Source of the DNA: a virus
Strand: one strand, 5' to 3'
Virus record (IMG/VR): IMGVR_UViG_3300030106_001923
Span: 1 to 31,095 of that record
DNA: 31,095 nucleotides
Positions 1 to 31,095 of this stretch are shown here, piece by piece. How positions within the stretch are numbered: position 1 is the stretch's first letter; the number at the start of each line of letters is the position of its first letter. Both the position numbers and the translations under genes were made by a program. The notes under the pieces were generated by a model. It was not told the origin of the DNA. It saw nothing but the letters and a program-made list of their open reading frames with translations, and made no database searches.

Positions 1-63
1 ATTAAAATACTCTTTTGCATCCTTAAAATGTTCTTGCAACATTTCTATATAATTTACTTGCAT
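1..63 (-). CDS. Hypothetical protein, 3' end outside window
   Basis: Only the first 21 codons lie in the window and the gene runs off the left edge, so no function can be assigned. The visible part is a helical, charged N-terminus beginning MQVNYIEMLQEH. The chosen ATG at 63 has an AGAGAGG ribosome-binding site about eight bases upstream and overlaps the end of the preceding gene by ten bases. The same frame is open back to an ATG at 108, which would add MEKYKFIKSKREAKQ but has a poorer binding site and a longer overlap. It is the last visible gene of the leftward operon. Confidence 0.55.
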   Translation of the reverse strand, partial: MQVNYIEMLQEHFKDAKEYFN

Positions 64-194
64 TTGTTTTGCCTCTCTCTTTGATTTAATAAACTTGTAT
101 TTTTCCATTGATTGCGATCTTCTTCTAAATCAATGATTCTTAGTTGCTGCAAACTGAATATTAGTCCACAGATTAAAATGATTTCTAAGTACAT
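54..194 (-). CDS. Small hypothetical protein, possible membrane anchor (46 aa)
   Basis: A 46-codon leftward ORF starting at the ATG at 194, preceded by a near-perfect AAAGGAGG site seven bases upstream. The N-terminus, MYLEIILICGLIFSL, is hydrophobic and could be a short membrane segment or signal anchor; the rest is polar (QQLRIIDLEEDRNQW). It starts two bases after the stop of the preceding gene and overlaps the following one by ten bases, as expected for a tightly coupled phage operon. I recognise no family. Confidence rests on the binding site and spacing. Confidence 0.6.
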   Translation of the reverse strand: MYLEIILICGLIFSLQQLRIIDLEEDRNQWKNTSLLNQRERQNKCK

Positions 195-196
195 TT

Positions 197-427
197 TTAA
201 GCCTCCTTTGTAATAGAATTACGTTTAATTCTATTATATATCATATCTAGATCCGTATTTAAACAGATTATTTCAGTTCTGTATTCTTTTCTTTTTTTAT
301 CCCACAGTTCATATTCAATATCGTAATCATTGATAAAGCAATGTCTTGCCATATTATCAGCTAGTTTTTTTCTTGATTCTAGTCTTGATATTCTTTTTTC
401 AATTAAAGTAATTAAATAGTCTTTCAT
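197..427 (-). CDS. Small hypothetical coiled-coil protein (76 aa)
   Basis: Leftward gene with a GAGGAG binding site upstream of the ATG at 427. The 76-residue product is highly charged and should be largely helical (LIEKRISRLESRKK early, KKRKEYRTEI near residue 45), consistent with a short coiled coil. It sits three bases from the upstream gene's stop and two bases from the next gene's start. I cannot name a function. By position it belongs to the small accessory genes that phages often use early against host processes, which is inference only. Confidence 0.7.
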   Translation of the reverse strand: MKDYLITLIEKRISRLESRKKLADNMARHCFINDYDIEYELWDKKRKEYRTEIICLNTDLDMIYNRIKRNSITKEA

Positions 428-430
428 TGT

Positions 431-820
431 TTACGCTCCTCTAGTTTGTAAAATGGTTTCATATTTATTGAATATTGTTTGCCCGTCTTTGATAATATAT
501 TTTGGTTTCTCTTTTATTGTAAGTCCCTCGCATTTATGAACTAATTTATTTAATAAATCTTCATAGGCTTTTAGTTCTTGGTTGGCTCTTTCTTGATAGA
601 TTTCCCATCTTATGATAAATTGATCGGTGGGGTACTTTTCTATCTGTTTAATAGCCTCAGATAAAGAAATACAACATCCTAGCATTTTATATGATTCAAC
701 CCCAAACCAATCGTAATTAGCAAATATATTAAATCCATATCTGATATTTTTGTTTTGCATTGTCCCATTTGGGAATAGGTTCACATCAATCCAATCTATA
801 TTTTTAATATTATTCTTCAT
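431..820 (-). CDS. Hypothetical protein (129 aa)
   Basis: The frame is open from an ATG at 847, but that start lies inside the preceding gene. The ATG at 820, preceded by AAGGATAAT at good distance and five bases after the upstream stop, is the likelier start and gives 129 residues beginning MKNNIKNIDWIDVN. The protein is mixed alpha/beta in character, with a cysteine pair (GCCIS near residue 49) and a charged helix (YQERANQELKAYEDLL). No domain recognised. Part of the leftward operon of small genes. Confidence 0.7.
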   Translation of the reverse strand: MKNNIKNIDWIDVNLFPNGTMQNKNIRYGFNIFANYDWFGVESYKMLGCCISLSEAIKQIEKYPTDQFIIRWEIYQERANQELKAYEDLLNKLVHKCEGLTIKEKPKYIIKDGQTIFNKYETILQTRGA

Positions 821-825
821 TTCTA

Positions 826-1092
826 TTATCCTTTCAAGCCATACCACATTGGGTAATCTGCTTTAGTTTTTAGTTGTGCAAAGTATTTAGAATTATTAAA
901 AATGTGTTTTGGGTAATTAGAACAGATTGAAATATGTTTCATTTCTTCCCTTGTTTCTGCATAGCCTTGTAACTTCCTAGCCTCTAAATAGTTATCACAT
1001 TCAAAGACTAATTTGTTTATCTTATTATCTGCTAAACCCCAACCCGACATAAATCTGTCTGTCATTGTTACATATAGTTTTTTATTCTGCAT
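826..1092 (-). CDS. Conserved phage hypothetical protein, 'MTDRFMSGWG' type (88 aa)
   Basis: An 88-residue protein starting with an AAGGAGA binding site before the ATG at 1092. It carries the pattern YVTMTDRFMSGWGLA at residues 7-21, then NKLVFECDNYLEA and a C-terminal DYPMWYGLKG. From memory, this arrangement recurs in small proteins of unknown function in many environmental phages, where it is annotated only as hypothetical; I could not check by search. Its compact size, aromatic content and repeated occurrence suggest a host-directed or nucleic-acid-associated small protein, but that is a guess. It is followed after five bases by the next leftward gene. Confidence 0.75.
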   Translation of the reverse strand: MQNKKLYVTMTDRFMSGWGLADNKINKLVFECDNYLEARKLQGYAETREEMKHISICSNYPKHIFNNSKYFAQLKTKADYPMWYGLKG

Positions 1093-1094
1093 TG

Positions 1095-1232
1095 TTATTT
1101 GTCTCCTTTGGTTAAAATGTATTTTAAATAAATTGATAGTCTTTTTATTTGGTATCCTAAATAAGATTCTTTTTCTCTTAATAAATGATACTTATCTGTC
1201 ATTATGAAATAGTTGATATTGTTTCTCCTCAT
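1095..1232 (-). CDS. Small hypothetical protein (45 aa)
   Basis: The frame is open from 1307, but that start lies inside the upstream gene. The ATG at 1232, one base after the upstream stop (TAGGATG), is preferred, with the purine-rich GGGGGAAAG upstream. The 45-residue product is basic and tyrosine-rich (MRRNNINYFI, then YLGYQIKRL and YLKYILTKGDK). No family recognised. It lies two bases from the next gene and is probably translated by coupling to its upstream neighbour. Confidence 0.5.
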   Translation of the reverse strand: MRRNNINYFIMTDKYHLLREKESYLGYQIKRLSIYLKYILTKGDK

Positions 1233-1233
1233 C

Positions 1234-1644
1234 CTACTTTCCCCCTTTAAAAAGATTTGTAAGATTGCAAGATTTAATAAAAGTAAAACCATTTTTTTCA
1301 ATTTCATATATATCTACAGATTCTTTTATTAATGGCTTTACTGAACAAGTACCAATAATTTTTCCTTCATATGATACATCATATAATTGAAAGCCTTGCT
1401 TGCTTTCCTTATCTGATAAGGATATTTTATACAAAAGATTTTCTTTTTCATAAGGTGCTATATCGTTTAAGTGAACTCTAGCCTCTTCTAAAGCTGTATA
1501 AAGCTCTAGCTGTGAAGATATGCCCTCTTCTTTTAATTGTTCGTCTGTGTATTCGTCCCATTCTGAATTATAGAATATTTCAGATGCCATAAGAGATTGA
1601 GTCTCTCCTAGTAAACGAATAACTTCTCTGATTGATAATTTCAT
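1234..1644 (-). CDS. Hypothetical protein, first gene of the leftward operon (136 aa)
   Basis: The ATG at 1644 is preceded by GAGGAGG at ideal spacing, the best ribosome-binding site in the leftward block. The 136-residue product is acidic, beginning MKLSIREVIRLLGETQ; its first half looks helical and its second half (QLYDVSYEGKIIGTCSVK) beta-rich. No motif identifies a function. It is the promoter-proximal leftward gene, about 120 bases from the candidate promoter at 1768-1796, so it should be the most strongly expressed gene of this operon. Confidence 0.72.
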   Translation of the reverse strand: MKLSIREVIRLLGETQSLMASEIFYNSEWDEYTDEQLKEEGISSQLELYTALEEARVHLNDIAPYEKENLLYKISLSDKESKQGFQLYDVSYEGKIIGTCSVKPLIKESVDIYEIEKNGFTFIKSCNLTNLFKGGK

Positions 1645-1767
1645 ATTGCCTCCTCAAGCGTTATGATTTGTGATTATTTGACTCCCTTAACTTACACACA
1701 AAACAAGCCGACACAATGAACTATTTACATTTATATATATTGATAGTCTTAGAGGCGAGGCGAAAGT

Positions 1768-1796
1768 ATTATAAAGTATTAATTGACGTGATCCAA
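1768..1796 (-). promoter_or_regulatory. Leftward sigma70-like promoter
   Basis: Read on the minus strand: TTGGAT (complement of 1791-1796), a 17-base spacer (1774-1790), then a perfect TATAAT (complement of 1768-1773). The -10 matches consensus fully and the -35 matches its first three bases. Transcription would start near 1761 and run into the leftward genes from 1644, leaving a leader of about 115 bases. Confidence 0.5.
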
Positions 1797-1824
1797 GATA
1801 AGTGCAGCTATTATTAAAGTTAAA

Positions 1825-1883
1825 AGGGACGGATGGAATGAATTGGCTTTTATTATTTATAATGTGTTCCGAGGTAGGGACGG
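1825..1883 (+). repeat. Direct repeat of AGGGACGG
   Basis: The octamer AGGGACGG occurs at 1825-1832 and 1876-1883 on the plus strand, in a short AT-rich control region where such GC-rich words stand out. The 51-base spacing is close to five helical turns, so both copies would face the same side of the DNA. They could bind the small terminase or a regulator; this is inference from position. Confidence 0.35.
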
Positions 1884-1944
1884 CTCATTCTATTATATAC
1901 GCACCCCCCCCCATACCTTAGATTGCTGAGGACGAGGGGCATAT

Positions 1945-2025
1945 ATGTTAGTACCCGTACATATTTCTCAGCAAAACATCGCCCCCTTAAATTTCACAAT
2001 ATCAAGGATTACCTATTTCATCTAA
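1945..2025 (+). CDS. Possible 26-aa leader peptide before the terminase genes
   Basis: A short ORF beginning ATGTTAGTA with GAGGGG about five bases upstream. Its TAA stop shares a base with an ATG (TAATG at 2023-2027) that opens the small-terminase frame. That junction matches those used elsewhere in this genome. The peptide (MLVPVHISQQNIAPLNF and so on) has no recognisable features. It may be a translated leader coupling to the terminase frame, or a chance ORF. Confidence 0.25.
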   Translation: MLVPVHISQQNIAPLNFTISRITYFI

Positions 2026-2567
2026 TGATATTTCTATCCTATATTCTCAGCAATTTGAAAGACGCACACAGAAAAAAATCACCAAAGGAAATGGAGAAAT
2101 CTGCCGTCAATAAAGCAGTTAAGAACTTGCATGACAACAAATACTATGCAAACTTCTTATCAACACTAGAGATCGACACCAGTCAAAAGGTTCGATTTAC
2201 AGACGATAAAAAAGATGCTTTCTTAAAGACAATGGTTGATTGCCACGGATTTCCGTCCATAGCAGCGAACAAAATGGGATTCTATTATGGCAGTATTCAG
2301 CACGCAATGAAGAATGACCCTCAGTTTGCACAAGCTGTGGATGTTCTGCGTAAGTCCTTTAATCAAGAGCGTTTAGACGGATTAGAGAAACTATCGTATG
2401 AACAGGCTTCAGAAGCAAAAAATACAGCAGAGCGTATCTTTCAGTTAAAAGCGTTAGATCCACATAAGTACAGAGACAGGATGCAGAATAATAATACGCA
2501 AGTAAATGTCATGGTCGCAGGAATTACACCAAAAGACCGTAGTAAAATGATAAAGAACATAAAATGA
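2025..2567 (+). CDS. terS: Terminase small subunit (putative)
   Basis: Placed as the small, DNA-recognising terminase subunit because it precedes the large subunit closely and has the usual size and helical build: a stretch near SIAANKMGFYYGSIQHAMKNDPQF that reads as a helix-turn-helix, a charged helix (RLDGLEKLSYEQASEAKN), and a C-terminal tail. The start is uncertain. The frame is open from a TTG at 1923; the ATG at 2025 forms a TAATG junction with a possible leader ORF; the ATG at 2091 (MEKSAVNK) gives a cleaner soluble N-terminus, but its AAGGA lies almost against the start codon. Residues before 2091 are hydrophobic and atypical. The gene overlaps the next by ATGA. Confidence 0.65.
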   Translation: MIFLSYILSNLKDAHRKKSPKEMEKSAVNKAVKNLHDNKYYANFLSTLEIDTSQKVRFTDDKKDAFLKTMVDCHGFPSIAANKMGFYYGSIQHAMKNDPQFAQAVDVLRKSFNQERLDGLEKLSYEQASEAKNTAERIFQLKALDPHKYRDRMQNNNTQVNVMVAGITPKDRSKMIKNIK

Positions 2568-2773
2568 AGTATTATCCATATGCCGTAGACAGCAAAGGTA
2601 ACATACAATATTTATCACCTAGAGACTTCTTACTTGACATATTACGAAGTTTATACGGATTGGATAAAGTAGATTCTAGAGAAATTGTGGACACAGCAAT
2701 AAAGATTTTTGATTTGGAATCAGATGGTAGCTTACCAATAGATTGGAAAGAGTTATATAAGAATACAGCATGA
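2564..2773 (+). CDS. Small hypothetical protein between terminase subunits (69 aa)
   Basis: Starts in an ATGA overlap with the small terminase and ends in an ATGA overlap with the large terminase, so all three should be co-translated. The 69-residue product begins MKYYPYAVDSKGNIQYLSPRDFL and ends with an acidic helix (LPIDWKELYKNTA). I recognise no family. Its conserved-looking spacing suggests a packaging accessory role, but nothing in the sequence demonstrates one. Confidence 0.75.
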   Translation: MKYYPYAVDSKGNIQYLSPRDFLLDILRSLYGLDKVDSREIVDTAIKIFDLESDGSLPIDWKELYKNTA

Positions 2774-4176
2774 ATGATGATATTTTAATTACATATAAGT
2801 ATCCAGATGGGACTCCAACTGATCCTCTACCACATCAGCAGGAATATCATTTATATACAGGTTGGAGCAAGCATCATTTGCTTGCAGGCAGTTTAGGTAC
2901 AGGAAAGACCGAGGCCATGTGCATGGAAGCTATTCAACAGAGTGCAGCGTATGAGAATAACTTAGGACTTATGGGACGAAAAGTATTAGATGCGTTCAAA
3001 AAATCAACATTGATTCAACTCCTGGACTTAGCAGGTGGTTTTGTTTCCAAGCACAGGTCTCAAGATAGAGAGATCATCTTTAAAAATGGTTCAAGGATCG
3101 TGTATATGGCCTTAGATGACTCTAGGGACTCGATACAGCGTATTAAATCGATGAATCTAGGGTGGTATGCCTTTGACCAGTTAGAAGAGGTTTCAGAGAG
3201 TACATTTATTGCTGCGGCAGGTCAGCTAAGGAAGAAAGGTGTTATGCGTTGTAGTTTCCATACTTGCAACCCTGCAGGACATGATTGGGTATGGAAGAAG
3301 TTCAAACAACATAAAGAAAAGCAAAATAAGACAAAAGGTGACTACAGACTGATAGAAACTCGTACTTGGACACCAGATGTACCTCCACCTGAAACAGACG
3401 AAGAAGTCAAGGTTTATAGCGATAACCCACATCTCCCTGCAGACTACATCAAACATTTACTCTCCATGCCTCCGATGTGGGTTAATCGTTATGTGTATTG
3501 CAGTTGGGACGATTTTGCAGGTCTGGTCTATCCGATGTTTGACGAAAAGGTTCATGTGATAAAACCCTTTGAAATGCCCAAGTGGTGGAATAGATATGTG
3601 GTTTACGACTATGGTTACAAAAACCCGACCTGCATACTCTTTGCAGCCGTAGATGACGAGAAGAATATTTATGTGTATGATATAATTTATGGCGATGAGA
3701 TGCGTATAGATGAGATAGTGCCGATGGTAGAAGATAGATTGGAAACTGGTATGAACTATGAATTTATCGCAGATCCTTCTATCAATAGGACGGAGAGGGA
3801 CGGTTATTCTATTGCCGATGAGTGGGAAGAGTATGGCATACAGTGGGAGAGAGCTAATAACGACAAAAGAGCAGGATTTGATAGGGTAGCACGCTACTTA
3901 ACAACAGATAAGAACGGACATTGTCAATTAAAGTTCTTTGATGTCAGGAATATGGGATTCTTATTAGATGAGATGATGGATTACAAATGGAAAGAATTAA
4001 AACACGGGCATAGTGAAAAAAGCGCACCAGAAGAGCCTGTAAAGAAAAATGACCACGCTATGGACTGTGTTAGGTATCTAGTTCATGCTGTTGAAGGTGC
4101 GAATAAACCAAAACGCAGGGATTCGTACAGAACTCCTAGTTTCTTTAGACAAGCAACAAGTTGGATGGGTACATGA
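2770..4176 (+). CDS. terL: Terminase large subunit (ATPase-nuclease)
   Basis: The motor that translocates DNA into the prohead and cuts it. The N-terminal ATPase has a Walker A GSLGTGKT at residues 40-47, a Walker B-like WYAFDQLEEV at 132-141 with the catalytic acidic pair E139/E140, and a coupling motif with TCNP at 165-168. The C-terminal RNase H-like nuclease has its acidic residues at D280 (VVYDYGY), D335 (FIADPS) and D428/D432 (NDHAMD). At 468 residues it is of normal full length. It starts by ATGA overlap with the small gene upstream and ends by ATGA overlap with the portal gene. Identification is from motifs plus context and is firm. Confidence 0.95.
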   Translation: MNDDILITYKYPDGTPTDPLPHQQEYHLYTGWSKHHLLAGSLGTGKTEAMCMEAIQQSAAYENNLGLMGRKVLDAFKKSTLIQLLDLAGGFVSKHRSQDREIIFKNGSRIVYMALDDSRDSIQRIKSMNLGWYAFDQLEEVSESTFIAAAGQLRKKGVMRCSFHTCNPAGHDWVWKKFKQHKEKQNKTKGDYRLIETRTWTPDVPPPETDEEVKVYSDNPHLPADYIKHLLSMPPMWVNRYVYCSWDDFAGLVYPMFDEKVHVIKPFEMPKWWNRYVVYDYGYKNPTCILFAAVDDEKNIYVYDIIYGDEMRIDEIVPMVEDRLETGMNYEFIADPSINRTERDGYSIADEWEEYGIQWERANNDKRAGFDRVARYLTTDKNGHCQLKFFDVRNMGFLLDEMMDYKWKELKHGHSEKSAPEEPVKKNDHAMDCVRYLVHAVEGANKPKRRDSYRTPSFFRQATSWMGT

Positions 4177-6035
4177 ACGATTTAGCATATTTACACGAAG
4201 TTTTTCAAGCAATGCAGAGTAGTAATAAGACATTTATGAAAGCTGCAAGAGAATCCATGTATTTTTACACGGGTGGGTACGGAACTGGACAATGGGATAA
4301 TGCTGACATTTCCAAGTTAAGAGCTGAAGGACGTCCTCCTCTTCAGCTTAACATTATTCTTCCGAAGGTCAATCTAGTGACAGGAATTGAACGGCAGGGC
4401 AGAACATCGTACCGTGCCAGACCCGTAGAAATGAATGATGATAATGAAGCTAAGTTAATAACTTCTTTATTATATCATTTAGATAAAAGTCAATCCTTAC
4501 ATAGTGTATTTAGTCGTGTATTCAAAGACGGTGTGATTACAGGTAGAGGATGGGTTGATATGTCGGTTGAACCAGGAGAATACTTTGATAGTAAGATACA
4601 TATTAAAAGAGAGTCGTGGGCCAATGTACTAATGGATCCCGAAGCTACTACTCCTGATTGTTCACAGTGGGCAAGATTAGCTCGTACCAAACTATTATCT
4701 ATCTCTAAAGCAAAGGATATGTTTCCAGATGCGCTTAGAGATGTTAAAAAAGCTGAAGATATACAAGAGGCATTATTAGGTGAAGAATCGCTTACTAACA
4801 TGGAATTAGGCAGTAAATATAAGAATGTAGACCCTAACTATGGTTTTAGAAGCATGGAAGCCTACAATATGGATGCACATCGTAAGAAGATACGCATTAT
4901 TGAGTTATGGGAAAGAGAGTATGAGAAAGAATTTTATTTGGTCAATCCAAAAACAGGTCGTTTTTCTCAGCAAGGATTTAAAACAAAGCGTAAAGCAAAT
5001 TTAGCGATCAAAGAGTTAATGGAAAGACCTGAGATGGAAGTTGCTCCTGTAGAGCTAAATGTAGTTGCAAAAAGCGTACCTAAGACCTATGTTACTATTT
5101 TTGCAGGTGCTAGGGTGTTACAGGAAAAAACAGCAAATCCATACAGACATAACCAGTTTCCGTTGATACCATTTTTCTATACTTTTGAAGATTATGGTAA
5201 TACAGTGGATACTTTTGGATTGGTAGAAAATTTAAAAGACCCTCAAAGAGAAAAGAATAAGCGTAGGTCACAAGCCTTAGATATTATTAATCGTTCTCCA
5301 AAGGGTGGTGGTATCTTTACAGGAAACAAGGTAACTGCTGAACAGATGAACAGAGCTTCTGCAAACGGGGAATGGATCGGGATTCCTGGTTACAAAGGAA
5401 GAATATCTGATTTTATGAGTCAGTGGTCTAATCAGCATACAGCACTTGTACCAACGATAGCTTCATTTGAACAGCGTAGTGATTTTGATGCAAAGGAGAT
5501 CAGTGGTGCTACAGACCCGATGATGGGTAGGGCAACCTCTTCTACGGAGTCAGGACTTGCTGTACAGACTCGTATTCGTCAGGGAATGAATACTTTGATG
5601 GAGCAAATGGAGAACTTAGACACTTGTAAAAAGAATACACTAGAAATGGCTATTGAAAATATGCAACAGTATTATTCAGTAGAAAAGATACAAAGAATTA
5701 TTGGAGCTGAGTTTGATCAAGTTGAGCCTGAAGAACAGGCAGAAGTAAATCAAATTATCGGCAAATTTTTGGACAACTTCTCAAATATGGAGTTTGATGT
5801 GGTCTTAGATCAAGGTCAAAATACTCCAACAATGAGAGCGTTAATGGCTAACCAAGTTGGGGAATTAGTACGCAATGGGTACGCTAGTTTATTCCCATTG
5901 TTTGTTGAACTATCCGACATGGAAGCATCCGATGAGATACTGGAGAAATTTGAGCAGGAACGCCAAGCTCAAGTCCAGTCACAGCAACAACAACAAAAAC
6001 CCCCACAAATGAGTGGAGAAGGAGTAATGCAATAA
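4173..6035 (+). CDS. Portal protein, P22-like
   Basis: Dodecameric ring at the head vertex through which DNA enters and leaves. The 620-residue size, the position right after the large terminase, and the N-terminal pattern (a YFYTGGYGTGQW segment, then RPPLQLNIILPKVNLVTGIERQ and conserved WANVLMDPEAT) fit the P22-like portal family. The C-terminus is low-complexity and glutamine-rich (QAQVQSQQQQQKPP). The frame is open from a TTG at 4161, but the ATG at 4173 forms an ATGA overlap with the large terminase and is preferred. It ends in a TAATG junction with the scaffold gene. Confidence 0.9.
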   Translation: MNDLAYLHEVFQAMQSSNKTFMKAARESMYFYTGGYGTGQWDNADISKLRAEGRPPLQLNIILPKVNLVTGIERQGRTSYRARPVEMNDDNEAKLITSLLYHLDKSQSLHSVFSRVFKDGVITGRGWVDMSVEPGEYFDSKIHIKRESWANVLMDPEATTPDCSQWARLARTKLLSISKAKDMFPDALRDVKKAEDIQEALLGEESLTNMELGSKYKNVDPNYGFRSMEAYNMDAHRKKIRIIELWEREYEKEFYLVNPKTGRFSQQGFKTKRKANLAIKELMERPEMEVAPVELNVVAKSVPKTYVTIFAGARVLQEKTANPYRHNQFPLIPFFYTFEDYGNTVDTFGLVENLKDPQREKNKRRSQALDIINRSPKGGGIFTGNKVTAEQMNRASANGEWIGIPGYKGRISDFMSQWSNQHTALVPTIASFEQRSDFDAKEISGATDPMMGRATSSTESGLAVQTRIRQGMNTLMEQMENLDTCKKNTLEMAIENMQQYYSVEKIQRIIGAEFDQVEPEEQAEVNQIIGKFLDNFSNMEFDVVLDQGQNTPTMRALMANQVGELVRNGYASLFPLFVELSDMEASDEILEKFEQERQAQVQSQQQQQKPPQMSGEGVMQ

Positions 6036-6850
6036 TGAATGAATCTAAGTTTCAATATATTGATGAGGAAAAGGAACTAACTGGTGAAGAGTATAGCGAC
6101 TCTGAAGTAGAAGAATCCCCGACCAATGACGAGACTGAGGTTGAAGCAGAATCAACCGAGACCCCTGAGTCAGAGGAGCAAAAGCTACAAGTAGGCGATA
6201 ATCAATTTGATTCCGTTGAAGAGCTTTTGAAGTTCGCTGAAGAAAGGGATAAGTCTTATACTAACTTACAAAGCCTAAATGGCAGACAAACCAATGAACT
6301 TGGTGATTTGCGCAAGATGGTAGAAGAATTGCAGACATCTATACAGCCTCAAGAAGAGCCTGAAGTAGAGCCTGAGTTTGACGAATATGACCCTGCAAAG
6401 CAAAAAGAGTACATTGAGTTTATGGCTGCTAAAAAAGCACAGGATATAATAGAACAGCGTTTCCAAGCTGAAGAAGCAAAGAAAGCTGAAACAGAGTATA
6501 ATAGTGCTATGGATGCTATGATGAATGATTTTATCGAAGCACATCCAGAATTAGGTCAAGATGAGTTAGCAAAGATTGCTGCTTTTGGCGATGAAAGGGG
6601 CATCACCTTTATAGAGGATGCCTATAATGTTTGGAACATTCAGAATCAACCCGTTAAGGATTCTGCAAACCCAGAGATAGACAAAGCTAAAAAAGCAACG
6701 GAAGCAACAAAGATACCGACCACACTGTCTAATGTTAGTACAGGAAACGAGTCGGACACGGACTATGATAGTCTAACACCAGAGCAATGGGCAAATCTAT
6801 CTCCTGAAGTTCGCAAGAAAGCTTTAATGGAGGTTAATTCTGGATTTTAA
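6035..6850 (+). CDS. Capsid scaffold protein (putative)
   Basis: A 271-residue, strongly acidic and helical protein between portal and capsid genes, the standard place for the internal scaffold that guides prohead assembly and then leaves. Residues 1-55 are low-complexity Glu/Asp/Ser/Thr, 60-105 and 115-165 look coiled-coil (ELGDLRKMVEELQTS; IIEQRFQAEEAKKAE), and the C-terminal segment (TPEQWANLSPEVRKKAL) may bind the capsid protein. It starts by TAATG junction with the portal gene, with GGAGAAGGAG upstream. No protease motif was seen. The assignment rests on composition and context. Confidence 0.8.
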   Translation: MNESKFQYIDEEKELTGEEYSDSEVEESPTNDETEVEAESTETPESEEQKLQVGDNQFDSVEELLKFAEERDKSYTNLQSLNGRQTNELGDLRKMVEELQTSIQPQEEPEVEPEFDEYDPAKQKEYIEFMAAKKAQDIIEQRFQAEEAKKAETEYNSAMDAMMNDFIEAHPELGQDELAKIAAFGDERGITFIEDAYNVWNIQNQPVKDSANPEIDKAKKATEATKIPTTLSNVSTGNESDTDYDSLTPEQWANLSPEVRKKALMEVNSGF

Positions 6851-6863
6851 TTAGGAGAAAAAA

Positions 6864-7322
6864 ATGGCTACAGTTTCTTATAAAGAAGGCCCTTTTGATT
6901 CAGCTTCTGGTTTCGGGAATACATCTCCTGGTAGTAGTTCTATGCCACCAGGTGTCAAAGCTGCTTTAATTGATTGCTCTGTACAAAATATGGGTGCAGG
7001 AGACATCTTAGAAGCGATAAAAATACCTGCAGATTCAATTATTGTTGAAGTTGGTATTTCTATTCTCGTGGCAGAAGGTGGAACAGCAACAGCAGATGTT
7101 GGTTTTACTGGCGACGGCCCAGATGGATTTCTTGATGGAGTTGATCTTAATGCAGCAGTCGGTATTACCTATAATAGCTTAAACGCAGCAACAGGTGCAG
7201 ACACCTACTCAGGTGGAAGATACCAAGCCTCTGAAGATACCATTGATGTAAAATTCGTCAATGCTATGGATGCAGGTAAGTATGTTGTCTGGTGTAAGTA
7301 TTTCAAAACTAACCTTAACTAA
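6864..7322 (+). CDS. Virion structural protein, likely head decoration
   Basis: A 152-residue, glycine- and alanine-rich, beta-type protein with an AGGAG binding site, lying between scaffold and major capsid genes. The middle reads as strands (AIKIPADSIIVEVGISILVA, then TATADVGFTGDGPDGFLDG) and the end as DTIDVKFVNAMDAGKYVVWCKY. Position and composition suggest a capsid-decorating or stabilising protein made in large amounts; I do not recognise a named family. Thirteen bases separate it from the capsid gene, with its own ribosome-binding site in between. Confidence 0.65.
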   Translation: MATVSYKEGPFDSASGFGNTSPGSSSMPPGVKAALIDCSVQNMGAGDILEAIKIPADSIIVEVGISILVAEGGTATADVGFTGDGPDGFLDGVDLNAAVGITYNSLNAATGADTYSGGRYQASEDTIDVKFVNAMDAGKYVVWCKYFKTNLN

Positions 7323-7334
7323 TAGGAGTCTATA

Positions 7335-8333
7335 ATGGCAGCAAATTGGGCATCAGGCCTACAGGTTTCACGATGGGCGAAAGAACTCCAGAGTGAAATT
7401 AGTAAAGGGGTTTACTTTAGTAAATTCATGGGTGAAGGGCCAGGAAATGCTATTCATGTCAAGCAAATGGAAGAAGGCAAAGGTAAAGATGTTACTTTTG
7501 GTTTTGTTTCTCAGCTTACAGGAAGTGCAATTACTGGTGATTCATCATTAGAGGGAAATGAGCAATCGTTATCTACTTACTCAAATACAGTTAGTACCAA
7601 TCAAAAAAGATTAGCTGTAAGAGACACAGGTAAATTTACGAATTCTAAAGTGCTTTATGATTTCAGAAGCACTTCCCTAGATCTTCTTAAAACACAGTAC
7701 GCAGAACTTATCGATGCTGATATTTTCTCTGCACTATCTCCAACAAGTGGTACTCATGCGTATTACAGAGCAGATGCTTCTGCTTCTGTTTATGCTTCCA
7801 GTGATCCAAAGGCAGATTTAGCTGATGGTGATGATATTACTTTAGCTGATATTAGTGCAATGAAAACACTTGCTCAGATAGGTGGAGCAGCTAACTACAG
7901 AATGAGACCAATTCGTGTAGACGGTGACGACTACTATGTATTGGTAGTGCATCCTGAAGTTGCTTACGACCTATTTGAATTAGATGAGTTTCAGCAAATT
8001 CAGCGTGAAGCTCAAGTTCGTGGTGATAGTAACCCATTATTTAAAGGTGCTTTAGGTATTTATAATGGAGTTGTTATTCACGCTCACGAAGGTGTTCATA
8101 TTGGTTCAGATGCAGGTTCAGGCAGTAATGTTGAATTTGCTAGAAACCTTTTTATGGGCGCACAAGCAGCTTGTTTTGCAGAATCCTCTGATATGTTCTG
8201 GGTTGAAAAAACCTTTGATTATGGAAACCAACTTGGTATTTCAGCATCAAAGATTTTTGGTGTAGACATTTCAGATTACAATAATAAAGATGTTGGTGTA
8301 ATTCAATATCTTTCATCAAGGACTAATCTGTAA
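7335..8333 (+). CDS. Major capsid protein, N4 gp56-like family
   Basis: The main shell protein of the head. Its 332 residues contain the family pattern KGKDVTFGFVSQLTGSAITG, then SLEGNEQSLS, and NQKRLAVRDTGKFTNSKVLYDF around residues 95-115, which I recognise from the N4 gp56-like (DUF4043) capsid group with the HK97 fold. A central VLVVHPEVAYDLF segment and a C-terminal strand region follow. The start has GGAGTC upstream. It lies directly before a strong terminator, as expected for a highly expressed late gene. The pairing of this capsid type with a P22-like portal is mosaic but not rare in environmental podoviruses. Confidence 0.9.
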   Translation: MAANWASGLQVSRWAKELQSEISKGVYFSKFMGEGPGNAIHVKQMEEGKGKDVTFGFVSQLTGSAITGDSSLEGNEQSLSTYSNTVSTNQKRLAVRDTGKFTNSKVLYDFRSTSLDLLKTQYAELIDADIFSALSPTSGTHAYYRADASASVYASSDPKADLADGDDITLADISAMKTLAQIGGAANYRMRPIRVDGDDYYVLVVHPEVAYDLFELDEFQQIQREAQVRGDSNPLFKGALGIYNGVVIHAHEGVHIGSDAGSGSNVEFARNLFMGAQAACFAESSDMFWVEKTFDYGNQLGISASKIFGVDISDYNNKDVGVIQYLSSRTNL

Positions 8334-8343
8334 TCAATAACCT

Positions 8344-8370
8344 AGAGGGGGACTAACCTCCCCCTCTTTA
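8344..8370 (+). terminator. Rho-independent terminator after the capsid gene
   Basis: Nine-base-pair stem AGAGGGGGA (8344-8352) with TCCCCCTCT (8359-8367), a six-base CTAACC loop, then a short T-rich tail TTTATT. It starts ten bases after the capsid stop codon. It probably punctuates the head operon, letting capsid message accumulate over downstream tail message. Confidence 0.85.
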
Positions 8371-8381
8371 TTGGAAATATT

Positions 8382-9260
8382 ATGACCTTATCAGAAATAA
8401 CAACAGAAGTCAGAAATATTACAGGTGTAGACTCTACATCTGTTTTAGCTGATTCAATCATACATGACCTCATCAATGAAGGTCATTTTCAGCTTTGTGA
8501 TGAAGCTAATTTATTACAAGGATATGCAACTCGTAATTCAGTTATAGATCAGAGTGAATATCAAATGAAAGACAGTAATACATTAGTTACGGACTGGACA
8601 TTAGATCAGAATAATTTAGACGGTGCAATCAGCACAAGTCTATCATTAGAGTCAATGACTCGTATATATAGAGTAGATTATGATGGTAGCATTTGTCAAA
8701 GAATTGGTATCAATGAAATCAATGATATTGCAGATGATTCTTCATTAAGTAATATTACTACAGATAAAGCATTTTACATCCATGAGGATAAATTAGGAAT
8801 ATTTCCTACTCCTACTGAGGTAAAAGAAATAAAAGTATATTATTATTATGTACCACATAAAATGTTTATTGATTCTACAGTTGATGTTTCAAGTGGCTCT
8901 ACAGATGTAACGATGGATTCAACGGCTGATGTTAGACCAGGTATGTCAATAGTAGGTGCAAATATTGCAGATAATACTATTGTAAGAAATATTACTAATT
9001 CTACTACTATCGTTATTACAGCTAATGCTACAGGAACAGCATCTAATCAATCGGTTACTTTTGGCAAACCAGAGATAGATGAGCGTTATCAAAGAATATT
9101 AATTTACTATCCTTGTTGGAGAGTTTCAGAAAGACTTAGAGACTTAAATTTAATTTCATATTTTAAAAATGAATGGTTAGAGCAAAAACAGCGAGTAATA
9201 CTTGAAAGACAGTCCAGAGATGGAAGTACAGTTCTAACTGTTCCATATAACGACTTTTAA
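8382..9260 (+). CDS. Head-tail adaptor (connector) protein with inserted beta domain
   Basis: A 292-residue protein after the capsid gene, placed as the ring that joins portal to tail nozzle. The helical N-terminus (LSEITTEVRNITGV ... IIHDLINEGHFQLCDEAN) and the C-terminal helix (ERYQRILIYYPCWRVSERLRD) fit the tail-tube A/gp4-like connector type. Residues about 165-228 are different: threonine-, serine- and valine-rich, with VRPGMSIVGANIADNTIV, resembling the short beta repeats found in many phage surface proteins, inserted between the two helical parts. The gene ends in a TAATG junction with the next. Role by context and fold pattern; not proven. Confidence 0.7.
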   Translation: MTLSEITTEVRNITGVDSTSVLADSIIHDLINEGHFQLCDEANLLQGYATRNSVIDQSEYQMKDSNTLVTDWTLDQNNLDGAISTSLSLESMTRIYRVDYDGSICQRIGINEINDIADDSSLSNITTDKAFYIHEDKLGIFPTPTEVKEIKVYYYYVPHKMFIDSTVDVSSGSTDVTMDSTADVRPGMSIVGANIADNTIVRNITNSTTIVITANATGTASNQSVTFGKPEIDERYQRILIYYPCWRVSERLRDLNLISYFKNEWLEQKQRVILERQSRDGSTVLTVPYNDF

Positions 9261-12205
9261 TGGCTAGAAAAACTATAAGAGATTTTTCAGGTGGCTTAGT
9301 AAGCTATCAATCTGAGTTTGATATATCAGATAGTCAATTTCAAGAGTTTGATAATGCTATCAATACTAAGCGTGGTAGTATTACAAAAGTAGGTACAAGT
9401 AGTGCTAAATCAGCAGCTATTACTACTATTTATGATAAAAGCACTGAATTTATTCGTTATCGTACTGAAAAAGATGGTAGTGGTAATGATAAAAGCACTG
9501 AATGGTGGGTAGTATCTAATGCTGATCAAGTATATAGAGCTAGTGTAGAAGATGGTACTTCAGGTTCTTGGTCTACATTAAATACTTATTCTACTTTAGG
9601 AAGCGAACTGATTACGAATGGTGCTTTATCTTCTAGCAGTTCTTGGACATTTGGTACTGGATGGGTATTTAATGCAGGTGAGCCTCCATCTGTACCTGCT
9701 CATGTTTCTTATACACTTAGCTCTGGTGAGGGTGCATTATCTCAGACCAATGCTAATATGGCAGGTAGTTTAGAAAAGAATAAAATTTATAAATTACAAT
9801 TTGAAATTGAAAATATAGGAGGAGGAGCAAAAGTAGATCTAAAAGTTCAAAGTGCAGATCTTAGTGAAACATATATTAATACGACACGATTAGCTGCAGG
9901 TACACATACTTTATATTTTTCACCAAAAACAAGCAACGCAGGTATTGCATTTTACTCAGTTACTTCATCTGAATATTCTAGTTATAGAATTGATGATATT
10001 TCTGTTAAACAAGCTCCTAGTAATGACCTTTTAGTGCATAATCAAATTTTACGAATCAGTGATGGTGCTTTTTTAAACGACCCTAAATGGTATGGACATA
10101 TTAAAAGAGATGTTTTTGGCCAGGGATTAACTTTATCTCATTATCGTTGGAGAACACCTCCAATGTCTGCTGCAGTAAATAATTGGTTTCTAAAAGATAC
10201 AGAACTTACTCCTCCTGTTGTAGTACCAATGAAGTACGCATTCGATCAGAATAATGATATAAATGCAGTCAATGAAGTAGGTATATTTGTATATTTTCCA
10301 GATGAAACTACACTGAATGGAGATTTAGTAGACACCAAACTTATTCCTGATGTTACTGCAGGAACTTTTTCTGATAAAGATAAATATACAGTTACATTTT
10401 TATATGACTATGTTCAAGAAAGTGAATTAGCAAGAGATGCAAATGGAGATATAGGAGTATTTGCTCAAAATGCTCCATTATCTTCAGGAGCTAGATGTCC
10501 AGGCATACAATTAGTGCCATTTACAGGAACTTCACTTGGAAGTTGGAACGAAAGAATTACAGGTATTAATTTATATTGGCAACCTGAAGATGATGTAGAT
10601 TTCTATTTAGTAGCTACTTATGATATACAAGATGCGTTTTCAGATGATCCTAGAGCAAAAGATTCTACAACGACAAGTGTAATTCGTAAAGGCATTAGTG
10701 TTACTTCTAATTCTGGATATTGGATACCATGTTTAGAACCATACGGTGCAACGACAAATGATACGCAAGAATTAGATTCTACTCATGGTAGTCATTCTGC
10801 GACTACTTTAATTGGTGTATCAAATTGGAGTTCGGGTGCTTCAAGTGCAGCGGCAGATAAAGCTATTATTGTAATGCACGATATAGCAGATGTTACTAGC
10901 ATTGCTAACTTTGCTGAAGGATTAGCAAGAACAATAACATATATTGCAAATATTAAAGAAGTACCAATTTCATCAACAACCTTAACTACAGGTACTTCAG
11001 CAGGTACTGTAAATTGGGGTAACTGGGTAGGTCAAACATATAATGATCTAGCAAGTGATTATCATTGGAATCATATTAGTGGATTTGTATGCTCTGTATC
11101 TACAGATAAACTAGCAACTTGGTACATACCAAATGATGGTCTAAAACTTGCAACCTATAATTCACTTACAGGAAGAGCTGCAGAAACAAGACTAAAACCA
11201 ATAAAATGGAATACAGCAACAGTAGTAGGTAACAAAGCATTTTATGGAAATATAGATTTTAAAGATGAGAACGATCAAACAATTCGTGAAAGAAATCGCA
11301 TTGTCTTTACTGATAACTTTAAGCTTGATGAAGCCGTGGTTGGAACAAAGTTTTTGGATGTTGGTAAGAATGATGGGGATGAAATAACTGCGTTGCATTC
11401 GTTTCAGAATAGATTGTATGTATTTAAAACAAGAAACATATACATCTACAGAATACAAAGCGCACAATCCGTTAATTTTATTTTAGAAAGACATATAGCA
11501 GGTACGGGATGTCTGCATAAACACGCAGTAATAGATACACCTTATGGTATTTGTTTTGCTGATAATAAGCAGGTAAGTCTTTTAAGAGGACTAGAAATAT
11601 CTGAACTATCTTTGCTGATTAGAGATACTTATCAAGGCTTAACTTTAAATGTGAATGAAGGTGCATTGTCTTTAGGGTATCATGGTAATATAAATACATT
11701 AGTTTTGAATTATGATTTTGATGCTACAATAATGTATGCGTATAACTTTGATACGCAATCTTGGTCTAAGTTCAGTGGTTTTTCAGGTCAATATCAAAGT
11801 CAGTTTGTATTAGATGATACTCAAGAATTACAAACATTTGATACTGGAACAAAGAAAGTCACTAATTTATTTAGTAGCACTTCTAATGACTCAACTTCTA
11901 CAATGTTATTAAAAACAAAAAGATTTGATTTTGGATTACCTGATCAGTTTAAACGCTTTACAAAACTACATATTACTTACAAAGGTAGTGGTACTGGAAC
12001 TGCCATGTCTTACAAGGTTTACTTAGATGGCAGTGATACACCTTCTATTACACAAGAAATGATTGAACATACTACTTTACAAACACATTCTAGTAGAATA
12101 AATGAGTTAGCTAAAAGTATTGAGATAGAGGTTTATGGTGTAGAAAGCAATGTAAGAATAGATGGCATAGATATAGATTACGATATAGAAGGAGGTAATC
12201 CATAA
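9260..12205 (+). CDS. Tail tube/nozzle protein with carbohydrate-binding-like module
   Basis: A 981-residue beta-rich protein after the adaptor, in the position of the podoviral nozzle (gp12/tail-tube B type). The opening RKTIRDFSGGLVS is typical of that group, and the later part (LHSFQNRLYVFKTRNIYIYR; GICFADNKQVSLLRG) reads as propeller-like strands. Residues about 115-251 are a separate module, from LGSELITNGALSSSSSWTFG to YRIDDISVKQ, resembling CBM4/9-like domains that decorate phage tails. Two relatives of that module occur in the fibre encoded at 18714-22310. It starts and ends in TAATG junctions. The nozzle assignment is from context and overall pattern. Confidence 0.75.
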   Translation: MARKTIRDFSGGLVSYQSEFDISDSQFQEFDNAINTKRGSITKVGTSSAKSAAITTIYDKSTEFIRYRTEKDGSGNDKSTEWWVVSNADQVYRASVEDGTSGSWSTLNTYSTLGSELITNGALSSSSSWTFGTGWVFNAGEPPSVPAHVSYTLSSGEGALSQTNANMAGSLEKNKIYKLQFEIENIGGGAKVDLKVQSADLSETYINTTRLAAGTHTLYFSPKTSNAGIAFYSVTSSEYSSYRIDDISVKQAPSNDLLVHNQILRISDGAFLNDPKWYGHIKRDVFGQGLTLSHYRWRTPPMSAAVNNWFLKDTELTPPVVVPMKYAFDQNNDINAVNEVGIFVYFPDETTLNGDLVDTKLIPDVTAGTFSDKDKYTVTFLYDYVQESELARDANGDIGVFAQNAPLSSGARCPGIQLVPFTGTSLGSWNERITGINLYWQPEDDVDFYLVATYDIQDAFSDDPRAKDSTTTSVIRKGISVTSNSGYWIPCLEPYGATTNDTQELDSTHGSHSATTLIGVSNWSSGASSAAADKAIIVMHDIADVTSIANFAEGLARTITYIANIKEVPISSTTLTTGTSAGTVNWGNWVGQTYNDLASDYHWNHISGFVCSVSTDKLATWYIPNDGLKLATYNSLTGRAAETRLKPIKWNTATVVGNKAFYGNIDFKDENDQTIRERNRIVFTDNFKLDEAVVGTKFLDVGKNDGDEITALHSFQNRLYVFKTRNIYIYRIQSAQSVNFILERHIAGTGCLHKHAVIDTPYGICFADNKQVSLLRGLEISELSLLIRDTYQGLTLNVNEGALSLGYHGNINTLVLNYDFDATIMYAYNFDTQSWSKFSGFSGQYQSQFVLDDTQELQTFDTGTKKVTNLFSSTSNDSTSTMLLKTKRFDFGLPDQFKRFTKLHITYKGSGTGTAMSYKVYLDGSDTPSITQEMIEHTTLQTHSSRINELAKSIEIEVYGVESNVRIDGIDIDYDIEGGNP

Positions 12206-12399
12206 TGTCAGAAACGATTGAAACACTTACAGATGGTAAGCAAGATAAAATATTTAACCTTAAACAAGGTTTTTTTAGTCCCAGAGAAGGGAAAGATACT
12301 GATATGGGAATATGCACAAAAGATGGTAAGTTCTACTTAGCTGTAAAGCTAAATGAAGAGTGGCATTTCTCTGAAATAAAGAAAGCAAAGGATTTGTAA
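12205..12399 (+). CDS. Small virion-type protein (64 aa)
   Basis: Begins in a TAATG junction with the nozzle gene, with GGAGGTAAT upstream. Residues 30-58 (GKDTDMGICTKDGKFYLAVK, then EEWHF) resemble a short beta motif (DGxxGDM ... KLYVKxNGxW) often seen in small phage tail-fibre or virion proteins. At 64 residues it can hold little more than that motif. It may be an adaptor or anchor for a fibre. A specific function is not established. Confidence 0.65.
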   Translation: MSETIETLTDGKQDKIFNLKQGFFSPREGKDTDMGICTKDGKFYLAVKLNEEWHFSEIKKAKDL

Positions 12400-12400
12400 A

Positions 12401-13213
12401 ATGGATAGAAAAGAATTTGAGCAAGAGATTTTAAAAATAAGAAGATCTGTTTTGCCTGATAGCATGAAAGAAAAATTAGAAAGAGAATTTCGAGCTAATT
12501 TTGAAATGATGCAACAGTCAGGTGCTACTCGTGACCCAGAGACAGGTTTATTTCGTGCTTTAGATGGTAGACTATATCAGACAATAGAAGAAGTCGATAG
12601 AAGTAACGAAGAGCTTCGTAGAAGGCAACAACTTGAAGAAACAAGAGGTGAAGCACAAGAGCAACTTGGAGAACTTGAAAGTCTTATCAGAAGGTCTGGA
12701 GCAGCTCAAAGACAAATGGCTGAAAGAGTGGGTGCTAGGCAAACAGGACAACTATTGAGTCAGTTAGAGCGTAGTATTCTAGGTGCAGGAGGAGATGCTC
12801 AAGCACTAGAAGCTCTTACTCCTGGTGTTCAAGAAAGAGCAGAAAGAAGTTTATTAGATAGGCTTACAGGTATAGAAGCGCAAACTGCACAACAATTACA
12901 AAGAGTTCCTCAGTTAGCTTTAGGTCAAGCTACTACTATGGCAGGTTTACAGCAAACACAACAGCAGATACAAGATCAAATGGCAAGAGCTATAATGGGT
13001 GAAGAAACTAGAAGAGCGCAGATACAAGCAGAGCTAGATAGTCAGCCAGAATGGTGGGAAAGTATCTTAGGTGCTGCAGGTACAGCAATCGGAACTGCAG
13101 TTGGTGGGCCAGTAGGTGGAGCGATTGGTGGCGCATTGACAGGTGCATTTACACGACAACCTCAATCCACTACGACAATAGGTTCAAGTCCAGTAATATA
13201 TGATAGTTTTTAG
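12401..13213 (+). CDS. Internal virion (ejection) protein, putative
   Basis: A 270-residue protein, predominantly helical and rich in Gln, Glu, Arg and Ala, with long coiled-coil stretches (RRRQQLEETRGEAQEQLGEL; QTQQQIQDQMARAI). It ends in a glycine-rich hydrophobic segment at residues 220-250 (ILGAAGTAIGTAVGG and onward) that could insert into or cross a membrane. Such a build, together with its place between nozzle and polyvalent protein, is typical of podoviral core proteins ejected with DNA. AAAGGA lies before the ATG. No enzyme motif seen. The function is inferred. Confidence 0.65.
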   Translation: MDRKEFEQEILKIRRSVLPDSMKEKLEREFRANFEMMQQSGATRDPETGLFRALDGRLYQTIEEVDRSNEELRRRQQLEETRGEAQEQLGELESLIRRSGAAQRQMAERVGARQTGQLLSQLERSILGAGGDAQALEALTPGVQERAERSLLDRLTGIEAQTAQQLQRVPQLALGQATTMAGLQQTQQQIQDQMARAIMGEETRRAQIQAELDSQPEWWESILGAAGTAIGTAVGGPVGGAIGGALTGAFTRQPQSTTTIGSSPVIYDSF

Positions 13214-13222
13214 GAGTAAATA

Positions 13223-14053
13223 ATGGCTTTTAAATTTAAAACAAAGAAAAGACCAACAGCAGCACAAGCCTTTGCAGGTGGATTCGCTCAAGGTGCAATA
13301 AAAGGATTGCAAGAAGGCGCAGAGAGAAGTTTACAAGATAGATTAAATCAACAAGAAGCATTTAAAGAGTTTCGTAAAGACTTTTCTCAATCTATTAATT
13401 ATATTGATGTAAGTGATGAAGATAGAAAAATATTGAGGGATACTCAATCTATGATGTTAATGGGTACATTAAAGAATAAAGATGAAGTTGTTACTCACTT
13501 AAATGCTAAGTCTCCTAACTTAGGCTTTAAGATAACTGGAGCATCTGCTCCAGAAGTAATAGGAGGTGTAACTAGTGGTTATAGTACATTGCAGTTTATA
13601 GATGGTAAACCTGTTGTTAAACAAATTACAGACCCAGTAGAATCTCCTTTTTCGAATCAAATTTTATTGACAAAAACTAGCCCTACAGGTGAAGTTACAA
13701 AACAATTTGTCGAAAAGTCGATGTTAAAAGATCCTGTAATAACTAAAGAAGCACAACTTGATAAACCTAAAAAAGCAAAAACAGTAGAAGAAAAACAACT
13801 TGAATTAGCTCAAAAAGAAGTAATCAGAAATGCAACTGAAGAGGGTATTTCTATTGAAGGTTATATGGAAAAATATGATGGACAACCAGAAGTAGAGCTA
13901 CTAAAACAATTACAAAAACAAGAACAAGAAGTTGTTCCTGAGTCTACTAGCGTTCAACCTGCACCAATGGGACAAGAGGGTTTAACTATTGTAAATCCAA
14001 CTACGGGTGAAAGACTAATATTGAAAGATGGTAAATGGCAACCAATCAAGTAA
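13223..14053 (+). CDS. Internal virion protein, putative (276 aa)
   Basis: A TAGGAG site precedes the ATG. The first 30 residues are basic then glycine/alanine-rich (FAGGFAQGAIKGLQEGAE), followed by charged helices and a low-complexity, lysine/glutamate-rich linker near 180-240. The end, TGERLILKDGKWQPI, is a short motif that I associate with phage ejection proteins, where it may dock to a partner. The gene overlaps the next by 19 bases. Together with the 270-residue protein upstream and the protease downstream, it probably forms an internal core or ejectosome. Confidence 0.6.
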   Translation: MAFKFKTKKRPTAAQAFAGGFAQGAIKGLQEGAERSLQDRLNQQEAFKEFRKDFSQSINYIDVSDEDRKILRDTQSMMLMGTLKNKDEVVTHLNAKSPNLGFKITGASAPEVIGGVTSGYSTLQFIDGKPVVKQITDPVESPFSNQILLTKTSPTGEVTKQFVEKSMLKDPVITKEAQLDKPKKAKTVEEKQLELAQKEVIRNATEEGISIEGYMEKYDGQPEVELLKQLQKQEQEVVPESTSVQPAPMGQEGLTIVNPTTGERLILKDGKWQPIK

Positions 14054-17000
14054 TACCTCCCTTACCAAAAGGTTTTGTATTAGAATCTGAAATACCTCCT
14101 TTACCAAAAGGATTTGTATTAGAAGATGATTCTGATATAAAAGTTGATACTGTTAAAACAAAGGTTGAAGAGCCAAAAAAAGAAAAACCAGATAAAGTTG
14201 AACCTGGATTAAGAGTAGCTCCAAAACCTACTTTTGGTCAAAAGTTTAAATCATTTATAAGAGGAATGTTTGAAGATGATTTAACTACTAATGTTAAGAG
14301 TCAAATGATTTATCAAATAAGTAAAGATACTGGTAAATCACTTCAGGAAGTTTCTAAAGATTATAATAAATTAATTCGTGATCCAAAAATCACAGGTATT
14401 AGACCAGAACCTACAGTAATGGAATCTGCAGAACTAGCCTTTACTGGTGCTGTGGCTGCAGGACTATCTACCAATCCAATAACAACAGGTTTGGGAGTTG
14501 CAACTTTTATGGCACTTGATGAAGCAGAAAATGCTATTATATCTGGTGTAACGGAAGGTAAGTATGAATTTGGTGGTGGTAAAAATATTGCAGATCTATT
14601 ACCTGAAGATGCTACAAGGACTTCAAGAGAAGTAGTAGAAATATTAGATTTTATTGGAAAAGGAATGGTTGTTGGTAAGATTACTCCTAAAGCTAGACAG
14701 CAGTTCAAGAAAGCATCCGAGTTTGTTACTAAGCAGTTTATTAAAGAATATAAAATGCCTAAAACTGTTTACATGGATGCTAATAAGGTTAAATCAATTT
14801 TAAGAGGTAGTGACAAAGATGTAATTAGTAAATCTGAAAAAGATTTATTATTAGATTTAAATCTTAAAGGGCCACAGTATAGAAAGGCTATTAGAGATGG
14901 AATATCAATAGAAATACCTGCTGAAAAAGTAACAAAAATGGTTGATAGACCGTGGTGGGGTCAGGTTAAAGAAGTATTTAAAATACCTAAAACAGATCAA
15001 GTTATTGGTGTGGAAAGATTTGGTGAAAGAAAGCAAACTGTAAGAGGATTGTTAAAAGAACCAGAATTTAAAGTTTCTGAAACTCAAGAACTTAATTCGT
15101 TAGTAGAGAATTTTAATAGCACTTATAAAAGGTTATTTCAAGAGGGTAGAACAAATACGCAGTTATTACAAGACCAAAAAGCAATATTAAGATTAAGTAA
15201 GTTAATAAAAGAAATAGACCCAAAATTTGAAGCTCCTGAAATACCATTTGAGTCTGATTTAAATCAAGTTGATGGTAGCTCTTTAAGGCAAGCTAACATA
15301 GATGCAATAGAAAGAAATCAACACTTTAGTGAGACTAAGGCTGCTAAAGAAAGAGTAGAAGGTATAGAAAAAATAAGCAGAGCTGATATTACTCAGTTTA
15401 TGAGAAATGCTTTTAAAGCTACTATTAGAGGTAAAGCAACAAATAGAATGAAAGGTGTAGCAGGTTTTTTTAGACCAGATAAAAAAACAGTTAGATCAAA
15501 AGTTACAGATGATATATATGTTTTATCGCATGAGATAGCACATTTTATAGATAATAAAATATGGGGAACACAGCCTAAACAAAGACCTCATTTTAAACCG
15601 TGGCAACAAGAACTTGGTAGATTAGATTATGACCAGACAAAATTAAGAACAAGTGAAGGGTTTGCTGAATTTATTCGCCATTTTGTTAGTACAGGTAAAG
15701 CTCAAGAACTTGCACCTAATTTTTATGATTGGTTTACAAATGATTTTGCAAAACAAAATAAACAAATATATAATAATATATTAAAGCTAAAAGACTTAAT
15801 GACTCGCTATAATAAGCAAGGTTCGGTAGATAGAGTAAAGTCTCAAATTAATTTTGAAGGCAGACCTCCTGAACAACCTTTAATAGAAAGAGCAAAAGAT
15901 ATTAGTTTACGATTTAGAGAAAATTTTATAGATGATTTAGCTTTTTTAGAGGATGTTTATAAAAGAGAAGGTATTAAAGGACTGGATCCTGCTGAAGATC
16001 CGTTACAACTTATGAGAGTCTTTAAAGGCAAGGCTCGTAGTAAAGCAGAATATGCGATTAGAGAGCATACTATAGATTATGTTGGTAGGATTACAGGTGA
16101 TGGTTTAGTAAAAGTATTAAAACCAGTTTCTAAAAATAAAAAAGAATTACAAGATTTTTTAGCTTATGCTTATGCTAGGAGAGCTTTATCAAGACCAGAT
16201 ATTGATGCAGGTATAGAAATTTCAGATGCACAATTTGTATTTGATAAGTTTGATAGTAAAAAATTCAGAGAAGCTAGTGATAATTTAAGTGCTTTTGCCG
16301 ATAGAGTTTTAGAATACTATGTAGATTCAAGAGGTATGAGTCCTGAAACTAGAAATAAAATTAAAGAATTAAATCCAGTATATATTCCTTTATATAGATT
16401 TTTTACACAAGAACCAAGATTTAGATCTCAAGCAAAACAAGTTAGTGGTGGTAAGCCTATTAAAAAATTAAAAGGTAGTGGTAGGCAAATATTAAATCCT
16501 ATTGAAAGTATGGTTAGATATGTAGAAAACATATATTCTGCAGGAGACAAAACAAGAGTAGCACTAGCTTTAGCAGACTTAGCAGATCGCAACATATTAC
16601 CAGGTGGATTAATAGAAGAAGTCCCTCCACCGATAAAAACTCAGACAATGAGTACAAAAGCTCTTCAAAAAGAATTAGAGAAAAGTGGTTTTGGTATATT
16701 TAGATTATTTGAAGAAGATGCTTCAATGATGCCAGATATGATTACAACCTTTATTGCAAGTAAACAGTATAGTGGCAAAGATAATATTATTCCAATATAT
16801 GAAGGTGAGTCTGTAAAATTTTATGAAGTAGATCCAAGATTGTACAAAATGTTAAAAGGACTAGATCAATTACAATTAAACCCTGTAATTGATTTTATGT
16901 TAGGTAAACCAACTAGAATGATTAAACTAGGTGCTGTGGGTTTAAATGCTGCATTTAGTTATATTAGAAATCCATTTCGTGACTTAGTAACATTTTCAAT

Positions 17001-18318
17001 TTTTAGTAAAAATAAAGTCCCTAATCCTGCTGCTCCAATGATTGGTTTAGCTGCAGATTTAGGTTTAGGAACAAAATCTGCTAAAGAAGCATCTAGGTCT
17101 TTTAAAGCAATGGGTGGGAACTTAACTACTTTAATGGGACAAGATAGAACAACTGGTTATCGTAGAATAGTTGCAGATGTATTAGCACAAGCTCAAGGAG
17201 GTGTTAAAGGTAATGTAAAAAATATAGCTCTACATCCTATTCAAGCATTGAGAAAAGTTTTTGAAATACCAGAGCTTGCGCCAAGAATTGCAGAGATGCA
17301 GTCTAGAATTAAAGCCTATGAAAAAATATATGGAAAGGATTCAGATGCTGCTTATATAGCTGCTTTTAATGATGCTCAAGATGTTACTATAAACTTTAGT
17401 AAGATGGGTTATATATCTCAATATTTAAATCAAATGTATGTTTTTTTTAATCCTATTATTCAAGGTGGTAATAAGTTATATAGAGAGGCTAAAAATAATC
17501 CTATTAAATTATTAGTAAGAGGTATATCAGCAATTACAGTTCCTGCTTTATACAGTTGGTATCAAAACAAAGACAAAGAATGGTTTAAAAAACTACCATC
17601 AGAATTAAAATATTCACATATTTATATTGATAAATCAGATTTTAGCGATAGTGATGATATTATAACCTTACCTTTACCACATGAGCTTGGTACTTTATTT
17701 GGTGGATTACCTATGTCTTATTTTGATGAAATGTATGAAATAGACCCTGAAGCTACTGATAAATCTTTAAAACTAATGATAAAACAGTTAAATCCTGGTA
17801 ATCCAGTTACTGATTTATCATTAATAAAACCTTTTATGTTAGTAGCTTCTAATAAGACTTGGTATGGTGCGCCCTTAGAAACAATGTCTATGCAGAGAAA
17901 AGAAATACCAGACAGATATAATGATTATACAATGCCAATAGCAAAAGAATTAAGTAGAGCTATTTATGATAATTTTGGTGCTTTTGAATATGCGTCACCT
18001 GTAAAAATAGAAGCATTTTTAAATACATCAACTGGTGGTTTGACAAAAAATATTAATGATATTTTACAATATACAAATAAAGAAATAGAATCTAAAGCTG
18101 ATATACCAGTTGTTGGTAAGTTATTTTTAAGAAAAGAGTTGTATGAACAAAAACCAGATTTAGATTTTGATAGATTGAATTTACTGAGACAGAAAAAAGT
18201 TAGTAAGACATTAAATACTCCAGAACTAAAAAGAGAATTAAGACAGTTAGAAAGAGAATATGATAAATATGTTAAACAGCGTAGAATAAGAGAAAGAGAA
18301 GCAAGACTAAAAAAGTAA
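14035..18318 (+). CDS. Polyvalent internal virion protein with zinc metalloprotease motif
   Basis: A 1427-residue protein. The N-terminus carries a tandem repeat: IPPLPKGFVLE at 7-17 and again at 20-30. Around residues 490-550 a gluzincin-like motif is visible: HEIAH at 499-503 (two histidine zinc ligands and catalytic E500), followed by SEGFAEF at 540-546, whose E541 or E545 could be the third ligand. The region about 1000-1250, with a central FFNPIIQGGNKLYR near 1135-1148, resembles the LPD38-type domain of large polyvalent phage proteins; a hydrophobic stretch near 1157-1175 follows. The C-terminus is a basic coiled coil (RELRQLEREYDKYVKQRR). The start overlaps the preceding gene by 19 bases. 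It is probably packaged in the head and delivered with DNA to act on a host protein. Confidence 0.8.
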   Translation: MATNQVIPPLPKGFVLESEIPPLPKGFVLEDDSDIKVDTVKTKVEEPKKEKPDKVEPGLRVAPKPTFGQKFKSFIRGMFEDDLTTNVKSQMIYQISKDTGKSLQEVSKDYNKLIRDPKITGIRPEPTVMESAELAFTGAVAAGLSTNPITTGLGVATFMALDEAENAIISGVTEGKYEFGGGKNIADLLPEDATRTSREVVEILDFIGKGMVVGKITPKARQQFKKASEFVTKQFIKEYKMPKTVYMDANKVKSILRGSDKDVISKSEKDLLLDLNLKGPQYRKAIRDGISIEIPAEKVTKMVDRPWWGQVKEVFKIPKTDQVIGVERFGERKQTVRGLLKEPEFKVSETQELNSLVENFNSTYKRLFQEGRTNTQLLQDQKAILRLSKLIKEIDPKFEAPEIPFESDLNQVDGSSLRQANIDAIERNQHFSETKAAKERVEGIEKISRADITQFMRNAFKATIRGKATNRMKGVAGFFRPDKKTVRSKVTDDIYVLSHEIAHFIDNKIWGTQPKQRPHFKPWQQELGRLDYDQTKLRTSEGFAEFIRHFVSTGKAQELAPNFYDWFTNDFAKQNKQIYNNILKLKDLMTRYNKQGSVDRVKSQINFEGRPPEQPLIERAKDISLRFRENFIDDLAFLEDVYKREGIKGLDPAEDPLQLMRVFKGKARSKAEYAIREHTIDYVGRITGDGLVKVLKPVSKNKKELQDFLAYAYARRALSRPDIDAGIEISDAQFVFDKFDSKKFREASDNLSAFADRVLEYYVDSRGMSPETRNKIKELNPVYIPLYRFFTQEPRFRSQAKQVSGGKPIKKLKGSGRQILNPIESMVRYVENIYSAGDKTRVALALADLADRNILPGGLIEEVPPPIKTQTMSTKALQKELEKSGFGIFRLFEEDASMMPDMITTFIASKQYSGKDNIIPIYEGESVKFYEVDPRLYKMLKGLDQLQLNPVIDFMLGKPTRMIKLGAVGLNAAFSYIRNPFRDLVTFSIFSKNKVPNPAAPMIGLAADLGLGTKSAKEASRSFKAMGGNLTTLMGQDRTTGYRRIVADVLAQAQGGVKGNVKNIALHPIQALRKVFEIPELAPRIAEMQSRIKAYEKIYGKDSDAAYIAAFNDAQDVTINFSKMGYISQYLNQMYVFFNPIIQGGNKLYREAKNNPIKLLVRGISAITVPALYSWYQNKDKEWFKKLPSELKYSHIYIDKSDFSDSDDIITLPLPHELGTLFGGLPMSYFDEMYEIDPEATDKSLKLMIKQLNPGNPVTDLSLIKPFMLVASNKTWYGAPLETMSMQRKEIPDRYNDYTMPIAKELSRAIYDNFGAFEYASPVKIEAFLNTSTGGLTKNINDILQYTNKEIESKADIPVVGKLFLRKELYEQKPDLDFDRLNLLRQKKVSKTLNTPELKRELRQLEREYDKYVKQRRIREREARLKK

Positions 18319-18436
18319 CATAATCCCACTCTCCCTCTTGAACCATACCCTTTTTTCTTCTTAAATTCTATAAAATTATGGTTCACTCACGGTATCGCCA
18401 GTACCTTAGAACCTTCCATAAACCAAAGGAGAAATC
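18319..18436 (+). promoter_or_regulatory. Intergenic region before the fibre genes, with inverted repeat
   Basis: 118 bases between the polyvalent protein and the fibre cluster. It contains a perfect 9-base inverted repeat, TGAACCATA (18339-18347) and TATGGTTCA (18377-18385), with a 29-base spacer that includes CCCTTTTTT and TATAAA (18369-18374). A CCATAA at 18416-18421 lies just before the AAAGGAG site of the next gene. No good -35 box is placed for the TATAAA. It could be a late operator/promoter, a processing hairpin or an attenuator. Confidence 0.4.
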
Positions 18437-18712
18437 ATGGCAAACACAAATACTTACAGAGACTTTTCAGTTCAGAGAAGTGCTTCCCCTGCAGTAACTG
18501 CAACAGAGAGAGCTGCTGATACAAACGCTTTTAATGTAACCAGGGCCATACATTGTAATGAAGATGCAACATACGAAGTTACCTTTCAAGGTGATTCTGC
18601 ATCAGTTACTATGGATCTGAAGGAAGGACTTACTTACCCTTTTGCAATCATAAATATTACCAATTCATCTAGTGCTGCTTTAACTGCAGGACAAATAACT
18701 TTATTGTACTAA
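18437..18712 (+). CDS. Small virion protein preceding the fibre (91 aa)
   Basis: An AAAGGAG site stands at ideal distance before the ATG. The 91-residue product is Thr/Ser/Ala-rich and beta-type (ATYEVTFQGDSASVTMDLKEG; YPFAIINITNSSSAAL), as in small head-fibre, collar or fibre-adaptor proteins. One base separates its stop from the start of the large fibre gene. No signal peptide or enzyme motif. A structural role is inferred from composition and neighbours. Confidence 0.65.
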   Translation: MANTNTYRDFSVQRSASPAVTATERAADTNAFNVTRAIHCNEDATYEVTFQGDSASVTMDLKEGLTYPFAIINITNSSSAALTAGQITLLY

Positions 18713-18713
18713 T

Positions 18714-21700
18714 ATGCGTTTAGGCATGGGACTCGGTCTTGGCAACCTGTTATCAGGTCAGCCACTAACTGGTTTCCCTAACGACTTCTCCTTCAATTTC
18801 GATGGTTCTAATGATTATTTAGATTGTGGCAATCCTACAGCTTTACAGATTACAGGACAAATATCAATTAGTTGTTGGATTAAAACATCTGATAAATCAG
18901 CTAATCAAAACATAGTATCAAAAGACGATAATACTAATAGAAATTTTTTATTACAAACAATGTCATCAAGTGGAGTTTGTAGACTTGCTTTATTTAGTGG
19001 AAATAGTATTATTTTTGTCGATACAGCAGTAGATGTTTGCGATGGTAATTGGCATCATATATTAGCAACATTTACACCATCTACATCTTTAAAAATATAT
19101 TTAGATGGAAGTTTAAGTGGCACTAACACAACTTCAGTTCCTTCGTCTATTGATAACGATGATGTTGGGTTAAATATTGGTAGAAAAAATAATAGCGATT
19201 TATATTTTGACGGACTCATTGACGAAGTAGCAGTTTGGGATACTGCCCTTGATGCAAGTACCATTGCAAAGCTCGGTTCTAAGCCAGTTGATGTAACAAA
19301 ATACTCTGCTTCCAATCTAAAACTATGGCTCAGAGCAGGAGACAAAGCACTTCCTGAAGAAGATGCCTCAATCGCAAGACAAGACTTCTATACAGACTTT
19401 GATGGTATAGATGATATGGTTGCACTTGGTTCTGATGCTTCATTAGACAATGTATTTGTTGGTGGTGCTACACTTACTGCTTGGATAAAACCTTCAAGTG
19501 ATGGTGAAAACAATTTAGGTAGAATATTTGATAAATCAGATGCTACAAGTGGAACTGATGGTTGGCACTTATTAACTTTAGCTGAAAGTAGTGGCTCTTG
19601 TGATTTAAGATTTGCTCATGGTCGTGCAACTACTACTGGTATATGGGATACGACTAATACTGAAGTTAATATAGATGAGTGGACTCATGTAGCTGTTACT
19701 TATAATAATAGCTCTACAGATAACAACGCATCATATTACATTAATGGTAAAAGCGTAGCAGTTACAGAATTTAGTACGCCTTCGGGTAGTGCAGTTGATG
19801 ATTCAAGCAGAGACTTATTTATCGGTAATAACACAGGTGGAGATAGGTCGTTTGCAGGGGCTATAAGTTCGGCAAGTATTTATAAAACAATATTAGATGC
19901 TCAAACCATTTCACAGATGGCAAAATCGAGGTTTAGTCCTGTACGAAATTCGAGATTTTCTGTAGTGGATTTTGATGGTACAGATGTTAAAATAACATTT
20001 ACAAGGCAAGTATTTACAGGAGCATTTACTATTTCTTGGTGGTTTAATGGTGATACACAAACTTTTTATCAAAGAATGTTTAATGACTCTACATCAGCAA
20101 ATAATAATATTTTAACAAAAGATTCTAATGGATTAGTTACTATCAGAATTAATGGAACTTATAGAGCAAATATATCTGGTGTTCCTCATAATGAATGGTG
20201 TCATCTCGCCTTTACAAGAGATGGAAGTGGTAATATAAAATCATATTTAAATGGAGTTGCAAGTGGCACTTCATCAACTACAGATGAGTTTGCTTTAGAT
20301 TTTATTGGAGAACAAGTCGTTTGCAGTATGGCATCAGCAAGTATGTACAATGTAGAAAAATCAGCAGAGGAAATCTACGCTATCTATCAGCAAGGAATTA
20401 CTTATGATGAATCTTCACTTAGTGGGTTGGTAGGTTATTGGAGGATGGGGGATGACACAAGTGCAGTTTATCCTACCATAGCAGATTCAAGCTCTAACTC
20501 AAACGATGGTACTATCACAAATGGTGCATTAGATGACATAGTACAGCAAATGGTTGCAGGATATGATTTAGGTGCATTTGAGAGTAGTTCAGAAGAGTTG
20601 AATGGTAATTCTGTACTTAATGGAAGTTTTGAAGATGATGGTGCAAGTTGGGGCAATATTGGTTCACCAACTACTTCAGAAATAAATACAGATTTAGCTT
20701 ATGTAAGAACAGGTACAAAGTCTTGGAAAATTGTTGCAGATGGAGATGATGATGGTATTTTTCAAAATGTAACCCAAACAGCAGGAAAAATTTATTATGT
20801 TGAGGCTTATGTTTATATTATTAGTGGTGCTGTTGAATTATTTAGTAATGGAGCAAGTATAGCTACAACAAGCACTACAGGGTCTTTTCAAAAATTATCT
20901 GGATATTATTCTTTTGGCTCAAATATAACTTTAACAGTTAGGAGTTTTAATACAGGTGGCACTTTTTATATTGACGATGTATCTATACAAGAAGTCCTAC
21001 AATCAGAATTAAGTGACACTCACCCTGCCATCATAGATGTAAATGAGCCTGTTCTTGGAGCAGAATTAATGGGAAGTGATACTGATTTCACATTAAGTGG
21101 TACGCAATCAGCATCTACTACAGGAACATATTGGGTAACAGGAGCTAATTGGACTATATCTGGTGGTAAAGCAATATATGATGATGGTGGAAACACTAAA
21201 CTTGAGGTAGCATCTTCTACATTTCAAGATGCAGGAGTATATAAATTTAGTTTTGATATATCAGATGCAAGTAGTGGTGCAAGAATAAAATTACTTGCAG
21301 GAAGTAATGAATTAGTTGCCTCTACAACTTATCAAAATGGAACAAATGAAGTATATTTTAATAAAAGTAGTGCTTTTGGTTCTGCTAAAGATTTAGAAAT
21401 AGAGGGTAGAACAGAAGCAGGAACATTTAAAATAGATAATGTTTCAGTTAAAAAAATACTCGGCAATGTCGGCACAATGACCAATCAAGAACCTGCTGAT
21501 TTAGTCTATTCCTCAGTTCTGCCAGACCAATCCTTTCTCACAGGAGTAAACTCTGCGTATAACTTCTTGGATTTTGATGGAACTGATGCGTATGTAAGTG
21601 TTTCTGCAATAAATGATAATTATAAATCTATTTCTTTTTGGTTTAATTTGGGAAGTAATGCAACATCAAGTACTGCTTATACTACTTTTGGAGCTATTGG

Positions 21701-22310
21701 TTCTTTTCAAGGTAGTGGCTCATTTATCACTATAGGTGGAGGTGCAACATCAAGCGTAACTAATGAATTAATTACTCTTGGGGCAAGTGGAGTTATTACT
21801 GCTTGGGAAAGTGATTCTGATACAATTACAGGAAATGTGTGGCATCATTTAGCTATAGTTTGGAATGGTTCAAAATATGTATTCTATTATGATGGTGAAT
21901 TAAAAGATACTACATCTGGTACAGCATCCCATGTATCATTACAATCTAATAATTCTATTTTCATAGGTCGTAATGCAGGTGGTAGTTCATATTATAAAGA
22001 TAATTTAACATCATATTCAGTATTTAATAAATCTCTTAGTGCCTCAGAAGTATCAGCAATCTACACAGCAGGTAGGCATACAAACCTATTAGATAGTTAT
22101 AATGATAATTTATTATTATTTCTTGCCTTTGGAGCGTTAGATAGCAAAACAGGACTTCCAGACACAGATAGCACCATATATGATAGGAGTGGTAATAGTA
22201 ATCATGGTACAACAAGTGGTACTGCCACAGGAGACTTAAAATCACCACCAAATGCAGAACCTAATGGTTATTCCAAACAAGATTTAAATCGTTCAACAAC
22301 AACACCTTAG
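18714..22310 (+). CDS. Modular receptor-binding/tail fibre protein (four LamG-like, two CBM-like modules)
   Basis: A 1198-residue beta protein. Four LamG/concanavalin-like modules each open with a variant of FxFDGxDxY: about residues 25-210 (NFDGSNDYLD), 225-400 (DFDGIDDMVA), 414-600 (DFDGTDVKIT) and 948-1170 (DFDGTDAYVS), with the usual WHH/EWTH/EWCH-L-x strand and xLNG/DG turn. Between the third and fourth are two CBM4/9-like modules, about 630-760 (ends FYIDDVSIQE) and 780-915 (ends FKIDNVSVKK). Such domains bind sugars, so the protein should recognise host surface glycans. The N-terminal MRLGMGLGLGNLLSG is the likely virion-attachment segment. The start has little ribosome-binding sequence, so it is probably coupled to the upstream gene. 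Confidence 0.85.
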   Translation: MRLGMGLGLGNLLSGQPLTGFPNDFSFNFDGSNDYLDCGNPTALQITGQISISCWIKTSDKSANQNIVSKDDNTNRNFLLQTMSSSGVCRLALFSGNSIIFVDTAVDVCDGNWHHILATFTPSTSLKIYLDGSLSGTNTTSVPSSIDNDDVGLNIGRKNNSDLYFDGLIDEVAVWDTALDASTIAKLGSKPVDVTKYSASNLKLWLRAGDKALPEEDASIARQDFYTDFDGIDDMVALGSDASLDNVFVGGATLTAWIKPSSDGENNLGRIFDKSDATSGTDGWHLLTLAESSGSCDLRFAHGRATTTGIWDTTNTEVNIDEWTHVAVTYNNSSTDNNASYYINGKSVAVTEFSTPSGSAVDDSSRDLFIGNNTGGDRSFAGAISSASIYKTILDAQTISQMAKSRFSPVRNSRFSVVDFDGTDVKITFTRQVFTGAFTISWWFNGDTQTFYQRMFNDSTSANNNILTKDSNGLVTIRINGTYRANISGVPHNEWCHLAFTRDGSGNIKSYLNGVASGTSSTTDEFALDFIGEQVVCSMASASMYNVEKSAEEIYAIYQQGITYDESSLSGLVGYWRMGDDTSAVYPTIADSSSNSNDGTITNGALDDIVQQMVAGYDLGAFESSSEELNGNSVLNGSFEDDGASWGNIGSPTTSEINTDLAYVRTGTKSWKIVADGDDDGIFQNVTQTAGKIYYVEAYVYIISGAVELFSNGASIATTSTTGSFQKLSGYYSFGSNITLTVRSFNTGGTFYIDDVSIQEVLQSELSDTHPAIIDVNEPVLGAELMGSDTDFTLSGTQSASTTGTYWVTGANWTISGGKAIYDDGGNTKLEVASSTFQDAGVYKFSFDISDASSGARIKLLAGSNELVASTTYQNGTNEVYFNKSSAFGSAKDLEIEGRTEAGTFKIDNVSVKKILGNVGTMTNQEPADLVYSSVLPDQSFLTGVNSAYNFLDFDGTDAYVSVSAINDNYKSISFWFNLGSNATSSTAYTTFGAIGSFQGSGSFITIGGGATSSVTNELITLGASGVITAWESDSDTITGNVWHHLAIVWNGSKYVFYYDGELKDTTSGTASHVSLQSNNSIFIGRNAGGSSYYKDNLTSYSVFNKSLSASEVSAIYTAGRHTNLLDSYNDNLLLFLAFGALDSKTGLPDTDSTIYDRSGNSNHGTTSGTATGDLKSPPNAEPNGYSKQDLNRSTTTP

Positions 22311-22319
22311 AGGAAAATT

Positions 22320-22742
22320 ATGAGTGAAGAAAATAGATGGTCAGATGACTATAGTGGTAGGTGGCAAAGCAGGGCATATATGATTGTGCCTGTAGCTGAT
22401 ATTGATTCAGCAGATGCACCTACAGACTCAAATACAATCGCACAGATAAAAGCATGGATGGATAGCTATGGCTATGAATATACCTCAGATATGAGCAAAT
22501 CAGAGTTATTAGCAGCTATTCCTGTATCAAATGCGTTTATCGACAACGCAATACAATCAAGTAAAGAAACGCTTAGAAAGAACAATGGTGAAACTGGTGA
22601 TAGTTCTAAAGCATTACTCAAGTTTGCTTGTGATAATGATGCAGATAATGACCCTGCCATGTTTAGTTCTTATGATAAGTATTCACACGCTCAGATAATG
22701 ACAACTTTATCTGGAACAGAATGGACATCAGACATTGAATGA
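22320..22742 (+). CDS. Hypothetical protein with HeH/LEM-like segment (140 aa)
   Basis: Follows the fibre gene after nine bases, with AGAGGAAAA upstream. Residues about 41-67 (AQIKAWMDSYGYEYTSDMSK, then SELLAAI) match the pattern of the HeH/LEM helix-extended-helix motif (IxxWLDxxGxxYxxxxxKxELL) found in phage proteins and some transcription-termination factors. The rest is acidic and serine/aspartate-rich. It could be a fibre chaperone, a structural component or a small DNA-associated protein; the context favours a virion or assembly role. It overlaps the next gene by eight bases. Confidence 0.6.
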   Translation: MSEENRWSDDYSGRWQSRAYMIVPVADIDSADAPTDSNTIAQIKAWMDSYGYEYTSDMSKSELLAAIPVSNAFIDNAIQSSKETLRKNNGETGDSSKALLKFACDNDADNDPAMFSSYDKYSHAQIMTTLSGTEWTSDIE

Positions 22743-23007
22743 AGATTGGACAGATTATTTAAAAATATTTATATTTTTATTTATAGTGTTGGGTGGATTA
22801 TTGTTTCTTGGTAGTTGTAACGGTGGTTGGTCTGTGGCAGGATTAGATATATCTTCATCAGATTCTTTGTATACAGATTTTATGATTATTATAGATCAAG
22901 ATAGTGTTCAACATTGGTATGAAAGGACTACCGTTTACGGTGGCATATTAATTGGAGATAATTGGTGTTATAAACATAATCAATGGGAAAACGTAGAGAA
23001 AAAGTGA
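22735..23007 (+). CDS. Putative small lipoprotein or membrane protein (90 aa)
   Basis: Opens with a TTG codon (TTGAATGAA) overlapping the upstream stop; no in-frame ATG is available nearby, so the start is less certain. Residues 9-27 are strongly hydrophobic (LKIFIFLFIVLGGLLFL) and run into GSCNGG, a lipobox-like sequence with cysteine near residue 28, so the mature protein may be lipid-anchored. The remainder is a small polar domain ending WCYKHNQWENVEKK. Beside two membrane coiled-coil proteins, it could be the outer-membrane partner of a spanin pair. That role is inference from topology. Confidence 0.5.
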   Translation: MNEDWTDYLKIFIFLFIVLGGLLFLGSCNGGWSVAGLDISSSDSLYTDFMIIIDQDSVQHWYERTTVYGGILIGDNWCYKHNQWENVEKK

Positions 23008-23324
23008 GTGAAAAGCCAAAAACATATCGGAGTTATGGGGTGGCAAAAATTGATGATAATTTTTCTATTAGTCTTAACATTAAATGGCTTGTTCAAATTA
23101 TTTTTGGAGTTGCTTTTATTGTGCTTGGCTACTTACGCATTGAAAATAGACTTGCAGAACTTGAGCGAAGAATGGAACTTGCTGACAGCAAAATATTAGA
23201 ACTTGTAGAACAAAATCAAATAGAAGAACAAAAAGAGCGTGAGGCAATGGAAGAACGTATTAGTTTTTTTGAAAAAGAATTAAATTTGAATCCGTTTTCA
23301 TGGAAAAAAAGAAAGAAAAAATAA
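22983..23324 (+). CDS. Single-pass membrane coiled-coil protein (113 aa)
   Basis: One transmembrane segment (LVQIIFGVAFIVLGYL, about residues 34-52) is followed by a long acidic/basic coiled coil (RIENRLAELERRMELADSKI ... QIEEQKEREAMEERISFFEK) and a basic end NPFSWKKRKKK. The layout matches an inner-membrane spanin or a membrane-bound assembly protein, and I recall similar proteins next to holin-like genes in environmental phages. The ATG at 22983 overlaps the upstream gene by 25 bases; a GTG at 23004 makes a GTGA overlap and is an equally reasonable start, giving 106 residues. Confidence 0.6.
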   Translation: MGKRREKVSEKPKTYRSYGVAKIDDNFSISLNIKWLVQIIFGVAFIVLGYLRIENRLAELERRMELADSKILELVEQNQIEEQKEREAMEERISFFEKELNLNPFSWKKRKKK

Positions 23325-23327
23325 AAA

Positions 23328-23645
23328 ATGGAATTTATGGAAGTGTACGCAGAAGGGGGTATGATCGCTGTCGCAGGGCTTTTGCTAGTGTATATGGTAT
23401 TCTCTATGAACAAAAGAGGGTCGGCCCAGGAAGAAAGTTTGCGAGACCTAAAAACAGAGAACAGGGGTCAGAGTGAAACACTTGAGAATATGGAGGGTAT
23501 GGTCATTAAATTAATTGGCAGATGGAATCAATCTGATGATAAATTAGACCGTAAATTTGATAATATTACAAAAGAAATAAATGACCTTGATAATCAAATA
23601 TCAGAAATAAAAGGTGTAATCAGTAGATTAAATGGAAAACACTAA
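23328..23645 (+). CDS. Holin-like membrane protein, BhlA/UviB-like layout (105 aa)
   Basis: Short N-terminal leader, one transmembrane segment at about residues 9-28 (GGMIAVAGLLLVYMVFSM), then a charged coiled coil (EESLRDLKTENRGQSETLEN; DDKLDRKFDNITKEINDLDN). This one-helix-plus-coil architecture resembles small BhlA/UviB-type holins, and a holin would set lysis timing by permeabilising the inner membrane. It lies three bases after the membrane coiled-coil gene and ends in a TAATG junction with the next. Sequence similarity to a named holin family was not demonstrable by eye. Confidence 0.5.
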   Translation: MEFMEVYAEGGMIAVAGLLLVYMVFSMNKRGSAQEESLRDLKTENRGQSETLENMEGMVIKLIGRWNQSDDKLDRKFDNITKEINDLDNQISEIKGVISRLNGKH

Positions 23646-23953
23646 TGACAGCATCAGAATCAAGAGTTAAACGAGCAAGAGCAACAATGAAAAGATTAGG
23701 CTTAAAAGGATTTAACCAAGCAAAGAGAACTCCAGGGCATCCAACAAAATCACATATTGTTATGGCTAAAGAAGGGTCATTGATAAAACTCATTCGTTTT
23801 GGTCAGCAAGGAGCTTCTACTGCAGGCAAACCTAAACCAGGTGAATCTAGGAGGATAAAAATGAAGCGTAAAAGTTTTAAAGCAAGACATAGGCGCAATA
23901 TAGCCAAAGGCAAGATGAGTGCTGCATATTGGGCAGATAAGGTAAAGTGGTAA
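23645..23953 (+). CDS. Small basic phage protein, DUF6321-like (102 aa)
   Basis: Starts in a TAATG junction. Very lysine/arginine-rich, with KSHIVMAKEGSLIKLIRFGQ, then KSFKARHRRNIAKGKMSAAY and the terminal WADKVKW. I recognise this as the small conserved phage family annotated as DUF6321, of unknown function. A beta-hairpin-like middle and basic C-terminus would suit nucleic-acid or virion-DNA binding. It overlaps the next basic gene by TAATG, so the two are translated together. Confidence 0.7.
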   Translation: MTASESRVKRARATMKRLGLKGFNQAKRTPGHPTKSHIVMAKEGSLIKLIRFGQQGASTAGKPKPGESRRIKMKRKSFKARHRRNIAKGKMSAAYWADKVKW

Positions 23954-24336
23954 TGGCTACAGCAAAGAAATTAAATCCTAAAAAGTGGGCAAGAGCAAAA
24001 GCAAGAGCAAAGGCTAAGATGGGTGGTAAACACTCAGCTAGAGCCATGCAACTTGCAGTTAAATATTATAAACAAATGGGTGGTAGATACGGAGGCAGTA
24101 AAAGCTCTTCTAATAAACTATCCAAATGGTCTAAGCAAGATTGGGATTATGTAAGCAAAGGTGATAAGAAAAAGCCTAAGTCTAAAAGAGGTAGATACTT
24201 ACCCAGATCTGTACGAACCAGTTTAACAGATGCACAGAAAAGAGCAACCAATAGAAAGAAAAGAGCTGCAAGTAGAAAAGGCAAGCAATATGCTTCTTAC
24301 AGCAAATCTATTGCAAAAAAGGTAAGGATGGCATGA
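23953..24336 (+). CDS. Small basic phage protein, DUF5872-like (127 aa)
   Basis: The frame is open from a GTG at 23947, but the ATG at 23953 forms a TAATG junction with the upstream stop and is preferred. The product is extremely basic. Its first third is alanine/lysine repeats (KKWARAKARAKAKMGGKHSA); the second half (KWSKQDWDYVSKGDKKKPKS, RGRYLPRSVRTSLT, RKKRAASRKGKQYASYS) matches the pattern of the DUF5872 family as I recall it from phages and giant viruses. Function unknown; DNA condensation or virion packing is plausible by composition. It ends in an ATGA overlap. Confidence 0.7.
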   Translation: MATAKKLNPKKWARAKARAKAKMGGKHSARAMQLAVKYYKQMGGRYGGSKSSSNKLSKWSKQDWDYVSKGDKKKPKSKRGRYLPRSVRTSLTDAQKRATNRKKRAASRKGKQYASYSKSIAKKVRMA

Positions 24337-24548
24337 AATTAAACACCAACATATCTTTAGAGAACATTGTTACTATACTTGCTTTGATGGGAAGTGTGAC
24401 AATGGCCTTTGGATTTATGAAGGCTGAAATAAATTACATAGAAGATATGGTTGCCTTAAAGGCAGATAAAGAGATTATTGAATATAAACTAGATGTCATT
24501 CATGCAGAATTATTGGACATCAAAGACATAATAAAGGAGATAAGATAA
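24333..24548 (+). CDS. Small membrane coiled-coil protein (71 aa)
   Basis: Starts by ATGA overlap with the basic protein gene. A hydrophobic helix spans about residues 9-30 (LENIVTILALMGSVTMAFGF), followed by a heptad-like charged region (YIEDMVALKADKEIIEYKLD ... IKDIIKEIR). It is the third single-span membrane protein in this cassette. It may be a holin, antiholin or spanin subunit; topology alone cannot separate these. It ends in a TAATG junction with the next gene. Confidence 0.6.
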   Translation: MKLNTNISLENIVTILALMGSVTMAFGFMKAEINYIEDMVALKADKEIIEYKLDVIHAELLDIKDIIKEIR

Positions 24549-24781
24549 TGAGTAAAGCTATTTTAGCTGCCATAATTGATAAGGCAAAAGATGAGATCGT
24601 TGATAAGTATGCTGATAACATGGTAGACCATGTGCAATCTGATGACTTTAAAGAAAAGCTCGCTACAAAGATTAACAAAAAGATAGATATACCTTTTGTT
24701 AGTGAAGAAAAAGAGCAAGTATTCTTTGAGAAATGTGTAGATCTGGTCACTGATGTCATAGAAGGATTGGTGAAAAAGTAA
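24548..24781 (+). CDS. Small helical hypothetical protein (77 aa)
   Basis: Begins and ends in TAATG junctions, with AAGGAGATA upstream. The 77-residue product is helical and amphipathic (AILAAIIDKAKDEIVDKYAD; VFFEKCVDLVTDVIEGLVKK) with a proline-containing break (DIPFVSEEKE). No transmembrane segment is certain. I recognise no family. Neighbours suggest a lysis-associated or late structural role, without direct support. Confidence 0.65.
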   Translation: MSKAILAAIIDKAKDEIVDKYADNMVDHVQSDDFKEKLATKINKKIDIPFVSEEKEQVFFEKCVDLVTDVIEGLVKK

Positions 24782-25137
24782 TGGCAAAAGGTCAATTAGA
24801 AAAATCATTGGATAGAGCTAACACTAAAATGACTCCATATGATAGGTTGGAAGCACCATTTAATCAAATTGCAGATAGACTGCAGAAAAACGATATTAAG
24901 ATTTATGGTAAGGTTCGTGATGATACTTTTAATAGATTGATAAAAAAAATTAGAGAAGCTGATGCAATGGTAAAGCAAGGTAAAAAAGTGACTGATCCTA
25001 CTGTTTTAAAGATGATGAAAACATATAATCCAGTTGATTTTGATAAACAATTTGTAAAAGGCACTAAAGAATATGATGAAAGAGCTTTGCAAATGAATCA
25101 AGGAGCTTTTAATTTTAGAAAAAGGAGCAATAAATGA
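24781..25137 (+). CDS. Hypothetical protein (118 aa)
   Basis: Starts in a TAATG junction. The product is basic and probably helical (GQLEKSLDRANTKMTPYDRL; TFNRLIKKIREADAMVKQGK), with a polar C-terminus (NQGAFNFRKRSNK). No motif identified. It overlaps the following tiny gene by ATGA. It belongs to a series of small basic proteins between the holin-like and lysozyme-like genes. Confidence 0.65.
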   Translation: MAKGQLEKSLDRANTKMTPYDRLEAPFNQIADRLQKNDIKIYGKVRDDTFNRLIKKIREADAMVKQGKKVTDPTVLKMMKTYNPVDFDKQFVKGTKEYDERALQMNQGAFNFRKRSNK

Positions 25138-25259
25138 TGCCAAAAATGAAAGCATTATATAAAAAGATCATTGCAAAACATGGCAAGAAAAAAGGTGAGC
25201 CTTTATATTATGCTCTGGAAAGAAATATTATGAAAAAGAAAAAAAAGAAAGGTAAATAA
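25134..25259 (+). CDS. Tiny poly-lysine-tailed protein (41 aa)
   Basis: Starts by ATGA overlap with the upstream gene, which has AAAGGAGC near its end at good spacing. The 41 residues begin MMPKMKALYKKIIAKHGKKK and end in six consecutive lysines followed by GK. About 40 percent of the residues are lysine. One base separates its stop from the next start. The strict coupling and binding site argue for a real gene despite its size. Function unknown; binding to DNA or membrane phosphates would be expected from the charge. Confidence 0.6.
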   Translation: MMPKMKALYKKIIAKHGKKKGEPLYYALERNIMKKKKKKGK

Positions 25260-25260
25260 A

Positions 25261-25404
25261 ATGAAACATGCAAAGAAAATGAAATCTGGATATGGTATGT
25301 CAAATCATTCACCTAAGAATAGTCCTAAAAAAGGTGTGGATGGTATGGATCCGAAAGCTCCAGTTAAAATTCATAAGTCACATAGTTCATCTGAGATGGC
25401 TTAA
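25261..25404 (+). CDS. Tiny basic protein (47 aa)
   Basis: Starts one base after the preceding stop with AAAGG upstream and ends in a TAATG junction with the lysozyme-like gene. The 47 residues are Lys/His/Ser/Pro-rich and probably unstructured (MKHAKKMKSGYGMSNHSPKN; KAPVKIHKSHSSSEMA). No family recognised. Gene status rests on the precise coupling at both ends. Confidence 0.6.
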   Translation: MKHAKKMKSGYGMSNHSPKNSPKKGVDGMDPKAPVKIHKSHSSSEMA

Positions 25405-25895
25405 TGACACCTGAGCAGGTTCAACAGTACAGGTCTATAATAAAGAGAGTAATTACCCGTATGGGTATGTACTCTACGAAGGCTGAAGATCTTGTACTCG
25501 GTACTGGACTTTATGAATCTCAGTATCGTTACATCAGACAGATTGGAAGTGGTATAGCCAAATCTTTCTGGCAGGTTGAAACGGCGACTGCTCAGGACAA
25601 TATTAAATCGTATCTAAAGTACAGGCAGTCGAGGTCAAGAATGTGTGCTTCGGCTGCCTTAGTTCCATCTCAATATGTTAGTGAAGATATATCAGATGAG
25701 GAAGTAGGTCATATGTTAGAAGTAAACTTAGCTTACGGAATCATGCACTGCAGACTTAAATATTGGAGAGTTCCCAAAGGTATCCCCTCAGATATAGAAG
25801 GACAAGCACATTATTATAAGAAATACTATAATTCAGCAGAAGGTAAAGCATCAGAAAAAGGGTATATAAAGCTCTATAAAGACACTATTTTATAG
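25404..25895 (+). CDS. Lysozyme/transglycosylase-like endolysin (putative)
   Basis: A 163-residue protein with a lysozyme-like layout: GTGLYESQYRYIRQ at 33-46 places E38 as the candidate catalytic glutamate, then GSGIAKSFWQVETATA at 48-63, and NLAYGIMHCRLKYWRVPKG in the third quarter with a conserved-looking HYYKKYYNSAEGKA near 136-149. I recognise this pattern from small phage proteins predicted to cut peptidoglycan glycan strands. No signal peptide or SAR helix is visible, so export would depend on a holin, and holin-like genes lie upstream. It closes the late block; an AT-only hairpin overlaps its end. Confidence 0.65.
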   Translation: MTPEQVQQYRSIIKRVITRMGMYSTKAEDLVLGTGLYESQYRYIRQIGSGIAKSFWQVETATAQDNIKSYLKYRQSRSRMCASAALVPSQYVSEDISDEEVGHMLEVNLAYGIMHCRLKYWRVPKGIPSDIEGQAHYYKKYYNSAEGKASEKGYIKLYKDTIL

Positions 25896-25932
25896 TATTT
25901 TACATTATTTTCTTGTATTTACCACTATAGCA

Positions 25933-25950
25933 CCATAAGTTCAGTTATGG
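25933..25950 (+). promoter_or_regulatory. Inverted repeat overlapping the HTH gene start (candidate operator)
   Basis: CCATAA (25933-25938) and TTATGG (25945-25950) form a dyad with a six-base GTTCAG centre. The right arm contains the ATG of the HTH gene, so protein or RNA pairing here could block its own translation or transcription. The TTATGG half-site also occurs at 18376-18381 and CCATAA at 18416-18421 in the intergenic region before the fibre genes. Confidence 0.35.
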
Positions 25951-26144
25951 ACAATGAGTTCTATACAATAAATGAAGTAGCAGAAATGCTTAGAAGTTCT
26001 ACCAGGACGATAACAAATTGGATTAATTCTGGTGAACTTAGTGTATTAGAACTCAGTCATAAAAAAAAACTTATCAGTAAGAGTGAGATACAAAGATTTA
26101 TAGATGAGAAAACTACTGCCCACAATAGAGTAAGGACTCCGTGA
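25947..26144 (+). CDS. Excisionase/MerR-type helix-turn-helix regulator
   Basis: A 65-residue protein made almost entirely of one winged-helix DNA-binding unit: YTINEVAEMLRSSTRTITNW at 6-25 (helix-turn-helix), SGELSVLELSHKKKLISKSE (wing) and IQRFIDEK. This is the HTH_17/excisionase-like pattern. It follows the lysis gene after a 51-base gap, with no strong Shine-Dalgarno site visible. A dyad overlaps its start codon. With no integrase in the window, a regulatory role at the late/early boundary is likelier than excision. It ends in a GTGA overlap with the next frame. Confidence 0.8.
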   Translation: MDNEFYTINEVAEMLRSSTRTITNWINSGELSVLELSHKKKLISKSEIQRFIDEKTTAHNRVRTP

Positions 26145-26146
26145 TT

Positions 26147-26410
26147 ATGCCTTACCCTATGAAAAATAATGCCTCCTCGCATCAACACCTCAAAGTGGGC
26201 AGTACCTATTTACTTGAGCAGTTGAATGAAGATGACTTTTTTCAGTTAGGTAGAAGAAGAGGTAGGGTGCTAAATGTGGGAAGTGGTAGTGTTCTTGTTA
26301 GATGGAGCGCACATGAGGAAACAGATTGGGAAGGTAACAAGGAAAGAAGAAAAGCATATATACAAAGGATTGCTTTACAAACTGAAGTAAAGTATATTGA
26401 TAATGAGTAA
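26147..26410 (+). CDS. Small SH3/KOW-like beta protein (hypothetical, 87 aa)
   Basis: The frame is open from a GTG at 26141 that makes a GTGA overlap with the regulator; the ATG at 26147 is the alternative chosen here, both served by AAGGA upstream. Residues about 17-55 (VGSTYLLEQLNEDDFF, GRRRGRVLNVGSGSVLVRW) read as a small beta barrel like KOW/SH3 folds, which often bind nucleic acid or protein tails. The remainder is charged. It sits in the early block before the nuclease. No named family. Confidence 0.6.
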   Translation: MPYPMKNNASSHQHLKVGSTYLLEQLNEDDFFQLGRRRGRVLNVGSGSVLVRWSAHEETDWEGNKERRKAYIQRIALQTEVKYIDNE

Positions 26411-26621
26411 ACCAAGTTTTACCATAATATTTGATGAAAATAATAGAAAAGAATTTCAGGAAGAACTAAATGTTCTTATTGAAAAGTACAATGGAAGAAT
26501 AGTGCATTACAAAACAATAAGCGAGGAGGACAATAACAATGCCAAGAGCAAGTTCAACCAAGAAAAAACAAGCGTATCAACCCCCAAACATTCAGTCTCT
26601 TACACCTATAGAGAGGATTGA
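26403..26621 (+). CDS. Small hypothetical protein with long overlap into the nuclease gene (72 aa)
   Basis: Starts at the ATG at 26403 in an eight-base ATGAGTAA overlap with the upstream stop. Residues 1-45 look like a genuine small alpha/beta protein (SFTIIFDENNRKEFQEELNV, YNGRIVHYKTISEED). The last 28 codons overlap the nuclease gene in another frame and are low-complexity (KTSVSTPKHSVSYTY). The overlap of 83 bases is far longer than any other in this genome. Either the tail is a non-essential extension or the original stop was lost. Confidence 0.55.
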   Translation: MSKPSFTIIFDENNRKEFQEELNVLIEKYNGRIVHYKTISEEDNNNAKSKFNQEKTSVSTPKHSVSYTYRED

Positions 26622-27540
26622 TTTCCCGTTTGGGAGAGCATACGCTCCGTTATTAGGTTACCTTAGAGACAACTTCAAAACACAAGAGTGGACGAAAGAG
26701 AATCGTCAGCATATACCTAGTGTGACTACCATACAAAACATTATGTCCAAAGGCATAGGTTTTGAAAAGTGGTTAGGAGATTATGGTAGTTATGCAGATG
26801 CGATGGCATTTGCAAACAATGCAGCTACTGAGGGTACACAGATACATCTATGTTTAGAACAATTAACAATGGGTGTTGATATGGATTTTACTCAACCTTA
26901 CTTTGATGTAGAAAAGCAAGAGACCAGAGAGTGGACAGACCCTATGATCAAGTTCATGGAGTCTGGTAATCAGTTCTTCTTAGACCATATGATACAGATA
27001 GAAGGCAATGAAGTACCTTTGTTTGACCCTAGAAAGGATTATACAGGTACATTAGATATGGTAGCTAGGATAAAGGTAGAAGAAGGCTTATCTCCATCTC
27101 AAGCGAAGTGTACAGACTTGAAGGAAGGTATGTCAGGTAGGATACTACTTGATATTAAAACCCTCAGAAATAGTAGTACACTTAGTAATAAGTTTGAGAA
27201 TCATAAGTACCAGGTGACGGCATATAAGAACTTATGGGAAGGATTATTTCCAGACCATCCTATTGATTTCATGGGCGTTCTATATGTGATGAATAGTTGG
27301 AGAGGTGTGCCTAAGTACAAACTCAAGCTAGTAGAAGAAGATCTTACTCAAGAGTGGGATGCTATGGTTAAACTATGGTATGGTAAGAATGGTGCTATCA
27401 AGCCTGTTTATGCTAAACCTAGACCCAGAGGTATCAACTCTTGTTTTAAGCAAACAAAAGATGTGATGATCACAGATAAGAAAATGAAAAGTGAAACAAT
27501 CGTCACAGAAACAGAAAACAAAAAAGAAAAGGAGTCTTAA
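26539..27540 (+). CDS. PD-(D/E)XK exonuclease, RecB/Cas4-like
   Basis: A 333-residue nuclease with a strong AGGAGG site upstream of its ATG. The visible RecB-family motifs are EGTQIH at 98-103 (GxxH), TGTLDM with D173, LLDIKT with D205 and K207, and YQVTAY with Q225, a full set for a metal-dependent PD-(D/E)XK core. Family members degrade or trim DNA ends in recombination and repair. It is followed directly by an SSB-like gene, the usual pairing for end resection and strand protection. The N-terminal 25 residues are basic and disordered, and the C-terminal tail is Lys/Glu-rich. Substrate polarity cannot be read from the sequence. Confidence 0.85.
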   Translation: MPRASSTKKKQAYQPPNIQSLTPIERIDFPFGRAYAPLLGYLRDNFKTQEWTKENRQHIPSVTTIQNIMSKGIGFEKWLGDYGSYADAMAFANNAATEGTQIHLCLEQLTMGVDMDFTQPYFDVEKQETREWTDPMIKFMESGNQFFLDHMIQIEGNEVPLFDPRKDYTGTLDMVARIKVEEGLSPSQAKCTDLKEGMSGRILLDIKTLRNSSTLSNKFENHKYQVTAYKNLWEGLFPDHPIDFMGVLYVMNSWRGVPKYKLKLVEEDLTQEWDAMVKLWYGKNGAIKPVYAKPRPRGINSCFKQTKDVMITDKKMKSETIVTETENKKEKES

Positions 27541-27816
27541 ATGGCTGCAGGTGTAAAACCAAAAAAGATAGGCAAAGTCAATCTATTTAAAATTGACTAT
27601 GCGAAGTTAGGAAAAGAAAAGAAAGAAACATCCCCTGTATATAATATATCAGGAGAACTGGACGGCATTGGAAAGATCTCTGGTGCAGGATGGATCAGTA
27701 AAACAAAGGCAGGGGAGACCTACCTCAGTTGTAATATCAACGAGCCTTTTCAAAAGGATGGAGATGATCTCTTTCCTAGTAAGAGTGGAGTCAGCGATAG
27801 CGAACTACCATTCTAA
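27541..27816 (+). CDS. Single-stranded-DNA-binding-like protein with acidic-aromatic C-terminal tip
   Basis: A 91-residue beta protein starting immediately after the nuclease stop with AAGGAG upstream. The core (GELDGIGKISGAGWISKTKA, GETYLSCNINEPF) looks like a small OB-type fold, and the end, SDSELPF, resembles the DDDIPF-type tip by which single-stranded-DNA-binding proteins recruit partners. Pairing with a RecB-like nuclease supports a recombination or replication role. A strong terminator follows, suggesting it is a high-abundance product. Direct sequence homology to a named SSB could not be tested. Confidence 0.7.
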   Translation: MAAGVKPKKIGKVNLFKIDYAKLGKEKKETSPVYNISGELDGIGKISGAGWISKTKAGETYLSCNINEPFQKDGDDLFPSKSGVSDSELPF

Positions 27817-27827
27817 TTAGTCTCTAT

Positions 27828-27857
27828 GGGGGAGTGTAAAAACTCCCCCTCTCTTTT
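27828..27857 (+). terminator. Rho-independent terminator after the SSB-like gene
   Basis: Perfect eight-base-pair stem GGGGGAGT (27828-27835) with ACTCCCCC (27842-27849), a six-base GTAAAA loop, then TCTCTTTT. It lies 12 bases after the SSB-like stop. It closely resembles the terminator after the capsid gene (G5/C5 stem, six-base loop). Confidence 0.85.
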
Positions 27858-27876
27858 AACACATACCGAGGGAACT

Positions 27877-28344
27877 ATGAAGAACAAGAAACAAGTATTA
27901 ATAGGCTTAGAAACCGAAAGAAATTTTATTGATTTTATAGAGAATCTAGGTTTCAAAGGAATAAAGGTAGGTGCAGCCTATGATATGCACCATCATTTTG
28001 ATGTAAATATCTCTGCTAACATAGAGATAAAAGGTATGAAAGCACTTCGCAGAGGAGAAGAAGTGCAGGATGAATGGCATTGGATAGAGGTCAAAGGTGT
28101 AGCAGATGATGGGTGGCTATACAATTCTCACGCTGATATGATCGCATTTGAGACCAAAAATAGTTGGATACTTGTTAGGCCTAGAAATCTTATTGACTAT
28201 GTGCAGAGATTTGTGGCACATGAATATGTTGATAATCCAATTCAAGCACAATATAAATTATATAAAAGACCTTACAGAGATGATGCTATTACTTTGATAC
28301 AAAGTGATGACTTGAGACACATAGGTGTAGAATGGAAAAAGTAA
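27877..28344 (+). CDS. PD-(D/E)XK-like nuclease (155 aa)
   Basis: The frame is open from 27826, but that would start inside the terminator; the ATG at 27877 with GAGGGAAC upstream is preferred. The pattern ETERNF (12-17), HHHFDVNI with D42, then IEIKG with E50 and K52 (a second ExK, IEVKG, at 70-74), and WILVRPRNLIDYV suggests the small restriction-endonuclease fold. Phage proteins of this kind cut or repair DNA, but the specificity is unknown. It overlaps the next nuclease-like gene by 13 bases, so the pair is probably co-translated. Confidence 0.6.
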   Translation: MKNKKQVLIGLETERNFIDFIENLGFKGIKVGAAYDMHHHFDVNISANIEIKGMKALRRGEEVQDEWHWIEVKGVADDGWLYNSHADMIAFETKNSWILVRPRNLIDYVQRFVAHEYVDNPIQAQYKLYKRPYRDDAITLIQSDDLRHIGVEWKK

Positions 28345-28733
28345 TCCATACTATACACAAGGGCTTTATTGGAGAGATAGCAGTGATAAAAGATGTAGTG
28401 TCAAATTATCCAAATTATAATGTATTCAAACCTATTATCGATGAGCGAGGTTGTGATCTTATTGTTGAAAGAAGAAAGAAAGAGTATTTAAGGGTACAAG
28501 TAAAGACCATCATTGATATGAAAACTAAGACATCTATTGAAGTTCGTTTAAATAAATACAAGAATAAAGATTTAATAGACATAGTAGCAGTTTACTATGC
28601 AGAGAAGGATATGGTTTGCTATGTACCATATGAGAATGAGAATAGCATTAACCTGGCCTTAAAACCAAGTAAGAATAATCAAACGAAGAACAGAAGGTTC
28701 TTCTATCAATACATGGAGTTTCCCGTTGAATAA
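28332..28733 (+). CDS. PD-(D/E)XK endonuclease, group-I-intron/resolvase-like (133 aa)
   Basis: A 133-residue protein with a compact core: KGFIGEIAVI at 10-19 (E15), GCDLIVER with D42, and RVQVKT with Q56 and K58. This is the arrangement of the PDDEXK_5-type endonucleases and archaeal-type Holliday junction resolvases, in which glutamine replaces the usual second acid. The C-terminal half is basic (PSKNNQTKNRRFF) and may hold DNA. It overlaps the nuclease-like gene upstream by 13 bases and the methyltransferase-like gene downstream by eight. Confidence 0.65.
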   Translation: MEKVIHTIHKGFIGEIAVIKDVVSNYPNYNVFKPIIDERGCDLIVERRKKEYLRVQVKTIIDMKTKTSIEVRLNKYKNKDLIDIVAVYYAEKDMVCYVPYENENSINLALKPSKNNQTKNRRFFYQYMEFPVE

Positions 28734-29352
28734 TTCAGATAAATTAATTTTAGATCTTTGTGGAGGTACAGGATCATGGGCAAAACCTTATAAAGATGCA
28801 GGGTATAATGTAAAAACAATTACAATTCCAGAATATGATGTTGTTAAATGGAAGCAATATCAAGATATATATGAACCAATAATGAATAATAGTGTATATG
28901 GAATACTTGCAGCTCCTCCATGTACTATGTTTAGTTTTGCAAGAACAAATGCTAAGACACCTAGAAACTTTCAAGAAGGTTTGTACACTGTTCAAGCGTG
29001 TATGGAAATAATATGGCAATCACAGAATTGTTTTGAACCATCTTATACAAAGAAATCAAGACTTCAATTTTGGAGTTTGGAAAATCCAGGTGGTTTTTTA
29101 AAGTATTTTTTAGGAAAACCTGTTTATTCTTTTAATCCTTATGACTTTGGAGATAATTACAAAAAGAAAACATATTTATGGGGGTGGTTTAATGAACCAA
29201 TAAAAAAACCTATTGATTGTGATATGCCAAAGTTTGATCAAATGTCTACAAAAGACATACATGGTGAGTTCTATGGTAAACTTACCAGAACTGAGAGAAG
29301 AAGCATAACACCTCAAGGATTCGCAAAGGCTTTTTTTGAGGTTAATCAATAA
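28726..29352 (+). CDS. Compact cytosine-C5 DNA methyltransferase-like protein
   Basis: A 208-residue protein starting at TTG (28726) with GGAG seven bases upstream; there is no earlier in-frame ATG. It has the SAM-binding motif LDLCGGTGSW (9-18), the catalytic-type APPCTMFSFAR with C66, and LENPGG with E119, corresponding to motifs I, IV and VI of cytosine-C5 methyltransferases, plus a C-terminal TPQGFAKAFF like motif X. It lacks room for a normal target-recognition domain, so its specificity may be minimal, supplied by a partner, or altered. It sits among nucleases, suggesting protection of phage DNA from its own or the host's enzymes. It ends in a TAATG junction. Confidence 0.75.
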   Translation: MNNSDKLILDLCGGTGSWAKPYKDAGYNVKTITIPEYDVVKWKQYQDIYEPIMNNSVYGILAAPPCTMFSFARTNAKTPRNFQEGLYTVQACMEIIWQSQNCFEPSYTKKSRLQFWSLENPGGFLKYFLGKPVYSFNPYDFGDNYKKKTYLWGWFNEPIKKPIDCDMPKFDQMSTKDIHGEFYGKLTRTERRSITPQGFAKAFFEVNQ

Positions 29353-29510
29353 TGCGAGTAACTGAGTTCATTGACCTTATCACTAGGAAAGAATTACCAG
29401 AGGAAGATATTTATTCTCATTTAGAATACAGAGATGAGGAAGGACTTTTATTACCAAAGTATAAAGAATTACGGAAGGAATACAGGAAGTTATATGGCAA
29501 ACAAAAGTAA
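29352..29510 (+). CDS. Tiny hypothetical protein (52 aa)
   Basis: Starts in a TAATG junction with the methyltransferase-like gene and overlaps the next gene by 17 bases. The 52 residues are charged and helical (MRVTEFIDLITRKELPEEDI; KYKELRKEYRKLYGKQK). The basic C-terminus overlaps the start region of the resolvase-like gene. No family recognised; gene status rests on coupling and frame. Confidence 0.55.
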   Translation: MRVTEFIDLITRKELPEEDIYSHLEYRDEEGLLLPKYKELRKEYRKLYGKQK

Positions 29511-29775
29511 ACAAAAAGGGAATCGTTTTGAATATGAGTGTGTTAAAGTGCTAAAAGAATTAGGCTATGAAGATGTGGAAAGAGCCTATGGAAGTAATGG
29601 ATTGAGTCTACCAGGATGCAAGGAAGATGTTGATATACTTGCAGATGGAGTGAAGATTCAATGTAAAGTAAGAAGTAATGTCCCTAAGTGGCTTAGTTTA
29701 GGCACTTGCGACTGGGTACTATTTAAAGAAGATAGAGGTGAAATCTATAAAATAACGAGGTTAAAGGATGAATAA
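29494..29775 (+). CDS. Holliday junction resolvase-like PD-(D/E)XK nuclease (93 aa)
   Basis: The frame is open from 29434, but the ATG at 29494 with AGGAAG upstream gives the typical start MANKSKQKGNRFEYE. Visible core: KGNRFEYECVKVLKELG at 8-24 (E13/E15), a short YGSNGLS, EDVDIL with D45/D47, and KIQCKVR with Q56 and K58. This matches the small archaeal-type Hjc/resolvase layout. Phage resolvases trim branched DNA before packaging. At 93 residues it is near the minimum for this fold, with no extra domain. It overlaps both neighbours. Confidence 0.7.
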   Translation: MANKSKQKGNRFEYECVKVLKELGYEDVERAYGSNGLSLPGCKEDVDILADGVKIQCKVRSNVPKWLSLGTCDWVLFKEDRGEIYKITRLKDE

Positions 29776-29929
29776 AAGAAAGAAACATCTTGGCAGTTTA
29801 AAAAGTATTGTCGAGTTCTATGAAGAATTATATAACAAGGGAGTAATACAGGAGGGTAGTTCTGGTTTTTCTAGGATGCTGCAACTACAGAAGTACCTAA
29901 GTAAGTATGGTCGTGGTCAAAAAGATTAA
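29768..29929 (+). CDS. Tiny hypothetical protein (53 aa)
   Basis: Starts in an ATGAATAA eight-base overlap with the resolvase-like gene, with AAAGG immediately upstream. The 53 residues are basic and helical (MNKRKKHLGSLKSIVEFYEE; FSRMLQLQKYLSKYGRGQ). No motif recognised. It overlaps the following gene by 23 bases. The same overlap style recurs at 26403 and 30133. Confidence 0.5.
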   Translation: MNKRKKHLGSLKSIVEFYEELYNKGVIQEGSSGFSRMLQLQKYLSKYGRGQKD

Positions 29930-30140
29930 ATACGACAGAATGATCTGCACAATCGCCATTCGCTATCCTCACAATGAAGTACCACCAGAGAAGATAGCAA
30001 AGCATGAGTTATATCGTAGAAGTAATGAGTTTACCACTGCGATAGATCATCGTGCTGAGAATTGGCATGACTTTAGAAGCGTATGGACTAAAGGTGGAAT
30101 GGTCTATGCAGTAGAAGTGGAGTATATTAAGAATGGATAA
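29907..30140 (+). CDS. Small hypothetical protein (77 aa)
   Basis: The ATG at 29907 lies inside the preceding gene; a GTG at 29913 is an alternative. The 77-residue product is alpha/beta with many charged and aromatic residues (YDRMICTIAIRYPHNEVPPE; NWHDFRSVWTKGGMVYAVEV). No family recognised. It overlaps the next gene by ATGGATAA. By position it is an early, DNA-metabolism-associated accessory gene. Confidence 0.6.
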   Translation: MVVVKKIKYDRMICTIAIRYPHNEVPPEKIAKHELYRRSNEFTTAIDHRAENWHDFRSVWTKGGMVYAVEVEYIKNG

Positions 30141-30351
30141 ATATGTAATCGTAAGAAATACTGATGGTAAGAAACAATATAGGACTTACAATGGTGCTTG
30201 GGTTGAAATAAAAGATAATAAAACTCAGTATCCATTGAAAAGCTATGTCAGTCTTGATGATGCAGAGGTCAGTAAGAACTTTATTGAGCATAAAGAGAGA
30301 GCAAAAGATCTTACTATAGAAACTATAAATATTAAACAATTAGGGTATTAA
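30133..30351 (+). CDS. Small hypothetical protein (72 aa)
   Basis: Starts by ATGGATAA overlap with the upstream stop. The 72 residues begin with a beta-like segment (MDKYVIVRNTDGKKQYRTYN, GAWVEI) and continue into a helix (DAEVSKNFIEHKERAKDL). No motif found. Two bases separate it from the next gene, whose AGGG site lies in its last codons. Confidence 0.6.
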   Translation: MDKYVIVRNTDGKKQYRTYNGAWVEIKDNKTQYPLKSYVSLDDAEVSKNFIEHKERAKDLTIETINIKQLGY

Positions 30352-30353
30352 CA

Positions 30354-30623
30354 ATGCAAAATGATACATTTTTTATGATAGCTGAAAAGTTCTTTGAGCG
30401 TTGCCTTGAGGTCAGTAAGGCAAAAGGAGAGGAATACACTATCGGAACAGGAGAGAAATTCAAAAACTTTGAATCGGTAGGCGAGAGATTAGGCCTTAGT
30501 GCTGAAAAGGTACTGATGGTCTACTTACTCAAACATATGGATTCAATCAGATACTACATCTTACATGGCAAAGAAGCCTCAGATGAAAGTATCGATGGGA
30601 GGATACTCGATGCCGTAAACTAG
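30354..30623 (+). CDS. DUF1599-like phage protein, possibly short (89 aa)
   Basis: An 89-residue helical protein. AKGEEYTIGTGEKFKNFESV (23-42), MVYLLKHMDSIRYYI (55-69) and ESIDGRILDAVN (78-89) match the KGxxY...NF...KH..S...RIxDxxNY pattern I recall for the DUF1599/nucleotide-modification-associated group of phage proteins. It stops right after DAVN, where relatives as I recall continue with tyrosine and a further helix segment, so it may be slightly short. Its last codons contain the ribosome-binding site of the frameshifted ORF that follows. Confidence 0.6.
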   Translation: MQNDTFFMIAEKFFERCLEVSKAKGEEYTIGTGEKFKNFESVGERLGLSAEKVLMVYLLKHMDSIRYYILHGKEASDESIDGRILDAVN

Positions 30624-30778
30624 ATAAAGAGTATGTACTTAGAGGTAGTAGTGGTAGTACCATTAACTTACCACACTTCTTTTTTGAACATTTGGAATGG
30701 AAGATCAATCAAGACATCAATGTCAGTATCATTCAGGACGAAGATGATGATTGTGCTATCTTAATAGAAAAGAGATAG
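30610..30778 (+). pseudogene. Frameshifted or recoded small ORF (about 55 aa)
   Basis: GGGAGGA (30597-30603) stands six bases before an ATG at 30610, an ideal start, but ATG-CCG is followed at once by TAA. In the +1 frame the sequence is open to a TAG at 30776-30778 and reads KLDKEYVLRGSSGSTINLPH, then FFFEHLEWKINQDINVSI and an acidic DEDDDCAIL: a protein-like, AbrB-like swapped-hairpin pattern. No ATG, GTG or usable TTG exists in that frame after its upstream stop (30584-30586). Skipping one base after CCG joins the two as M-P-K-L-D-K. Either a one-base insertion (or sequence error) broke a gene, or +1 frameshifting occurs at the slow stop codon. Confidence 0.5.
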
Positions 30779-30780
30779 CT

Positions 30781-31038
30781 ATGAATGAACCACATATCAT
30801 TGATTACATCCTGGAGCATACTAATCGCAATAATTTAAATCATCTACGATATAAAATGAGCAGTAACTACAAAAAGGAGTTCAACTTATTTTATTGTCCT
30901 AGCTGCAACACAGCCTTTGAGTATATCAAGAACACTTCTACAGGAAAAGGTAAAAAGTTATTGAAACATGATGAGTTCCCTACTTTTAAATTAAAGCGTA
31001 AAGTATGTTCTGGTTGTAATACAGACATAGTCATTTAA
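30781..31038 (+). CDS. Small zinc-ribbon protein (85 aa)
   Basis: The frame is open from 30751, but that lies in the preceding ORF; the ATG at 30781, two bases after its stop and with AGAGAT upstream, is preferred. It has CPSC near residues 39-42 and CSGC near 77-80, a two-pair zinc ribbon, with a helical N-terminus (IIDYILEHTNRNNLNHLRYK). Such small ribbons bind nucleic acid or protein. No named family. It is the last complete gene in the window. Confidence 0.65.
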   Translation: MNEPHIIDYILEHTNRNNLNHLRYKMSSNYKKEFNLFYCPSCNTAFEYIKNTSTGKGKKLLKHDEFPTFKLKRKVCSGCNTDIVI

Positions 31039-31089
31039 GGCTTGTAACATAGTCTTAATCGTTAAAATAAACAAAAGTGAGGTATAGGT

Positions 31090-31095
31090 ATGGCT
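31090..31095 (+). CDS. Start of a further gene, cut by the window end
   Basis: The last bases read GTGAGGTATAGGT followed by ATGGCT, a ribosome-binding site and start codon giving Met-Ala. Nothing more can be said. The 51 bases before it are AT-rich and show no convincing promoter. Confidence 0.5.

Follow-up and report, generated by a model that had tools for sequence, protein, structure and literature searches.

We analysed a 31,095-nucleotide stretch of viral DNA (IMG/VR record IMGVR_UViG_3300030106_001923, from an uncultured virus), hereafter the window. On its + strand, positions 14035-18318 hold an uninterrupted frame from ATG to stop that encodes 1427 aa. This frame, its HEIAH...EGFAEF motif, its LPD38 region and a tandem IPPLPKGFVLE repeat were all present where a preliminary description of this DNA had put them. 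The features of the locus and the evidence for each are as follows.

4161-6035, + strand: P22-like portal protein (PF16510, E=3e-97)
7335-8333, + strand: major capsid protein (PF13252, E=4.6e-46)
8382-9260, + strand: SU10-type head-tail adaptor (PF24175, E=2.4e-9)
12401-13213, + strand: 270-aa Ala/Gln-rich protein in the gp7 slot, C-terminus Gly-rich and hydrophobic (Kapi1 gp7 match)
13223-14053, + strand: 276-aa ejection protein in the gp20 slot (C-terminus like that of Kapi1 gp20, E=3.7e-7)
13985-14050, + strand: proposed docking partner, the upstream ejection protein's C-terminal motif TIVNPTTGERLILKDGKWQPIK (motif comparison)
14035-18318, + strand: 1427-aa large ejection protein in the gp16 slot, polyvalent with zincin and LPD38 (ORF, Pfam, gene order)
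14053-14085, + strand: tag copy 1, IPPLPKGFVLE, residues 7-17 (sequence; kept in close relatives)
14092-14124, + strand: tag copy 2, IPPLPKGFVLE, residues 20-30 (sequence; kept in close relatives)
15337-15768, + strand: predicted M34-like zincin metallopeptidase domain, residues 435-578 (invariant residues, AlphaFold2, Foldseek, VIA)
15529-15543, + strand: predicted HEIAH zinc-binding and catalytic motif, residues 499-503 (sequence, relatives' alignment)
15655-15672, + strand: EGFAEF, residues 541-546, helix presumed to supply the third zinc ligand (alignment, AlphaFold2)
17575-18078, + strand: LPD38 domain, residues 1181-1348 (PF18857)

The gene order is terminase, portal, probable scaffold, capsid, SU10-type adaptor, 981-aa protein, 270-aa protein, 276-aa protein, 1427-aa protein and LamG tail fibre. 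The 270-, 276- and 1427-aa genes follow the P22 order gp7-gp20-gp16, and the match of the 270-aa protein to Kapi1 gp7 (E=1.5e-6) was obtained with composition correction off. The 276-aa and 1427-aa genes overlap by 19 bp, and the gp16-slot gene of the lederbergviruses Kapi1, SEN22 and E212 overlaps the gp20 gene by 16 bp. Given the P22-like gene order and the similar gene overlap, the 1427-aa protein is most likely the third and largest ejection protein of a P22-like podovirus. The locus shares its gene slot, gene order and adjoining P22-like portal and adaptor genes with P22 gp16/gp20 and Sf6 gp13/gp12. The earlier suggestion of an injected virion protein is backed by this location in the gp16 slot. 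The neighbouring portal, major capsid and adaptor genes point to a virion protein, which the short-tailed virus probably injects into bacteria as a payload of the ordinary kind. In sequence comparison, P22 gp16 had no significant similarity to the 1427-aa protein (best E 0.074). Therefore, its placing in the gp16 slot rests on position and on the terminal connector described below, and we did not file it as a gp16 homologue but describe it as probably working like gp16. No homologue was found in bacterial or archaeal genomes.

The profile search turned the formerly LPD38-like region into a firm LPD38 match (E=4.6e-24; score 86 bits, cut-off 27), and LPD38 was likewise matched in three relatives (L011, L012 and L014). 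We compared 19 close relatives, three of which are truncated loci (L016, L018 and L019). Every full-length close relative retains both tag copies and HE[IV]AH...TSEGFAEF. Modules of 100-300 aa are inserted between the tag and the zincin, and also near residue 340, in L010-L017; these modules had no clear Pfam match, with one weak winged-helix match in L011. Elsewhere in the window, the early region encodes a PD-(D/E)XK nuclease at 28332-28733 (PF11645, E=3e-11) and has a weaker PDDEXK match at 29434-29775.

The predicted zincin domain

AlphaFold2 modelling of residues 399-643, with core pLDDT mostly 70-93, was in keeping with a zinc site around HEIAH. The model consists of a helix (H37-62), three strands (E65-68, E79-82 and E87-90), the HEIAH helix (H96-112) and the EGFAEF helix (H141-154), which is the zincin MPTase core of an N-terminal helix, three strands, a HEXXH helix and a Glu helix. 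The closest solved structures were lethal factor and PPEP-1 (Foldseek E 0.05, probability 1.00), and VIA gave them Z 7.6 and 7.4, below the Z 8 caution line. These M34 peptidases have a similar zinc motif and may share the predicted fold of the domain, but they have only about 20% identity with it and the Pfam match falls short. The search for toxin metallopeptidase families gave 14.2 bits for Pfam ATLF here and 18.1 in L014, against a gathering score of 27.4. Since the score is below the cut-off, we labelled the domain 'M34-like' and not a member of M34.

His499, Glu500, His503, Asp506 and EGFAEF are unchanged in 26 aligned relatives, at identities down to 23%. E541 is presumed to be the third zinc ligand, judging from its spacing and from comparison with PPEP-1. 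A remote relative of 3743 aa (L053) retains HELGHFLD...EEGFAEF. The invariant Asp506, three residues past HEXXH, matches a trait of the widely distributed phage MPTase clade. The conserved histidine at the end of strand 2 of that clade is absent; GF[FY][RS]P stands there, with no other invariant histidine. Given this absence, we did not file the domain in the clade of Iyer et al. (2017), which has the strand-2 histidine (PMC5512222), whereas the 1427-aa protein has Arg or Ser.

The predicted zincin, resting on invariant residues, a zincin core and M34-like matches, is likely a zinc protease and may be active. The earlier claim of an active zinc protease is supported to that extent. The protease and LPD38 parts belong to a known kind, the phage polyvalent proteins. 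According to Iyer et al. (PMC5512222), zincins are the commonest domain of polyvalent proteins, LPD38 is a phage-only domain and the likely zincin functions are self-processing and, less often, host targeting; the protease part is therefore already known in kind. The same paper describes large multi-domain phage proteins with LPD38, predicted co-delivery with the DNA, and a zincin whose HEXXH is followed at three residues by Asp and further along by Glu, all as here. The searched passages of that paper hold no description of terminal tags.

As to its substrate, we infer that the M34-like zincin would most likely process the polyvalent protein itself and free its modules; cutting of a host protein is possible. 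The preliminary description had raised the possibility that the protease enters with the phage DNA and cuts a host protein at once, as an anti-defence effector. The active site is indeed invariant in the 26 relatives, and such an action is proposed for some polyvalent-protein zincins in PMC5512222. However, the experimental precedents in that paper (processing of P1 DdrB; N4 vRNAP packaged whole) favour processing or no cleavage. We consider self-processing at least as likely as immediate cleavage of a host defence protein, and such an effector unlikely; the analysis turned up nothing that speaks for or against an anti-defence role.

Paired termini of neighbouring ejection proteins

The tandem tag pattern occurred once in the window and in 0/100 dinucleotide shuffles. 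We scanned IMG/VR with back-translated tandem patterns and found 68 in-frame stretches at 13-residue spacing and 93 at 14-residue spacing, whereas out-of-frame controls, in which the pattern was moved by a single nucleotide, yielded 1 and 0 stretches, respectively. These counts indicate that the tandem is not due to chance. Nearly all tags start within about 3-16 residues of the ORF start, mostly in two copies and in three or four in some proteins. In very diverse viruses, the tandem PxGFx[LV][DE] fronts proteins of 32 body clusters without mutual BLAST similarity at 1e-5, and a Pfam search of 33 tagged proteins found no family in more than one. The tag peptide had no sequence match among solved structures. 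A literature search on the motif found no relevant paper; older papers on P22 mosaicism may contain related remarks.

The first hint of a partner came from the C-terminus of Kapi1 gp20, NPKTGQKLIYRNGQWQPM, which resembles that of the protein upstream of the tag in the window, NPTTGERLILKDGKWQPIK (E=3.7e-7). The C-terminal motif TNPxTGxxixxxxGxW was present in 120 of the 125 ORFs directly upstream of a tag, against 29 of 1123 other ORFs at the same loci, and about ten of these 29 were themselves partners missed by the adjacency filter. The expressions for the C-terminal motif were composed after examples had been seen, and the contrast far exceeds any tuning of them. We designated this combination, a tandem PxGFx[LV][DE] N-terminus with an upstream C-terminus TNPxTG..GxW, as class A; the pair in the window belongs to it. 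Subtypes within class A (form of the C-terminal motif against D or E in the tag) co-varied weakly (Fisher p = 0.03, uncorrected for relatedness), and we gave this no weight as evidence. A variant of the motif, STDGGKTWxP (e.g., L125, L154 and L180), resembles a single sialidase Asp-box/BNR hairpin. In an AlphaFold2 model of an L154 read-through of the neighbouring genes (stop as Gln), the C-terminal motif folded into a small beta-meander (pLDDT 80-86), and the tags were placed at a low confidence of about 60 (pTM 0.34, five sequences), so that the model neither revealed nor excluded their binding to it. No natural gp20-gp16 fusions were found among the loci.

Other phages carry other pairs. 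In class B, gp20 of Sf6, HK620 and CUS-3 ends in FSSLWGD and gp16 starts with MAKAWKDVIASPQYQAL...YFxEVVAP. In class C1, the P22 gp20 end SYTSKSGIKFTVE goes with a 29-residue start of P22 gp16. Subclass C2 pairs [KR]xLx[YF][ND]xxGxLE with DGxxxxFPDGTxxxVIxxAM, and class D, of the BA3-like phages, pairs NDPLG[IL]R with YSDIPxEQFNQKIGF. We predicted class B from Sf6/HK620 and class C1 from P22 before making fresh scans from the N-terminal motif; among the matches listed, the upstream ends were found as predicted. The pair matched in 111/116 cases for class A, whose expression is loose and matches class B tails too, and in 17/17 for class D. Among the matches listed, the figures were 47/47 for class B and 27/29 for class C1, both samples being mostly of related enteric phages, and 17/20 for C2. 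Altogether, none of the 229 non-redundant pairs (for B and C1, among the matches listed) was demonstrably mismatched, and the end of one class stood beside the start of another in 0 pairs among the matches listed. Among the ten non-matches, six were motif variants missed by the expression. The wrong upstream ORF had been chosen in L107, the partner lay slightly further upstream in L071, and in L063 it was separated by an ORF. L441 is the sole unexplained exception: its start is of class C1 and the upstream ORF has an unrelated end, possibly through a frameshift. A further class may exist in L025 (2999-8427) and L027 (3344-8682), namely Pelagiphage HTVC034P and Manatee Spring podovirus, where a repeated AG[FY][ST]xxEIxxW opens the large protein and PGExxxxYLKRxG lies near the end of the upstream one.

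Both ends have also been exchanged together while the bodies stay related. In P22 and SEN22, residues 1-200 of gp20 are 98% identical and the last 35 only 9%; for gp16, residues 1-35 are 29% identical and residues 36-130 72%. Alone among the BA3-like phages, L042 has a tandem LPEGFxL on the large protein and the upstream end ...GNILVYTNGQWVPEQ, on related bodies. The Pseudanabaena phage Pan3, found by a search from the C-terminal motif, has the reverse arrangement. Its upstream ejection protein ends in APAPPPGFVMDN (PPPGFVMDN), and the next protein (L459 6004-8844), in which a region like the gp20-type C-terminal part is fused to a gp16-type body, starts with MQEGATATNPQTGERVVLRGGQWVP. The two motifs have thus exchanged proteins in Pan3, with reversed polarity, in this one genome. 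A linked DNA cassette does not explain this exchange.

Proposed docking and its alternatives

We infer that the tandem repeat is a docking tag for the C-terminus of the gp20-type protein. After ejection, or perhaps already in the head, each copy would bind the beta-meander (TNPxTGxxLxxxxGxWxP) at the C-terminus of its upstream neighbour, the tunnel-forming gp20-type protein, and would so keep the payload protein attached to the end of the trans-envelope conduit. On this view there are at least five classes of matched terminal connectors that exclude one another, and the pair in the window represents one of them; such classes would let bodies mix while partners stay compatible. T7 offers a precedent for such a contact: within its periplasmic tunnel, gp15 is stabilised at its C-terminal region by the N-terminal part of gp16 (PMC8954989). 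The T7 ejectosome differs in its large structured interface, the lack of a short tandem tag and unrelated sequence.

Genetic work on P22 bears on the same contact. When P22 carries the Sf6 version of only one of the two proteins, gp16 or gp20, its particles are non-infectious; with the Sf6 versions of both it infects, so partners must match. Removal of the final 33 residues of gp20 is likewise lethal, and the authors concluded that the two proteins must interact, either within the virion or in the course of delivery (PMC10883804). The terminal class is A in the window virus, C1 in P22 and B in Sf6, HK620 and CUS-3. Since P22 is of class C1 and Sf6 of class B, their incompatibility is what the class code predicts. 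In the same study, Sf6 gp16 entered P22 virions without its partner. Thus, the gp16/gp20 pair is not needed for packaging there, and docking probably matters after assembly. P22 injects about 12 gp16 and 30 gp20 (PMC8402733), a ratio with which two to three tags on each gp16-type protein would agree, although this is only suggestive.

We also considered that the termini do not touch and are co-inherited because their overlapping genes form a single DNA segment that is exchanged as one block, each terminus binding something else (portal, scaffold or host factor). Among the 97 class A gene pairs measured, 90 overlap and 7 abut, and gp16 and gp20 are known to undergo mosaic exchange (PMC10883804). 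Because all 97 pairs overlap or abut, physical linkage explains part of the co-inheritance. However, the overlaps range from 25 to 1 bp, which argues against a single cassette. In L063, the partners are kept although not adjacent (a 228-aa ORF stands between the upstream 379-aa partner ORF and the tagged ORF). Moreover, the Pan3 motifs sit on exchanged proteins, the 229 pairs, among the matches listed, lack a demonstrable mismatch, and single replacements in P22 are dead. Linkage as the full explanation is therefore unlikely in our estimate. The intervening ORF of L063 starts with MTLPFEQLIANQIRQESG, which looks like a transglycosylase start.

A signal for packaging in the procapsid, comparable to the capsid targeting sequence of T4, would suit a tag that is short and at the extreme N-terminus. 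The matched partner of the tag is, however, the adjoining ejection protein, and P22 packages Sf6 gp16 without its partner (PMC10883804), so we regard this reading as unlikely too. The preliminary description had proposed a docking or processing signal, and the docking half now has a likely partner. Cleavage at PPLP by the protein's own M34/PPEP-like protease, removing the tag after docking, was rejected as very unlikely. In its favour, the zincin is as similar to Pro-Pro endopeptidases as it is to lethal factor, and PPxP tags occur in 31/35 of this protein's family (far more commonly than in other tagged families). However, the protease and PPxP are not tied to each other (PPLP tags without any HExxH in L121, a zincin without PPxP in L042, and PPxP tags in several zincin-less families).

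Tag docking, matched connector classes and a self-processing zincin, taken as a whole, form the best explanation, and we hold it with fairly good confidence. Gene order, motif pairing, joint swaps, reversed polarity and the invariant zincin residues are established by computation, whereas the binding itself, its timing and the substrate of the protease are proposed. For its general part, we think it probable that matched gp20-type and gp16-type termini form a modular connector code of at least five exclusive classes, polarity-reversible in class A, which permits free body swaps and explains the P22/Sf6 incompatibility. Such a code between ejection proteins appears undescribed so far. Modular polyketide synthases offer an analogy, with unrelated sequences and biology: in their docking domains, the C-terminal element of one protein is matched, in a class-specific manner, to the N-terminal element of the one that follows. 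In P22-like phages, gp16 and gp20 are among the most variable virion proteins.

The finding bears on how ejection proteins find each other in a transient conduit. If it is true, compatible ejection proteins would be predictable from sequence, and the gp16-gp20 contact would be open to peptide tests. The tag would annotate otherwise unrecognisable payload proteins, marking the gp16 slot in 32 unrelated body clusters. Finally, the published, unexplained incompatibility of P22 and Sf6 would become a specific prediction, in which combinations from one class, for example Sf6 gp20 plus HK620 gp16, should be functional.
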